Source: Nesterenkonia alkaliphila
GTDB lineage: Bacteria > Actinomycetota > Actinomycetes > Actinomycetales > Micrococcaceae
NCBI RefSeq assembly: GCF_009758175.1
Contig: NZ_WRPM01000069.1
Span: 1 to 60,124 of the forward strand
Direction: 5' to 3'
DNA length: 60,124 nucleotides
The position numbers and the translations under genes were made by a program. Of this stretch, positions 1 through 60,124 are shown piece after piece. The notes under the pieces are model-generated. The model was not told the DNA's origin and did not search any database. It saw only the letters and a program-made list of their open reading frames with translations. Every line of letters begins with the position of its first letter. Position 1 is the stretch's first letter.

Positions 1-50
1 GGCTGCGCCGCTGAAAAGATTAACCGGCCAATAGCCCAAAAGAACCCCAA

Positions 51-1238
51 TTAGCCGGATAATTCCGGGAACACCACGGTGCTGAGGGTGTCTCCGGTGG
101 CGATCTCGATCACCCGGTGCTCCTGCGTGCAGTGAGTGTCACCGGTTGAGTCGGGCACCCGCACGCCCGCTCGATCCCCGTCATGGTGAATCAGCTGGTC
201 TGCCGTCTCCCACACCAGCTCGCCGGTGTGCACGTCAATCCCAACAGTCTGGTATGCCATATTGCCCTCGTCGGTGAACTGCTCACCGGAGAGCACGACG
301 ACGCCCCCGGAAACCGGGCTGAGCTCCTCCACCATTACGTCGAGCTCGGGCAGTTCACTGCGGCTGAGCAGTTCGGGCTCCCCTTCCGCGATATCGATGA
401 CCAGCGCCTCGTGGTGCTCACCGGCAGGGTTCAGGCCGCTGGCCGGTGTGCGGATCTCCACCACGGCGACCAGGTATGGATCCTCCCCCGCTTCGTAGCC
501 GTAGCTGAACACGGTGTTGAGGACATCCTCACCCGGCAGCAGATCAGCAATCACGATCTCCACAGCGGCCTCTCCGGGCAGCCGCACCACAGTGCCACCT
601 GTTGCTGTATAGGGGTCCTGGAGGAACGGGCCGAAGGTCTGCCAGTCGCCCGCGTAGAGCACATCGACATCTTGTTCCTGCGGCTCAGCCTCCTCAGACT
701 CGGGCTCCGTGCCCGGCTCTTCCTCCGTGGGGCCAGGCTCTTCAGCGGCTTCGGCGGCTGTCTCCTCCTCGGCCTCTTCGGGCTCTTCCTGGGCTGCTGT
801 GGGATTGCCGCTGACGGCATCGCAGTGGGTTTCGGTGTACTCCCCCACTGCGATATGGGCCAGATAGGAGTCCTCGGCCACGCCGAAGGCCTCGGCGGCT
901 GCGGTGAGCAGATTGCCGCTGTCTACCTCGTCGAAGAGGGTCCCGTTCCAGGTGTCGCGGACCAGTTCCATCTCCGTCTGGATCTCGCCGGGCGCGGCAT
1001 CAGCGGCGTCCTCCCAAATGCTCTGGATCCCGGCACTGGCAGTGGCCCCGTGGCTGAACGAGCCGAGAATAGTCTCTGCTGAGATTGCCTCAGACATTGC
1101 AGACTCATACTGAGTGAGGTGATCACTGATCACATCGCAGTAGGCCTCCACTGAGCGAGATTCACCGCAGGCAGTCAGAAGTAGCAGCGGAGCCGCTGCC
1201 GCTGCGGCAGCGATCCGTGAAGCAGATGAAGCCATCAT
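51..1238 (-). CDS. secreted lipoprotein of unknown function
   Basis: A 395-residue protein with a lipoprotein signal peptide: an alanine- and leucine-rich core ending in lipobox LTAC, with Cys24 as the predicted lipidated residue. Residues about 150-195 form a Glu/Pro-rich spacer of the kind that lifts a domain off the membrane. The C-terminal half (about 195-395) looks beta-rich and holds a Cys in a THCTQEH stretch. I recognise no enzyme motif. The first of two adjacent ATG codons is taken as the start, with GGGGAAG a few bases upstream. The gene lies 63 bp downstream of, and in the same direction as, the large secreted protein gene, so the two may be co-transcribed. Lipoprotein assignment is strong; function is unknown. 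Confidence 0.8.
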   Translation of the reverse strand: MMASSASRIAAAAAAAPLLLLTACGESRSVEAYCDVISDHLTQYESAMSEAISAETILGSFSHGATASAGIQSIWEDAADAAPGEIQTEMELVRDTWNGTLFDEVDSGNLLTAAAEAFGVAEDSYLAHIAVGEYTETHCDAVSGNPTAAQEEPEEAEEETAAEAAEEPGPTEEEPGTEPESEEAEPQEQDVDVLYAGDWQTFGPFLQDPYTATGGTVVRLPGEAAVEIVIADLLPGEDVLNTVFSYGYEAGEDPYLVAVVEIRTPASGLNPAGEHHEALVIDIAEGEPELLSRSELPELDVMVEELSPVSGGVVVLSGEQFTDEGNMAYQTVGIDVHTGELVWETADQLIHHDGDRAGVRVPDSTGDTHCTQEHRVIEIATGDTLSTVVFPELSG

Positions 1239-1301
1239 GACGAGTTTCTTCCCCTATAGTCGGTGTGGCGAGCAGGCCAGCAGCGTGGCTCCGGCGCAAA
1301 C

Positions 1302-4300
1302 TCAGTCATCGACAAAGTCCAGGATGTGCGAGTTGCCGATTCTGTCCCAATGAACGAGGTATCCCGGCTCCACGGCAAATAATTGGCCTCCTGCACCAGC
1401 ACCGCGGCCCCGGGGAGGCTGAATTCTGTCAGTCACCTGGGTAATTGGCACGTTGGCGAGACCTTCAGCCCTCCCAGTGGATGAGAACCAGATGGTGTCT
1501 GGAGAAGAAGACCACGTATCTCCTGAGGGAGAAGCCAGTCCGTACAACTGACCATGTTCGTCGAAAACCACAGTGGAGAATACTCGCGTGTATCTACGTG
1601 CCTCCTCTGCGAGGCTTTCATCGGCTTGCCAGGGCTCAGCATCCTTTATCCCCGGCTCCGTCAGCACCTGCCCGGTATGGGGATTCACTTGCCACAAGTT
1701 GTGCTCCAGCACTCTTCCTTCACCTGCCCTGTCCTCCCAGTAGCTGTCCTGGGCATATCCGGCAACGAGGAGGTCTCCCGTTTCGGGGTGAAGCTCTGCA
1801 TCTTGAACCCTTGCGACCCCGTGGAGCGATGTGCTGGTCCTGCTTCCATCACTGAGAGAGACTGTGGCAAGCCGGAGTTCCATCTCTTCTGAATGAAGCC
1901 AAGAATGATAAAGGTGATAAGCCTGCTGCCGTTCCGGATCAAACACCAGGGTCAGGTCGCCACGGCCATAGTCTCCAGAGTCAACTCCACCGGGGCGGTT
2001 ATAGCTGGGCCACTCCGCACCTTCCCAGGGTGTGACCCAGTTGAACAAGTCATACGCGTACCCCTCGTGCTCGGTATACCCAAGAAGTTCAAACTCCTTG
2101 CTCACCACCCAAGTGACAGCTGAGTACTCCTCTCCGCGATAAAAAGCTTCCTCATCCCAGGTACACCCCTCGCCGCTCTGTTCCGTGGAGCCCTGCCAGT
2201 TATGGCCGTTGATCATAATGTGGCCGCGGTAGGGATCAACATGGAGCCATTCGACGAAGGCCCGTTGACACTCTGGGAGGGCCACGCTGATGGGATCAGA
2301 GAATTCCGCACTAGCTCCGTCCACAGTGCGCAGCTCTATCACTTCGCCGGGCACCTCATCAAGATGGTTGTTCTCCGGCCATACGTAATAAATCATGCGA
2401 TCAGCCACGGGATCAATATCCCAGGCTCCTGCCAAAACAGGCTCGGGGAGCTGAACCCGCACCCCGCTCGGGAGGCCGGAAGCAGAAAGCATCGAAAGCT
2501 CCTGGCGGTTCTCCCGGGAGTTCACTTCCTGGGGTGGAACTCCTGGAGGTGTAATACCAACCGCGTAGCCCCGGCCGTTTCTCGGATCCATCTTCATATC
2601 GTGCAGGGATCCCTTGGCATTCGATGTGTCCCCAAACCCTCCCTCGGCTCCGGGATGGATAATCACCCCCGAAAAGCCAGGTGCATCAGGCTCCTCTGGC
2701 TCCGGGCTCTCATCAGGGTCCGGAGCCTCTGGGGATTCCTGGTCCCCAGAGCCCTCCTCCCGGGTGTAGGAGAGCTCGTAGAGAGTGCCGCGGCGGTCGA
2801 AGCGGATGATGTCATTGACCTCGAGGATCGTGCGGTTGATGATCGGCACACGGAATCTGACGCCGGCCGAAGCAGTGCGTTCGGCATAGATCTCGAAGGA
2901 TGCTGACTCGATGGCGGCTTCACCAACATTGAAGTCGACTTCTCCGTCCATGCCGATGGCAGCACCGAGGCCGACCTCCGGGCCGACCACACCGTAGAGC
3001 TTGGTGCTCATCGCAACATTCAGTCCCACACTGGCATCGGAGGTGATGCTCGCTGTGGCGGAGAAATCGTCACCCACGGTGGTGGGGAAGCTCCAGTCCG
3101 GAGTGGGATTCACCGCGTTGAAACGTCCGTTGCGATACCGGAATCCCACGTCCTGGCTGCGCGCGGCGGTGTAGTTGACCTCCGCGAGGCCCTCCACCGA
3201 CCATGCCGCTGTGAAGTCCATCCCAGCTTCCATGGTCAGGGTCACCGGAACCGGCCCGATGGCAAAGTTGATCGGCGGCAGGTGCATGGTGAACAAGCGC
3301 ATCCGTTCGCTGTCACTGATGGCGTAGTTCACGCCGAGTGTGTTGTCGAACATGGTGTACGAGCTGACCACAAAATCGAAGCGGGTCACCTCGACACCGG
3401 TGGGTACGCCGAAGGTCCGCTGCAGCTCGATGGTCAGCCCGAAGGTCAGCGTGGTGCAGTGGGTGATGTCTGATTCGACGGTGATGCCGCCGTCGCCGAG
3501 GATCTCTGCCCGCTTATCCCGGAACTTGGCTTCGGCGCTGGCCATATTAAACTTGGCCCCATCGCTGTCCATGGCGAATTTGGGATTCATGTTCACGCAC
3601 TGCTGGCGCCGGTTGTTCAGGCTGAAGCCTGCCGGCATGGGCCGGCTATGAGGGTTGATCAAGGATGACGCCGCCCCGGGATGGGCGAACGGAGCCAAAG
3701 AGGCACCGGCGGCTTCTGCCGAACCTGATGATGCAGGCAGTTCCTCCGGTGCTTCCACGACTTCCACGAAGATATCCCCGTCATCGACGATCTCAACATC
3801 TCCGGCATCGGGATCCTCAGAGTGCTGCTCAAACTCCAGGCCCTCCACTCCGGTCCAGAGGATCTCACTCTCCACATCGGCCTGCAGGATCGCTTCGTCC
3901 AGGGTGGCCCAGTCGGTGTGCACCACCCAGCCTTCATCGGTCTCGTCCACAGCGATCACCCGGCGCAGGAACCCCTCCTCAGCGCCCGCCACGGAACCGG
4001 AGACCAGGATGTCGCCTGGTTCAGCCTCCGGCGCTCCCGCCAGGACCACGTAGTCGTCGGTCAACTCGTGGACAACGGCCTGCTCATCTTGGATCACGGT
4101 GTCGGGGTGGATCAGGACCTCATCCTGACCGGGGATAACCAGCTCCAGCGTCAGCGTCTGGCTGCCAGCCGCGCCGCTGCGGTCCACCGCTTCGACGGTG
4201 ATCGCGTAGGAGGCCGTTGCCGGGGCTCCGGTGGTGAACCTCCAGGTGACCGTGTCACCGGAGTAGTCCAGCTCAGCAGTGCCGACCTGCTCCCCGTTCA

Positions 4301-5591
4301 CCGAGATGAGCACAGCCTGCGCAGCCCAGGAGGAGTCCACCGTTCCCTCCAGCACGGTGACCGCGTCCTCACCCAGCTCCACCGTTCCGCCGTCCGAATG
4401 GGAGGTGATGGTCAGTTCAGGGACCTCCGCAGAAGCTGCCCCCTCTGCGGCCAGGAAGCTGCCCAACGGCAGCACGGCAGCCTGTGCGTCACCCCGCCTG
4501 GAGATGAGCGCGGCCTGCTCAGCGTCCAGCACCGCAAGCTGTGCTGAAGCGCCAACCACGGGGTCCACATAGATCCCGGAGCCACGCAGTTCAGCATCGA
4601 GATCGTCCCCGAGGAAGGTGGGCTGCCCGCCCGGCTGGGCGGAGACCAGAACGACGACGCTCTCCGCATCGGCATAGCTAGCAGGGGGCACCTCTGCCGG
4701 GGACTGGTCACTGATAGTCAGGTCTTGTGGTGCCCCGACCGGCTGTGGCACATAGCTTCCCCGGACATTCGCAGCCTCTGCATTCTGCGGCGCCTCAGGG
4801 GACCATCCGCGGACATCCACCTGGAGGTCTGCTTCTCCCCCGGTGAAGGCAAAGGGCACAGAGCCTGCCTGGACCGGCACCACAGTGGTCAGCGTCGTCG
4901 TGCCCTCTGGGAGGCTCACCTGCTGGGAGCCGATGCTGAGCTCACCGGCTGAGTCGGTGCGCACAGTGGCGGTGAGCCATACCGCGCGCACCCCGGTGGA
5001 CGGCACTCCCCCTTGTCCGGTGACTCCGATCTCCGTGCCTTCGGCGCTCAGGCTGTCTCCGCCGAGCCCCTGGGCGGTCTGCGCCCGGGTGACGGGTTCG
5101 GGCAGCGCAATCGTGGCACCCGGGGCCGCATCGTCCCCGGCGAAGCTGGCCAGCAGCTCGATCCGAACGTCGATCCCGGCATCCGAGCTCAGCTCCACGG
5201 CCCCCTCAACCAGCGGCACCAGCACTGTGGTGGAGGCCGAGGCTCCGGCGGCCACGCTCAGAGCCGGTGCGTCTGCTGCCGAGACGGTGGTGTGCTCAGC
5301 CGCGTCGAAGCCGGTCAGCCGGATCAGGGCGGCGTCGTGCCCTTCGGGAAGTCCTGGGATGCTGACCGCTGGGGTGTCCTCGCCCAGCCGTGTACCGTGC
5401 CCGGCTGCGGAGTCCACTGTGGGCAGTCGGTGGTAGGCGGTCTCGATGCTGACCGCCTCGGGGACCGGTGTCAGCGCATAGGGCTCACCTGTGATGTCCT
5501 CATCGGCCTGCACCGGGGCGGTGGCAGTGAGCAGCATGGCGGCCGAGACAGCGGCGGTCAGCAGGACCTGGGCTGAGCGTCGGAGCTTCAC
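1302..5591 (-). CDS. very large secreted multidomain protein
   Basis: A 1,429-residue protein with a signal peptide (KLRR, a hydrophobic stretch, then an Ala-rich site near VQA). Residues about 390-490 resemble an immunoglobulin-like beta-sandwich. Residues about 490-620 contain repeated acidic beta segments. An acidic Pro/Glu/Asp linker of about 40 residues near 945-985 precedes a C-terminal region of about 440 residues with recurring short blade-like segments, suggesting a beta-propeller. No lipobox, transmembrane anchor or sorting signal is visible, so the mature protein is probably released or held by a partner. The start codon overlaps by 4 bp (ATGA) the stop of the upstream LAATG-anchored protein, implying translational coupling. 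The DNA for the last third looks less GC-rich than the rest. The domain assignments are inference. Confidence 0.8.
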   Translation of the reverse strand: MKLRRSAQVLLTAAVSAAMLLTATAPVQADEDITGEPYALTPVPEAVSIETAYHRLPTVDSAAGHGTRLGEDTPAVSIPGLPEGHDAALIRLTGFDAAEHTTVSAADAPALSVAAGASASTTVLVPLVEGAVELSSDAGIDVRIELLASFAGDDAAPGATIALPEPVTRAQTAQGLGGDSLSAEGTEIGVTGQGGVPSTGVRAVWLTATVRTDSAGELSIGSQQVSLPEGTTTLTTVVPVQAGSVPFAFTGGEADLQVDVRGWSPEAPQNAEAANVRGSYVPQPVGAPQDLTISDQSPAEVPPASYADAESVVVLVSAQPGGQPTFLGDDLDAELRGSGIYVDPVVGASAQLAVLDAEQAALISRRGDAQAAVLPLGSFLAAEGAASAEVPELTITSHSDGGTVELGEDAVTVLEGTVDSSWAAQAVLISVNGEQVGTAELDYSGDTVTWRFTTGAPATASYAITVEAVDRSGAAGSQTLTLELVIPGQDEVLIHPDTVIQDEQAVVHELTDDYVVLAGAPEAEPGDILVSGSVAGAEEGFLRRVIAVDETDEGWVVHTDWATLDEAILQADVESEILWTGVEGLEFEQHSEDPDAGDVEIVDDGDIFVEVVEAPEELPASSGSAEAAGASLAPFAHPGAASSLINPHSRPMPAGFSLNNRRQQCVNMNPKFAMDSDGAKFNMASAEAKFRDKRAEILGDGGITVESDITHCTTLTFGLTIELQRTFGVPTGVEVTRFDFVVSSYTMFDNTLGVNYAISDSERMRLFTMHLPPINFAIGPVPVTLTMEAGMDFTAAWSVEGLAEVNYTAARSQDVGFRYRNGRFNAVNPTPDWSFPTTVGDDFSATASITSDASVGLNVAMSTKLYGVVGPEVGLGAAIGMDGEVDFNVGEAAIESASFEIYAERTASAGVRFRVPIINRTILEVNDIIRFDRRGTLYELSYTREEGSGDQESPEAPDPDESPEPEEPDAPGFSGVIIHPGAEGGFGDTSNAKGSLHDMKMDPRNGRGYAVGITPPGVPPQEVNSRENRQELSMLSASGLPSGVRVQLPEPVLAGAWDIDPVADRMIYYVWPENNHLDEVPGEVIELRTVDGASAEFSDPISVALPECQRAFVEWLHVDPYRGHIMINGHNWQGSTEQSGEGCTWDEEAFYRGEEYSAVTWVVSKEFELLGYTEHEGYAYDLFNWVTPWEGAEWPSYNRPGGVDSGDYGRGDLTLVFDPERQQAYHLYHSWLHSEEMELRLATVSLSDGSRTSTSLHGVARVQDAELHPETGDLLVAGYAQDSYWEDRAGEGRVLEHNLWQVNPHTGQVLTEPGIKDAEPWQADESLAEEARRYTRVFSTVVFDEHGQLYGLASPSGDTWSSSPDTIWFSSTGRAEGLANVPITQVTDRIQPPRGRGAGAGGQLFAVEPGYLVHWDRIGNSHILDFVDD

Positions 5592-6313
5592 AACGCGCCT
5601 CCCTTCCGGGCGCGGGCCGCGTAGGCCAGGGCGGCGCCGGCGAGCAGCAGCGCTGCGGCCCCGGCCACGGTCCAGGCGATCACGGCACCAGTTGCCGCAA
5701 GGCCTCCGGAAGCCTCGTCCTCCTCATCCTCGGCAGCTTCTGACTGCGGGGCTGAGGGTGGGGATTCGCTGGTGGTCCCGGCCGGGTCCGGCTCCGTGGA
5801 GCCATCCTCCTGCGGCGAGGGGGAGCCGGAGGGATCCGGTGAGGGCTCAGCACTGGGGCTGCCGGAGTCAGTGGGGGTGGGCGTCGTCGTGGGTGTGGGG
5901 CTGGGCGCGGGAGTCTCTTCTGGGCCCTCCTCGCCGTCCGGGATCTCCGGGACGAGCTGTTCGCTGCTGCTCTGCCAGCTGAGGATGTTGCCTGATTCAT
6001 CGGTGAAGGCGATGTAGAGGTCGACGTCCAGCTCTTCATCGGTGAGGATGCCCAGGACCGTCTCGCCGGGTGAGACCTCAGCAATGGCAGTGACGCCTAA
6101 GGCGGTGTCCTGAAGGTCTAGCGCGGCACCGTCCAGGTAGCCGGTCACCAGCGAGGCGGCAACCTCCGCGGACTCCAGGTCTATCCAGACCGCTGTTGCC
6201 CCATCGGGGACCGACAGGTCGACAGTGAAAGCGTCTTCTTCGGCGGGCACAGTGGACAGGGGCAACAGGCCTGCACCCGCCAGGACGGCGAGTGCTGCTC
6301 CGGGGTGATTCAC
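5588..6313 (-). CDS. sortase-anchored surface protein with LAATG motif
   Basis: A 241-residue exported protein with an N-terminal hydrophobic signal segment and a Pro/Ser/Thr/Glu-rich stretch (about 115-195) typical of wall-spanning stalks. The C terminus carries LAATG, a hydrophobic segment of about 25 residues and a basic tail (ARARKGG). LAxTG is the pattern recognised by class E sortases of high-GC Gram-positives, so covalent attachment to peptidoglycan is likely. No sortase gene is in the window. The GTG start has a GAGAGAG ribosome-binding site. The stop overlaps the start of the 1,429-residue secreted protein. The pair may be a wall anchor and its partner; that pairing is inference. Confidence 0.8.
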   Translation of the reverse strand: MNHPGAALAVLAGAGLLPLSTVPAEEDAFTVDLSVPDGATAVWIDLESAEVAASLVTGYLDGAALDLQDTALGVTAIAEVSPGETVLGILTDEELDVDLYIAFTDESGNILSWQSSSEQLVPEIPDGEEGPEETPAPSPTPTTTPTPTDSGSPSAEPSPDPSGSPSPQEDGSTEPDPAGTTSESPPSAPQSEAAEDEEDEASGGLAATGAVIAWTVAGAAALLLAGAALAYAARARKGGAL

Positions 6314-6448
6314 GCAGCTCTCTCTTCACACAGGGGCGAGGATCGCACCTGCCGCGGCACAGTTCTCCCTCATGATGTCCCCGGCGATGCGGCGCTGCCC
6401 GGTGGGGCAGCTGCTTCAGAGCCTAGGAGTGCTCAGGCTGTTCCGAAG

Positions 6449-6467
6449 CGGTTCCGGCCCGGAACCG
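6449..6467 (-). terminator. hairpin downstream of phoH
   Basis: A perfect 8-bp stem, CGGTTCCG with CGGAACCG, around a 3-base loop, about 50 bp past the phoH stop codon. There is no clear T-tract, so it may stabilise an mRNA end rather than terminate by itself. Confidence 0.4.
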
Positions 6468-6514
6468 GAAAACGCGGAAACTCGGAAACCCCGATCAATG
6501 CGCCAGCGCCGGGC

Positions 6515-7873
6515 TCAGCCCTCCTCGAGCAGTTCGGTGACCAGGGCTGCGATGCGGGAGCGTTCGGAGCGGGTCAGGGTGATGTGGCCGAAGAGCGGGT
6601 TGCCCTTGAGGATCTCCACCACGGCGGCCACACCGTCATGCCGGCCCACCCGCAGGTTGTCACGCTGGGCGATGTCATGGGTGAGCACGATCTTGGAGTT
6701 CTGACCCATCCGGGACATCACGGTCAGCAGCACGTTCTTCTCCAGGGACTGCGCCTCATCGACCACCACCCAGGCATCATGCAGGGAGCGTCCGCGGATA
6801 TGAGTCAGCGGCAGCACCTCCAACAGACCGCGGGCCATGATCTCCTCCAGCACGTTCTCGCTGACCAGCGCGCCCAGGGTGTCGTAGACCGCCTGGCCCC
6901 AGGGGTTCATCTTCTCCGCCTCGGTGCCGGGCAGGTAGCCCAGCTCCTGGCCGCCCACGGCGTAGAGCGGCCGGAAGACGATGATCTTTTTGTGTTCGCG
7001 GCGCTCCAGCACCGCCTCCAACCCAGCGCACAGCGCCAGCGCAGACTTACCGGTGCCGGCCCGGCCGCCCATCGAGACGATTCCGATCTCGCGGTCCATC
7101 AGCATGTCGATGGCCAGCCGCTGCTCAGCGGAGCGCCCATGCAGACCGAAGATCTCCTTATCCCCGCGCACCACCTGAACGTGCTTCTTGGAGGTTGCAT
7201 CAATCTTCACCCGGCCCAGTGCGGAGCCGTGCCCGGAGGAGATGACCAGGCCGGTGTTGGTGGGCAGATCCTCTGCCTGATCGATCTCGATCCGCTCACC
7301 GTCGTAGAGCTCAGAGACCTGCTCCTCGGTGGCGGTGATCTCAGCTATCCCGGTCCAGCCGGAGTCGGCCACCCACTCATTGCGGTATTCATCGGCATCC
7401 AGGCCCATGGCGGAGGCTTTCACCCGCATCGGCAGATCCTTGGAGACCACGGTGACCTCCCGGCCCTCGTCAGCGAATGACTTGGCCACTGCCAGGATCC
7501 GCGAGTCATTGTCACCGTGGCGGAACCCGGCCGGCAGCACCTGCTCGTTGATGTGGTTGAGCTCCACCAGCAGATGCCCGCCCTGATCATTGAGCGGGAT
7601 CGGTTGGTTCAGCGCTCCGTGATTGACCCGAAGCTCGTCCAGCAGCCGCAGCGCGGAGCGGGCGTAGTAGCCCAGTTCGGAATCGTGGCGCTTCTTTTCC
7701 AGTTCGGAGATCACCACAATCGGGATGATCACCTCATGCTCTGCAAAACGCATCACAGCTTTGGGGTCGGAGAGCAGCACCGACGTGTCCAGTACATAGG
7801 ATTTCTGCGCCAGCTCGGCGGCTACAGCCGTGTCGAGGTCCTCAGCGGGGGCAGTGGTGTTCAAGGAGGCCAC
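6515..7873 (-). CDS. phoH: PhoH family PIN-ATPase
   Basis: A cytoplasmic protein of about 452 residues combining an N-terminal PIN ribonuclease-like domain ([12 protein letters not shown] near the start, then [12 protein letters not shown]) with a C-terminal PhoH ATPase. Walker A is [10 protein letters not shown] and Walker B is WVVVDEAQ. This is the PIN-PhoH (PhoH2) architecture, whose members unwind and cleave RNA. I chose the GTG at 7873 because GGAGA lies 4-5 bases upstream and the PIN domain begins soon after. The open frame continues upstream, but that sequence does not look like protein. Family length and domain order are normal. The gene appears monocistronic. Confidence 0.9.
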
Positions 7874-8268
7874 AGTATCTCCAAACGGGGTTTTGCCGCG
7901 GCGGAAACAGAAGAGGTCCCGCAGCTGAGCAGACCGGGGCGGCGTCGTCGTCCTCATCATGAAGCTCGATATCTTCCCCAAGATCGAACTCCACATCGAG
8001 GTCCTCGACGTCGTGATCCCAATCCGCAGCCGCAGGACCTGGTGCGTCCGCGCAACGGTTCTCGGTGGGTGGTCGGTCAGTCCGCAACCAGCTGCCTGGC
8101 CAGGGACCGAACCGGCCCCCTCTGCCATGTGGCGTCAAGCTGTGGGCCTTCCGGTCAATGTGCTGACACTCCCCAATGTAGACCCGCGGCCACCCTCATG
8201 CCGGACAACACACGGAACTCTCTGTGACATCTGGGTAAATAACAGTTAACGACGCCGCCCGGCCCAGC
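7874..8268. other. intergenic region between phoH and cis-prenyltransferase gene
   Basis: About 395 bp with no convincing gene. It holds two copies of the 11-mer ACGACGCCGCC (8249 forward, 7938 reverse) and a short AT-rich patch near 8235-8250. It presumably contains the phoH promoter, but I could not pick a convincing -35/-10 pair. Confidence 0.5.
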
Positions 8269-9141
8269 TCAACTTCCGAACCGGCGTTGACGAGTCGCAA
8301 AGTCGCGCAGGGCGCGCAGGAAGTCCACCCGGCGGAAGTCTGGCCAGAGCGCCTCAGCGAAGTAGAACTCCGAGTAGGCCGACTGCCACATCAGGAACCC
8401 GGAGAGCCGCTGCTCCCCGGAGGTGCGGATGATCAGGTCAGGGTCCGGTTGGCCGCGGGTGTAGAGCCAGTCGCTGATTCTGCCGGGGCTGAGCTCCTCG
8501 GCCACCTCGGCAAGGGTTCTGCCCCGCTTGCCCGCATCGCGGAGCAGATCCTTGACTGCGTCGACGATCTCCTGCCGGCCGCCGTAGCCGACAGCCACAT
8601 TGACGTGCACACAGGGGTCCTCCCCGGCAGGTTCACCGTCAGCGCTCACCCGCGGGATGGCTCCGGTGGCGGTGGTGATGTCCCAGAGTTTGGCGGCCAG
8701 CGGCTCGGGCAGCAGCTCCGGCTGGCCCACCGGGTGCACGCGCACCGGCCGCCCGCCGGGACGGGACTCGGCGAGCCGGTCCAGAGTGTCGCCGATGATC
8801 TCCATCAGCTGCTCCAACTCATCCTCGGAGCGGTTCATGTTGTCGGTGGAGAGCATATAGAGGGTGACCGTGGGGATGTTCAGCTCCGCGCACCAGCCGA
8901 TGAACTCCACGATCTTGTCCGCACCAGCCCGGTGCCCGGCAGCAGTCGGTGCGCCGGCGAGCTTGGCCCAACGCCGGTTGCCGTCCACCATCACACCGAT
9001 ATGCTGCGGGATTCGGTCCGAATTCAGTTCGGTGCGGAGCCGGCGCTCATAGACCGCATAGGCCACATGGGTCAGCCCGCGCAGCGAGCGCTTGATGGGT
9101 CCCCGTTCAGTCACAGCTCCACTGTAGGGGATGAACATCAC
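8269..9141 (-). CDS. uppS: cis-prenyltransferase (isoprenyl transferase)
   Basis: A 290-residue enzyme of the UPP synthase family, which adds isopentenyl diphosphate units in cis to an allylic diphosphate. Family signatures are HIGVMVDGNRRWAK near residue 48 (catalytic Asp plus the diphosphate-binding loop), GHRAGADK, and a C-terminal DLIIRTSGEQRLSGFL with WPDF. Actinobacteria usually have two paralogues. The position beside haemolysin III and YyaL genes matches Rv1086 of M. tuberculosis, a short-chain Z-farnesyl diphosphate synthase, so the product may be short-chain rather than undecaprenyl. The start is GTG at 9141 or ATG at 9138, with GAGGGGG just upstream. Confidence 0.9.
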   Translation of the reverse strand: MMFIPYSGAVTERGPIKRSLRGLTHVAYAVYERRLRTELNSDRIPQHIGVMVDGNRRWAKLAGAPTAAGHRAGADKIVEFIGWCAELNIPTVTLYMLSTDNMNRSEDELEQLMEIIGDTLDRLAESRPGGRPVRVHPVGQPELLPEPLAAKLWDITTATGAIPRVSADGEPAGEDPCVHVNVAVGYGGRQEIVDAVKDLLRDAGKRGRTLAEVAEELSPGRISDWLYTRGQPDPDLIIRTSGEQRLSGFLMWQSAYSEFYFAEALWPDFRRVDFLRALRDFATRQRRFGS

Positions 9142-9186
9142 TGAGCCCCCTCAGCAGTTAAGTTACTCGCCGGTTACTTCTGGTCT

Positions 9187-9198
9187 TAGACTAGAGGT
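9187..9198 (+). promoter_or_regulatory. -10 element for leaderless trhA transcript
   Basis: TAGACT at 9187-9192 is followed by exactly six bases and then the ATG, so transcription should begin at or next to the start codon. No good -35 hexamer is visible. Confidence 0.5.
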
Positions 9199-9885
9199 AT
9201 GGATAAGGATGTTCCAACAGGCGATACGGCTCCGGCGGACCGGCTCTTCGACACCGATGTGCCGCTGAAGCCCCGGATGCGCGGTTGGCTGCATGCTGGG
9301 ATGGTCCCCCTAGCGCTGGCTGCGGGGATCGTGGTGGTGGTCCTCTCCCCCACCACGGAGCTGCGGATCGCCTCAGCGATCTATGCACTGACCGGGCTGC
9401 TGCTCTTCGCGGTCTCTGCGACCTATCACCTGGGCCGCTGGTCGCCACCCACTGCCCGGGTGCTCAAACGGCTGGACCATACCAACATCATGCTCATCAT
9501 CGCCGGAACCTACACCCCGCTGACGCTGGCTCTGCTGGAGGACCCTGCACGCACTATCCTGCTGACCGCGGTCTGGGTCGGCGCCCTGGGCGGGGTGGCT
9601 TTCCGGCTGTTCTGGACCGATGCACCGCGCTGGCTCTACACGGTGTTCTACATTGTGCTGGGCCTGGCCGCAGTCTGGTTCATCGGGGACTTCTTCGCCG
9701 CCGATATCGCTGCGGCCGTGCTGGTCTGCGTGGGCGGGGCTGCCTATATCACCGGCGCGGTCTTCTACGCCCTGAAGCGGCCCAATTTCTCCCCGCAGTG
9801 GTTCGGCTTCCACGAACTCTTCCACGCCTGCACTCTGGTCGGGTTCATCTGCCATTACATCGCGATTGTGATGGGGATACTCTGA
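9199..9885 (+). CDS. trhA: haemolysin III family (PAQR) membrane protein
   Basis: A 228-residue seven-helix membrane protein of the PAQR/haemolysin III family. It shows the family's conserved positions: ATYHLGRW after the second helix, LDHTNIMLIIAGTYTP in the middle, and HELFHACTLVGFICHY near the C terminus. The Ser/Asp/His set in this family is thought to coordinate zinc. Bacterial homologues have been linked to membrane-energetics homeostasis; the haemolysin name is historical. It is transcribed divergently from the cis-prenyltransferase gene and converges on yyaL, as in the M. tuberculosis Rv1085c region. Confidence 0.9.
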   Translation: MDKDVPTGDTAPADRLFDTDVPLKPRMRGWLHAGMVPLALAAGIVVVVLSPTTELRIASAIYALTGLLLFAVSATYHLGRWSPPTARVLKRLDHTNIMLIIAGTYTPLTLALLEDPARTILLTAVWVGALGGVAFRLFWTDAPRWLYTVFYIVLGLAAVWFIGDFFAADIAAAVLVCVGGAAYITGAVFYALKRPNFSPQWFGFHELFHACTLVGFICHYIAIVMGIL

Positions 9886-9994
9886 CTGGAGATCCCCGTC
9901 ACAATCGCAGGTAAGGGCCCACACGCCCGGCAGGGACCCGCGGAAATGCCTGCAATTCTGCGGGCCGGGCGTGGGGATCTGTGATGGGGATACT
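9867..9994. repeat. 15-bp direct repeat flanking a foldback segment
   Basis: TGTGATGGGGATACT occurs at 9867-9881 (end of trhA) and again at 9980-9994 (just before the yyaL stop). The roughly 100 bp between them folds back: CCCACACGCCCGG pairs with CCGGGCGTGGG, and ATCCCCGTCAC pairs with GTGATGGGGAT. It sits between convergent genes, so it probably acts as a two-way terminator. The long direct repeat is unusual for that role. Confidence 0.5.
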
Positions 9995-10001
9995 AAGCTG
10001 A

Positions 10002-12344
<2,343 letters not shown>

Positions 12345-12490
12345 CCCTCCACGGTAGGGCATCTGCCTGACCTGTTCCTTAGCGGCCGGTCTGGGCCTGT
12401 TGGAGCGCTCGGCTGGGCATCACCCCATCCGTCCGGGGCCTCTCCCCGTTGCTGTGCCAGATTGCGGTGCTATTTCCGCGTTTTCGCCCC

Positions 12491-13477
12491 TCAGAACACC
12501 GCAATTCGGCGCATCAACTGCTGGCCAGTCCAGCCACGGGCCAGCAGAGCCTGCCGCACCTGGTGCACCGCAGTCGCGTAGCTCTCGCGGTCATCGCTGA
12601 GGTTGAGCCGGATGACGAGCCAGCCGGCGGCGGCGAACTCGTTATCTCGACGCTGATCCGCCCGTGCCTGCTGCGGCGTGAAGTGGCCAGCGCCGTCGTA
12701 CTGAAGGGCAATCCGGTGCTCCGGGTAGGCAGCATCGGCATATCTGATCACCGGCCCCAACACGTCCAGACGTACCTGAAGCTCCGGCTCAGGGAGCCCG
12801 GCTCGGATCAACGCCAGCCGGACCGCAGTCTCTTTGGGCGAATCGGCGCCGACTCGCACCCAGTTCAGAGCCTCCAACGCGGTGGACTTTCCCGGAACCT
12901 TCCCCGTGGTAGCGACTAGATTCTGGATCCGTTCAATGGAGGAATATGCCTCGTCGCGACGCTCTAACCGGTACCTGGGGTGGCGAACCAGCCAGTCACC
13001 AACCACCACAAGTTCCGTTACGGAGCAGCTGGCAGCGAGCTCCAGGTATAACCGTTCCGGGGAACTCAACCTCACCTCGGGCAACTCGGGGTGTGCAGCA
13101 GCGCAGCCGAGGTCATCCGAGACCAGATGGGTGCGCACTCCGCTGCGCCGTGAGCGCGGCTGACCGCGGACCACGCTGAGATGCACCACCGTCTCGCGAC
13201 TGAGTCTCGACGGAAGCGGACAGTCCATCAGACGTGCCGCCGAGCTGTGCGATAACCACCCGTGCGGATACTCCCGGTAGACGGCCAGAGCCCGCAACCG
13301 GTGCAACCCCATATCGTCAACTGACTCGACCAGCGAGGCCGCCGCATAGATTCCGGAACCCAGCGGCACTACATCAGCACGCCTGACTCTTTCGGGCGAT
13401 ACGCCAAGCCGCCGCAGCTCAGCAAGGCTGAAGGCACGTTTCCACAGAGAAGTCGGCAGCGGTTGGGCTGGTCTCAT
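12491..13477 (-). CDS. AbiEi-like / DUF559 endonuclease-fold protein
   Basis: A 328-residue protein. The N terminus (about 10-60) resembles the winged-helix part of AbiEi-type antitoxins (FSLAELRRLGVSPERVRRA). The C terminus (about 230-328) has a Vsr/DUF559-like nuclease pattern: RYADAAYPEHRIALQYDG, then H, RADQRRDNEFAAAGW and VIRL. Such proteins are common and variably present in actinobacteria, without proven function. A partner toxin is not visible beside it, and it interrupts the conserved Rv1083-Rv1084 order, so it is probably an insertion. An 18-bp perfect palindrome lies 41 bp upstream of the start and could be its operator. Confidence 0.7.
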   Translation of the reverse strand: MRPAQPLPTSLWKRAFSLAELRRLGVSPERVRRADVVPLGSGIYAAASLVESVDDMGLHRLRALAVYREYPHGWLSHSSAARLMDCPLPSRLSRETVVHLSVVRGQPRSRRSGVRTHLVSDDLGCAAAHPELPEVRLSSPERLYLELAASCSVTELVVVGDWLVRHPRYRLERRDEAYSSIERIQNLVATTGKVPGKSTALEALNWVRVGADSPKETAVRLALIRAGLPEPELQVRLDVLGPVIRYADAAYPEHRIALQYDGAGHFTPQQARADQRRDNEFAAAGWLVIRLNLSDDRESYATAVHQVRQALLARGWTGQQLMRRIAVF

Positions 13478-13817
13478 AAGTCAAGTCTCGCGTGCATCGG
13501 CCTGTGCTGCTGAGAGAATCCACAGGCCTGTGGATAACTGTTGCGATACACCAGCTCATGCGATTTCCGGACGACCGGGAGCCGGCCTCGGGGGTGCCCC
13601 GGCGGAGGCCACAGCACGGTACGCAGTCGCGCTGGCCAGAACTCAACGCTGACTAAGCCGCCGCAGCCGTTATGCCGTTATGAACCCCGGCACTATACTG
13701 CCGGGCGCATCAAGTCAGATTCAGGAATTGCTGCACCATTTTTCGGTGCCATTTCCGGCCCGCGCGAGGTTTTAGCGACGAGATCTGGCACATCAACTAA
13801 GCGGTGCCAGTCGCAGC
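13478..13817. other. intergenic region with palindrome and hairpin
   Basis: 340 bp without a supported gene. It holds the 18-bp palindrome at 13518-13535 and a hairpin at 13686-13705 (CCCGGCA, a 6-base loop CTATAC, TGCCGGG) with no T-tract. Nothing else stands out. Confidence 0.5.
13518..13535. promoter_or_regulatory. 18-bp perfect palindrome, candidate operator
   Basis: ATCCACAGGCCTGTGGAT reads identically on both strands and lies 41-58 bp before the start of the AbiEi/DUF559-like gene. The minus strand also reads TTATCCACA across its edge, an exact match to the DnaA-box consensus, but there is only one such box, so an origin role is unlikely. Confidence 0.45.
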
Positions 13818-14222
13818 CTAAACCGGGGGCCGGGAGCCGGTACGTGAGTCCGCTGCGGGGGGCTCGGATTCTGAGACGGAATCCGGGGCTTTGCCGAAGC
13901 GGGCCTCGGCGGCGGAGGAGCGCGCGTGCTGCTGGGCCTCAGAGATGCTGGCTGGGGTGATTTCGCCCGGGAACTCCGGCTCCTCACCGGAGAGTTCGGC
14001 CTCCACCTGGCTGCGGTACTTCATCTTCCGCGCCCGTTTGGCCAGGTCCCGGACCACAAAGATCAGCATAACCACTACCAAGAGGGTGAAGAGGAAGCCC
14101 TCAATGCCGGGGGTGATCTGGTCCTCGGTGAGCCCGTCGCGCAGATCGGGGGTCTCGCCGCCCCCGCCACCGGGCCACCACTGGGTGCCGGCGGAGATCA
14201 GCGCATCGAAAGAAAGAGCCAC
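13818..14222 (-). CDS. small single-pass membrane protein (Rv1083-like by position)
   Basis: A 134-residue protein with one hydrophobic segment (about 42-60, FLFTLLVVVMLIFVVRDL) followed by a basic patch (KRARKMKYR) and a long polar, acidic tail, so the C terminus is expected to be cytoplasmic. The N terminus includes a WWPGGGG stretch. I know no function. Its place beside mca matches Rv1083 of M. tuberculosis, a small membrane protein in the same conserved block. Confidence 0.7.
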   Translation of the reverse strand: MALSFDALISAGTQWWPGGGGGETPDLRDGLTEDQITPGIEGFLFTLLVVVMLIFVVRDLAKRARKMKYRSQVEAELSGEEPEFPGEITPASISEAQQHARSSAAEARFGKAPDSVSESEPPAADSRTGSRPPV

Positions 14223-14373
14223 ATTCCTATTCTACGGCCTTCTGAACGACAGACGAGAGACTGACCAGAAACGGGTGAGGTCCGTATTCGCAGTGTCAGC
14301 CGACTTTAGGTGGTGAAGGCCGCGGCCACGCGGCCGAGCGGGCGGCGGCGTGCACGGCGGTCCTGGAACTGAC

Positions 14374-15372
14374 TCAGCGCAGCCCGGCGAAGAGGTCGTA
14401 CTCGGGCACTGAGGTCTCCACCCGAGAGTCCACTAGCACAAAGTCGTCATAGGGCCAGACCTCACGCAGAAAATCGTTCGGGGTGGCGAAGAAGAACCCC
14501 GAAGGTTCCACCTGGGTGCGGTGTGCCCGCAGCGCGGCGTCGCGGGCCTCCAGGTAGTCGCCAACCGGCACCTGCGTGGTGACCTCGTGAGTGGTGAGCC
14601 AGTCTGGGCGATCGCCCTCCTCCCACCGCGTGAGCCGCTCCTCGTAGGGGGATTCGATGCCGGCTTCCACCAGTGCCCAGTGCAGCGCCCGCAGCCGGCC
14701 GGGGTTGAAGGCCCGGTCATAGTAGAGCTTCTGCGGCGCCCAGGGCTCCCCGGTGCCCTGGTAGCGCTCTGGGTCACCAGCCGCGTGGTAGGCCTCCACC
14801 GCAATCCGGTGGCTCATGATGTGGTCCGGGTGCGGATACCCGCCGGACTCGTCGTAGCAGGTGATGACATGTGGCCGGAAGCGGCGGATCAGCCGCACCA
14901 GGGGCTCGGCGGCCTGCTCCAGAGGCAGGGTGGCGAAGGACCCGAACGGCAGCGGTGGGGTGGGGTCGCCCTCCGGCAGCCCGGAGTCCACGAACCCCAG
15001 CCAGACGTGCTCCACGCCCAAGGCCTCTGCAGCCTGGGCCATCTCCTGGCGGCGCACTCCGGTCAGATCACGGTGGCACTGCTGAATCTCGCCGGCGGCC
15101 GGGTTGAGCAGGCTGCCTTCCTCACCGCCGGTGGCAGTGGCCACCATCACCCGCGCCCCGGCATCCACATAGGCGGCCATCATCGCCGCCCCCTTGGAGG
15201 ACTCGTCATCCGGGTGGGCGTGTACCGCCAGGAGCCGCAGTCCTGCGGAGTCCGGGACTCGGGCGGGTACCTGTGGTGCCTGCCGGGCCAACTCGGCGGT
15301 AGCGGCGTCGTGCCGGGATCCTCCGGCGGGAACTGAGACGGCATCGTCCTGCGGCAGCGTAGTCTCTGACAT
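14374..15372 (-). CDS. mca: mycothiol S-conjugate amidase
   Basis: About 332 residues, LmbE/PIG-L metallo-deacetylase fold. HAHPDDESSKGAA gives the zinc-binding His-Pro-Asp-Asp set, and HPDHIMSHRIA the third zinc ligand. The 'SSKG' after the first motif and the length separate Mca from its paralogue MshB. Mca cleaves mycothiol conjugates to a mercapturic acid plus GlcN-inositol, so the organism makes mycothiol. The ATG at 15372 (MSETTLP) is preferred; an in-frame GTG lies two codons upstream. It is divergent from the DUF4307 gene with only 21 bp between start codons. Confidence 0.92.
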   Translation of the reverse strand: MSETTLPQDDAVSVPAGGSRHDAATAELARQAPQVPARVPDSAGLRLLAVHAHPDDESSKGAAMMAAYVDAGARVMVATATGGEEGSLLNPAAGEIQQCHRDLTGVRRQEMAQAAEALGVEHVWLGFVDSGLPEGDPTPPLPFGSFATLPLEQAAEPLVRLIRRFRPHVITCYDESGGYPHPDHIMSHRIAVEAYHAAGDPERYQGTGEPWAPQKLYYDRAFNPGRLRALHWALVEAGIESPYEERLTRWEEGDRPDWLTTHEVTTQVPVGDYLEARDAALRAHRTQVEPSGFFFATPNDFLREVWPYDDFVLVDSRVETSVPEYDLFAGLR

Positions 15373-15379
15373 GAACACC

Positions 15380-15386
15380 TAGAATA
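15380..15386. promoter_or_regulatory. overlapping divergent -10 elements for mca and DUF4307
   Basis: On the plus strand TAGAAT (15380-15385) is 8 nt from the GTG at 15394. On the minus strand TATTCT (15386-15381) is 8 nt from the ATG at 15372. The two -10 elements are nearly the same base pairs read in opposite directions, and both predict leaderless or almost leaderless mRNAs. Confidence 0.55.
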
Positions 15387-15393
15387 GTGCCTT

Positions 15394-15834
15394 GTGAGCC
15401 TCTCTGATTCTTCCGGTAACACTGGGACCTCCGATCTGCCGGCCCGCTACGGGACTGGCCGCAGCGGAATGTCCCCCATGGCGCAGCGAATCGCGGTGAT
15501 CGGGGCGCTGGTGGTGGCTGTGGCCACCGCCGTTTGGTCTACTGTGAGCATGAATGTGGGCCGACTCGAGTTCCAGGATGTGGGCTACACCATCGAGTCG
15601 GACACCCGAGTCAGCGTGGACTATGAGGTCACCAAAGACTTCGACGCCACCGCGGAGTGCATGCTGCATGCGCTGGACGATTCATACGCGATTGTGGGCG
15701 CACGCATTGTGACCATCGGCCCGCACGAAGGCAGCACGGAGGCCGATCGCAGCCAGTACTACAGCTCGGAGCTGCGCACCGAGTACCGGGGCGTAACCGG
15801 GATAGTGGACTCCTGCTGGTTGGTGGAGGACTAG
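15394..15834 (+). CDS. DUF4307 family membrane protein
   Basis: A 146-residue protein: a short cytoplasmic N terminus containing RYG, one transmembrane segment (about 32-50, IAVIGALVVAVATAVWS), then an extracytoplasmic domain with FQDVGYTIESDTRVSVDYEV and two Cys (ECMLHAL near residue 89 and DSCWLVE at the C terminus) that may pair. DUF4307 proteins sit between mca and greA throughout the actinobacteria (Rv1081c); their role is unknown. GTG start with a -10 element directly in front. Confidence 0.85.
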   Translation: MSLSDSSGNTGTSDLPARYGTGRSGMSPMAQRIAVIGALVVAVATAVWSTVSMNVGRLEFQDVGYTIESDTRVSVDYEVTKDFDATAECMLHALDDSYAIVGARIVTIGPHEGSTEADRSQYYSSELRTEYRGVTGIVDSCWLVED

Positions 15835-15897
15835 TACGACGCCGCCGGCCCACCTGCCTGCCCGCTGTTCACAATAGGCGCAATACACCCAGGACCA

Positions 15898-15926
15898 TTG
15901 AGTTTCCGGGCCGGCAGGCCTAGTAT
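15898..15926 (+). promoter_or_regulatory. sigma-70-type promoter upstream of greA
   Basis: TTGAGT (15898-15903), a 17-bp spacer and TAGTAT (15921-15926). The predicted transcript starts near 15933, leaving a leader of about 190 nt before greA that contains a hairpin and a copy of the dispersed repeat. Confidence 0.55.
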
Positions 15927-15942
15927 GTTTCAACACGCAACT

Positions 15943-15970
15943 ACCCCGCCAGGGATCTCCCCGGCGGGGT
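15943..15970 (+). terminator. terminator-like hairpin in the greA leader
   Basis: An 8-bp stem, ACCCCGCC with GGCGGGGT, around a 12-base loop, followed by CTGTATTTG. It could end the DUF4307 transcript. It also lies only about 10 nt after the predicted greA start site, so it could act as an attenuator or produce a very short RNA. Confidence 0.5.
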
Positions 15971-16037
15971 CTGTATTTGAAGAAGGCAAGCGTTAATGTC
16001 TGGGGAGGCTCAGAGCATAGCGACTGAGCCGACTTGG

Positions 16038-16102
16038 AGGCGTGAAGGCGGCCATAGCTTTGCCCGCCGAGAGGTGAGCGCGACCTGTGCGCGCCACCGG
16101 GA
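16038..16102. repeat. dispersed palindromic repeat, copy 1
   Basis: Shares GGCGTGAAG, a variable hairpin, then a block of about 34 bp beginning GAGAGG and ending CCGGGA with copies at 16684-16742 and 38892-38956. This copy ends about 20 bp before the greA start, inside its 5' leader. Confidence 0.6.
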
Positions 16103-16122
16103 CCAACACAGAGGAGAGTACC

Positions 16123-16626
16123 GTGTCGATCAACACCCCCGAAGCTGAAGAGACCGGCCAGTGGCTGTCACAGGAGGCCTATGACCGCCTGTCTGCCGAG
16201 CTGGAGCAGCTCAAGGGCCCCGGCCGCCAGGAGGTGGTGGACCGGATTGCCTCTGCCCGCGAGGAAGGCGATCTGAAGGAGAACGGCGGCTATCACGCGG
16301 CCAAGGAGGAGCAGGGCAAGATCGAGGCGCGCATCGCCTATCTCTCGCACCTGCTGGAGAACGCCAATGTGGGCGGAACTCCCCCGGACGATGGTGTGGT
16401 GGAGCCTGGCATGTTGGTCAAGGCCAAAGTCGCCGGCCGTGAGATGGAGTTCATCTTCGGCAATCGCGAGATCGCCGGGGACACGGACCTGGCCGTCTAC
16501 TCTGACGCCTCCCCCATGGGTGAGGCCATCGGCGGCGCCAAGGAGGGGGACAAGGTCAGCTACACCGCCCCCAATGGCAGCACCATCGAGGTCGAGATCC
16601 TCTCCGCCGAGCCGTACCAGGGCTGA
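16123..16626 (+). CDS. greA: transcription elongation factor GreA
   Basis: A protein of about 167 residues. The N-terminal coiled coil carries the catalytic acidic tip in REEGDLKENGGYHAAKEEQG; Asp and Glu there support RNA cleavage by stalled RNA polymerase. A C-terminal FKBP-like GreA/B domain follows (YSDASPMGEAIGGAKEGD). The GTG at 16123 is chosen over an upstream in-frame ATG because GAGGAGAG lies just in front and the family begins at this point. It rescues backtracked polymerase. It is convergent with ilvA. Confidence 0.93.
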   Translation: MSINTPEAEETGQWLSQEAYDRLSAELEQLKGPGRQEVVDRIASAREEGDLKENGGYHAAKEEQGKIEARIAYLSHLLENANVGGTPPDDGVVEPGMLVKAKVAGREMEFIFGNREIAGDTDLAVYSDASPMGEAIGGAKEGDKVSYTAPNGSTIEVEILSAEPYQG

Positions 16627-16666
16627 ACGTCCACGCCGTGGTGAGCAGCGAGCCGCAGGCGATGCT

Positions 16667-16742
16667 GCGACTTTAAGTCGCGATGGCGGGCAACGCCTTG
16701 CCCGGCGAGAGGCGAGCGGGGCGTGCACCCGTCGCCGGGATT
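16667..16742. repeat. dispersed palindromic repeat, copy 2, with adjacent inverted repeat
   Basis: 16684-16742 matches copies 1 and 3 (GAGAGGCGAGCG, later GCCGGGATTA) and contains the stem CGGGCAA/TTGCCCG. Immediately left is GCGACTT-T-AAGTCGC at 16667-16681. The repeat runs into the ilvA stop codon and may end both greA and ilvA transcripts. Confidence 0.6.
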
Positions 16743-18012
16743 AGCTCTGAACGAGCGGCTCATAGCCTTCGGCGCGCAGCGAGTTGAGCACCAGAGCAGA
16801 GTGCTCGGCCCCCTTGGTCTCCATATTGATCTCGATGGAGACATCGCCCATCGACAGCGCCCCACCGATCCGCGAGTGGTCCACCCCGATCACATTGGCG
16901 TCGGTCTCGGCGATGATCCGGGAGATCATGGCCAGTTCTCCTGGGCGGTCTTTGAGCATGAGCCTCAGGGTGAGGAACCGGTCAGCGGCCGAGAGCCCGT
17001 GTTGGATCACCCGCAGCATCAGCATGGGGTCGATGTTTCCGCCGGAGAGCACGGCCACCACACTCTCGGGGCGGATGCCCAGCTCATCCAGCTTGCCCTC
17101 CATCAGGGCTGCCACGCTGACCGCACCAGCTGGCTCCACCACCAGTTTGGAGCGTTCCAGCAGGAAGATCAGCGCCTTGGCGATGGCATCCTCGCTGACG
17201 GTGACCACATCATCGACCAGTTCTTTGATGATCTCGAAGGGGATCTCACCGGGCCGGCCCACTGCGATGCCGTCGGCGATAGTGCGCACTGCCTGCAGCG
17301 GCACCAGGGCGTCTGCGGCCAGGGAGGGCGGATAGGCAGCGGCGTTCTCCGCCTGCACACCGATCAGTTTGATCTCACGCCCCAGCCGGGCGCCTTCCTG
17401 TTTGATCGCCACTGCTGATCCGGCCAGCAGACCACCGCCGCCGATGCCCATGACCACAGTGTCCACATCGGGCTGCTGCTCGAGGATCTCCAGGCCGATG
17501 GTGCCCTGCCCGGCCACCACATCGGTGTGGTTGAACGGGTGGATGAACACTGCCCCGGACTCATCGGCAAATGTCTGGGCTTCGGCCAGGGCCTCATCCA
17601 CATTGGAACCGTGCAGGACCACCTCGGCCCCATGGTCTCGGGTCGCAGCCAGTTTGGGCAGGGCCACTCCCCTGGGCATGTAGATGGTGGCTCTGACCCC
17701 GAGCTTCTTAGCCGCCAGCGCCACGCCCTGGGCGTGGTTTCCGGCGGAGGCTGCCACTACTCCTCGGGCCTTCTCCTCCTCGCTGAGCCGGGCCATGCGC
17801 ACATAAGCACCGCGGACTTTGAAGGAGCCCGCCCGCTGAAGGTTCTCAGCCTTGAGATGAACTGTGCTCCCCAGCATGCGGCCCAGGGCCCGGGAGTGTT
17901 CCATGGGCGTATCCACAATGACGCCCTCGAGCAGGGTGCGTGCGGCGCGCACGTCCTCGAGCTGGACGCTGAGCTGATGGCCTGGGACTGAAGATGCAAC
18001 AGTGTCTGTCAT
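16741..18012 (-). CDS. ilvA: threonine ammonia-lyase
   Basis: A 423-residue PLP enzyme converting threonine to 2-oxobutanoate and ammonia. The PLP lysine is in AGSFKVRGAY, the glycine loop is GIGGGG, and SAGNHAQGVAL is typical of the family. Residues about 340-423 form one ACT domain (LRLMLKDRPGELAMISRII). This length with a single ACT-like domain is the common actinobacterial form and does not by itself separate biosynthetic from catabolic use. The start overlaps by 4 bp (ATGA) the stop of the upstream permease gene. Confidence 0.92.
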   Translation of the reverse strand: MTDTVASSVPGHQLSVQLEDVRAARTLLEGVIVDTPMEHSRALGRMLGSTVHLKAENLQRAGSFKVRGAYVRMARLSEEEKARGVVAASAGNHAQGVALAAKKLGVRATIYMPRGVALPKLAATRDHGAEVVLHGSNVDEALAEAQTFADESGAVFIHPFNHTDVVAGQGTIGLEILEQQPDVDTVVMGIGGGGLLAGSAVAIKQEGARLGREIKLIGVQAENAAAYPPSLAADALVPLQAVRTIADGIAVGRPGEIPFEIIKELVDDVVTVSEDAIAKALIFLLERSKLVVEPAGAVSVAALMEGKLDELGIRPESVVAVLSGGNIDPMLMLRVIQHGLSAADRFLTLRLMLKDRPGELAMISRIIAETDANVIGVDHSRIGGALSMGDVSIEINMETKGAEHSALVLNSLRAEGYEPLVQS

Positions 18013-19514
18013 TTCTTGCTGGAGTCCCCCCGCTCCGGGGCCTCAGGAGTCTCCGGGCTCGCCGCTGGGTCCGCTTCTGCGGTGGCGGGCACAGGAGCCG
18101 GTGTCTGCTGCGCTGTGCCGGCAGCGGCTCCCTCACCGCTGTTCCTATTGCGACCGAAGCCGTGCTTCTCCGGGTCCAGCCCCGGGATGGTGTCGAAGAT
18201 GCGCTGCTTTAGGGTGCGCAGGCTGGCCTGTTCCTCGGCCTCGATAATCTCGCGTTGGGCTTCCCGGCGCAGGGATTCCTCCTTGAGCTCGCGCTCCATC
18301 TCCAGCGCTTCGGGGTCGCCGCGCCACTCTTCCTTGTTCAGGTACTCGGTGGCCCGCTTGATGAAGGCCAGGACCGGTACCGCGAAGAGCGCGCCGATGA
18401 TGCCCAGCAGAGAGGTGCCGGCAGTCACGGCCAGCACCACGGCCAGCGGGTGCAGCTTGACCGCCTTGCCCATGATGATCGGCTGCAGCACATTGGACTC
18501 GATCTGCTGGACCGCGATGACCACCAGGAGCATCAGGAAGGCCGTCATGAAGTCGTGGGCCACCCAGGCCAGCAGTACGGCGACAGCGCCGGTCACCACG
18601 GCACCGACCACTGGGATGAACCCGCCGAAGAAGACCAGCACAGCAATCGGCAGGGCCAGCGGAACATCCAGGATCACCGCGCCCAGGTAGATGCCGACGG
18701 CATCCACAAAGGCCACGAAGACCTGAACCCGGATGAAGGTGCCTACCGACTTCCAACCGCGCCGGCCGGCGCCGTGGATGGCGGGGCGGTGCTTGGCCGG
18801 AGCAAAGTTGGTGAGCGAGTCCCAGATCCGCGGGCCGTCGGAGAGGAAGAAAATCAGGGTGAACAGGACAAGGACAGCGCCGACGCCGAAGTTGGTGGCT
18901 GCTGACCCGAAGGCCCCGGCGGAAGACATGATGGTGCCCTGGTTATCCTGGACCCAGCCGATCACCTCATCGATGCCCTGGTTGAACTCATCGGTGGAGA
19001 CCTCGATGCCGAACTCCTGCAGTGTCTCGTCTGCCCAGTCGATCAGGTCATAGATACCGGCCATCACCTGGTCAGCCATCTCAGCGAAACCCTGGAAGAT
19101 CTGCTGTCCCACCAGGGTCAGCAGACCCAACACTGCGCCCAGGAACACCACAATCGTGGTGATGGAGGCGAGAATCCGCGGGAACTTCAGCTTCCGGAAG
19201 ACGTTGTGCAGGGGCCGCAGGAGCGTGGAGAGCAGGCCGGCGACCATCAGCGGGATCAGCAACAGCATCACATGCCCGAGCAGCCAGATGGCAACACCGG
19301 CGGCGATCAGGATGATGATGATCCGCCAGGACCATTCCGCAGCGATCCGCACTCCCCAGGGGATATCCTCACGCAGCCGCTGCTCCTCGGCCTCCTTGGT
19401 CGGGCCCAGCGAGCTCTCGGCCACCGGGGGCGCAGACTCCTCAGCCGGCGGTTGGGCGGCAGCGTAGGTAGGTGTGGCTTCTCCGGTGCTCTCCGGCGCG
19501 GAACCAGTACTCAT
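18009..19514 (-). CDS. AI-2E family transporter
   Basis: A 501-residue polytopic membrane protein with about eight hydrophobic segments between residues 65 and 395. It shows the family pattern of paired N-terminal helices, a soluble middle part (about 150-205) and C-terminal LPIAVLVFFGGFIPVVGAVV. Both termini are long, polar and acidic. Family members include the E. coli AI-2 exporter candidate TqsA and sodium/proton antiporters, so the substrate cannot be named. It is translationally coupled to ilvA. Confidence 0.85.
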   Translation of the reverse strand: MSTGSAPESTGEATPTYAAAQPPAEESAPPVAESSLGPTKEAEEQRLREDIPWGVRIAAEWSWRIIIILIAAGVAIWLLGHVMLLLIPLMVAGLLSTLLRPLHNVFRKLKFPRILASITTIVVFLGAVLGLLTLVGQQIFQGFAEMADQVMAGIYDLIDWADETLQEFGIEVSTDEFNQGIDEVIGWVQDNQGTIMSSAGAFGSAATNFGVGAVLVLFTLIFFLSDGPRIWDSLTNFAPAKHRPAIHGAGRRGWKSVGTFIRVQVFVAFVDAVGIYLGAVILDVPLALPIAVLVFFGGFIPVVGAVVTGAVAVLLAWVAHDFMTAFLMLLVVIAVQQIESNVLQPIIMGKAVKLHPLAVVLAVTAGTSLLGIIGALFAVPVLAFIKRATEYLNKEEWRGDPEALEMERELKEESLRREAQREIIEAEEQASLRTLKQRIFDTIPGLDPEKHGFGRNRNSGEGAAAGTAQQTPAPVPATAEADPAASPETPEAPERGDSSKK

Positions 19515-19560
19515 ATACCTATCCTGTCACGAGTGGGGCGGCGGATACCTCAGGATACGA

Positions 19561-19597
19561 CAGAAGCGGCCCGCCGGAGACCGACGGGCCGCTTCTG
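19561..19597 (-). terminator. strong hairpin after the Bax inhibitor gene
   Basis: A perfect 13-bp stem (CAGAAGCGGCCCG with its complement) around an 11-base loop, beginning 13 bp past the stop codon. There is no long T-run. Confidence 0.7.
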
Positions 19598-19610
19598 TGC
19601 GCAGAAGGGA

Positions 19611-20516
19611 TCAGTCAGCCATTGAGCGGACGATCGCGATGATGCGGAGGATCTCGATGTAGAGCCACACCAGGGACACGGTCAGGCCGAAGGCTGCGGC
19701 CCAGCCGTACTTCTGCTCCACACCGGCCTTGACGCCCTCATCGATGTTGGTGAAGTCCAGCACCAGGGAGTAGGTGGCCAGCAGGATGGCGAAGGCGCCG
19801 ATGGCGATGCCGATCCAGGGGCTGAACTCGGTGCGCAGCCCGAACATGGAGCTGGTGCCGCCGAAGAGCATCAGGCCGAAGTTGAACAGTGCGAAGATCA
19901 GGTAGGCGCCCAGGGCGATCATGAACATCTTGTTCAGCTTGGGGGTGGCGCGGATCTTGCCCGACTTGAAGGCCACCAGCACGCAGCCGAAGACGATCAG
20001 GGTTGCGGCCACCGCCTGGAAGGCGATGCCGGGGAACTGCAGCTCCAGTACCCAGGTGATGGCACCCAGAAAGAAACCCTGGGTAGCGGAATAAGCCAGA
20101 ATTAGGCCGGGGTTGGGCTCACGCCTAAAAGCGTTGACCAGGCCGAGCACCAGGCCGGCCAGTACAGCTACCACGGTCAGCCCCATCACCAGGCCGGGCA
20201 TCATAGTGGCCAGGGTGACAGCGGCACCGGCGCCGAGCAGAACCACAGCGAAGCTGGTGACCGTCTTGCGGATGACATCGTCGTAGGTCATCGGGAGACC
20301 CTCGCGACCAGCATGGGCAGGCATGTTGTACTGCTGCTGAAGCTGGTCGGGGCCGGGCACCCCGTGCTGCTGGGCGTAAGTCTGTTGGGTATCCTCGCGC
20401 ACTGTGCCTGCGTTGGAGTCCATGTAGAAACGGCGGCGCTTGTCCGCGTTGAACTGGTCAGGCATAGCCCCGGACCGGAAGACCGGGTTGGAAGAGTTGC
20501 CGAATTGCATGGCCAT
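19611..20516 (-). CDS. Bax inhibitor-1/YccA family membrane protein
   Basis: About 301 residues: a cytoplasmic N terminus of about 90 residues rich in Gln/Asn/Pro, then seven hydrophobic segments with the family sequence ending in VSLVWLYIEILRIIAIVRS. The acidic residues near the last helices match the di-aspartyl pH-sensing pair known in bacterial BsYetJ. Members are proton-sensitive calcium-leak channels; the bacterial role is otherwise unclear. The ATG at 20516 (MAMQFGN) is chosen because the sequence before it contains its own GGAGAG. Confidence 0.85.
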   Translation of the reverse strand: MAMQFGNSSNPVFRSGAMPDQFNADKRRRFYMDSNAGTVREDTQQTYAQQHGVPGPDQLQQQYNMPAHAGREGLPMTYDDVIRKTVTSFAVVLLGAGAAVTLATMMPGLVMGLTVVAVLAGLVLGLVNAFRREPNPGLILAYSATQGFFLGAITWVLELQFPGIAFQAVAATLIVFGCVLVAFKSGKIRATPKLNKMFMIALGAYLIFALFNFGLMLFGGTSSMFGLRTEFSPWIGIAIGAFAILLATYSLVLDFTNIDEGVKAGVEQKYGWAAAFGLTVSLVWLYIEILRIIAIVRSMAD

Positions 20517-20589
20517 GTGGGTTCCGCTCTCCTTCATGTGGGTTCGTCAGTAACGGCGAATCCGTAGCTTGTGACTAGTCTAACTGAAT

Positions 20590-21246
20590 TCAGACCTGGT
20601 CAATTCCGCGTGCGCTCAGTGCGCGGCCGGTGTCCCGGGCGTGCTCCACGGCTCCCAGCAGCAGCGGTAAGGTGCGTGCTTTCAGGTTGCGCTCCAGCCC
20701 ACGGGCGGCAGCTTGTCGGCCGGCCATACGGAACTGATCAGCCAGGAACGGAATACTGCGCAGCATCACCAGAGCGGCCAGCGCCACCCGGCCCGGCTCA
20801 AGGCCCAGGACCCGCAGTGGGGCAAGCAGCACCCGGAGAACTGCCACCAGTTCCGCCGGAGCAGTGGTGAGGATCAGCAGCTGGGCGGCCAACAGTGTGG
20901 CCAGGATACGGCTGAGCACCTCTGCACCGGTCAACGGATCGTTGAGCAGCAGCTGCAGGGCGGCCAGCACCACCAGCAGCAGCCAGAGCCGGCGCAGCAG
21001 CGCAAGCAGCATCCGCAGCGGTACCTGTGCCGCCAAAGCAGTGAGCAGCACCAGTACGACGCCGCCCGCACTCACCACAGGCTCCCTAGCCACCAGTACC
21101 AGCGCCGTGAACAGGGCGAGCATGGCCACCTTCAGTCCGGCCGGACTGCGGTGCAGGAACCCGTTGCCCGGGGCGCGGCGGCCCAGCACCTGTTCCCTGG
21201 CAGGCAGGGGGCGGGGGCGGCGTCGTGCTCTCATCCTGTACTGCAC
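20590..21246 (-). CDS. bioN: biotin ECF transporter, transmembrane component BioN/EcfT
   Basis: A 218-residue membrane protein with about five hydrophobic segments and the CbiQ/EcfT coupling-helix pattern near the C terminus (ARGLERNLKARTLPLL, with the Ala-Arg-Gly motif that docks on the ATPases). The N terminus is a basic Arg/Pro run. It overlaps the bioM coding end by 16 bp and is the third gene of bioY-bioM-bioN. With BioM and BioY it forms the complete biotin importer. Confidence 0.9.
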   Translation of the reverse strand: MQYRMRARRRPRPLPAREQVLGRRAPGNGFLHRSPAGLKVAMLALFTALVLVAREPVVSAGGVVLVLLTALAAQVPLRMLLALLRRLWLLLVVLAALQLLLNDPLTGAEVLSRILATLLAAQLLILTTAPAELVAVLRVLLAPLRVLGLEPGRVALAALVMLRSIPFLADQFRMAGRQAAARGLERNLKARTLPLLLGAVEHARDTGRALSARGIDQV

Positions 21247-21959
21247 CGGCGGTAAGCGGCGATGACCTCCTGCGGCTCACCCTCGGCTACCACCTTGCCG
21301 CCGGCCACCAGCAGGGTGCGCTCAGCCGCGGCTGCGAGCTCGAGGTCATGGGTGGCGGTGATCGTGCGGATGCGGTGCTTCCGCTCCATACTGCGCACCA
21401 ACTGGGTGAACCGTGCCGCATTGGCCAGGTCAAGCAGGGTGGTGGGCTCATCGAGCAGCAGAGTCCGGGGGCGCAGGGTGAGCACGGTGGCCAGGGCAAC
21501 CAGCTGCTGCTGGCCCGAGGAGAGTTCCTGGCTGCTGCGCTCTGCCAAATCAGCGATGCCCAGCTCAGCCAGAGTCTGAAGCGCGGCGCGGCGGCGCTGG
21601 GCCGAATCGCGTACGCTGCGGCGCAGGGAGAGCTCAACATCCTCCAGGGGGGTGGGCATCACCAGTTGGGCGGCCGGGTTGGAGAACACAAATCCGGTGC
21701 ACTGGCGCAGCTGCCTGCCCTGCTCCACAGTGTCGAGCCCCTCTGTGCTCACCCTGCCCTCAGTGGGTTCGACCAGCCCGTTGACCAGCTGCAGCAGGGT
21801 GGACTTTCCGCCGCCGTTGGGGCCGATCACACTGATCCGCTGCTCGGTGAGGTCCAGGTGTGGGATCTCCAGCAGCTGCCCCTGACCGGCCAGGACACGG
21901 ACGTTGCGGAACGTGATGGCCTCAGGATGCTCTGTCACAGCAGAAGACTCTAGCGGCAC
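21231..21959 (-). CDS. bioM: biotin ECF transporter ATPase BioM
   Basis: A 242-residue ABC ATPase: Walker A GPNGGGKST, Q-loop region FVFSNPAAQL, signature SSGQQQLVALA, Walker B TLLLDEPTTLLDL and an H-loop THD. The Gln-rich signature is typical of EcfA/CbiO ATPases rather than ordinary importers. GTG start, 10 bp after the bioY stop. Confidence 0.92.
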   Translation of the reverse strand: MPLESSAVTEHPEAITFRNVRVLAGQGQLLEIPHLDLTEQRISVIGPNGGGKSTLLQLVNGLVEPTEGRVSTEGLDTVEQGRQLRQCTGFVFSNPAAQLVMPTPLEDVELSLRRSVRDSAQRRRAALQTLAELGIADLAERSSQELSSGQQQLVALATVLTLRPRTLLLDEPTTLLDLANAARFTQLVRSMERKHRIRTITATHDLELAAAAERTLLVAGGKVVAEGEPQEVIAAYRRCSTG

Positions 21960-21969
21960 TGGCCCGGAC

Positions 21970-22602
21970 TCAGCGCCGGACCAAGACCCATGGTGCGGCC
22001 CGGTGGACCAGCGCAGCGGCTGCAGCGGCGGTCAGGGACTTCACCACATCCCCGGGCCAGAAGACGATGTCCATCATCAGTGCTTCCCGCACCCCGATCT
22101 GCAGGTTCAGGCTCAGCCCAAGGATTCCGGCAGGGTGCGTGGCCAGGATGCTGCCGGTGATCGCGGCGAGGAACAGCAGCGGCATCCACCAGCGCCTCGC
22201 CGCCCGGCGGACCACTGCCCGGGCGATGAGGCCACTGACCAGGGCGGCGATAGGGAATGCCAGCAGGTATCCGGCCGAGGGCCCGGCGAGTACGCCGAAG
22301 CCGCCGGCGAACCCGGCGAAGATCGGCAGGCCCAGCAGCCCCAGGGCCACGTAGAGGCCGGCGGCGGCCAGTCCCCGCCAAGGCCCCAGCACCAGTCCGG
22401 CCAGTGCCACCCCCATGGTCTGCAGCGTGATCGGCACTCCGAAGCTGCCCACTGGGATCGGCGGAGCAAAGGCGAGCACAGCGATCAGCGCGGCGAACAC
22501 ACCGATCAGCGCAATGCTCTGCGCAGGGATCCCGCCGCGGCTGCGCCGCCGCCGAGGAACGTCGGGAGCTGGGGTCTGCTGCTCGGCGGGATGCGTAGTC
22601 AT
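21970..22602 (-). CDS. bioY: biotin-binding S component BioY
   Basis: A 210-residue, six-helix integral membrane protein with the BioY pattern: GVPITLQTMGVALAGLVLG in the early part, GLPIFAGFAGGFGVLAGPSAGYL in the middle, then a cytoplasmic Arg-rich loop. It binds biotin with high affinity. First gene of bioYMN. Its ATG lies 6 nt after a -10 element, and the BioQ operator overlaps the -35 element, so repression under biotin sufficiency is expected. Confidence 0.93.
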   Translation of the reverse strand: MTTHPAEQQTPAPDVPRRRRSRGGIPAQSIALIGVFAALIAVLAFAPPIPVGSFGVPITLQTMGVALAGLVLGPWRGLAAAGLYVALGLLGLPIFAGFAGGFGVLAGPSAGYLLAFPIAALVSGLIARAVVRRAARRWWMPLLFLAAITGSILATHPAGILGLSLNLQIGVREALMMDIVFWPGDVVKSLTAAAAAALVHRAAPWVLVRR

Positions 22603-22608
22603 AGCAGC

Positions 22609-22637
22609 ACTCTAGAGAGCTATTGAACGGTGTTCAA
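22609..22637 (-). promoter_or_regulatory. bioY promoter with BioQ operator
   Basis: On the minus strand: TTGAAC (22637-22632), a 17-bp spacer, TAGAGT (22614-22609), then six bases to the bioY ATG, predicting a leaderless mRNA. The perfect 15-bp palindrome TTGAAC-N3-GTTCAA (22623-22637) covers the -35 element. It fits the TGAAC-N3-GTT-type site known for the TetR-family biotin repressor BioQ of corynebacteria and mycobacteria. Confidence 0.8.
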
Positions 22638-22638
22638 A

Positions 22639-23160
22639 TCAGCCGGGCTCGTCGCTTACCGGTCCTGTCCTCAGCAGCCTCTGCAGCCCGGCGGTGTAGA
22701 GCGGCTCGCCGTCCTGGCCCGAGGCACCGAAGAGGACCGCATTCTGCTCCACCGCCAAGGCGCCCAGGGCATAGCGCATGAGCTGCCCGGCGGTCTCGGC
22801 CGCCTGGGCGGCCTCGTACTCATCCTGGGCCAATGCCGCCTGCAGGGCAGGCACTGGCGGCAGTTGCGGGTCCAGTGCGTAGGCGATCAGGATCAGGTCT
22901 GCGCCGTCGCGGAACGGCAGAACTGCCTCCCGCAGACGGCTAAAAAGGGCCAACGGGCCGCCCTCGGCTCGGTGCAGCGGCTGCAGGATGCGGTGTCCGA
23001 CCCGCCGCAGCAGCTCCTGCTTATTGGGCACGTGGTAGTACAGAGCACCGGGCGCCACACCCAGCTCTGCGGCCACCCTGCGCATCGAGACATCCTGAAG
23101 ACCATAGTCCCCCACCAACTCGTGGGCAGTCTCGACGATCTCTGCCGCAGTCAGTGCCAT
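22639..23160 (-). CDS. bioQ: TetR-family biotin repressor BioQ
   Basis: A 173-residue TetR regulator with an N-terminal helix-turn-helix (VSMRRVAAELGVAPGALYYHVPNKQELLR, residues about 24-52) and a short C-terminal ligand-type domain. I call it BioQ because it lies directly upstream of bioYMN in the same direction and a perfect BioQ-type palindrome lies between the two. TetR members of this size beside bioY are BioQ in other actinobacteria. The operator sits 1 bp past its stop codon. The ATG follows a -10 element by 6 nt, so its own mRNA is probably leaderless too. Confidence 0.8.
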   Translation of the reverse strand: MALTAAEIVETAHELVGDYGLQDVSMRRVAAELGVAPGALYYHVPNKQELLRRVGHRILQPLHRAEGGPLALFSRLREAVLPFRDGADLILIAYALDPQLPPVPALQAALAQDEYEAAQAAETAGQLMRYALGALAVEQNAVLFGASGQDGEPLYTAGLQRLLRTGPVSDEPG

Positions 23161-23172
23161 GCCTTTAGCATA
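23161..23172 (-). promoter_or_regulatory. -10 element of leaderless bioQ
   Basis: TATGCT (23172-23167) is followed by six bases and the bioQ ATG at 23160. The corresponding -35 position falls at 23190-23195, inside the neighbouring SARP-type direct repeat, so the two divergent promoters may interfere. Confidence 0.45.
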
Positions 23173-23187
23173 CGGACGCAGCGGGGC

Positions 23188-23222
23188 GCTTTACCGCCGC
23201 TTTACACAAGGGCGTGCACACT
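23188..23222 (+). promoter_or_regulatory. SARP-type direct repeat and -10, site A
   Basis: GCTTTAC (23188-23194), 4 bp, GCTTTAC (23199-23205), 11 bp, CACACT (23217-23222). The two heptamers are identical and 11 bp apart. There is no usable -35 hexamer at 17 bp, as expected for an activator-dependent promoter. It drives the lipoprotein gene starting at 23275, 52 nt further on. Confidence 0.7.
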
Positions 23223-23274
23223 GACGCTCAACGTTGCCGCAGTCCGCGGCGGCACTGCTGACCGGGAGAGACAG

Positions 23275-23994
23275 TTGAAGAACCGACAAAGAATTGCAGG
23301 CGTGCTCGCACTGAGCCTGTTGGCTGCAGCCTGCGCGGGCGACGAGGGCACTGGCCCCGAAGCCGCCGAACCGGCACTGGTTGAGGAGGCCGGAGCGAAC
23401 AACGGTGATACCGACGACCAGGAATCGGAAGACGCTCCGGAGCCGGAGCCAGCAGCTCCGGAAGAGGAGGATGAGGAAGCCAGCAACGCGGCCGACGCGC
23501 CGCAGCCTGCCACGGACCCATTGGACACCCTGTTCGCCGACTCTGTGCATAACGGAATCGCCTCAGCATCCCCGAGCTCCGCGTACATCGAGGTGGACGG
23601 GCAGCGCTTTGAGTTCGGTGACGTCAGCTGCAGCATCGTCGACGAACCAGACCAACAGCACTTCGCGGTCACCGCGGTCGAGGAGGCCACAGGTCATCTT
23701 ATGTACTTCAGTCGGTCCATCGGGGAGAACATCGGTTTCAATTGGGAGGATGAGCATGTCCAGCTGTCACTGCTGACCACACCTGGCGACGAGGGTGAGC
23801 TTGATCAGTACAGTAACTCGATGGCGCAGCATGACCGCGAACGCGGTGCAGCTCCGGAATGGTTCCACGGTTCCGGCACATCGCCCCTGATCAGGGTGGT
23901 GGGCAGTGAGGCCACAGCATCCGGAGTGTTGACCGGAATCCCATTTGCCGAGGCGCCCACTGAGGGTCCGTTCATCGCCGCCGTCGCATGCTGA
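23275..23994 (+). CDS. lipoprotein of the two-cysteine cluster family, member 1
   Basis: A lipoprotein of about 239 residues with signal KNRQRIAGVLALSLLAAAC; the lipobox Cys begins the mature part. An acidic spacer of about 60 residues (Glu/Asp/Pro/Ala) leads to a beta-rich domain with exactly two Cys: one at DVSCSIV and one as the final residue (IAAVAC). The three lipoproteins that follow share this plan. The TTG at 23275 is the start, with GGGAGAG in front; the frame is open upstream but overlaps bioQ. No function is known; the fold plan recalls mycobacterial LpqH. It probably forms an operon with the next gene (23 bp gap). Confidence 0.8.
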   Translation: MKNRQRIAGVLALSLLAAACAGDEGTGPEAAEPALVEEAGANNGDTDDQESEDAPEPEPAAPEEEDEEASNAADAPQPATDPLDTLFADSVHNGIASASPSSAYIEVDGQRFEFGDVSCSIVDEPDQQHFAVTAVEEATGHLMYFSRSIGENIGFNWEDEHVQLSLLTTPGDEGELDQYSNSMAQHDRERGAAPEWFHGSGTSPLIRVVGSEATASGVLTGIPFAEAPTEGPFIAAVAC

Positions 23995-24017
23995 TCCGCG
24001 CCCCGAAAGGACACACC

Positions 24018-24641
24018 ATGAAACTGATCACCACTAACGCCTGGGCGCTCTCCGCAGCCCTGATCCTGACCAGCTGCTCGACCTCGGGAGATACCGGCGG
24101 AGCCGAGCCTGGAAACGCCACGTCTGCGACCGTCCAACCGGAGCAGGTGAACGACTTCGCTGCCTCCGGAGGAGACACTGACAGTGAAGTTGACGAGCCC
24201 GAGCAGCCTCCGGCGGCAGAGACCGACACCGCCGAGGACTCGGCGGAAGAGCCTGAGGCGGTGAGCTCCGACGAAGCGCTCGGGACGGTGCGGATCAACG
24301 ACTCCATCACCTACACCATTACGCAGCTGCGCAAATGCGAACCCTATGACGATGAGTTCATCGAGCGCGAGCTGGAGTTACAGGGACTCGGTGAGCATGA
24401 CGGCGAACGCGTACAGGTCGATGTGTATATCGAGACAATCGCCGGCGCCCCGTTCCATGATGTCTCCTGGGCCGGCCCGGAGGGCGTCTTCGGCAGCGAC
24501 GGTGAGGCGAACATCACCTGGGGCGCCGATGAGTCCAGCGTACTGGGATCAGCCACTCTGGTTGACGCATGGACCCAGGAGGAGCAGCTCCAGCTCGACT
24601 TCGAACTAGGCGTGCCCGCCGAGACAGCCACCTGCCGCTGA
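24018..24641 (+). CDS. lipoprotein of the two-cysteine cluster family, member 2
   Basis: A lipoprotein of about 207 residues: signal ending LILTSCST, an acidic and Ser/Pro-rich spacer (about 30-90), then a beta-rich domain with one Cys early (LRKCEPYD) and one at the penultimate position (ETATCR). It contains a TTA codon at 24378. The stretch AGGACACACCATGAA around the start is repeated exactly at the start of the lipoprotein gene at 32326. It has no SARP-type site of its own and is probably read through from site A. Function unknown. Confidence 0.8.
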   Translation: MKLITTNAWALSAALILTSCSTSGDTGGAEPGNATSATVQPEQVNDFAASGGDTDSEVDEPEQPPAAETDTAEDSAEEPEAVSSDEALGTVRINDSITYTITQLRKCEPYDDEFIERELELQGLGEHDGERVQVDVYIETIAGAPFHDVSWAGPEGVFGSDGEANITWGADESSVLGSATLVDAWTQEEQLQLDFELGVPAETATCR

Positions 24642-24654
24642 TGACGGTGCGACC

Positions 24655-24689
24655 GTTTTACGCGCGCTTTAGGAGCCGCATTTCAAACT
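24655..24689 (+). promoter_or_regulatory. SARP-type direct repeat and -10, site B
   Basis: GTTTTAC (24655-24661), 4 bp, GCTTTAG (24666-24672), 11 bp, CAAACT (24684-24689). Same geometry as site A. The lipoprotein gene begins at 24745. Confidence 0.7.
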
Positions 24690-24744
24690 GAGGGGACACC
24701 GGGCCGGAGGGAGCTCTGGCATTCACGATGAAGAGGAAAAACTG

Positions 24745-25320
24745 ATGATATACCGACTTCCAGCTGCCATTGGCGGACTCACCCTAAGCCTGACGCTTGC
24801 TGCCTGCAACAGTTCTGAGGACGAAACCAACCATAACGACGACGTTCCAGGCAACGCAGACAGCAATAACAATGAGGACGCCGAGGAGCAGGACGGCGGC
24901 ACCGGGGCCGAGCCCGCCGGGGAATCCGAGAGTCACGGCGAGGCGACCTGGATGGGCGAGGAGCTCAACTTCACGCGATCCGGCTGTGGCACTGGAGATC
25001 CTGAGCCAGACGTGCGGTGGGTCCGTGCGCTCGGAGACGACGTGACTCTCAACGTACTCCTCGGGTTCGACCCGGATGCCAGCGATGACAACAACGTGGT
25101 CCTCGCAACCGATGATGTCGAGGTAGTACTCGACCTCCCGGGGGAGATCGGCACGACTGACTATGAGCTCTACCGAGGCAGCACCGAACTCGGCACCGGC
25201 GTTAGTGGCGATGCCAACTCCGTCTCAGGCAGCCTCCACCTCGATCTCGACAGTGCCGTCAGCCAGGGCGACGACATCAACCCCGACGGTGGCGAGCTGA
25301 CCTTCGACCTCACCTGTTGA
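24745..25320 (+). CDS. lipoprotein of the two-cysteine cluster family, member 3
   Basis: A 191-residue lipoprotein: signal ending LTLAAC, a highly acidic Asn/Asp/Glu spacer (about 24-60), then a domain starting GEATWMGEEL with a Cys in SGCGTGDPEPD and a terminal Cys (ELTFDLTC). It is clearly paralogous to the next gene: the GEATWMGEEL block, CGTG.PEPD, FD.DASD..NVVLA.DDV and the C-terminal GSLHLD...F.LTC align without large gaps. The upstream regulatory sequence and leader are duplicated along with the gene. The ribosome-binding site is AAGAGGAAAA. Confidence 0.82.
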   Translation: MIYRLPAAIGGLTLSLTLAACNSSEDETNHNDDVPGNADSNNNEDAEEQDGGTGAEPAGESESHGEATWMGEELNFTRSGCGTGDPEPDVRWVRALGDDVTLNVLLGFDPDASDDNNVVLATDDVEVVLDLPGEIGTTDYELYRGSTELGTGVSGDANSVSGSLHLDLDSAVSQGDDINPDGGELTFDLTC

Positions 25321-25351
25321 GCAGCCAGAGGGTAACCCGACAGTACACGCA

Positions 25352-25386
25352 GTTTTACACGTGCTTTACGGGGTGCGCTCCAGACT
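25352..25386 (+). promoter_or_regulatory. SARP-type direct repeat and -10, site C
   Basis: GTTTTAC (25352-25358), 4 bp, GCTTTAC (25363-25369), 11 bp, CAGACT (25381-25386). The bases after the -10 (CTGAGGGGGCACCG) are nearly those after site B, showing that the promoter was duplicated with the gene. Confidence 0.7.
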
Positions 25387-25442
25387 GAGGGGGCACCGCG
25401 TCGGAGTGCGACTCCGGCTCACCAGTTGAGGAGGAAAGACTC

Positions 25443-26027
25443 ATGATGCACCGAATCGGCGCAGCAGTCGGCGTGCTCGCCCTGGGCCTGACGCTCGCTG
25501 CCTGCGACACTTCCGAGGACGACACCAGCAACGACGACGACGCTCCAGTCGAAGCAGAGGGCAGCAACAGTAACAACCAGGACGACGTTGAGGAACAGGA
25601 CGCAGACACCGTGGACGAGCCCGCCGAAGAAGCCGAGAGTCACGGCGAGGCGACCTGGATGGGCGAGGAGCTCAGCCTCGAGTGGGTCAGCTGCGGCACC
25701 GGACGCCCGGAACCAGACATCAGGCAGATCCGAGCCGGCGGGGAGGATTTCGATCTCACCGTTCAGCTCGTTTTCGATCGTGATGCCAGCGACGAGGACA
25801 ATGTGGTCCTTGCCAGCGACGACGTGGGGGTCGAGATCTTCTTCCACGGCGAGGGCGGAACCATCGGCGACGGCGAAGGCTACCAGGGCAGTACCGCGTT
25901 CGGCGCTGAAGCCGACGGTGATGCCGATGCCGTCTCCGGCAGCCTCCACCTGGATCCCGACAGTGTCAGCCGCGCTGACGAGGTCAACCCCGGAGGCGGC
26001 CAGGTGACCTTCGCCCTCACCTGTTGA
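25443..26027 (+). CDS. lipoprotein of the two-cysteine cluster family, member 4
   Basis: A 194-residue tandem paralogue of the preceding lipoprotein: signal ending LTLAACDTS, an acidic spacer rich in Asp/Glu/Asn (about 24-65), then the GEATWMGEEL domain with Cys in SCGTGRPEPD and a terminal Cys (VTFALTC). The two non-lipobox Cys probably form one disulfide closing the domain. The ribosome-binding site GAGGAGGAAAG is strong. It ends 8 bp before the vWF-D/LCCL gene, so both are probably read from site C. Confidence 0.82.
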   Translation: MMHRIGAAVGVLALGLTLAACDTSEDDTSNDDDAPVEAEGSNSNNQDDVEEQDADTVDEPAEEAESHGEATWMGEELSLEWVSCGTGRPEPDIRQIRAGGEDFDLTVQLVFDRDASDEDNVVLASDDVGVEIFFHGEGGTIGDGEGYQGSTAFGAEADGDADAVSGSLHLDPDSVSRADEVNPGGGQVTFALTC

Positions 26028-26035
26028 GCAGCCCG

Positions 26036-28255
26036 ATGGGAACCCGAAAGTACTGGTCGATCCTGCTGGTCGCGGCACTGATTCTGGTCAGCTGCGGCGG
26101 CCCTGAGCCGGATGCTGAGCCGCCTCTGCCTGCACCGGGCGCCTCTGAGGAGGAGGCTGAGCATCAGCCCGCTGAAGAAACCGAGGACGACGCCGTTGAG
26201 GAAGAGCCTGAGGCGAAAGAAGAAGCGGACACGGTCTCCACTGTTTCTGGCAGTGCTCAGCACGTTCAGGACCTCTGGCTGTTCCAAGAGATTACCGTGG
26301 TCGGCGCCGAAGACACCGGGACCATAGACGATGAGATCTTCGCCTGGCTAGCCTCTGAGGCCGAAGAGACCGTAGAACTGCCGGGCGGCGCCAGCTTCCA
26401 CGTAGTTGAGGCCCTGGATGCCCAAATCCTGGCTCCGGACGAGGTCCCCCGCGAGGATGTGGAGGTCATTGCCGGCTGGGTGGAATTCGAGGATGCACAG
26501 GCACTCGCTGTGCTCGGCACTGTCCATGAGGGTGCCGAGCATATTGGCCACCAGGACCATCTGGACCTGGACCTGACCTCGGTCGAAGGCATCCGGGCCG
26601 GCGATGTGATCAGCTACCACCTGGCGTTCCTGCAGAGCCTCCCGGCGAAAGAACCTGATGACGAGGCCGACCTCAGCGGCCTGGAGATGCTCAGCCACCG
26701 GCTTCAGGCCGAACGATATCTCTACGCCGGCTATCGTGACGACGACGGCGAGATCCAGCCCGGCACCTTCAGCGATCAGCTGGCCGCCGTCGTGTCGGGC
26801 TCCGACCGGTCGCGACTGCCGGCGAAGTCCCACGACATGATCGAAGGCATGCAGGATGCGGTGAGCGACTGCTCACCGATTCAATGCATTGTCGACTGGT
26901 TCAGGAACTTCGGACCAGGCGGGGGCGGCGGATCCAGCTGGGACAATGCCCTGTGCAACGGCGATATCGGCACCAACTGCTCTCCGCCCCCGCCGCCGAA
27001 TCCGAGCTGCAGGTACCCGCCGTGCGGCAGCACCCACGGCGATCCCTACCTGGCCTCCTACCATGGCGGCACAGTCCAGTTTCACCTGGTCGGAGAGTTC
27101 GTCCTGACCTCCGGTGACGATCTGGAGGTTCAGGTGCGGATGGCACCGGCCTATCTGGACGGCCTCGCCTTCAACACCGGTGTGGCCATCGAGTCCGAGG
27201 GCCGCCGGGTGACCATCGCCTTCGAGAACGGCGAAGCCGTCTCCCGGGTCGACGGCGAGCCTGTTGCCTCAGCTGCCCTGCACTCCGCACTGGAGGCGGC
27301 AGGCTGGCAGGCCTCGGTGATCGACGACACCTACCTGCAGGTCATCACCGATCAAGGACATGCCGTGTCAGTGACACTGCGCAATCGCTCCGACCACCAA
27401 TACCTCGATGTCTATGTCGACCTCGCGGATGAGCTGCCGGGATTCGTGGGCCTGCTGGGCGGCGCCCACCCCGATGAGCCCAGGTGGATGAGCCGTGACG
27501 GTGAAGAGTTCGGCCTGAGGCAGGTCGCCAACCGAACCACCAGATACCAGGAGTTCGGCGAGACCTGGCGGATCACCGAGGATGAGTCGCTCTTCGACTA
27601 CCCCGAGGGCGAGTCCACTGCCACCTACACCGATCTGAGCTTCCCTCCGAGCAACAGTGTCGAGGCCGAGGACCTCGACCGAGAGGACCCGGAGGTCGCC
27701 CATGCCGAGGCGGTCTGCCGCGTCGCAGGCATCGAGGCGGAGCCGAACCTCACCTACTGCATCCTGGACTACTGGGCCACCGGCGATATCTCCGTGGTCC
27801 TGTCTGCGCAGACGGCCGACCGCGTACGGCAGGTCCGTGAGGGCGAGGTGGTGGACGGTGCGGAGTTCGCTCCCTGGTCCGCTTGGGAACATGATGCCCT
27901 GCCGGATGGCGCGATCGAGGCCACCTGGAACACCCCCGTCGACAGCATTCGGGACCAGTATGGGCTCGAGGCAGGAGACCGGTTCGAGGTCACGTGCCCG
28001 CCCGAAGCCGAGGGCGAAGGCCGCACCAATACCCGGATCTGGGGCACTAACATCTACTGGTCCCGCTCCCCGGTCTGCGCCGCGGCGGTTCATGCCGGGC
28101 TGGCCACCCTGGAGGAAGGCGGAACCTTCGAAGTGGAGCTGCTCGACAACATCGCTCATCGAGACATCGAGGTGGAGTCTCGCAACGGCATCGACCCACG
28201 GCAGTGGGCACGATCGGCAAGCGGATTCCAGTTCACAACACACAACAATTCCTGA
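26036..28255 (+). CDS. lipoprotein with vWF type D and LCCL domains
   Basis: A lipoprotein of about 739 residues. Order: lipoprotein signal ending LILVSCGG; acidic spacer (about 20-65); an uncharacterised region (about 80-290); a Gly-run and Pro-run linker containing several Cys (about 280-330); a von Willebrand factor type D-like domain (about 330-480: THGDPYLASYHGGTVQFHLV, GEFVLTSGDDLEVQVRM, DVYVDLADELPGFVGLLGG); then an LCCL domain (about 645-725: FEVTCPP, IWGTNIYW, VCAAAVHAG, ESRNGIDPRQW). Both domains are known mainly from extracellular animal proteins and occur sporadically in bacteria. ATG 26036 is used; its weak ribosome-binding site suggests coupling to the previous gene. Function unknown; an adhesive or matrix role is inference. 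Confidence 0.8.
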   Translation: MGTRKYWSILLVAALILVSCGGPEPDAEPPLPAPGASEEEAEHQPAEETEDDAVEEEPEAKEEADTVSTVSGSAQHVQDLWLFQEITVVGAEDTGTIDDEIFAWLASEAEETVELPGGASFHVVEALDAQILAPDEVPREDVEVIAGWVEFEDAQALAVLGTVHEGAEHIGHQDHLDLDLTSVEGIRAGDVISYHLAFLQSLPAKEPDDEADLSGLEMLSHRLQAERYLYAGYRDDDGEIQPGTFSDQLAAVVSGSDRSRLPAKSHDMIEGMQDAVSDCSPIQCIVDWFRNFGPGGGGGSSWDNALCNGDIGTNCSPPPPPNPSCRYPPCGSTHGDPYLASYHGGTVQFHLVGEFVLTSGDDLEVQVRMAPAYLDGLAFNTGVAIESEGRRVTIAFENGEAVSRVDGEPVASAALHSALEAAGWQASVIDDTYLQVITDQGHAVSVTLRNRSDHQYLDVYVDLADELPGFVGLLGGAHPDEPRWMSRDGEEFGLRQVANRTTRYQEFGETWRITEDESLFDYPEGESTATYTDLSFPPSNSVEAEDLDREDPEVAHAEAVCRVAGIEAEPNLTYCILDYWATGDISVVLSAQTADRVRQVREGEVVDGAEFAPWSAWEHDALPDGAIEATWNTPVDSIRDQYGLEAGDRFEVTCPPEAEGEGRTNTRIWGTNIYWSRSPVCAAAVHAGLATLEEGGTFEVELLDNIAHRDIEVESRNGIDPRQWARSASGFQFTTHNNS

Positions 28256-28262
28256 AAATTTG

Positions 28263-28291
28263 CTGACACTGGGCTGGGCGCGGCGTAGGCT
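28263..28291 (+). promoter_or_regulatory. promoter of the SARP gene
   Basis: CTGACA (28263-28268), a 17-bp spacer and TAGGCT (28286-28291), 9 nt before the ATG. A near-leaderless transcript is expected. No GCTTTAC repeat is present here, so the regulator does not appear to control itself through that motif. Confidence 0.6.
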
Positions 28292-28300
28292 GGTGCCACT

Positions 28301-31267
28301 ATGACCACCACCGAGGCTGCGCTCGAGACTGCCCGAGGGATCTCCAGGATCACGATCCTGGGGACGGTTTCGGTGGAATCGGCCGGGGGTACGGAGAGCG
28401 TCCGGGGCGAGCGGCGCGAGGCAGCACTGATCGCCCTGGCGCTGAACGCCGGTCAGCCGGTGCCCCGCGAGCGCCTGGTCGATGCCGTCTGGGGTGATGA
28501 GAGCCCGCCGACGGCGGCTACCTCTCTACGCGTGCTAATCTCCCAGCTGCGCAAGACGCTCGGCGAGGACCTGCTGGAAACCACCGAGACCGGATACCGA
28601 CTTGCTGTGGACCCCAAGCAGGTGGACGTCTGCCAGTTCCGTACCCTGGCCAAGCAGGGGCACGAACTCCTCCGCCAGCGACGCCACTCCGCCGCTCACC
28701 AAACCCTGCAGGAGGCCATGGCCCTCTGGCGCGGCCCCCAGTGGCCCGATCACGGCATCCTCCAGCTAGAAAGCTCGACGCTGGCCACCACCAAGGAGGA
28801 GGCAGAGCTGCACCTGGCCGAGGCCCGCCTGCACGCCGCGGGACTGCCTCCAGACATCACTGCCCTGGAGGAGCTTGTCCAGCGTTATCCCTACCGGGAA
28901 CGGGCCTGGGAGCTGCTGATGACCGCCCTGTACTGGGCTGGCCGTCAGGCCGAGGCGCTCGAGGCCTTTCAGCGTGCCAAAATCCTCCTGCTCGACGAAC
29001 TCGGACTGGACCCCAGCCCCTCCCTGGTGGAGACCGAGACCGCCATTCTCAACCAGGACCCCCGGCTTGCACCGCCCTCACCGGCCACAGTGCACCTGCC
29101 CAGCTACACCACGGAGTTTATCGGCCGCGCCGAGCAGGTCACTGAGCTCGCCGAGTTGGTCTCCACCTGCCGCCTGATCACTGTGACGGGCCTGGGGGGC
29201 TCAGGCAAGACCCGCCTGGCGGTGCAGGCAGCCTGGGCCGCGGCCGAGGACTTCTCCGACGGGGTGACCTTCGTAGCATTGGGGCCAGTTGAGGACGACG
29301 CCGTGGTCCCGGCCAAGATCGCCCAGGCAGCAGACAGCCGGGCTGAGACCGTCGAGAGCCTGGCCGCGGAAATCGGCAGTTCACGCATGCTGATCCTGCT
29401 GGACAATGCGGAGCACTTGGTAGCCGCCGTGGCTGAAGCGGCCGAAACGCTGATCACCCAGTGCCCGAACCTCACCCTGTTGGTGACCAGCCGCACCGCC
29501 CTGCAGCTGCAGGCTGAGCGCAGCTGGCCAATTCCGCTGCTGGAACTGCCGGAGGAGGACACTCCTGAGGCCTGTCAACGCAGTGAGTCAGCCCAGCTGT
29601 TCCTCACCCGCGCGAAGACCGTCACTGATCACCTGCAGCTTGACCACAGCACCGCCCCGCAGATCGCTGAGGCCTGCCGGCTGCTGGCCGGCCATCCCCT
29701 GGGCATCGAACTCGCAGCGGCCAAGTGTTCGATATTCTCGGTGGCCGACATAGTTGAGCAGCTGCGCCGAGGCACCTCGATTGAAGGGAAGGAACATGAC
29801 CGCCCCAAGCAGCATCGATCGATTGAGATCGCCCTGCGGTGGACCATCGACACGCTCCCAGCCATCCAGCAGACGCTGTTACTCAGGCTGGCGGCTTTTC
29901 ACGGCGCTTTCGACTTCACCGGAGTGCAGAACGTCTGCCTCGGTGGTCCGCTCACCGAGCAGAACCTGGCCGAACATCTGGAGGGACTGGTAGCCAGCTC
30001 CCTGATACAGATAGACCAGCGGAACGGGACCTATTGGTACCGGCTGCTGGCCCCAGTACATGCGGTGGCGCGCGAGCTCCTGGACCAGTCCAAAGAAGCA
30101 CAGGTAGTGCGGCAGCGGTACCACGACGCCGTTCAGACGCTGATCAAACGCACCAGTGAAGGAAGCCAGAGCACCCAGGCACCCGCCCTTTTCGCCCGAC
30201 TTGACGCCTACGCCCACGACGTCCGTGGAGTATTGGAGAAGACCGAACGGGAGAACCCCCACGCGGCAGCCCAGATGTGCACTCAGCTGCGACACTACTG
30301 GACGTCTCGACGTACCCACCGTGAAGTAATTCGACGCCTTGAGCGACTCCTGGAGCGGCAGGACGGGATCAGCACAGAGACTTTGGCCGACCTCTTCGAG
30401 ACCACCGCATGGTTCTACCTCGACGGCGGAGGCGGTACGCGGGAGGCCAGAGAGGCCGCTGCTAAATGTATCGAATTGCGTGAGAAGGCCGGGGACGCTG
30501 TCGGCATCGCGACCGCCAAGCTGCTATTGGCCGCCGCAGTATCCCACGGCGGAGATCACGGCCACGCTTACGCGATCTTTGCCGAAGCCCAGCATACATT
30601 CGAGCAGCTCGACCATGACTCTGGAATGCTCCGCGCCGGGGTCAACGCAGGGATCGCCGCACAGAAGCTGGGCAGGCTGGAGGACGCGGACCGGCACCTT
30701 CTGGTAGCCCTTGGGGCTACTCGTCGCACCGGAGCTAGAAGCTTTGAGGCGCTGGTTCTGGAGCGGCGCTCCTATGTGGCGACCGACGGCGGGGATGCCT
30801 CTGCCGCCGCGGCCCTGGTCCGCACTGCGCACGAGATCCGGCTGGAACTCGGCGAACCCTTGGAGCTGTGCCGCAGCTACTGGAGCCTGGGCATCAGCGC
30901 CCTGGTGGCCAAGGACTTCACAGCCGCCGGCGAGCACCTGCTCCAGTCCATGAGACTCGCTCAGGAACACCGGTTCACTGACGCGTGGTGGATCCCCGGG
31001 CTGCTCGAACTGGCCGCTGTGCTGCTAGTGGAGCAGGGCAGCCTGCTGGCAGCCACCCGACTTATCGGTGCCGCAGATGCCCTGCGCAGCCGGTCCGGCC
31101 TGGGCCACAACCAGCAGAGCGTGCCGGGCCTGGCTGCCACGATAGAATCGCTTCAGCAGACCCTCGGAGGCGCGACCTACGAGGCCGAGTTCAGCCACGG
31201 TGCGGCGCAGACCGGTCCTGTGGCGCTGCGGCGCGCCCAGGAGGCCTGCGCACACCTGTCACGCTGA
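28301..31267 (+). CDS. AfsR/SARP-type transcriptional activator
   Basis: A 988-residue regulator close to Streptomyces AfsR in length and layout: an OmpR-like winged helix (about 15-100, with PVPRERLVDAVWGDESPP and LRVLISQLRKTLG), a bacterial transcriptional activation domain (about 105-245), a STAND/NB-ARC ATPase (P-loop GLGGSGKTRLA near 296, Walker B MLILLDNAEHL, sensor LLVTSRTALQL), and C-terminal TPR-like helical repeats (about 580-980). SARP winged helices bind heptameric direct repeats with an 11-bp period; five such sites lie in front of the surrounding lipoprotein and membrane genes. There is one TTA codon at 29879. No AfsK-like kinase is nearby. It ends 3 bp before the convergent lipoprotein gene. 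The domain call is firm; the target assignment is inference. Confidence 0.9.
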   Translation: MTTTEAALETARGISRITILGTVSVESAGGTESVRGERREAALIALALNAGQPVPRERLVDAVWGDESPPTAATSLRVLISQLRKTLGEDLLETTETGYRLAVDPKQVDVCQFRTLAKQGHELLRQRRHSAAHQTLQEAMALWRGPQWPDHGILQLESSTLATTKEEAELHLAEARLHAAGLPPDITALEELVQRYPYRERAWELLMTALYWAGRQAEALEAFQRAKILLLDELGLDPSPSLVETETAILNQDPRLAPPSPATVHLPSYTTEFIGRAEQVTELAELVSTCRLITVTGLGGSGKTRLAVQAAWAAAEDFSDGVTFVALGPVEDDAVVPAKIAQAADSRAETVESLAAEIGSSRMLILLDNAEHLVAAVAEAAETLITQCPNLTLLVTSRTALQLQAERSWPIPLLELPEEDTPEACQRSESAQLFLTRAKTVTDHLQLDHSTAPQIAEACRLLAGHPLGIELAAAKCSIFSVADIVEQLRRGTSIEGKEHDRPKQHRSIEIALRWTIDTLPAIQQTLLLRLAAFHGAFDFTGVQNVCLGGPLTEQNLAEHLEGLVASSLIQIDQRNGTYWYRLLAPVHAVARELLDQSKEAQVVRQRYHDAVQTLIKRTSEGSQSTQAPALFARLDAYAHDVRGVLEKTERENPHAAAQMCTQLRHYWTSRRTHREVIRRLERLLERQDGISTETLADLFETTAWFYLDGGGGTREAREAAAKCIELREKAGDAVGIATAKLLLAAAVSHGGDHGHAYAIFAEAQHTFEQLDHDSGMLRAGVNAGIAAQKLGRLEDADRHLLVALGATRRTGARSFEALVLERRSYVATDGGDASAAAALVRTAHEIRLELGEPLELCRSYWSLGISALVAKDFTAAGEHLLQSMRLAQEHRFTDAWWIPGLLELAAVLLVEQGSLLAATRLIGAADALRSRSGLGHNQQSVPGLAATIESLQQTLGGATYEAEFSHGAAQTGPVALRRAQEACAHLSR

Positions 31268-31270
31268 GCC

Positions 31271-32326
31271 TCACCACTCGGAGAGGTCGAAGTCCAGCTC
31301 GCTGGGGTCCGGTATGGAGAAGGTCCACTCACCGGTGGCCTCCCCGGCCCGGGAGCGGGTGTGCGTCATGGTGTAGTCACCGACCACCTCGGCGTCGACG
31401 GTGAATCCGGTGAGGATCTCGCTAACCGTCTCCCCGCCACGCGCACAGCGCTCGGAGACTCCGTCGTCAAGCACCGAGTCGCCGTTAGGCTGCTCCAGGC
31501 TCCAGCCGCCCGAGCTGCGAGTGCTGCAGGACTGCGCATCGCTCCGGTTCTGTACGGTGTACTCCAAGAGGATATGTGCCTGCCCGTCGGGAAGCGGTGT
31601 GAGGTCCGGGCCGCCCCAGCGGACTTCAGCATAGCTGATGGTCACCAGATCATCGACGTCCTCATCCTGTAGCTGGGCCTCTGCTCCGATCAGGTCGGAG
31701 ATCTCGATCGGCACCCGGGAGATGGTGTCCCCTTCAGGACCGAGCGCAATCTCGGCAGCGCTGCTGCCGGCGTTGCCGATCAGCAGCACCGCCTCGTCCA
31801 GCGTGAACCCCTCTGCGTCTGCGGCCGGGACCGTGATCTCGATCTGCCCGCTGTTCGAAGCGTTGGCCGGGATCTGGTTGAAATCCGTGGCGAAGCCGGG
31901 AGCAGCATAGGTGTCGGCCCCCGCCTGCCAGCGGAGCTCGTAGCCGGATACAACCGTTCGGTTGGAGTTCGAGGGATTGGTGAAGCGCATATCGGCCTCG
32001 ACCACCAGACTGCCGTCCTCCTGCGGAATCGTCCTGACCGTCTCCACCTCATAGTGCACCCCGGCCTGGTGCCCGGTGAGCCCGATGACGCGTTCCTCAG
32101 CAGCAGCCAACTCGACCTCTGCGGCGTCGTCCTCTGTCTGGCTCGGCTCCGCATCTGCGGATTCCTGCTGCGCGGCGATCTCCTCATTGACCTCCTCCAG
32201 TCCGGTCTCCACAGCGTCGCCGAACTCCTCAAGCTGCTCGCCGATCTCCTGGGCCTGGCTGCAGCCGCTGATCATAAGCAGTGTGGCCGTGCCGGCCAAC
32301 AGGGCCGCAGTCGATGTCCTCTTCAT
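31271..32326 (-). CDS. lipoprotein with acidic spacer, SARP-site controlled
   Basis: A lipoprotein of about 351 residues. The signal peptide ends LLMISGCSQ, followed by a Glu-rich helical or coiled-coil-like spacer (about 24-75, EQLEEFGDAVETGLEEVNEE) and a beta-rich region with alternating strands (TGHQAGVHYEVETVRTIPQE, VVEADMRFTNPS) that recalls DUF4352-like Ig domains found in actinobacterial lipoproteins. Two further Cys (AQSCSTR, SERCARG) could pair. The ATG at 32326 has AGGA 8 nt upstream in the AGGACACACCATGAA block shared with the gene at 24018. Site E lies 50 nt upstream. It is divergent from the polytopic membrane protein. Confidence 0.8.
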   Translation of the reverse strand: MKRTSTAALLAGTATLLMISGCSQAQEIGEQLEEFGDAVETGLEEVNEEIAAQQESADAEPSQTEDDAAEVELAAAEERVIGLTGHQAGVHYEVETVRTIPQEDGSLVVEADMRFTNPSNSNRTVVSGYELRWQAGADTYAAPGFATDFNQIPANASNSGQIEITVPAADAEGFTLDEAVLLIGNAGSSAAEIALGPEGDTISRVPIEISDLIGAEAQLQDEDVDDLVTISYAEVRWGGPDLTPLPDGQAHILLEYTVQNRSDAQSCSTRSSGGWSLEQPNGDSVLDDGVSERCARGGETVSEILTGFTVDAEVVGDYTMTHTRSRAGEATGEWTFSIPDPSELDFDLSEW

Positions 32327-32376
32327 GGTGTGTCCTCTCATGCTCAAGCGGGAATACCGGCCCCGCAATAGGTCTC

Positions 32377-32411
32377 ATCCTCACCTGAGACCCGTAATGC
32401 GCCCGTAAAGC
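32377..32411 (-). promoter_or_regulatory. SARP-type direct repeat and -10, site E
   Basis: On the minus strand: GCTTTAC (32411-32405), 4 bp, GCATTAC (32400-32394), 11 bp, GAGGAT (32382-32377). It serves the lipoprotein gene at 32326 and is back to back with site D, 13 bp away. Confidence 0.68.
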
Positions 32412-32424
32412 GCAGGCACCCGGC

Positions 32425-32459
32425 GCATTACACCGGATTTACACCCCTGTACCTACCGT
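32425..32459 (+). promoter_or_regulatory. SARP-type direct repeat and -10, site D
   Basis: GCATTAC (32425-32431), 4 bp, GATTTAC (32436-32442), 11 bp, TACCGT (32454-32459). It serves the membrane protein gene at 32495. Of the five sites, this and site E depart most from GCTTTAC. Confidence 0.65.
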
Positions 32460-32494
32460 TGGGGCACACACCCAAAGAGAGAGGACCCACGGCC

Positions 32495-33472
32495 ATGAAT
32501 TTCTCCTACGCCAGAACTTTGAAGCTGCTCCTACGCACCATGCCGTTCCTGATCTTCCGGCTTCTGGTCTACCTGGGCATTGCGGTCGGCTGGATCATCA
32601 TTACCGCCATTGGGGCCGGCATCGGAGCCATGGTCGGAGCAGTCGGCGGATCCACCGCCGCCGGCGCCACCATCGGCGGCTTCATCGGGTTCGTCGCCTG
32701 CATTGGCATCTTAGCTTTCCTGCGCCGCTACCTGCTCTACATGGTCAAATCCGCGCATATTGCCGTACTGGTGGAGGCCATCGACGGCCGCACACTCCCG
32801 GCGGGGCAGGGTCAGGTCAAGTACGGACAACAGGCGGTGAAGGAGCGCTTTGTTGAGATGTCGGTGCTCTTCGGAGTCGATGCCGTCATCAAGGGGATCC
32901 TCAAAGCGTTCAACCGGCTGGTGGTCCGGGTGGCGGACTTCCTGCCCATACCAGGGGCAGCCAAGGTTGCCAAGATCGGCAACGCCGTGGTCAACAGCTC
33001 GCTGACCTACGTGGATGAGACCATCCTGGGCCACAATCTGCGCGTACGCTCCACCAACCCGTGGGAGACCAGCCGGCAGGGCCTGATCCTGTATGCGCAG
33101 AACTACAAGCAGTTCCTGAAGAACGCGGTGAAGCTCACTCTGGGCGTATGGGGGCTGACTCTGCTGATCTTCTTAGCACTGGTCGGACCGGTCGCCCTGG
33201 TGGTGTGGCTGTTGCCGGTCACCGGTGGCCTGGTGCCCCTGCTGCTCACGCTGTGCCTTACCTGGGCGGTCAAACTGGCCGTGGTGGAGCCCTTCGCCGT
33301 CACAGCCATGCTGCAGGTTTGGGCCAAGGTGACCGCAGGTCAGGTGCCCAACCCGGAATGGGAGAGCAAGCTGCAGCAGGCCAGCAGGAAGTTCGGTGAG
33401 ATGGGGTCCAAAGCCCGGGATTGGGGACGGCGACACCAAGAGGGCACCGCACAGACGCCCAGTGCCCCCTGA
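32495..33472 (+). CDS. polytopic membrane protein of unknown function
   Basis: About 325 residues. Hydrophobic segments: FLIFRLLVYLGIAVGWIIIT, a Gly/Ala-rich pair (AGIGAMVGAVGG, GGFIGFVACIGILAFL), then after a soluble part of about 110 residues two more (LTLGVWGLTLLIFLALVG, VPLLLTLCLTWAVKLAVVE). The soluble part contains SAHIAVLVEAI and FVEMSVLFGVDAVIKG, which look like amphipathic or re-entrant helices. The C terminus is polar and basic. Two TTA codons (32711 and 33173). The ATG at 32495 follows AGAGAGAGGA. Site D makes it part of the SARP-linked set. I do not recognise a family; a scaffold or transport role for the lipoproteins is only a guess. Confidence 0.8.
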   Translation: MNFSYARTLKLLLRTMPFLIFRLLVYLGIAVGWIIITAIGAGIGAMVGAVGGSTAAGATIGGFIGFVACIGILAFLRRYLLYMVKSAHIAVLVEAIDGRTLPAGQGQVKYGQQAVKERFVEMSVLFGVDAVIKGILKAFNRLVVRVADFLPIPGAAKVAKIGNAVVNSSLTYVDETILGHNLRVRSTNPWETSRQGLILYAQNYKQFLKNAVKLTLGVWGLTLLIFLALVGPVALVVWLLPVTGGLVPLLLTLCLTWAVKLAVVEPFAVTAMLQVWAKVTAGQVPNPEWESKLQQASRKFGEMGSKARDWGRRHQEGTAQTPSAP

Positions 33473-33511
33473 ACCTCGGACACGGTGCCTGTCCTCGCCG
33501 GAGATACCCGG

Positions 33512-33585
33512 TCCCCCTGGTGGGATTCGAACCCACACTGTATCGATTTTAAGTCGACTGCCTCTGCCGGTTGGGCTACAGGGGG
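33512..33585 (-). tRNA. tRNA with anticodon UAA (Leu), short variable arm
   Basis: A 74-nt cloverleaf read on the minus strand: acceptor CCCCCTG pairing with CAGGGGG, D loop with GG, anticodon stem GTCGA/TCGAT around loop CTTAAAA (U33, anticodon UAA, A37), a five-base variable loop ACAGT, T arm GTGGG-TTCGAAT-CCCAC, discriminator A73. CCA is not encoded. The anticodon implies leucine (codon UUA), yet bacterial leucine tRNAs normally have a long variable arm. It begins 6 bp past the ndh stop codon and may be processed from that transcript. Confidence 0.85.
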
Positions 33586-33591
33586 CGCCTT

Positions 33592-34968
33592 CTACTTGGT
33601 GGCCTTCTTCTTGCCGCCACCGGCGGCTTCGAAGAACGCCTTGGTGGGGTTCTCCAAATCGCGCAGCGGGGTGACGTCACGGCCGAAGACCATCTCGTTG
33701 ACCCAGCCGCCGGCCACCCGGGCCTTGCGTTCGATGGTGGGGATAGCCATACCGTGGTACCCGCGGTGGGCGGCCCAGGCCAGGACGCCCTTGAGCTTGA
33801 CGCCCATCGGGTTGCCCACGCCCTTGTAGAGGCCCAGTCCCGCCACAGCTCCGAGAGACTCATGCTTGTACTCGGCAACCTCAGCGGTGCCGTAGCGGAC
33901 CGCAAACAGGTTCTTGGCCAGCACCTTGGCCTGCCGGGAGGCGTGCTGGGCGTTGGGCACGCAGAACCCGCCGGGACCGGCTCCGGTGAGGTCCGGGATT
34001 GCGGCGATATCACCGGCCGTCCAAGCACCTTCGATCACGTCGCCGTCCTCATTCAGTATCTGCAGGGTCGCGGAGCCGGTGATCCGACCGCGCTCATCCA
34101 CCGGGAAGGAAGAGCTGCGGGCCACTGCATTGGCGGCCACACCGGCGGTCCATACCAGGGTGTCGGAGCCGAACTTGTCCACCTCGGACTTATCTGCCAT
34201 CGAGATCAGGGTCAGCTCTCCGTCCACTGCAGAGCTCAGCGAGGTGTTGAGCAGGACCTCTATGCCGCGGCCGCGCAGGTGCTCGACCACACCGACTGCC
34301 TGGTCCTCGGAGACCTCGGGCATGATCCGGCCCATCGCCTCCACCAGCACGATGCGCACATCAGACTGGCTGAGCCGGGGGTTCTCGTTGACTGCGGCGC
34401 GGATGATGTCTTCCATCTCCGCGATGCACTCGATGCCGGCGAATCCGCCGCCGACCACGGTGAAAGTCAGCGCACGGCGCTTGGCAGCCTCATCGGTCAT
34501 TACAGAGGCCGCTTCGAGGCGCTCCAGGATATGGTTGCGCAACCCCAGGGCCTCCTCGATGGTCTTCAGACCGATGCCGTTCTCGGCAAGTCCCTCGATG
34601 GGGAAGGTGCGGGTGGTGGCGCCGGCGGCCATGACGATGTCCTGGTAGGGGATCTCCACGGATTCGCCCTCGCCGAGTCCCACTACGGCGATCTTCGCTT
34701 GATGGTCCACGGAGGTCACCTTGCCGGTGATCACCTCAGTGTCCTTCAGGTGCCGCCGGTGCGGCACCACGGCGTGGCGGGCTTCGATGTGCCCGCCGAC
34801 CACCTCGGGGAGGAAGGGCTGGTAGGTCATATAGGGCAGCGGGTCCACCAGGGTGACTATGCCGCCGGCAGCCTTGATCTTCTTCTGCAGCTGCTGGGCC
34901 ACAGTGAGGCCGACGTAGCCGCCGCCGACGATCAGAACACGGGGTTTCTCTGAGAGCTTGAGTGCCAT
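33592..34968 (-). CDS. ndh: type II NADH dehydrogenase
   Basis: A protein of about 458 residues with two Rossmann folds: the FAD-binding VLIVGGGYVGLTVAQQL at the N terminus and the NADH-binding TFTVVGGGFAGIE near 170. TAGDIAAIPD is the third FAD contact typical of this family. NDH-2 passes electrons from NADH to quinone without pumping protons. The C-terminal amphipathic stretch and Lys-rich tail suit peripheral membrane attachment. The ATG at 34968 is preferred for GGATGGAG before it; another in-frame ATG is three codons upstream. It ends an apparent divIC-DUF501-ppx-protease-ndh run. Confidence 0.92.
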   Translation of the reverse strand: MALKLSEKPRVLIVGGGYVGLTVAQQLQKKIKAAGGIVTLVDPLPYMTYQPFLPEVVGGHIEARHAVVPHRRHLKDTEVITGKVTSVDHQAKIAVVGLGEGESVEIPYQDIVMAAGATTRTFPIEGLAENGIGLKTIEEALGLRNHILERLEAASVMTDEAAKRRALTFTVVGGGFAGIECIAEMEDIIRAAVNENPRLSQSDVRIVLVEAMGRIMPEVSEDQAVGVVEHLRGRGIEVLLNTSLSSAVDGELTLISMADKSEVDKFGSDTLVWTAGVAANAVARSSSFPVDERGRITGSATLQILNEDGDVIEGAWTAGDIAAIPDLTGAGPGGFCVPNAQHASRQAKVLAKNLFAVRYGTAEVAEYKHESLGAVAGLGLYKGVGNPMGVKLKGVLAWAAHRGYHGMAIPTIERKARVAGGWVNEMVFGRDVTPLRDLENPTKAFFEAAGGGKKKATK

Positions 34969-34993
34969 GGGCTCCATCCTATCGGGGTTTGGG

Positions 34994-36490
34994 TCAGGTT
35001 CGGCTGCGCCGGGAGATCAGATGAACTGCGGCCAGAGTCATCAGGATGACTACCACCAGGCCGCCGGCCGCCACGGTGACCGGACCAGCCCAGTCCTGGG
35101 CTGAGCGAACCTCTGCAGCCCGGGGCAGCTCACGCGGCTCTCCCTCGGGTCCTGCGATCACCTCCGCGTCCTCGGGAATATCGGCACCATTGCCGTTCAC
35201 CCCATCATCGGCGCGCCGGTGCACCCGGATCCAGTCGGCCAGGGTGTCATAGTCATCGGCATTGAATTCCGGGAGGTTGCCGTTGACCGCCTCGGCCACA
35301 TTGATCACCCCGTGCCCGTACTCGGGGTCAACCCCCTCGGCCCCCTCGGAGTCAGCAGAGACCAACAGCCGGTGCTTGACCTCCTGAGCCGAAAGCTCCG
35401 GATGGGCGGCCATCACCAGTGCCGCGGCACCGGCCACAAGGGGGGTGGCCCCTGAGGTGCCGGTCCAGGTGGCGTACCCCTCCCCCGGCAATGCTCCGAC
35501 CAGCGGCTCGGAGGCGGCGGCGATGTCCACTGCAATGCCCTGGGAGGAGGATTCCTCGCTGATATTGCGGTTCTCGTCCACCCCGGCCACGGTGAGCACT
35601 CCTGGGATGGTGGCCGGTGCGCCCACGGACCAGTGCCCGGCTGCACGGTTGCCGGCGGCGGCGACCACCAGCACATCGTTCTCCTCGGCGTGCAGGAAGG
35701 CCTCATCCCAGCTCTCCGGCCAGTCCTGCACCCCGGAGCCGATGGACATGTTGATGATGTCGGCCCCGTTGTCCACAGCCCAGACCACGGCCTGGGCGAT
35801 CTGCTCCTCAGTGCCGGGGCCGTTGGGATTGGGATCCTCCAGGACCAGTGACGCGGAGATGATATTGGCCTCCGGGGCCACCCCTACTACGCCTACCGGC
35901 CGCTGGTTCCAGGGCACATCTGGTGCCTCGGGCGCCAGATCCTCGTCATCGAGCTCGAGCTCCTCCTCCATGCCGGGGAAGGTGCGCTCCTCGTAGAATT
36001 CGTCGAGCAGCTCCTCGTCGATGACCTCTTCCCAGTCCTCACCGTGGATCTCCTCCAGCTCGGCCAGGAACTGGTCGAACCATTCGTCCCATTCCTCCTG
36101 GGACATATCCTCGAGACTCTCCGGTTCGATCACCTCCGGTTCGGGCAGCTCCTCGCCCCGGCCCACCGCCAGGGAGGCAACCAGAGTTCCGTGCTCGGTG
36201 CTGGTCTGCTGCACCGGCCCGCCGGAGCCGTCGCCGCCGCCGGAGAAATCGGTGCCTCCGGTGAGCGCGCCGTTGAGCCCCGGGTGAGACCCGTCAACAC
36301 CGGTGTCGATGATCGCGATGGTCACCCCCTCGCCCCGGGTGGTGTCCCAGGCCTCGGTGACCCCGTAGTCCTCCAGCCAGTACTGCTGCTCACGGACCTC
36401 CACGGCATGGGCCGGTGCGGACATCAGCGGGGTCAGTACCAGTGCGGCTGCAGCACTGATGGCCCATACACTACGACGCCGCATCCTCAC
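34994..36490 (-). CDS. membrane-anchored subtilisin-like serine protease
   Basis: A 498-residue S8 peptidase: signal peptide ending SAPAHA, catalytic Asp in IAIIDTGVD, His in TEHGTLVAS, oxyanion Asn in VVAAAGNRA and Ser in TGTSGATPLVAGAAAL. A C-terminal transmembrane helix (about 468-490) and an Arg-rich tail anchor it, as in mycosins of type VII secretion systems, though no ESX genes are nearby. Between the His and Asn motifs is an extra acidic segment of about 90 residues rich in Glu, Asp and Trp (about 110-200) that is not part of the subtilisin core. The start overlaps the ppx stop by 4 bp. Confidence 0.9.
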   Translation of the reverse strand: MRMRRRSVWAISAAAALVLTPLMSAPAHAVEVREQQYWLEDYGVTEAWDTTRGEGVTIAIIDTGVDGSHPGLNGALTGGTDFSGGGDGSGGPVQQTSTEHGTLVASLAVGRGEELPEPEVIEPESLEDMSQEEWDEWFDQFLAELEEIHGEDWEEVIDEELLDEFYEERTFPGMEEELELDDEDLAPEAPDVPWNQRPVGVVGVAPEANIISASLVLEDPNPNGPGTEEQIAQAVVWAVDNGADIINMSIGSGVQDWPESWDEAFLHAEENDVLVVAAAGNRAAGHWSVGAPATIPGVLTVAGVDENRNISEESSSQGIAVDIAAASEPLVGALPGEGYATWTGTSGATPLVAGAAALVMAAHPELSAQEVKHRLLVSADSEGAEGVDPEYGHGVINVAEAVNGNLPEFNADDYDTLADWIRVHRRADDGVNGNGADIPEDAEVIAGPEGEPRELPRAAEVRSAQDWAGPVTVAAGGLVVVILMTLAAVHLISRRSRT

Positions 36491-37485
36491 TTCTCGTTCC
36501 CCATACTCTCCAGCTGCTCCTGTGCCACCGACATCGCCAATCCGTCCAGGATGTCGTGCTCCGAGGCGATGGCGGTGGCCACGCGGTTCTCTGTGATCTT
36601 GTTGATGTAGTCCAGAATGGTCCCCCAGATCAGTGCTCCGGCGCCGATCACATCTACCCGTCCCGGATGCATGAACGGCATGGCTGCCCGCTGGGCGCGG
36701 GTGCTGTGCACCAGCTGGTCCACAGACTGGTGGACCGCATCCAGGGAAAGTTCGGCACCGTTGATGGTCTCGGCGTCGTAATCCTCAAGTTTCAGCGCAT
36801 GGGCGGTGACAGTGGTGACCGTGCCTGCCACTCCCACCACAGCCTCCGTCTCGTGCAGCGGCATCACCTCCGCCACATTCTCCAGGAAGCTGAGGGTTTC
36901 GAAGGCGGCCATAGAGCATTCGGTCTCCGTGGGGGGATCGCTGCGCATATGCCGTTCGGTGAACCGGACACAACCCATATCTGTGGAGATGGCGTGCTCG
37001 GCGCCGGCAGAGGTGCCCAGCACGAACTCGGTGGATCCCCCGCCCAGGTCCACCACCAGGACCTTGCGGGCCGCATCCCAGTTGAGCACGCTGGCCGCTC
37101 CGGCGAAGGAGAGCCCGGCCTCCTCGGAGCCGCGGATCACCTCGGGCTCCACACTCAGGCGGTCCTTGACCCCGGCGATGAACTCTTCCCGGTTGCTGAC
37201 ATCCCGGGAGGCCGAGGTTGCCACGAAACGCACAGCCTGCACCTGGTGGCGGCGGATGAGCTCGGCGTAGTCCTCCACCGCGGCGAAAGTGCGCTGCAGC
37301 GCCTGGGCGGAGAACTCCCCGGTGGTGTCCACACCTTCGCCCAGCCGCACCACAGTCATTCGGCGCACCACATCGGTGACCGAGCCGGTGCCGGGAAGGT
37401 CCACGTCTGCGATGAGCAGGCGGATCGAGTTGGTGCCGCAGTCGATGGCTGCCACCCGGAGTGGGGCCTGGGCGGATTCGGTCAT
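36487..37485 (-). CDS. ppx: Ppx/GppA family exopolyphosphatase
   Basis: A 332-residue member of the ASKHA superfamily. It shows the phosphate-binding DCGTNSIRLLIAD at the N terminus, GSEEAGLSFAGA, VVDLGGGSTEFVLG and a C-terminal GAGALIW. Such proteins hydrolyse polyphosphate and/or pppGpp. The short form, lacking the C-terminal HD-like region of E. coli Ppx, is normal in actinobacteria (Rv1026). It overlaps both neighbours by 4 bp and so is translationally coupled. Confidence 0.92.
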   Translation of the reverse strand: MTESAQAPLRVAAIDCGTNSIRLLIADVDLPGTGSVTDVVRRMTVVRLGEGVDTTGEFSAQALQRTFAAVEDYAELIRRHQVQAVRFVATSASRDVSNREEFIAGVKDRLSVEPEVIRGSEEAGLSFAGAASVLNWDAARKVLVVDLGGGSTEFVLGTSAGAEHAISTDMGCVRFTERHMRSDPPTETECSMAAFETLSFLENVAEVMPLHETEAVVGVAGTVTTVTAHALKLEDYDAETINGAELSLDAVHQSVDQLVHSTRAQRAAMPFMHPGRVDVIGAGALIWGTILDYINKITENRVATAIASEHDILDGLAMSVAQEQLESMGNEK

Positions 37486-38099
37486 GATGGCTCTTCTCTC
37501 TCCTGGAGGCGGCGCACATGGCGTGAGAGGTCCTCGGTGGGGACCTCTGCGCGGTGGTCCCAGGCAGTGTCACATGTGCAGGTCTCCGGGGTCCATTCGG
37601 CGCTGATCCGCTCCAGGGTCTCATCGCCCAGCGGATTGATTCCCGGGCCCGCAGCCAGGGCATGGCCGGCCAGCACGTGGAGGCATTTGACGCGTTCGGG
37701 CATTCCGCCGGCGCTGACCCCCTCGATCTCCCAGACCGGGCCGAGTCCGGCTGCCTGGCGGATCCTCTCCCGCTCCTGCAGGTAGTGCTGGTGAGCCTTC
37801 CGGTACTGGGCGGCCAGGGCGTCGTCGTCCTGGAGGCGCTGGGTCATCTCGGCCATCACCCCGGCAGCCTCGAGCCGGGAGACTGCGGCAGTAAGGGTGG
37901 GGTGGGTGAGGTAGAAGGTCGTGGGGAAGGGGATGCCGTTGCTCAGCCTCGGGGCGGTGGCTGCCACCAGGGGGTTGCCGCAGCGGCAGCGGGCGGGAAT
38001 CTCCACCACGTCGCGCACGGGCCGGCCCAACTGCAGGCTGAGCGTATCGAGGTCCTGTGGGGTGGGAATCGGCTGACCAGTGGCGCGGGGGCGGTTCAC
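37482..38099 (-). CDS. DUF501 family protein
   Basis: A 205-residue soluble protein. Family features: QLGRPVRDVVEIPARCRCGNP near the N terminus, FPTTFYLTHP, LEAAGVM, and a C-terminal RVKCLHVLAGHALAAGPGINPLGD. Three Cys at CRCG and KCLH plus His could bind a metal; a CTC pair lies near the C terminus. Always found between divIC and ppx in actinobacteria (Rv1025); role unknown. GTG start, 11 bp after divIC. Confidence 0.88.
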   Translation of the reverse strand: MNRPRATGQPIPTPQDLDTLSLQLGRPVRDVVEIPARCRCGNPLVAATAPRLSNGIPFPTTFYLTHPTLTAAVSRLEAAGVMAEMTQRLQDDDALAAQYRKAHQHYLQERERIRQAAGLGPVWEIEGVSAGGMPERVKCLHVLAGHALAAGPGINPLGDETLERISAEWTPETCTCDTAWDHRAEVPTEDLSRHVRRLQEREEPS

Positions 38100-38110
38100 A
38101 GCAGGTAAGT

Positions 38111-38731
38111 CTACTGCTCGGCGGATTCGACCACGGACTCCCAGAGCTCATCGGTCCAGTCAGCATCCTCTGCAGCCTCCTCCGCGGAGTCGGTCTGCAC
38201 CTCCGCCTCGGCGAGATCCCCGATCACGTGGTACCGGCGTTCCCCCGGCAGCACCAGGTTGATCCGCTCGCGGGCCTGCTGCTGGACAAACTGAGGATCA
38301 TCCCACCGGGCCAGTTCGGAGTACAGCTCATCCTGGCGCTGCTCCTCGGCGGCGATCTGCTCATGGAGGGCCGAAAGCTCGGCGCGCTGCTGCATATAGC
38401 TGCGCACGGTGGGCACCAGGAAGGAGATCACCACCAGGGTGACGATAGTCAGCACGATCATCCGCCCGGAGAAGGTCCGTTCCGGGACCAGAGTGCGCGC
38501 GGAGACGGGGGTCCTGCGGGAGGGCCGTTGGGCGTGCTGCTGCGGCTTGTCTGCGCGGCGGGCACGGCGTGCGGTGATCTCATCGGGGGTGCGGATCTGT
38601 CCGGAGACCTGTTCCCGCTCGGCCAATCGGCGGCGTTCAGCTTTCTGGGCTCGCTGCTGGGACCGACGCTGCCGGGCGGAGAGATCCTGCGGTTCGGCAG
38701 TGGTGCCGGAGGTGCGGGCATGGCGCGCCAT
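38111..38731 (-). CDS. divIC: septum formation initiator (FtsB/DivIC)
   Basis: A 206-residue bitopic division protein: a basic cytoplasmic N terminus of about 110 residues, one transmembrane segment (MIVLTIVTLVVISFLVPTV), a coiled coil (QQRAELSALHEQIAAEEQ) and the FtsB/DivIC ending WDDPQFVQQQARERINLVLPGE. The long cytoplasmic tail is typical of actinobacteria. It acts with FtsL and FtsQ at the divisome. Position after eno matches Rv1024. Confidence 0.88.
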   Translation of the reverse strand: MARHARTSGTTAEPQDLSARQRRSQQRAQKAERRRLAEREQVSGQIRTPDEITARRARRADKPQQHAQRPSRRTPVSARTLVPERTFSGRMIVLTIVTLVVISFLVPTVRSYMQQRAELSALHEQIAAEEQRQDELYSELARWDDPQFVQQQARERINLVLPGERRYHVIGDLAEAEVQTDSAEEAAEDADWTDELWESVVESAEQ

Positions 38732-38762
38732 GGGCTCATCACCGCCTTAACTAGGTGCGCCC

Positions 38763-38792
38763 CGGCGGTCCGGCTGAAGCACCGGACCGCCG
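38763..38792 (-). terminator. hairpin between eno and divIC
   Basis: An 11-bp stem, CGGCGGTCCGG with CCGGACCGCCG, around an 8-base loop, in the 221-bp gap after eno. There is no T-tract, so eno may be only partly separated from the divIC operon. Confidence 0.55.
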
Positions 38793-38891
38793 AGCACACC
38801 ACTGATGGGAAGCGTTCAGTTACAGAACCTCACCCTAGTTGCGGGGCAGTATAAGCAGCCCCCAGGACACGCGGAATGTCCGGAACTTATC

Positions 38892-40275
<1,384 letters not shown>

Positions 40276-40335
40276 TCACCATTGACTCATCTCCCAGCCT
40301 AGTCCCCCAATCCCACAACAAGATAGTTGCCCGCC

Positions 40336-40881
40336 TTACCGGTGAGAGACCAGTTCGTCGAAGACATCCTCCGGTGTGGAACCGTCAGCCTGATCGGACA
40401 GGGTTCCCTCCCCGTCATGTTGGACCTCATTATTACCTTCGACTGGGAATATTGACTGAGAGTTCACCAGAACGAACCCTTCAAATTCGAAACTCTCGTC
40501 GATTTCAGTCAGGGCAAAGATGGCCTGGTCACCCTCATCAAGACTCGCCCTGCCAGCGACTTGGAACGCCTGCCCGTCCATCACCTCAGAGATTGCTATA
40601 CGGATCGTGTCATCTGAAACCTGAGGGTCGGTTTGTGCAACACGGACGGTATAGACCCTATATTCGATACTTCGATCTTCACCGATCCTCACACCAGTCT
40701 CGAGACCTGCAACTTCTCCTCTGACGACAAGATCTGCTGCGACCCCGATCTCTTGCAAAGATGCGTGACCATACGGCTCGTCGAAATCGATTTCCTGAAC
40801 TGAATCATCTGAACATCCGATAACTGCAGCTATGAGGGCGGCACACCCCACAAGAGCAAAGGGTTTGTTACTGGTAAGCAT
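40336..40881 (-). CDS. lipoprotein paired with secreted metalloprotease
   Basis: A 181-residue lipoprotein with signal ending AAVIGCSDD. The mature domain is beta-rich: ADLVVRGEVAGLETG, EYRVYTVRVAQ, then LDEGDQAIFALTEI and FEFEGFVLVNSQSIFPVEG. This resembles an OB-like or beta-barrel domain; I do not recognise a named family. The start overlaps the end of the protease gene by 14 bp and has no good ribosome-binding site, so translation is probably coupled. Base composition is visibly less GC-rich than the flanking eno and add genes, suggesting acquisition as a pair. Confidence 0.75.
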   Translation of the reverse strand: MLTSNKPFALVGCAALIAAVIGCSDDSVQEIDFDEPYGHASLQEIGVAADLVVRGEVAGLETGVRIGEDRSIEYRVYTVRVAQTDPQVSDDTIRIAISEVMDGQAFQVAGRASLDEGDQAIFALTEIDESFEFEGFVLVNSQSIFPVEGNNEVQHDGEGTLSDQADGSTPEDVFDELVSHR

Positions 40882-41422
40882 TGCGGATCATCGCCCTATC
40901 GTGCGCGTCGAGATACTGAGAAATTGGAGGTGAACTCCCTGACGTCATAGCTGAGGAATTGGTGTTCCGATGCCCCAGCCCCGCGACATGCCCGAATTCG
41001 TGCAGAGCTGTCTTTCTCCACTGTTGGGCAGTCATGAGAGTACGCGAGTTGAGCCGAATGTTTTTTCTCGAGTTGCATATTCCGTTGGAGACTCCGCCAC
41101 CACAGCTGACGCTTCCAAACCAAGACTCCGGATAGGATGCTCGATTGACGCCCACATTGTACGAGGATCGGCAAACTCGGTGCGTCGTGGTGACTGGCGT
41201 TCCGTCGGCGATTTGATTCATGGCCCAAGCAACAGCGACGTGATTCCCTTGATGCTGACAAACGGTCCAGTGGGGCGTGTACAGGATCCCCGAATTGGCC
41301 CCGCCACCATGACTTGCTTGCGCAGGTGCAGCTCCGCCAATAAGCACCAGCACAAGAGAGGCCAACACAACGAAAACTCTCGAACGCAAGGTTGCGGAAC
41401 TCGTGGACTCACTGTCAACCAT
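40868..41422 (-). CDS. secreted matrixin-like metalloprotease
   Basis: A protein of about 184 residues with a signal peptide ending PAQASH. The zinc motif HEFGHVAGLGHR fits HExxHxxGxxH, the metzincin pattern with the third zinc ligand, and SAMTSG shortly after supplies the Met-turn. Two Cys pairs (VCQHQ, VCRSS, SCGGG, ICNSR) probably form disulfides. The size fits a small matrixin/M10-like catalytic domain without a long prodomain. ATG 41422 is used, with GGAGGGG in front; TATAAC lies upstream as a possible -10. Codon composition is lower in GC than the neighbours. Confidence 0.82.
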   Translation of the reverse strand: MVDSESTSSATLRSRVFVVLASLVLVLIGGAAPAQASHGGGANSGILYTPHWTVCQHQGNHVAVAWAMNQIADGTPVTTTHRVCRSSYNVGVNRASYPESWFGSVSCGGGVSNGICNSRKNIRLNSRTLMTAQQWRKTALHEFGHVAGLGHRNTNSSAMTSGSSPPISQYLDAHDRAMIRNAYQ

Positions 41423-41571
41423 TTCCAACCCCTCCCAGCGACTGTAGTTATAACGACTCGACTTGTGACACACATTACATTTTAGTGACAGAATTAGCTA
41501 CCCTCGGGCATTCAACAGTCGAACGCTCCGAGCTGTCGACGACGCCGCCCACCCGGCTGAGCGCCCACCGG

Positions 41572-41584
41572 TAGGCTAGGTGCC
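41572..41584 (+). promoter_or_regulatory. -10 element of leaderless add transcript
   Basis: TAGGCT (41572-41577) is followed by seven bases and then the ATG. A copy of ACGACGCCGCC lies just upstream at 41539-41549. Confidence 0.45.
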
Positions 41585-42727
41585 ATGAGCACCTATGAGG
41601 GCCTGGAGGCCCAGCTGCGTGAACTGCCCAAAGTCTCCCTGCATGATCACATGGACGGCTCCCTGCGTCCGGCCACACTGATCGAGCTGGCCGCCGAGGT
41701 CGGCCATGAACTGCCCAGCTCTGATCCGGATCAGCTGCAGGAGATCTTCCGCACCAATGCCAACTCCGGGGACCTGGTGAAGTACCTAGAGACCTTCGCG
41801 CACACCGCTGCAGTGATGCAGAGCGCCGAGAACCTGAAGCGGATTGCCCGGGAGTACGTGGAGGATCTGGCAGCAGACGGGATCGTCTACGCCGAGATCC
41901 GCTGGGCCCCCGAGCAGCACACCGCCGGCGGGCTCAGCCTGGATGAAGCAGTAGAGGCGGTCCAGGCCGGACTGGCCGAGGGCGTGGAGGCGGTGGCAGC
42001 CGCTGACGGCGCCATCGCAGTGGGTCAGCTGATCTCCGCCATGCGGCAGAATGACAACGCCGCCGAAATCGTGGAACTGGCCCTGCGGCACCGGGAGAAA
42101 GGCGTCGTCGGCTTCGACATCGCCGGGCCCGAGGCCGGGTTCCCCCCCTCAAAATTCGCCGCCAGCTTCACCCGCCTGGCCGAGCAGATGCTGCCGGCCA
42201 CCGTGCACGCCGGCGAGGCCGACGGCATCAAGTCAGTCCGCGATGCCCTGGTCCACGGCCGGGCCCAGCGGCTGGGCCACGGAATCCGGGTGGCCGAGGA
42301 CATCACCGTGACCACCGGTCCGGACTCCCGCTCGAAGACCGGTGACGGGGGAGAGGACCTCATCGAGGTGCAGCTTGGGCCCGTGGCCCGCTGGGTGCGC
42401 GATCGGCAGATCCACCTGGAGGCCTCACCCACCTCCAATCTGCACACCGGGGCAGTCTCCGCACTCACCGGTGATGCTGAAAGCGGTATGGATGCCCACC
42501 CCTTCGACATGCTCTACCAGCTGGGCTTCAACATCGGGGTAAATACCGACAACCGGCTGGTCTCCGGAGTGACGCTCAGCGGCGAGCTGGCCGCACTCGC
42601 CGAGGCCTTCGACTACAGCCTCGCGGAGCTCGCCGACTTCCAGGTCAACGCCATTGAGGCCAGCTTCCTGGACTACGAGGACCGGCAGGCGCTGACCGCA
42701 GCCGTGCTGGAAGCGTGGAATGCCTGA
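41585..42727 (+). CDS. add: adenosine deaminase
   Basis: A 380-residue TIM-barrel metal enzyme converting adenosine or deoxyadenosine to inosine forms. Zinc ligands in LHDHMDGSLRP (His-x-His), then HAGEAD (His and catalytic Glu), AQRLGHGIR, and NTDNR with the catalytic Asp. The first motif has LHDH where most members have LHLH; the metal histidines remain. It overlaps mazG by 8 bp. With deoA and cdd nearby it belongs to a nucleoside salvage neighbourhood. Confidence 0.93.
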   Translation: MSTYEGLEAQLRELPKVSLHDHMDGSLRPATLIELAAEVGHELPSSDPDQLQEIFRTNANSGDLVKYLETFAHTAAVMQSAENLKRIAREYVEDLAADGIVYAEIRWAPEQHTAGGLSLDEAVEAVQAGLAEGVEAVAAADGAIAVGQLISAMRQNDNAAEIVELALRHREKGVVGFDIAGPEAGFPPSKFAASFTRLAEQMLPATVHAGEADGIKSVRDALVHGRAQRLGHGIRVAEDITVTTGPDSRSKTGDGGEDLIEVQLGPVARWVRDRQIHLEASPTSNLHTGAVSALTGDAESGMDAHPFDMLYQLGFNIGVNTDNRLVSGVTLSGELAALAEAFDYSLAELADFQVNAIEASFLDYEDRQALTAAVLEAWNA

Positions 42728-43157
42728 GCAGCAGCCCCAAGCACTGCCGAATATGACCCGGCTGGTGACCATCATCGAGCAGCTGCGTGAGCACTGCCCC
42801 TGGACGGCCCAGCTGACCCACCAGTCGCTGACCCCCTACCTCTTGGAGGAGGCCCAGGAAGTGGCCGCGGAGATCGGCGCCGGGATCACCGGGGAGCCCC
42901 TGCGGAAAGAACTCGGCGATGTACTGCTCCAAGTGGTGCTGCACGCCGCCATCGCCGCTGAGCGGGACCAGTTCGATCTGGACGGAGTCGCGGAGGCGAT
43001 CAGCGCAAAGCTCATCCGCCGAAATCCGCACGTCTTTGAGCCCGACGGCACTCTGAATCCCCAGGAGGCCACAGTGGAGGAGATCGACGCCGCCTGGGAC
43101 CGGATCAAAGCACAGGAGAAGCACGAGCTCCACGGTCCCGATTCTCCCCAGTACTAG
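42720..43157 (+). CDS. mazG: MazG nucleotide pyrophosphohydrolase
   Basis: A 145-residue single-domain MazG. The helical metal-binding pattern is present: CPWTAQLTHQSLTPYLLEEAQEV and ELGDVLLQVVLH (EExxE and ExxD motifs). E. coli MazG has two such domains; this is the one-domain form. It hydrolyses abnormal NTPs to NMPs. Its stop codon shares the CTAG tetranucleotide with the convergent dedA stop. Confidence 0.9.
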   Translation: MPEQQPQALPNMTRLVTIIEQLREHCPWTAQLTHQSLTPYLLEEAQEVAAEIGAGITGEPLRKELGDVLLQVVLHAAIAAERDQFDLDGVAEAISAKLIRRNPHVFEPDGTLNPQEATVEEIDAAWDRIKAQEKHELHGPDSPQY

Positions 43158-43906
43158 GAACCCTTTTCCTCGGCCCTTCCTTCATCGTTCTCATTCCACT
43201 TTCGTGGTCTCCCTCCACGGCGGCGCAGATGGATGGGCGGCTCCACGGGGACCTCGCCAATGTCCTGGTAGCCCTCCGGGTCCAGGTGCACACCGCGGCG
43301 GTCCAGCCACCGGGTGAGCAGGTTGAACAGCCGCTCGCAGCCCAGTCCCACCAGGATCGCCACCCCGATGCCCACGGCCATGGCCAACAGCATATTGCCG
43401 AAGATCGCTTCACCGGCCATGCCCAGCCCGATCAGCCAGCTGGCCCAGAGCAGACTTGCTGCGCCGTCGATGAGTAGAAACCGGCGCAGTGAGTAGCGGG
43501 TGGAGCCGGCCACGAAGTTGATGCCCACCCGGGCCCCGGGCACGAACCGGCCCACGAAGATCACCAATACACCCCGGCGGTCCAGCCCGTGCCGGGCCCA
43601 GGTCAGAGTGCGTTGCATAGTCGGCCGGCGCATCCAGCCGAACCGTTCGGTACCGATGGCCCGGCCGAACCGGTAGGCGATGAAGTCTCCCAACAGGGCA
43701 GCTGCCGCCGCAGTGAAAATCACCCAAGGCCACCAGGGGGTCCCTGGCTCGTCCTGGACAGAGCCCAGGGCGATGATCAGGGAGTCAGAGGGCAATGGCG
43801 GGAAGAACCCGTTAATGGTGACGAACCCGAAGAGCCCCAGCAGCGTCCACCAACCAGAGGCTGCCTCCAGCACCAGTTCGTCCAGCGAGTTGAGAAATTC
43901 CGGCAT
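43154..43906 (-). CDS. DedA family membrane protein
   Basis: A polytopic protein of about 250 residues. DedA features are FFPPLPSDSLIIALG near the N terminus, GDFIAYRFGRAIG, the RFVPGARVGINFVAGSTRYSLRRF signature and WASWLIGLGMAG. The C-terminal tail of about 60 residues is hydrophilic and basic. DedA proteins are linked to lipid-carrier recycling and membrane homeostasis. The ATG at 43906 (MPEFLNS) is chosen; the frame upstream is non-homologous and overlaps deoA. It is 22 bp after deoA. Confidence 0.88.
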   Translation of the reverse strand: MPEFLNSLDELVLEAASGWWTLLGLFGFVTINGFFPPLPSDSLIIALGSVQDEPGTPWWPWVIFTAAAAALLGDFIAYRFGRAIGTERFGWMRRPTMQRTLTWARHGLDRRGVLVIFVGRFVPGARVGINFVAGSTRYSLRRFLLIDGAASLLWASWLIGLGMAGEAIFGNMLLAMAVGIGVAILVGLGCERLFNLLTRWLDRRGVHLDPEGYQDIGEVPVEPPIHLRRRGGRPRKWNENDEGRAEEKGS

Positions 43907-43928
43907 GCTCGGGGAACCGACCCGCCTT

Positions 43929-45311
43929 CTAGGCGTGATGCCCGGCGGAATCCGGCCAAGCGCCCGCCCGGGGTGTCCCGCCCTCAGCGCCAATACAGTC
44001 CTCGGCGGTGATCCGGGCTTTGATCAGGGAGGGGGATTCGACGACGCCGCCCTCGGCACTGATCTGCAAGCCCCCCTCGAGTGCCTGCTCGGCTCGCGGT
44101 ATCCGTTCGGCCTCATCGGTGCACAGGGTGATCAGCGGCGCACCGGCGCGGACTGTGTCACCCGGCTTGGCGTGCAGTCTGACTCCGGCAGCAGCCTGCA
44201 CCGGGTCCTCCTTGCGGGCACGGCCGGCGCCCAGCCGCCAGGCCGCGATGCCCACCGCATAGGCGTCCAACCGGGTAAGCGTACCGGAGGCCTCTGCGGT
44301 GATGGTGTGGCTGTGCTTGGGCTCCGGCAGCGCGGCCTCGGGGTCCCCGTCCTGGGCGGCGATCATCGCCCGCCAGGAATCCATGGCCTTGCCGTTGCGC
44401 AGGTTCTCCGCGGGGTCCACCCCGGTGAAGCCCACGCCGGCGAGCATCTCAGCGGCCAGGGCCACCGTGAGTTCCACCACGTCCTCCGGCCCGCCCCCGG
44501 CCAGCACCTGCAGCGACTCTTCGACCTCCACCGCATTGCCGGCAGTCAGCCCCAGCGGGGTGGACATCTCGGTGAGCAGCGCGGTGGTGCGCACCCCGGC
44601 GTCGGTGCCCAGGGCAACCATCGTGCGAGCCAGCTCGGCGGCGTCGTCGTAGGTCTTCATAAAGGCACCGGTGCCGACTTTGACGTCCAGGACCAGGGCA
44701 TCAGTGCCCTCGGCGATCTTCTTGGACATGATGGAGCTGGCGATCAGCGGAATTGCCTCCACAGTGCCGGTGACATCGCGCAGCGCGTAGAGCTTCTTAT
44801 CCGCCGGAGCCAATCCCGCACCGGCGGAGCAGATCACTGCGCCCACAGTGTCCAGCTGGTTCAGGATCTCCTGGTTGGACAGCTGCGCCCGCCAACCGGG
44901 GATGGCTTCGAGCTTGTCCAGGGTGCCGCCGGTGTGGCCCAGCCCGCGGCCGGAGAGCTGGGGTACGGGCACTCCGTAGGATGCCACCAGGGGCGCCAGC
45001 GGCAGGGTGATCTTATCCCCCACTCCCCCGGTGGAGTGCTTATCCGCACTCAGCCGGCGGCTGCCGTCCGGCTTGGTCAGGGAGCTGAAGTCCATCCGCT
45101 CACCGGTGCTGATCATCGCAGCGGTCCAATGCGCGATCTCTTCCCGGGACATGCCGCGCAGCAGAATGGCCATGGCCAGCGCGCTCATCTGCTCCTCGGC
45201 CACAGTGCCGGCGGTGTAGGCGCGGATCAGCCAGTCGATCTGGTCCTGGGTGAGGGCGCCGCCGTCACGTTTGGTGCGGATGATGTCCACCGCGTCATGG
45301 GTGCCGGTCAC
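43929..45311 (-). CDS. deoA: thymidine phosphorylase
   Basis: A 460-residue enzyme that splits thymidine and deoxyuridine into base and deoxyribose 1-phosphate. Evidence: SADKHSTGGVGDKITLPLAPLVA (phosphate-binding signature), SGRGLGHTGGTLDKLE, LVLDVKVGTGAFMK and a C-terminal domain with GVRLHAKPGD. GTG start immediately abutting the cdd stop (TGA-GTG), so it is coupled to cdd. Confidence 0.94.
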   Translation of the reverse strand: MTGTHDAVDIIRTKRDGGALTQDQIDWLIRAYTAGTVAEEQMSALAMAILLRGMSREEIAHWTAAMISTGERMDFSSLTKPDGSRRLSADKHSTGGVGDKITLPLAPLVASYGVPVPQLSGRGLGHTGGTLDKLEAIPGWRAQLSNQEILNQLDTVGAVICSAGAGLAPADKKLYALRDVTGTVEAIPLIASSIMSKKIAEGTDALVLDVKVGTGAFMKTYDDAAELARTMVALGTDAGVRTTALLTEMSTPLGLTAGNAVEVEESLQVLAGGGPEDVVELTVALAAEMLAGVGFTGVDPAENLRNGKAMDSWRAMIAAQDGDPEAALPEPKHSHTITAEASGTLTRLDAYAVGIAAWRLGAGRARKEDPVQAAAGVRLHAKPGDTVRAGAPLITLCTDEAERIPRAEQALEGGLQISAEGGVVESPSLIKARITAEDCIGAEGGTPRAGAWPDSAGHHA

Positions 45312-45710
45312 TCAGACCACCTCGGCAAGATCGGCGGGCCCGAAGGCCTGGGGAAGGATTCCGGACATATCTTTGATGCCCTCCGGGGTGAGTATCTGGA
45401 AGTCGGGGGCTGCGAACTCAGCCAGCAGCTGCCGGCAGCGGCCGCAGGGCATGATGGTCTCGCCCTTGGCGTTGACGCAGGTGAAGGCGGCGATGCTGCC
45501 GCCCCCGGTCAGGTGCAGCTGGCCCACCAGGGTGTTCTCCGCGCACTGGCCCAGCCCATAGCTGGCGTTCTCCACATTGCAGCCGGTGATCAGCCGACCC
45601 TGTGACGTCAAGGCGGCGGCACCGACCGGATAGCCGGAGTAGGGTGCGTAAGCATGCTCTGCCGCTGTGCGGGCGGCCTGGGTCAGCGCCGCAAAATCAA
45701 CCTCTGACAT
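45312..45710 (-). CDS. cdd: cytidine deaminase
   Basis: A 132-residue homotetrameric-type enzyme. The zinc site is CAE in LGQCAENT and PCGRC further on; YSGYPVGAAAL and NVENASYGL form the nucleoside pocket. It converts cytidine and deoxycytidine to uridine forms, which the coupled deoA can degrade. Confidence 0.94.
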   Translation of the reverse strand: MSEVDFAALTQAARTAAEHAYAPYSGYPVGAAALTSQGRLITGCNVENASYGLGQCAENTLVGQLHLTGGGSIAAFTCVNAKGETIMPCGRCRQLLAEFAAPDFQILTPEGIKDMSGILPQAFGPADLAEVV

Positions 45711-45719
45711 AAACCTAGC

Positions 45720-46958
45720 CTATCGAGCCGCCAGGCGGGCCTGCGCCACTTCGGCCATAACCTTCACGCCCACCGCGATGGCACGTTCGTCGGGAATATA
45801 GTCGCCGCGGTGCAGGTCATAGGACTCCCCGCCTGGGGTTTTGGTGCCCAGCCGGAACATAGAGCCTGGGACCTCCTGGGTCATCCAGCCGAAGTCCTCC
45901 CCACCCATGGACTGCTCGGCCAGGGTTAGTGAGTCCTCGCCCAGGGCCCGCTTGGCGGCGCGGTCCACAATACCGGTGCAGGCTTCGTCATTGACCACCG
46001 GAGGCACCCCGCGCACATGGTCCAGGTTCACATCCACGCCGTAGGCTGCCGCCGCCTGCTGAACCACCGGGCTCAGCACTCCGCCGGCCTCCTTCCATGC
46101 ATCGGCGTCCAGGATCCGCATGGTCCCGTGCAGGGTGCCCTCGGAGGGGATTGCATTGGCCGCATTCCCGGCATGGATGTGCCCCCAGACCAGGGAGACT
46201 CCGCTGCGAGCATCGATGCGCCGGGCCAGCACTGCGGGCACGCTGGTGGCGATATGCCCCAGGGCGCCCACCACATCCTCGGTCAGATGGGGCCGCGAGG
46301 TGTGGCCGCCGCGGCCGGTGACCTCCACCCGCACCAGATCGGAGGCTGAGGTGATCGGACCGATTCGAGTGCCGATCGCCCCGACGGTCAGCTTGGGGTC
46401 GCAGTGCAGGGCGAAGATCTTTGGCACACCCTCAAGCACACCGTGTTTGACCACTTCCTGGGCGCCGCCGGGGAACTGCTCCTCCGCGGGCTGGAAAATG
46501 ATTCTGACCCGTGCCTCCGGGCGAAGACGCTGCAGGGTCCATGCCAGGCCCAGCATCACCGTGGTGTGGATGTCATGGCCGCAGGAGTGCGCCACCCCCT
46601 CGGTGGTGGAGGCGTATTCCAGGCCCGTGGTCTCGATGATCGGCAGCGCGTCGATGTCGCCTCGGAAGGCCGCGGCGATGGGCGCTTCGGCGGGCCCAAC
46701 ATCCACATAGCAGCCGGTGGTCTCCGGCAGCCGGACCGGCTCCAGGCCGGCTTCACGGAGTCTGGCGACGATCTGCTCAGTGGTGCGCTCCTCCTGCCAG
46801 GACAGCTCCGGATGGGCGTGCAGATCCCGCCTGAACTCGATCAGGGTGTCCTCCAGCTCATCGATGATCTCAGCTGCGGTGACCTCAGCCCGGGTGGCGC
46901 GGTCCACCTCGGCGTCGACCCGCGCGGTCACATCGATGGCCTCGGCCTCATAGGACAT
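45720..46958 (-). CDS. M20 family amidohydrolase
   Basis: A 412-residue metallopeptidase-fold enzyme of the amino-acylase/hippurate hydrolase group (M20D). HPELSWQEERT, FRGDIDALPI, SCGHDIHTTVMLGLA and FQPAEEQFPGGAQE supply metal ligands; GGEDFGWM lies near the C terminus. The substrate is an N-acyl or N-carbamoyl amino acid and cannot be fixed from sequence. It overlaps manC by 11 bp. Confidence 0.9.
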   Translation of the reverse strand: MSYEAEAIDVTARVDAEVDRATRAEVTAAEIIDELEDTLIEFRRDLHAHPELSWQEERTTEQIVARLREAGLEPVRLPETTGCYVDVGPAEAPIAAAFRGDIDALPIIETTGLEYASTTEGVAHSCGHDIHTTVMLGLAWTLQRLRPEARVRIIFQPAEEQFPGGAQEVVKHGVLEGVPKIFALHCDPKLTVGAIGTRIGPITSASDLVRVEVTGRGGHTSRPHLTEDVVGALGHIATSVPAVLARRIDARSGVSLVWGHIHAGNAANAIPSEGTLHGTMRILDADAWKEAGGVLSPVVQQAAAAYGVDVNLDHVRGVPPVVNDEACTGIVDRAAKRALGEDSLTLAEQSMGGEDFGWMTQEVPGSMFRLGTKTPGGESYDLHRGDYIPDERAIAVGVKVMAEVAQARLAAR

Positions 46959-48102
46959 CTGAGTCTCCCTTCTCCTTCAGCGCCTCCACCGCTTTCTTTA
47001 CGTTTTGAGCATGGTTGGTGGTGGTGACTAAGAGTGCGTCCTCAGTGTCTACCACAACGATGTTCTCCACACCGATCAGTGCTACCACTCGTTTGGTGTC
47101 TGAGACCACCACGCCGCTGGCATCTTCGGAATAGACCCTGGCCTTGGGGCCGATCACGGTCATGCCCTCCTGCTGGGCGGCGGGGTTCAACCGGGCGATA
47201 GCGGCGAAGTCACCTACATCGTCCCAGGTGAAGTAGCCGGGGATGACTGCCACATCACCGGCATCAGCGGCTGGTTCAGCCACTGCGTAATCGATGGCGG
47301 TCTTAGGCAGCCCCGGCCAGATACGGGTCAGCATCTGGTGCTGATGCTCAGTACCCCAGGCTGCTGCGATCTCAGTGAGTCCAGCATGCAGTTCAGGTTC
47401 GGCTGCGGCCAGGTGCTGCAGGATCACAGCGACCGGGGCTACGAACATCCCGGCATTCCAGAGGTAGTCCCCGCTGGCGACATAGTCCTGGGCCACCGCT
47501 TCTTCGGGTTTCTCCACAAACTCCACCACGTGGTGAGCATGTGGTGCTCCAGCGACCTCGTAGGTATCTCCCTGCCGGATGTAGCCGAATCCGGTGGAGG
47601 GGTGGGTGGGTTTGATCCCGATGGTCACGATCTTGCCCGTAGCAGCAGTGGCCACCGCCTCGCGTACTGCGCCCTGGAACACAGAGACCGGGGCGATGAC
47701 ATGATCCGCGGCAAAGGAACCCATAATCGTGCCGGTATCCCCGGTGCGTCCGGCGGCCTGGTCCCGGGCATCGAGGATGGCTGCGGCCAGCCCGATGGCA
47801 GCCGCGGAGTCCTTCGGCTCAGGCTCTAGGACCAGGTCCCCGGCACGCAGCTCCGGGATCTGCCCGGTAACCGCCCCGTGATGGGACTCTCCGGTGACAA
47901 CCATCACATTGTTTCCAGCTAGCGGGACCAGCCGCTCGTAGGTGGAACGGATCAAGGTGGTGCCTGAACCAGTGAGGTCATGAAGGAACTTAGGCGCATC
48001 CGCCCGGGAGAGCGGCCACAACCGGGTCCCCACCCCACCGGCAGGAATCACCGCATGGAACCTGGCCAACGCGGCCGTTACGGAATCAGAGGCAGAAGTC
48101 AC
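46948..48102 (-). CDS. manC: mannose-1-phosphate guanylyltransferase
   Basis: About 384 residues, making GDP-mannose. The nucleotidyltransferase signature AVIPAGGVGTRLWPLSR is at the N terminus, followed by FLHDL, GSFAADHVI, FGYIRQGD and FVEKPEE; the C-terminal part has the left-handed beta-helix-like family ending but no isomerase domain. The GTG at 48102 is chosen, with AGGA before it; the open frame runs on through the opposite strand of sdhC/sdhD, which is not coding. Confidence 0.9.
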   Translation of the reverse strand: MTSASDSVTAALARFHAVIPAGGVGTRLWPLSRADAPKFLHDLTGSGTTLIRSTYERLVPLAGNNVMVVTGESHHGAVTGQIPELRAGDLVLEPEPKDSAAAIGLAAAILDARDQAAGRTGDTGTIMGSFAADHVIAPVSVFQGAVREAVATAATGKIVTIGIKPTHPSTGFGYIRQGDTYEVAGAPHAHHVVEFVEKPEEAVAQDYVASGDYLWNAGMFVAPVAVILQHLAAAEPELHAGLTEIAAAWGTEHQHQMLTRIWPGLPKTAIDYAVAEPAADAGDVAVIPGYFTWDDVGDFAAIARLNPAAQQEGMTVIGPKARVYSEDASGVVVSDTKRVVALIGVENIVVVDTEDALLVTTTNHAQNVKKAVEALKEKGDSDVL

Positions 48103-48238
48103 TGGTCCTAGGGTAGCGCCAACCTCGGGTCTGCGGAGATCGCAGCACGATTCTGGGCACCCATCCAGCTGAGGCGGACCCTCAGGCTCGCCGGAGCATG
48201 CCCTGAGCGATGAACGGCCAGCAGGCCGATCCCGCCGA

Positions 48239-48284
48239 TTTCTACACGTTGTAGAAAACAGCTGGGCCGGCAAAAGATTAGGAT
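48239..48284 (+). promoter_or_regulatory. 19-bp inverted repeat and -10 of the sdh promoter
   Basis: TTTCTACA-CGT-TGTAGAAA (48239-48257) is a perfect 8-bp inverted repeat. TAGGAT (48279-48284) is a plausible -10 whose -35 position overlaps the right edge of the repeat. A repressor or redox regulator could act here; the motif does not match one I can name with confidence. Confidence 0.55.
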
Positions 48285-48327
48285 GGTGGGCAACTACGTG
48301 CGACGACGCATCGAAAGGTAAACCCAA

Positions 48328-48732
48328 GTGACGCAGACAAAAAGCACCCCGGGCGGAAGGGGGACGCTCTATAAGGGCCGCGAAGGCATGTGGTCCTGGG
48401 TGGGGCACCGGATCACCGGCGTAGGCATCTTCTTCTTCCTCCTGGTCCACGTCCTGGACACCTCGCTGGTCCGCGTCTCCCCCGAGGCGTACAACGCAGT
48501 GATCGGTGCCTATAAGCACCCCATCATGATTCTCGGCGAGATCGGCCTGGTCGGCGCCATCGTGTTCCACGCATTCAACGGGCTGCGGATCATCCTGGTG
48601 GACTTCTGGAAGCAGGGCACCCGCTATCACCGCCAGATGCTCTGGGCCGTGCTCACCCTGTGGCTGGTGACCATGGTGGCCTTCTCCGTGCGCCACCTGA
48701 TGATCTTCTTCGAAGGCTGGGAGGGTTTCTAA
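48328..48732 (+). CDS. sdhC: succinate dehydrogenase cytochrome b subunit
   Basis: A 134-residue membrane anchor with three helices: WSWVGHRITGVGIFFFLLVHVLD (haem-ligand His in the HRITG and LVHVLD region), GLVGAIVFHAFNGLRIILVD and LTLWLVTMVAFSVRHLMIFF. GTG start with GAAAGG. First gene of sdhCDAB. Confidence 0.92.
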   Translation: MTQTKSTPGGRGTLYKGREGMWSWVGHRITGVGIFFFLLVHVLDTSLVRVSPEAYNAVIGAYKHPIMILGEIGLVGAIVFHAFNGLRIILVDFWKQGTRYHRQMLWAVLTLWLVTMVAFSVRHLMIFFEGWEGF

Positions 48733-48735
48733 GCG

Positions 48736-49245
48736 ATGACTGCCACCAACTCTGAGGCAACACTGCCGAGCCAGGGCACCGAGGCCCCCCGCTCCGGCCG
48801 GGTCGATCCCAAGTACCTGCGCTCGAACCCCTCCAAGGGTGCCTTCGAAATGTGGGCCTGGCTGTTCATGCGGGTCTCCGGGGCCGCCCTGGTCATCCTG
48901 ATCTTCGTCCACCTGTGGACCAACCTAATGGTCGGCGATGGTATTTACCAGATCGACTTCGCCTTCGTGGCCGGCAAATGGGCCAACCCGGTCTGGCAGT
49001 TCTGGGACCTGACCATGCTGTGGCTGGCGATGCTTCATGGTGCCAACGGCATGCGCACCATCATCAACGACTACGCCGAGAAGGACTCCACCCGGCTTGC
49101 GCTGAAGTCCATCCTCTACCTAGCCTCCACCGTCATCATCATCCTGGGCACCCTTGTGATCTTCACCTTCGAGCCCTGCCTGGTGGACGAGGCCGGCAAC
49201 CTGCTCGAGTATGCACCCAGCTTCTGCGAGACAGCGGTGAATTGA
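48736..49245 (+). CDS. sdhD: succinate dehydrogenase membrane anchor subunit
   Basis: A 169-residue second anchor with three helices (WLFMRVSGAALVILIFVHLW, LTMLWLAMLHGANGMRTII, LASTVIIILGTLVIFTF). The His in HLW and HGANG could bind haem or quinone. Three bp after sdhC. An 83-bp gap to sdhA contains ACGACGCCGCA. Confidence 0.92.
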   Translation: MTATNSEATLPSQGTEAPRSGRVDPKYLRSNPSKGAFEMWAWLFMRVSGAALVILIFVHLWTNLMVGDGIYQIDFAFVAGKWANPVWQFWDLTMLWLAMLHGANGMRTIINDYAEKDSTRLALKSILYLASTVIIILGTLVIFTFEPCLVDEAGNLLEYAPSFCETAVN

Positions 49246-49328
49246 TGACGACGACGCCGCAGCGCAGGTAGCTGCGCACCAGCACCAAGCACTCCAACGC
49301 ACCTAAGAAAAGAGAGCCGAAGAAGAAC

Positions 49329-51116
49329 ATGCAGGTTCATAAGTACGACGTTGTGATCGTCGGCGCCGGCGGCGCAGGGATGCGTGCCGCCATTGAGTCC
49401 GGCCAGCGCGCACGCACTGCGGTGCTGACCAAGCTCTACCCCACCCGCTCCCACACCGGCGCCGCCCAGGGCGGTATGTGTGCCGCCCTGGCCAATGTCG
49501 AGGAGGACAACTGGGAGTGGCACACCTTCGACACCGTCAAGGGCGGTGACTACCTGGTGGACCAGGACGCCGCAGAGGTGATGGCCAAGGAGGCCATCGA
49601 CGCGGTGCTGGACCTGGAGAAGATGGGTTTGCCCTTCAACCGCACCCCGGAGGGCAAGATCGATCAGCGCCGCTTCGGCGGACACACCCGCGATCACGGC
49701 AAGGCCGCGGTGCGCCGGGCCTGCTACGCCGCTGACCGCACCGGGCACATGATCCTGCAGACCCTCTACCAGAACTGCGTGAAGCATAATGTGGAGTTCT
49801 ATAACGAGTACTACGTGCTGGATCTGATCACCGTGGAGGAGGATGCCACCCGCGAGGACGGCACCCCGTATAAGCAGAAGCGGGTGGCCGGTGTGGTCTC
49901 CTATGATCTGGCCTCAGGTGAGCTGCACATCTTCCAGGCCAAGTCGGTGGTCTTCGCCTCCGGCGGGCTGGGCAAGATCTTCAAGACCACCTCCAATGCG
50001 CACACACTGACCGGCGACGGTATGGCCATCGCCTACCGGGCGGGCATTCCGCTGGAGGATATGGAGTTCGTCCAGTTCCACCCCACCGGCCTGGCAGGCC
50101 TGGGCGTGCTGCTCTCCGAGGCGGCCCGCGGTGAGGGCGGGATCCTGCGCAACTCCGAGGGTGAGCGCTTCATGGAACGCTACGCCCCCACCATCAAGGA
50201 CTTGGCCCCGCGCGATATTGTGGCCCGCTCCATGGCCCAGGAGGTCCGTGAGGGCCGCGGCTGCGGCCCCAACAAGGACTATGTGCTGCTGGACCTGACT
50301 CACCTGGAGCCGGAGCACATCGACGCCAAGCTGCCGGATATCACCGAGTTCGCCCGTACCTACCTGGCGGTGGAGCCGCATACTGAGCCGGTGCCGGTAT
50401 TCCCCACCTGCCACTACGCGATGGGCGGGATCCCCACCAACATCAAGGCTGAGGTCCTGCAGGACAATGACACTGTGGTGCCCGGCCTCTACGCCGCCGG
50501 CGAGGTGGCCTGCGTCTCAGTGCACGGATCCAACCGCCTGGGCACCAACTCCTTGCTGGACATCAACGTCTTCGGCAAACGCGCCGGCATCTACGCCGCC
50601 GAGTACGCCACGGGTGCCGAGTTCGTTGAGATCCCGGAGTCGCCTGAGACCTTCGTCACCGAACAGCTGGGCATGCTGCGCGAGGCCAGCGGTTCGGAGC
50701 GGGTGGGCACCATCCGCGCTGAGCTGCAGGACACCATGGACCTAAACATGCAGGTGTTCCGCTCCGAGGAGACCATCAAGGAGGCCCTGGACAAGATCGC
50801 CGAGCTGAAGGAGCGGTATAAGCAGATCACCGTGCAGGACAAGGGCCGCCGGTTCAACTTGGACCTGCTGGAGGCCGTGGAGCTGGGCTTCCTGCTTGAT
50901 ATGGCCGAGGTGATGACGGTGGCTGCCCTGCACCGCAAGGAGTCCCGCGGCGGGCACTACCGGGAGGACTTCCCGGAGCGCGACGACGAGAACTTCATGC
51001 TGCACTCGATGCTGTACAAGGATCCCGACGCCGAGACCGAGGGTGTGACGGGTATCCGCTTCGACACCAAGCCGGTCATCTTCACCCGCTACGAGCCGAT
51101 GGAGCGTAAGTACTGA
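49329..51116 (+). CDS. sdhA: succinate dehydrogenase flavoprotein subunit
   Basis: A 595-residue flavoprotein: [19 protein letters not shown] dinucleotide fold, the covalent-FAD His in [12 protein letters not shown], the active-site HPTGLAG region, REGRGCG, and C-terminal [10 protein letters not shown]. Oxidises succinate to fumarate in the TCA cycle and passes electrons to SdhB. Confidence 0.96.
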
Positions 51117-51904
51117 TGAGCACTGCAACTGTTGAGCAAGAGCCAGCCTCCAAGGTGGACCTGGCGGAATCCGGAGAGGGCGCCGGAGCCATCCAGGAGT
51201 TCACCATCACCCTGAAGGTCCGCCGCTACGACCCCGAGCGCGCCGAGGACGCCTGGTGGGACGAATGGCAGCTGACCATGTACGGCACCGACCGCGTGCT
51301 CGACGCCCTGCACAAGGTCAAGTGGGAGATCGACGGCACCCTGAGCTTCCGCCGCTCCTGCGCCCACGGCATCTGCGGTTCCGACGCCATGCGGATCAAC
51401 GGCCGCAACCGGCTGGCATGCAAGACCCTGCTGAAGGACCTGGACACCTCCAAGCCGATCGTCGTCGAGGCGATCAAGGGCCTGCCGGTGGAGAAGGACC
51501 TGATCGTAGACATGGAGCCGTTCTTCCAGTCCTACCGGGAGATCATGCCCTTCCTGATCAACAACTCCCCCGCCCCCTCTGCGGAGCGGCTGCAGTCCCC
51601 GGAGGACCGGGCCCGGTTCGACGACACCACCAAGTGCATCCTGTGTGCGGCCTGCACCAGCTCCTGCCCGGTGTTCTGGACCGACGGCCAGTACTTCGGA
51701 CCGGCGGCCATCGTCAACGCTCACCGGTTCATCTTCGACTCCCGCGACGACGCCGGGGACATGCGCCTGGAGGTGCTCAACGACAAGGAGGGCGTGTGGC
51801 GCTGCCGCACCACCTTCAACTGCTCGGAGGCCTGCCCCCGCGGCATCGAGGTCACCAAGGCCATCCAGGAGGTCAAGACGGCGATCATCGCCCGCTCACT
51901 CTGA
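51116..51904 (+). CDS. sdhB: succinate dehydrogenase iron-sulfur subunit
   Basis: A 262-residue subunit. 2Fe-2S ligands in SCAHGICGSDAMRINGRNRL with a following Cys; 4Fe-4S in CILCAACTSSCP; 3Fe-4S in CSEACPRGIEVTKAI with CRTTFNC. The start overlaps the sdhA stop by one base. Ends 15 bp from the convergent hutH. Confidence 0.95.
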   Translation: MSTATVEQEPASKVDLAESGEGAGAIQEFTITLKVRRYDPERAEDAWWDEWQLTMYGTDRVLDALHKVKWEIDGTLSFRRSCAHGICGSDAMRINGRNRLACKTLLKDLDTSKPIVVEAIKGLPVEKDLIVDMEPFFQSYREIMPFLINNSPAPSAERLQSPEDRARFDDTTKCILCAACTSSCPVFWTDGQYFGPAAIVNAHRFIFDSRDDAGDMRLEVLNDKEGVWRCRTTFNCSEACPRGIEVTKAIQEVKTAIIARSL

Positions 51905-51919
51905 GGCAGCGGCGGCGGA

Positions 51920-53470
51920 TCAGTCCAGCGACACAGTGTGGCTCAGTTCGACCACGGAACCTGCAGCCGCGACGACGCTGCCGGAGGCGACCAGCTCTGT
52001 GGCTTCTGCCAACTCAGGGGCCAGAAACCGGTCGGCCCCTGGGCCGGGGATGCGGGTGCGCAGCGTCTCCAGCACTGCGCCGGTGGCCGGCGATGGGGCG
52101 GCCTGTCGAAGGTCGATTCCCCGGGCTGCTGCGCAGATCTCCACGCCGAGCACCGCGGTAAGGTTCTCCAGGGCCTGCCGCAGTTTCCGCGCGGCGGACC
52201 ATCCCATTGAAACGTGGTCCTCCTGCATGGCTGAGCTGGGGATGGAGTCCACACTGGCCGGCGCTGCCAGTCGTTTGGTCTCCGAGACCAGTGCAGCCTG
52301 AGTGTAGTGGGCGATCATCAGGCCGGAGTCGACACCGGGATCGTCGGCGAGGAACGGTGGGAGTCCCTGGTTCCGACTGGTGTCCATCAGCCGGTCGGTT
52401 CGGCGTTCGGCGATCGAGGCCACATCGGCTGCCACGATAGCTAGAAAGTCCAGGGCGTGCGCCAGGGGTGCACCATGGAAATTGCCGTTGGATGAAACAC
52501 CCCCGGAGTCCAGGACGACCGGATTGTCGATGGCTGCGCGCAGCTCCCGGCAGGCCACCCGGTAGGCATACTCCAGAGCGTCCCGGGCGGCGCCGGTCAC
52601 CTGGGGTGCACACCGCAGCGAATAGGCGTCCTGCACCAGATGGTCCGAGTCTCGGTGTGAGGCCACAATCCCAGAGTCCCGCAGGAGGTTTCTCATATTG
52701 CCGGCGCTCAATGTCTGACCCGGGTGCGGACGCAGCGGTTCGAAGAGCTCCGGCAGAAAGACCTGGTCGGTTCCGTGGAGGGCCTCCACGCTCATCGCAG
52801 CCGAAATGTCTGCAGCGGTGAGCAGGTTCTCCATATCCCGGAGTGCAAGGATGAGCATCCCCAGCATGCCGTCGGTCCCATTGATCAGGGCCAGGCCTTC
52901 CTTCTCCGCCAGCTCGACCGGCGGGATGCCGGCCTCGGCGAGCGCCTCAGCGGCGGGCATCGAGCGCCCCTGGCTGTCCAGGACTTCACCCTCTCCCATC
53001 GTCACCAGGGCGCATGCCGCCAAGGGAGCCAGGTCACCGGAGCAGCCCAGGGAGCCGTGCTCGGGCACTACCGGTGTGATGCCGGCGTTGAGGATGTCCA
53101 GGTAGGTGGTCAGCACCTGTGGCCGCACTCCGGTCCGGCCGGAGGCGAGGGTCTTGGCGCGCAGCAGCATCAGAGCGCGGACCACTTCCCGCTCAACGGG
53201 CCGGCCGATCCCGGCAGCGTGGGAGCGGACCAGAGACTTCTGCAGCTGGGCGCGCAGCGGCTGTGGGATATGCCGTTGGGCCAGCGCCCCAAAACCTGTG
53301 GACACCCCGTAGACCGGGCGGTCCTGGCCGGCGAGGGATTCGACTGCTCCTCGGAAGTCAGCGACGCCGCGGAGCGTGTCCTGGTCGATATCTACCCGGG
53401 CACCGAATCGGGCCACTGCCACGACCTCCGCCGGGCTCAGCGTCTCGGGGTTCAGAATGACGGCTTCCAC
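51920..53470 (-). CDS. hutH: histidine ammonia-lyase
   Basis: A protein of about 516 residues that deaminates histidine to trans-urocanate. The MIO-forming triad is CSG in HGSLGCSGDLAPLAAC, where many homologues have ASG; Cys is tolerated at the first position in other actinobacterial enzymes. YGVSTGFG and the QEDHVSMG stretch are also conserved. The GTG at 53470 is used because AAAGGAA lies just upstream and the length then fits the family; the frame runs 24 codons further. Confidence 0.93.
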   Translation of the reverse strand: MEAVILNPETLSPAEVVAVARFGARVDIDQDTLRGVADFRGAVESLAGQDRPVYGVSTGFGALAQRHIPQPLRAQLQKSLVRSHAAGIGRPVEREVVRALMLLRAKTLASGRTGVRPQVLTTYLDILNAGITPVVPEHGSLGCSGDLAPLAACALVTMGEGEVLDSQGRSMPAAEALAEAGIPPVELAEKEGLALINGTDGMLGMLILALRDMENLLTAADISAAMSVEALHGTDQVFLPELFEPLRPHPGQTLSAGNMRNLLRDSGIVASHRDSDHLVQDAYSLRCAPQVTGAARDALEYAYRVACRELRAAIDNPVVLDSGGVSSNGNFHGAPLAHALDFLAIVAADVASIAERRTDRLMDTSRNQGLPPFLADDPGVDSGLMIAHYTQAALVSETKRLAAPASVDSIPSSAMQEDHVSMGWSAARKLRQALENLTAVLGVEICAAARGIDLRQAAPSPATGAVLETLRTRIPGPGADRFLAPELAEATELVASGSVVAAAGSVVELSHTVSLD

Positions 53471-53514
53471 AGGTTTCCTTTCGGGTCCGGGGTTCTTCGG
53501 TGGGAGTGGTTCCA

Positions 53515-54720
53515 TCAGCGCAGGCGCTGCCCCTTGCGCCACACTGCATACGTCATCGGCATCCCTGGACGGTAGGCCAAATGGATGGCTCTGGGTGCGT
53601 CCAGCATGTGCAGGTCCGCACGTTTGCCGACTTCGAGAGAGCCGACTTCGTGGTGAGCCCCCAGAGAGACCGCGGCGCTGAAGGTGGCGGCACGGATGGC
53701 TTCCTTGAGGCTCAGACGCATCTGCAGCACGGCTGTGCTGACATTGAAGTTCATCGAGGTGGTGTAGCTGGTGCCGGGGTTGCAGTTGGAGGCCAGCGCG
53801 ATGGCGACTCCTGCGTCAAGCAGCTGCCGGGCCGGGGCCAGGGGCTGACGGGTGGAGAGGTCGCAGGCAGGAAGGCATGTGGCCGTGGTCCCGGGGGTGC
53901 CTTCGGCCTGCCCGGCGTCCCAGCCCGCCCAGGTGCTTTGCAGTGCCTCGATGTCAGCTTCACTGAGGTAGTTGACATGGTCGACGCTGGCTGCGCCGAG
54001 CTCCACGGCCAGTTGCACACCGGGGCCCTGGCCGAGCTGGTTTCCGTGAACTCGCAGTCCGAGGCCTGCCTCTTTCGCTGCGCTGAGCACCTGCCGCGAC
54101 TGGTCGGCGGTGAAGGCTCCTTCCTCGCAGAAGACGTCGGCCCATTGGACGTGCTGGCTGACAGCCTCCAACATGGGGCCGGCTGCCAGGGCGGTGTAGG
54201 ACTCCGCCTTCTCACCCGGAGGAACGAGGTGGGCACCCAGGTAGGTGACGGCGTCGACCTCACCTGCCTGTCGCAGTTCGTCCAGCAGCCGGGCGTGCCG
54301 GGCTTCCTCATCCAGGCTGAGTCCGTAGCCGGTCTTCGTCTCCAGGTAAGTGGTCCCCCCTGCGACAGCCTCAGCGATGCGTCGACTCACCAGGGTCTTC
54401 AGCTGTGCGTCGGAGGCTTTCCGCGTGGCTTCCACCGTGGTGCTGATCCCACCTGCCACGTAGTCGGCCCCCGCCATCCGAGCTTCAAACTCTTCACTGC
54501 GATCGCCGTCGAAGACCAGGTGGGTGTGGGAGTCCACCCAGCCGGGCAGCACAGTCCGGCCGGCGGCGTCGAACCTCTCGTCGGCCGGGGGGGCCTGGTC
54601 AGCGGATCCGATCCAGGCGATGCGGCCGCCCTCGATAATGAGGGCCGCATCACGCAGCACCCGGTCAGCCTGATCCACTGTGACCAGTTCCCCAATATTC
54701 GTAATGAGCGTGGTGGTCAT
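53515..54720 (-). CDS. hutI: imidazolonepropionase
   Basis: A 401-residue amidohydrolase-superfamily enzyme, imidazolonepropionate to N-formimino-L-glutamate. VLPGWVDSHTHLVFDGDRSEEF carries the HxH metal site, TYLETKTGYGL and LRVHGNQLG follow, and ASNCNPGTSYTTSMNF carries the catalytic Asn-Cys region. Start ATG with GAGGAG. Third in the minus-strand hut run. Confidence 0.93.
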   Translation of the reverse strand: MTTTLITNIGELVTVDQADRVLRDAALIIEGGRIAWIGSADQAPPADERFDAAGRTVLPGWVDSHTHLVFDGDRSEEFEARMAGADYVAGGISTTVEATRKASDAQLKTLVSRRIAEAVAGGTTYLETKTGYGLSLDEEARHARLLDELRQAGEVDAVTYLGAHLVPPGEKAESYTALAAGPMLEAVSQHVQWADVFCEEGAFTADQSRQVLSAAKEAGLGLRVHGNQLGQGPGVQLAVELGAASVDHVNYLSEADIEALQSTWAGWDAGQAEGTPGTTATCLPACDLSTRQPLAPARQLLDAGVAIALASNCNPGTSYTTSMNFNVSTAVLQMRLSLKEAIRAATFSAAVSLGAHHEVGSLEVGKRADLHMLDAPRAIHLAYRPGMPMTYAVWRKGQRLR

Positions 54721-54781
54721 AGCGAGCTCCTCTCGCAGCGAAGCTGTGGTGTGAAGGTTGAGAAGATTTTCTGGTCAGTCC

Positions 54782-56116
54782 TCATGTGAGAGCCACGATG
54801 AGATAGGCCAGCGGGGTGGCGATCACCAGCGACAGCACAACACGCTGGAACCAAATGACAAGCATGTGCCAGAGCTTCACCGGAATCTCTGTAGCCAGCA
54901 CCGAGGGCACCATCGCGGAGAAGAAGATCACTGCCGAGACGCACAGCACGCCGATGACCAGTCGCAGCACCTCGGACTCGTGGCCGGCTACGAGCGTAGC
55001 CGGCAGGAACATCTCAGCCACGCCGACTGCGGCAGCTGTGGAGGCCAGCCCCGGGTCTGGCAGTTGGACGACCCAGGCAAAGGGGTAGAAGAGATAGCCG
55101 ATCCATTCGAAGACCGGGGTGTGAAGTGCCAGCACGAGTCCGATGAGCCCCACCGACATAATGGAGGGCAGGATCTGCATCGACATCAGCAGACCGTCTC
55201 GGAAGTTTGTCAGCACATTCTTCCACAGCGGCGGAGCAGTACGCAGTGCCTGACCGGCCTCACCCCAGGCCGCGTTGACCCGACCGTTGGTGATCTTCTC
55301 CTCCGGTTTGGGCTCGACGCCGGGATAGTAGTCCTCACCGATAGTGCGCAGCGGCGGGATGCGCACCACGATAGCGGTGACTGCGAAGGTCACCACCAGG
55401 GTGAGGAAGAAGTACCAGAGCCAGATGCCCATCAGGTCCAGGGTATTGGCCACCACGATCATGAAGGTGGCGGAGACCGTGGAGAACCCCGTGGCGATGA
55501 TCGCTGCCTCCTTGGCGTTGTACCGCCCGCTTTTGTACACCCGGTTGGTGATCAGCAGCCCGACCGAGTAGCTGCCCACGAAGGAGGCCACAGCATCGAT
55601 TGCTGAGCGTCCCGGCGTTCGCCACAGCGGACGCATCACCGGCCGCAGCAGCACCCCGAGGAACTCCATGAGCCCGTAGCCGACCAGCAGGGCCAGGAAG
55701 ATTGCGCCGACAGGCACCAGCAGCCCCACCGGGATGACCAGGGCATTGTAGAGGAACGGCCCCAGATCCGGGTCGAAGAGCCACCCCGGTCCGTAGTCGG
55801 AGACAATCATTGACCCGGCCACCAACCCAAGGATGTTGAGGAAAGCGAAGACTGTCCGCAGCGGTGACTGCCGCCACCGGCCTGAGACGAACGGGTAGGC
55901 CGTGCCGGCGGCGATCAGGGTTAGCGCGACATACCTGTCGGCGTCGCCGAGCCCTTCGCGCAGAAAGGTCACGAGGTGATCCAGGGGGATCGTGCTGTTC
56001 TCACCGATGGTGATCGGGACGAAGAACATGAAGACGCCGATGCCGCTGTAGAGGAAGAACCGCCAGACAGCCGGGGGCCGCGCAGGGGTGGTCGGGGGAG
56101 TTTCTGCTGTGGTCAT
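54782..56116 (-). CDS. YjiH/Gate-domain permease, probable hut transporter
   Basis: A polytopic membrane protein of about 444 residues with around ten hydrophobic segments and two nucleoside-recognition (Gate) regions, including SAIDAVASFVGSYSVGLLIT and STVSATFMIVVANTLD. The N-terminal VPITIGENSTIPLDHLV is typical of YjiH proteins. Because it sits between hutU and hutI, histidine or urocanate uptake is likely, but that is inferred from context. Start ATG 56116 after AGCGAGAG. Confidence 0.82.
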   Translation of the reverse strand: MTTAETPPTTPARPPAVWRFFLYSGIGVFMFFVPITIGENSTIPLDHLVTFLREGLGDADRYVALTLIAAGTAYPFVSGRWRQSPLRTVFAFLNILGLVAGSMIVSDYGPGWLFDPDLGPFLYNALVIPVGLLVPVGAIFLALLVGYGLMEFLGVLLRPVMRPLWRTPGRSAIDAVASFVGSYSVGLLITNRVYKSGRYNAKEAAIIATGFSTVSATFMIVVANTLDLMGIWLWYFFLTLVVTFAVTAIVVRIPPLRTIGEDYYPGVEPKPEEKITNGRVNAAWGEAGQALRTAPPLWKNVLTNFRDGLLMSMQILPSIMSVGLIGLVLALHTPVFEWIGYLFYPFAWVVQLPDPGLASTAAAVGVAEMFLPATLVAGHESEVLRLVIGVLCVSAVIFFSAMVPSVLATEIPVKLWHMLVIWFQRVVLSLVIATPLAYLIVALT

Positions 56117-56167
56117 GATCTCTCGCTTACGGTCTCTCAAGGGGAGGTTGGTGAAGTGAGCCTGTCA

Positions 56168-57859
56168 TCAGCCGGCCGGGCTCATCGGGATGCGGACTCC
56201 GCGCTCGGCGGAGACCTGAGCCGCGCGCTCGTAGCCGGCGTCGACGTGCCGGATGACGCCCATGGCTGGATCATTGGTCAACAGCGCCTCGAGCTTGGCA
56301 GCAGCCAGCTCGGTGCCGTCAGCCACGCCCACCTGGCCGGCATGGATGGACCTGCCGATACCCACTCCCCCGCCGTGATGGATCGAGACCCAGGTCGCCC
56401 CGGAGCTGGTGGCGGTCAGCGCGTTCAGCAGCGGCCAGTCTGCGATGGCGTCCGAACCGTCGAGCATCGCCTCCGTCTCACGGTAGGGGGAAGCCACTGA
56501 TCCAGAATCAAGGTGGTCACGGCCGATGACGATCGGTGCCTTGACCTTCCCTTCTGCGACCAGTCGGTTGAACAGCAGTCCGGCCCTATGGCGTTCCCCG
56601 TAGCCGAGCCAGCAGATCCGGGCGGGCAGGCCCTCGAACTCGACGTACTCTGCTGCCGCATCGATCCAAGTGTGCAGGTGCTTATTCTCTGGGAAGAGCT
56701 CTTTGATGGCCTCATCGGTGACACGAATATCCTCTGGGTCTCCGGAGAGAGCCACCCAGCGGAACGGACCCAGCCCCTCGCAGAACAGCGGTCGGATGTA
56801 TGCCGGGACGAACCCGGGGAAATCGAATGCTCGCTGGTAACCGGCAGCACGGGCTTCATCGCGGATGGAGTTGCCGTAGTCGAAGACCTCGGCGCCGAGG
56901 TCCTGGAAACCCACCATGGCTTCCACGTGACGTGCCATGGACTCCTGAGCTTTCTTGGTGAAACCGGTCGGGTCCTCTTCGGCCGCAGATTGCCACTCCT
57001 CCACGGTGTAGTCCACAGGCAGATAGGACAACGGGTCGTGGGCCGAGGTCTGATCGGTGACGATGTCGAAGGAGACGTCCCCGGCCTTCTGGCGCTGCAG
57101 CAGCTCTGGGAAGACTTCGGCCGCGTTGCCCACATACCCCACCGACAGCGCCCGCTGCTCCTGCTTCGCTGCGGCGACCTTGGCCAGGGCTGTCTCGAGA
57201 TCGGTCTCCACCTCGTCGAGGTAGCGTTTGGACTTTCGGCGGTTCAGGCGTTCCTCTGAGACGTCCACGATGAGCACCGCTCCCCCATTGAGGGTCACCG
57301 CCAGCGGCTGTGCGCCTCCCATACCTCCACAGCCGCCGGTGAGGGTCAGTGTGCCGGCGAGAGTGTTATTGAAGCGCTTTCGCCCGATGGCGGCGAAGGT
57401 CTCGAAAGTGCCTTGGAGAATGCCTTGGGTGGCGATGTAGATCCAAGAGCCGGCGGTCATCTGCCCGTACATCATCAGCCCCTCGGCCTCCAGCTTGCGG
57501 AACTCGGACCAGGTGGCCCAGTCGCCGACCAGGTTGGAGTTGGCGATCAGCACCCGTGGGGCCCACGTGTTCGTCCGGAGGACGCCCACCGGCTTACCGG
57601 ACTGGACCAGCAGAGTTTCGTCCTCTTCGAGATCTTTGAGCGTCTCCACGATCGCGTCATATGCCTCCCAGCTGCGGGTGGCCCGTCCAGTACCGCCGTA
57701 GACGACCAAATCCTCGGGACGTTCGGCGACCTCGGGATCGAGGTTGTTCATAAGCATGCGCAGCGGAGCCTCGGTCTGCCAAGACTTTGCCGATCGCTGG
57801 GATCCTCGCGGAGCCCTGATCTGTCGGGAGGGGTCGTGCTGGGTGAAGCCTGAAGTCAT
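56168..57859 (-). CDS. hutU: urocanate hydratase
   Basis: A protein of about 563 residues using tightly bound NAD as electrophile: urocanate to 4-imidazolone-5-propanoate. Family blocks: [63 protein letters not shown] and [13 protein letters not shown]. Start ATG 57859 follows GGAAAGG. First gene of the minus-strand run hutU-permease-hutI-hutH. Confidence 0.94.
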
Positions 57860-58013
57860 CGGGAGCCTTTCCACGGTCGAGAAATGTAAAGATTTCACTG
57901 CATGACATACACATTTCATACAATACAACTATGATCTGGGTTACATGCAAGCCTTGGGTGACAGAATCTTCTGTGAGCACCCGTTCCCGAGACCAAAAGT
58001 AGGGCGAGTTTCT
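57860..58013. promoter_or_regulatory. divergent hut control region
   Basis: An AT-rich 154-bp gap between hutU and hutG. GAAAT-N6-ATTTC (57881-57896) and another ATTTC at 57913-57917 give repeated TGAAAT-like half sites, similar to IclR-family operators (TGRAAA/TTTYCA). TATGAT at 57930-57935 is a -10 candidate for hutG. Confidence 0.4.
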
Positions 58014-59030
58014 ATGAGCAGGTTCGTTTCGGCAGCACCCTGGACAGGGAGAGACGATGGGGAGGGATCGGAGCATGCACGGTGGCATTCTGCTGTTCGT
58101 CCGGCCGAGGAGCCCGGCAGCGCCAACACCGATGAACCCCGGCTTGAACCGGCCCAGATCCGGGTGCTGGGGTTCTGCTCCGACGAAGGTGTGCGACGCA
58201 ACGGAGGGCGGCAGGGCGCCGCACAGGGGCCGGCTGCGCTGCGCAGGGCCCTGGCTGCTGCGGCGGTACACGGCCCCCTGGCCTCCGGCGAGCTGAGAGT
58301 GGCGGACCATGGGGACGTTGTCGTGGAAGGCACTGGTCTGGAAGATGGTCAGGCGGCGGCCGGCCGGGTGATTGCCTCGGCACTCGACGCGCCCGGCACG
58401 TCTCTGACCGTCATCCTTGGCGGCGGACACGAAACAGCTTGGGCGTCCTACCTTGGGCTCCGCAGGTCGGAGCTGCTGGGATCAGCCTTCAGACCACTCC
58501 GGTGGGGTGTGTTGAACCTGGACGCACATTTCGATCTGCGCCGGGAGGATCGGCCCACCTCCGGCACCCCGTTCCTGCAAATGGCCCAAGCTGAAGAGGA
58601 AGCCGGCCAAGCTCCCCTGAACTATGCGGTGTTGGGAATAGCGCAGCCTGCCAACACTGGTGTCCTCTTCTCTCGGGCCCGGGAGCTGGGGGCGCACTGG
58701 ATGACTGATGTGGAATGCGCGGAAGCCGGCGCTTCAGGGGTGAGGGCCTTCGTAGAGGAGTTCGCCGCCGAGGTAGATGTGCTCTATCTCAGCATTGATC
58801 TTGACGTCCTTCCTGCAGCAGTTGCCCCAGGAGTTTCAGCCCCGGCAGCGCTGGGTGTCGACACCGGTCTCATCGCGGCTGCTGTCCGCGCCGCAGCCTC
58901 CAGCGGAAAGCTACGACTCCTGGACGTGGTAGAGCTCAACCCTGCGCTTGATGTGGATCAACGGACTGCCAGGACTGCTGCCCGGCTGATCGATGAGGCA
59001 GTCCGTACAATGTACAGCGTTCACATCTGA
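58014..59030 (+). CDS. hutG: formimidoylglutamase
   Basis: About 338 residues, ureohydrolase/arginase fold, splitting N-formimino-L-glutamate into glutamate and formamide. Manganese ligands in LGGGHETAW, NLDAHFDLR and SIDLDVLP. The N-terminal APWTGRDDGEGSEHARWHS is characteristic of actinobacterial HutG. ATG 58014 is chosen with GGGCGAG upstream. Divergent from hutU. Confidence 0.92.
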   Translation: MSRFVSAAPWTGRDDGEGSEHARWHSAVRPAEEPGSANTDEPRLEPAQIRVLGFCSDEGVRRNGGRQGAAQGPAALRRALAAAAVHGPLASGELRVADHGDVVVEGTGLEDGQAAAGRVIASALDAPGTSLTVILGGGHETAWASYLGLRRSELLGSAFRPLRWGVLNLDAHFDLRREDRPTSGTPFLQMAQAEEEAGQAPLNYAVLGIAQPANTGVLFSRARELGAHWMTDVECAEAGASGVRAFVEEFAAEVDVLYLSIDLDVLPAAVAPGVSAPAALGVDTGLIAAAVRAAASSGKLRLLDVVELNPALDVDQRTARTAARLIDEAVRTMYSVHI

Positions 59031-59043
59031 TGAGAGAAAGTGT

Positions 59044-59694
59044 ATGCCGGAGTCTTCCACCCGTACTGTTCAGCGCGCCCTGACTCTGTTGGCCGCGGTG
59101 TGCGAGCAAGGCAATGCCAGCTTGGCTGAAGCAGCTCGGGAGGCTGACCTCTCAGCCAGTACTGCGCTGCGGTTGATGCGGACCCTTGAGTCTTCAGGAT
59201 TCCTTGCCCGCTCTGAGGACGGAATGTTCCGGCCAGGCCCGTGGCTGATCAGATTAGGCGCCAAAACGTTCAGTCGCGAGATGCTGATTCCGCTGAGTCA
59301 TGAGCCGATGGAGTCCGTGGTAGACGCCACGGGGGAATCGGTCTATCTTTCGGTTCCCGGTCTTCATGAGACGGCGATGTACATCGCCATCGTTGAGGGG
59401 ACCTTTTCTGTACGCCATACCAACTGGGTAGGGCGCACTGTTCCGATGGAGGGCTCCGCTGCGGGACAGGTGCTCCGCGGTGAGACGCCGGAGACCGGTT
59501 ACGTGGTGCTGCAGAATACAGTGGAGGACGATGTCACTGCGATCTGTGCCCCCATCTCTGCAGGAGGTCACGTAGTTGCCGCGATGAGCACTCTGGTTCC
59601 CACCTACCGCTTGGACGAGCAGCGACAACGTGCCTGCGGGATCGCGCTGGTGGAAGCGACGGCAAGAGTCTCTGAGGCATTAGGGGATGAGTAG
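59044..59694 (+). CDS. IclR-family regulator of the hut genes
   Basis: A 216-residue IclR protein: an N-terminal winged helix (TRTVQRALTLLAAVCEQGNA, LSASTALRLMRTLESSGFLA) and a C-terminal GAF-like effector domain with TGESVYLSVPG, GSAAGQVLRG and ICAPI. It lies 13 bp after hutG in the same direction, so control of the hut cluster is likely. Start ATG 59044 after GAGAGAAAG. Confidence 0.88.
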   Translation: MPESSTRTVQRALTLLAAVCEQGNASLAEAAREADLSASTALRLMRTLESSGFLARSEDGMFRPGPWLIRLGAKTFSREMLIPLSHEPMESVVDATGESVYLSVPGLHETAMYIAIVEGTFSVRHTNWVGRTVPMEGSAAGQVLRGETPETGYVVLQNTVEDDVTAICAPISAGGHVVAAMSTLVPTYRLDEQRQRACGIALVEATARVSEALGDE

Positions 59695-59761
59695 CCAGTT
59701 AGGCCAGCTGCAAGCGCTGTGCAGCGCCGGGCTGAACTCACCGAGCCCACCCTCTACCTCT

Positions 59762-59911
59762 CTACTGCAGCAGGTCTGCGAACGCTTCGTGAAACTGCTT
59801 GAGCCCTTCCGGCGACAGTCGATGCTTGACATCCCCGCCGTACCAGCGAAAGATCGCGGTTGTAGTGGCTACCTCCTGGAGGCTGAAGTGCGGATAGACG
59901 ATCAGCGCCAC
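59762..59911 (-). pseudogene. possible remnant of a DJ-1/PfpI-like gene
   Basis: A 49-codon reading frame from GTG 59911. It begins ALIVYPHFSLQEVATTTAIF, which resembles the first strand and helix of DJ-1/PfpI proteins, then runs into KHRLSPEGLKQFHEAFADLL and a stop. Family members are about 180-220 residues, so this is probably the stump of a deleted gene next to a transposon end. It could also be a real small protein. Confidence 0.35.
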
Positions 59912-60004
59912 TCAGTTTCTCATAGGGGCCGACGCTACCAGTAACTTGCCTCAGTCAATGACGCACCGTCACCGCGGCCGGTTACGCAGCTCGGCTGTCT
60001 GTAA

Positions 60005-60097
60005 GCGGCCATGAAACACTGCCCATAGGCGGCCACGGAACTGCCCACTGATGGCCAGTGAAACTGCCCGGTGGTGGCCATGAGATCTGCCCACCTG
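60005..60097. repeat. four imperfect tandem 22-24 bp repeats, likely transposon end
   Basis: GGCCA at 60007, 60031, 60053 and 60076 is each followed 13-14 bases later by TGCCC (at 60020, 60042, 60065 and 60088), giving four copies of roughly TGGCCATGAAACTGCCCAC. Serial short repeats of this kind are found at the ends of IS21-type elements. The element body, if present, lies beyond the window. The 300 bp before the repeats contain only the short PfpI-like fragment. Confidence 0.55.
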
Positions 60098-60124
60098 TTC
60101 TTGTACGTATCCCGCCGATGAACT

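Follow-up and report, generated by a model that had tools for sequence, protein, structure and literature searches.

Gene content of the locus

The window (the whole stretch of Nesterenkonia alkaliphila DNA analyzed here, 60,124 nucleotides) contains a cluster of putative lipoprotein genes, a gene for a large SARP-type regulator and a gene for a polytopic membrane protein (Table 1). As described earlier from the sequence alone, lp1 to lp4 each carry the lipobox cysteine and two further cysteines in translation. This cysteine pattern suggested an LpqH-like fold, which was dropped, as Pfam gave nothing over cut-off, a PDB profile search gave nothing useful and the AlphaFold model had a pLDDT of 42. 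A search of 30 genomes of the genus with lp4 matched only one, its own. The gene that follows lp4 had been read as a lipoprotein with vWF-D and LCCL domains. The LCCL domain is found by profile (Table 1); the vWF-D part has no Pfam match in the window protein, and the homologous stretch of a protein from another genus of the family (G105) matches VWD at 5.5e-11.

The lipoprotein lp6 has BLASTP matches of 59% identity in Nesterenkonia muleiensis and 32% in a second Nesterenkonia genome (G010), and in both it is convergent with the SARP gene. It had no match on plasmids. The most sensible Foldseek match to lp6 was to the lipoprotein YcdA of Bacillus subtilis (4r4g), which at an E-value of 5.2e-4 and a TM score of 0.26–0.28 is too weak to assign.

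Table 1. Features of the SARP locus. Positions are those of the window, and box mismatches are counted against GCTTTAC-N4-GCTTTAC.
Feature	Position	Strand	Details or evidence
Box and −10 hexamer, lp1-lp2 promoter	23188..23222	+	GCTTTAC/GCTTTAC, 0 mismatches; CACACT at 11 bp
lp1, putative lipoprotein, TTG start, two Cys besides that of the lipobox	23275..23994	+	ORF, lipobox in translation; no Pfam family over cut-off
lp2, putative lipoprotein with two further Cys, without its own box	24018..24641	+	Translation; no Pfam family
Box and −10 hexamer, lp3 promoter	24655..24689	+	GTTTTAC/GCTTTAG, 2 mismatches; CAAACT at 11 bp
lp3, putative lipoprotein, paralog of lp4	24745..25320	+	BLASTP, 58% identity to lp4
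Box and −10 hexamer, lp4 promoter, probably also vWD/LCCL gene	25352..25386	+	GTTTTAC/GCTTTAC, 1 mismatch; CAGACT at 11 bp
lp4, putative lipoprotein	25443..26027	+	Paralog of lp3, 58% (BLASTP)
vWD/LCCL gene, lipoprotein (vWF-D-like, LCCL), immediately 3′ of lp4	26036..28255	+	LCCL, 4.9e-12
Candidate promoter of the SARP gene	28263..28291	+	Sequence: CTGACA-N17-TAGGCT, 9 bp before ATG
AfsR-type SARP, 988 aa: winged helix and BTAD, then a putative ATPase region with P-loop; weak C-terminal TPR signal	28301..31267	+	Pfam and PDB matches
lp6, putative lipoprotein, convergent with the SARP gene	31271..32326	−	Helix, then beta-rich region; low-confidence model, pLDDT 61
Box and −10 hexamer, lp6 promoter	32377..32411	−	GCTTTAC/GCATTAC, 1 mismatch; GAGGAT at 11 bp
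Box and −10 hexamer, mem promoter	32425..32459	+	GCATTAC/GATTTAC, 2 mismatches; TACCGT at 11 bp
mem, polytopic membrane protein, divergent from lp6	32495..33472	+	88% identity in N. muleiensis

The SARP

The 988-residue product recognized in the sequence-only reading as an AfsR-type SARP bears this out in its domains, with Trans_reg_C (3.8e-10) and BTAD (4e-28) both over cut-off. In the putative ATPase half the P-loop GLGGSGKT is visible and STAND/AAA models match below cut-off; the C-terminal TPR signal is weak (TPR_12, E 0.59). The PDB matches include AfsR (8k60, 9e-31) and EmbR (2fez, 4.2e-27). Against the AfsR equivalog NF053617 the protein scores 183.9 bits, below the NCBIfam cut-off of 1430. 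On these matches the regulator is AfsR-like, not AfsR itself. Only one other BTAD gene turned up in the genome, apparently cut by a contig end. Of the genome's 12 Trans_reg_C domains, 10 lie outside these two SARP genes.

The DNA-contact positions of AfsR (PMC10936776) were mapped via the alignment of the SARP with its AfsR PDB match. Six of the 12 residues are identical (W64, P69, R77, S81, R84, and K85). For the conserved AfsR contacts Q48, W74, P79, T88, R94, and K95 the figure is four of six (W64, P69, R84, and K85), with Q48 replaced by R38 and T88 by V78. The base-reading residues T88 and R92 correspond to V78 and Q82 in the SARP, and because they differ the target of AfsR is not transferable to it.

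The SARP is probably made from its own −35/−10 promoter (Table 1). A similar sequence, CTGACA-N17-TAGAGT, lies upstream of the SARP gene in N. muleiensis, much farther from the start codon than in the window. No box was found in the upstream regions of either species (45 bp in the window, 393 bp in N. muleiensis), where the best matches have seven and four mismatches, respectively. Autoregulation by the SARP is thus unsupported.

Promoter architecture

Five promoters of one layout had been proposed for the locus, and all five are present. Each has two heptamers separated by 4 bp, then 11 bp to a hexamer. The reported lack of a −35 element also held up: the best match to TTGACA at 15–20 bp from the five hexamers has three to four mismatches. 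The regulon drawn around these sites needs amending, as neither lp2 nor the vWD/LCCL gene has its own box, and both would need read-through. In the window, the five sites are the only matches at up to three mismatches; shuffled sequences gave a mean of 0.91, and five were reached in 1 of 100. Genome-wide, that level gives 54 matches vs. 82 for the reversed control, and at up to two mismatches there are five, exactly those in the window. In this genome, the box is confined to the SARP locus.

The motif was also recovered without being specified. Scoring all 16,384 heptamers with gaps of 0–11 over the five promoter strands, we found the optimum to be GCTTTAC with a gap of 4 (score 64/70; mean 51.0 and maximum 55 in 300 shuffles). 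With the region of lp3, the lp4 duplicate, left out, the score was 52/56, and none of 300 shuffles exceeded 44. The upstream regions of lp3 and lp4 align over nearly their full length, and that of lp1 is partly similar. Judging from these alignments, lp3 and lp4 arose with their promoters by duplication, and the five sites are not five independent events.

The putative −10 elements are weak, NANNNT only, and T is the first base in one of the five window hexamers (TACCGT). NANNNT lies exactly 11 bp downstream in all seven sites known to us (five in the window, two in N. muleiensis); no other offset between 0 and 39 has it in more than two of the seven. All seven share the same heptamer cores and the same A and T in the hexamer. 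Direct repeats with an 11-bp period occupy the place of the −35 element in 5/5 window sites and 2/2 N. muleiensis sites.

Conservation in related genomes

It had been suggested earlier that related genomes be searched for the box near SARP homologs; counterparts of the lp6/mem pair lie in N. muleiensis. There, a SARP ortholog of 65% identity stands beside the same lipoprotein and membrane genes, and the promoter region shared by lp6 and mem holds one site with a single mismatch on each strand. None of 20,000 shuffles had such a site on either strand. The lp6 counterpart (L084:8731, plus strand) is 62 bp from the start codon vs. 50 bp in the window; the mem counterpart (L084:8727, minus strand, hexamer TACGGT) is at 34 bp vs. 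35 bp. The intergenic region has otherwise diverged from that of the window. The N. muleiensis locus lacks the block of lp1–lp4 and the vWD/LCCL gene, keeping only lp6 and mem, so that part of the regulon rests on one genome.

A strict form of the pattern, which describes three of the five window sites and one of the two N. muleiensis sites, was found four times in 30 genomes of the genus, always at the two loci with a close SARP ortholog. It was absent from the other 28 genomes, and the reversed control gave none. In a scan of 395 genomes of the family for the box with 10–12 bp spacing, three sites (four rows) fell outside the two loci, equal to the three of the reversed control. Two of them lie in related long ORFs and the third in open frames of both strands, with no relative of a window protein within about 1.5 kb on either side. 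A profile search of genome contigs with the two-sequence SARP alignment returned 34 stretches and one relative, that of N. muleiensis. A plasmid search with the SARP gave 513 records, none covering 80% of the protein. In G010, a distant SARP ortholog (36%) faces the lp6 homolog, and a diverged repeat precedes TAGTCT at 10 bp; 20 of 20,000 shuffles reach this by criteria set post hoc.

The idea that lipoproteins generally accompany AfsR-like genes in Nesterenkonia was rejected on a lipobox scan of 14 loci, 13 of the genus and one, the vWD locus, from G105. Apart from the N. muleiensis ortholog, none showed a lipoprotein cluster; the scan was not exhaustive, as its regular expression missed the G010 lipoprotein and, in the window, lp1 and lp4. 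The scan also gave single lipoprotein-like ORFs. Those of three loci (L069, L071, and L087) are related to one another (57–81%), lie about 5–6 kb from other AfsR-like genes, and are unrelated to the window lipoproteins. None of these three loci has a GCTTTAC box at up to three mismatches.

Regulation of the locus

We consider it probable, at roughly three in four, that the SARP activates the lipoprotein and membrane protein genes of its own locus, and little else, as a self-contained regulon by AfsR-like sigma adaptation. That the regulon is local is well supported by the distribution of the boxes. The SARP would bind as a side-by-side dimer to direct repeats like GNWTTAC-N4-GNWTTAC that replace the −35 element. 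Housekeeping RNA polymerase would then start at the weak −10 hexamers that follow the repeats at 11 bp. Transcription from the five promoters would cover lp1-lp2, lp3, lp4-vWD/LCCL, lp6, and mem. The products would be exported lipoproteins and a membrane protein, with an inferred role in the envelope. The putative ATPase and C-terminal half of the SARP probably sets the timing of its activity through ATP and some signal.

Since PHO boxes are 7-4-7 direct repeats as well, the layout by itself cannot name the SARP as the binder. The boxes might belong to an OmpR/PhoB-family response regulator, e.g., PhoP, with the SARP a neighbor or a co-regulator that competes for sites, as with AfsR and PhoP at afsS. 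The PHO boxes of Streptomyces coelicolor are described as two 11-nt units of seven conserved and four less conserved bases, with GTTCACC as the heptamer (PMC4415409), and PhoP of Mycobacterium tuberculosis is reported to bind repeats of 7 bp spaced by 4 bp (PMC4832192). Also in favor are the 10 Trans_reg_C domains outside the SARP genes and a gene for a Ppx/GppA phosphatase, of a family that can bear on phosphate metabolism, 3 kb past mem (36487–37485), itself without a box. A PhoP regulon is expected to be genome-wide and genus-wide, however, like the phosphate regulon served by PHO boxes, and the box is restricted at up to two mismatches to one locus in this genome and to two of 30 genus genomes in its strict form. 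We regard a response regulator as an unlikely owner of the boxes.

The SARP might instead mainly repress at the boxes, or only tune transcription that another factor starts. The direction of control is not readable from sequence, and the hexamers are weak. The boxes nevertheless sit at the −35 place of promoters with no other good −35, which matches the layout of AfsR activation, and makes repression or tuning rather improbable. We find it hardly credible that the repeats are only copies of a single promoter, handed down after duplication and without any regulatory function today. The similarity of the lp3, lp4 and, in part, lp1 upstream regions would suit such an origin, but the lp6 and mem boxes lie on both strands and are retained in N. 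muleiensis within diverged sequence, and the invariant bases are shared by all seven sites. We thus favor activation by the local SARP.

Comparison with known SARPs

SARPs have mostly been studied as switches of antibiotic clusters. The closest model for the window SARP is AfsR of S. coelicolor, which shares the winged helix, BTAD and, putatively, the ATPase region and, via two 11-bp direct repeats over the missing −35, activates a promoter whose −35 is poor and whose −10 (CACTGT) is suboptimal (PMC10936776). The rule for SARP target promoters is 8 bp between the 3′ repeat and the −10 (PMC10936776). Counted from the heptamers as defined here the distance is 11 bp, off the rule; counted from the end of an 11-bp unit it is 7 bp. 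AfsR is also a global regulator of afsS and antibiotics, whereas the targets of the window SARP would be adjacent exported proteins behind a GCTTTAC-like box, and V78 and Q82 stand at its base-reading positions. PimR and other cluster-situated SARP-LAL regulators resemble the window in their heptameric direct repeats, 4-bp spacers and local target, and differ in their consensus (CGGCAAG) and antibiotic pathway target (PMC5930380).

A SARP dedicated to envelope lipoproteins had appeared new. A SARP that affects the cell envelope has a precedent in EmbR of M. tuberculosis, which also acts outside antibiotic clusters (PMC9239209). EmbR, unlike the window SARP, has an FHA domain and a broad regulon, and the main text of that paper nowhere uses the term lipoprotein. 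The main text of a SARP review (PMC10972967) mentions neither EmbR nor lipoproteins. In open-access literature, a search for SARPs with lipoproteins gave nothing beyond a Streptomyces -omics review and a Streptomyces griseus systems paper, and one for Nesterenkonia with SARPs gave only papers unrelated by title.

The mem family and significance

The mem family is unnamed, sparse and spread over phyla, ranging from Nesterenkonia to Roseibium plasmids. Matches were found in 2/295 genomes of the family and 10/396 of the phylum (own genome included in both; three of the 10 are weak and partial), and in 87 plasmid records. The relatives of mem adjoin exported VWA proteins in three of the four plasmid loci read, and one lies behind a lipoprotein gene in another actinobacterium (G524).

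We tentatively raise the possibility, doubtful at present, that a mobile envelope module, present in different phyla, has the mem family at its core, often with exported partners and an adjacent regulator. The partners would be lipoproteins in Nesterenkonia and G524 and VWA proteins in alphaproteobacteria. In Nesterenkonia, a STAND-type SARP may sense a surface or internal signal and turn on a lipoprotein coat from one locus. Against this, we recognized no such partners in the other actinobacterial mem loci fetched.

The locus is a small, clean case, with one regulator, seven putative target genes and five boxes, and is matched in part by a related species. Its box, spacing and base-reading residues are directly testable. 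It ties an AfsR-like regulator to exported lipoproteins and points to an unnamed family of membrane proteins. If the mobile module does exist, AfsR-like STAND proteins would be dedicated switches for surface remodeling.

Boxes in the lipoprotein locus

The locus lies on contig C72 of the 3.32 Mb genome. Between 23188 and 33472, the plus strand carries the genes for four predicted lipoproteins (lp1, lp2, lp3, lp4), a vWD/LCCL lipoprotein and a 988-residue AfsR-type SARP. Another predicted lipoprotein gene, lp6, is on the minus strand, with 3 bp between it and the SARP stop codon; mem, which encodes a polytopic membrane protein, is divergent from lp6.

The sequence-only reading had placed a box (two GCTTTAC-like heptamers with a 4 bp gap, then 11 bp to a hexamer) upstream of lp1, lp3, lp4, lp6 and mem. 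All five sites are present at its coordinates with exact spacing, and they are the only sites in the genome with two or fewer mismatches. The other 49 of 54 genomic matches carry three mismatches and are background, because a reversed control gives 82 matches at three or fewer. Because the box consensus had been derived from the sites themselves, a motif-free test was run with all heptamers and gaps of 0-11. The optimum over the five promoter strands was GCTTTAC with a gap of 4, scoring 64/70 (300 shuffles: mean 51.0, maximum 55). The upstream regions of the paralogues lp3 and lp4 align over nearly their whole length, and that of lp1 is partly similar. Since the lp3 and lp4 regions are alike, we redid the test without lp3; the score was 52/56 vs. 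a maximum of 44 in 300 shuffles.

Coordinates of boxes, genes and related features
Feature	Location	Strand	Remark
Box of lp1	window 23188	+	
Box of lp3	window 24655	+	
Box of lp4	window 25352	+	
Box of lp6	window 32411	-	
Box of mem	window 32425	+	
SARP gene	window 28301-31267	+	
mem	window 32495-33472	+	no Pfam model above cut-off
Genes beyond mem	window 33592-37485	-	in a row: Pyr_redox_2 oxidoreductase, subtilase (Peptidase_S8, 9.1e-49), Ppx/GppA phosphatase
Other BTAD gene	own genome (G000), C48:59-616		only other one found in the genome; apparently truncated at contig end
lp4-like gene-end remains	N. muleiensis, L084:12840-13260		between enoyl-CoA-hydratase-family gene and SARP gene; 92-bp stretch at 68% plus 24-bp stop-end match
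Perfect inverted repeat	G010, L065:3803-3834		upstream of DUF4870-type gene
VWD-domain protein	G105, C25:7108-7875 (L063/L072)		different genus; sole other vWD/LCCL match in 149 family genomes
Second lipoprotein family	L069:3932-4723		
Second lipoprotein family	L071:5953-6849		
Second lipoprotein family	L087:16201-16893		

Conservation in the genus

SARP matches of some kind occur in 11 of the 30 genus genomes, our own included. Among these 30, a close orthologue (65% over residues 2-987) is present only in Nesterenkonia muleiensis, and the only distant orthologue matched near full length is in the Nesterenkonia genome G010 (36%, residues 16-958). The order SARP, lp6 (59%), mem (88%) is the same in N. 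muleiensis as in the window. On each strand, the lp6/mem common promoter region of N. muleiensis has a single site, which deviates at one position; none of 20,000 shuffles produced such a site on either strand. The mem site lies 34 bp from the start codon vs. 35 in the window, and the lp6 site 62 bp vs. 50. Across the seven sites of both species, columns G1, T4, T5, A6, C7, T15, T16, A17, A31 and T35 are invariant. NANNNT follows at 11 bp in 7/7 sites; none of the other offsets between 0 and 39 has it in more than two. The strict pattern GYWTTAC-N4-GYWTTAC-N11-NANNNT occurs four times in the 30 genomes (control: 0), at three of the five window sites and one of the two N. muleiensis sites, and at no other locus.

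An intact lp1-lp4/vWD block is absent from N. muleiensis. Fragments resembling the lp4 coding end and the window SARP promoter region are found 5′ of its SARP gene, behind an enoyl-CoA-hydratase-family gene. The lp4-like remains point to loss of the lipoprotein block in this species.

The lp6 homologue of G010 follows a DUF4870-type membrane gene and is likewise oriented towards the SARP gene. The promoter region of the membrane gene holds GTTTCAC-N4-GCTTAAT-N10-TAGTCT, which 20 of 20,000 shuffles reach under criteria fixed after the repeat was seen. The inverted repeat CTCAGAGTCAG...CTGACTCAGAG is placed between the TAGTCT hexamer and the start codon, and its second arm touches the presumed ribosome-binding site. 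It is possibly a leader hairpin.

The regulator and its proposed mechanism

In the SARP, the Pfam models Trans_reg_C and BTAD score above their cut-offs; ATPase models stay below theirs. Among PDB sequences, it matches AfsR and EmbR. The AfsR study reports 12 residues that contact DNA, with T88 and R92 base-reading (PMC10936776). Six of the 12 are identical in the window SARP. In both the window SARP and that of N. muleiensis, V78 and Q82 stand in place of T88 and R92; in G010 the two residues are V and H. The altered base-reading residues fit a changed target sequence, short of proof. ATP binding is reported there to disinhibit AfsR (PMC10936776), and the ATPase half of the SARP may set its activity.

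No box was found upstream of the SARP gene in the window or in N. muleiensis. The regions hold CTGACA-N17-TAGGCT and CTGACA-N17-TAGAGT, respectively, at differing distances from the start codon. We read the window element as a putative promoter of the SARP gene's own, under no box.

According to the same study, two AfsR protomers sit on two 11-bp repeats in place of a -35, holding sigma region 4 (PMC10936776). The window boxes occupy the corresponding position and no -35 is there; the weak hexamers behind them are comparable to CACTGT of the AfsR target afsS. By analogy, the SARP would work by the AfsR mechanism, with the box in place of the -35. It would bind the boxes and activate from them, and transcription would probably read through from lp1 into lp2 and from lp4 into the vWD/LCCL gene. 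There are precedents for local SARP regulons and for 7-4-7 boxes (PimR, AfsR), and for a SARP that affects the envelope (EmbR). Our literature searches found no SARP whose boxes are restricted to one block of genes for exported lipoproteins.

Lipoproteins and the mem family

No Pfam family scores above any cut-off for lp1-lp4. Among the 30 genus genomes, lp4 relatives are found in our own only. In even draws of 149 family genomes, own included, lp6 is matched in one and the vWD/LCCL protein in two. In three genus genomes, including our own (contig C48), members of a second lipoprotein family (57-81% mutual identity) are encoded some 5-6 kb away from other AfsR-like genes.

Relatives of mem are sparse: 2/295 family genomes and 10/396 phylum genomes (own included), three of the latter being weak partial matches. 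They also occur in 87 plasmid records, all below 60% identity, of which 54 cover at least 80% and 62 are from Pseudosulfitobacter. The best plasmid matches have 40-44% identity and are from alphaproteobacteria; full-length relatives on alphaproteobacterial plasmids have about 42-45%. One record is labelled Dysgonomonadaceae; its length equals that of a Martelella record. Four plasmid mem loci (L099-L102) were read. In three, mem is accompanied on its strand by a VWA protein gene, and a gene for a helix-turn-helix or AraC regulator is close by; in the fourth, mem adjoins a response regulator gene and there is no VWA gene. In another actinobacterium, G524, a gene with a lipobox is directly 5′ of mem; an exported partner of this kind was not recognised in the other actinobacterial mem loci fetched. 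The SARP (E 1e-3) was unmatched in the four plasmid loci and in six other actinobacterial mem loci, some of them short. Thus, as far as seen, it is only in Nesterenkonia that the SARP serves as local regulator.
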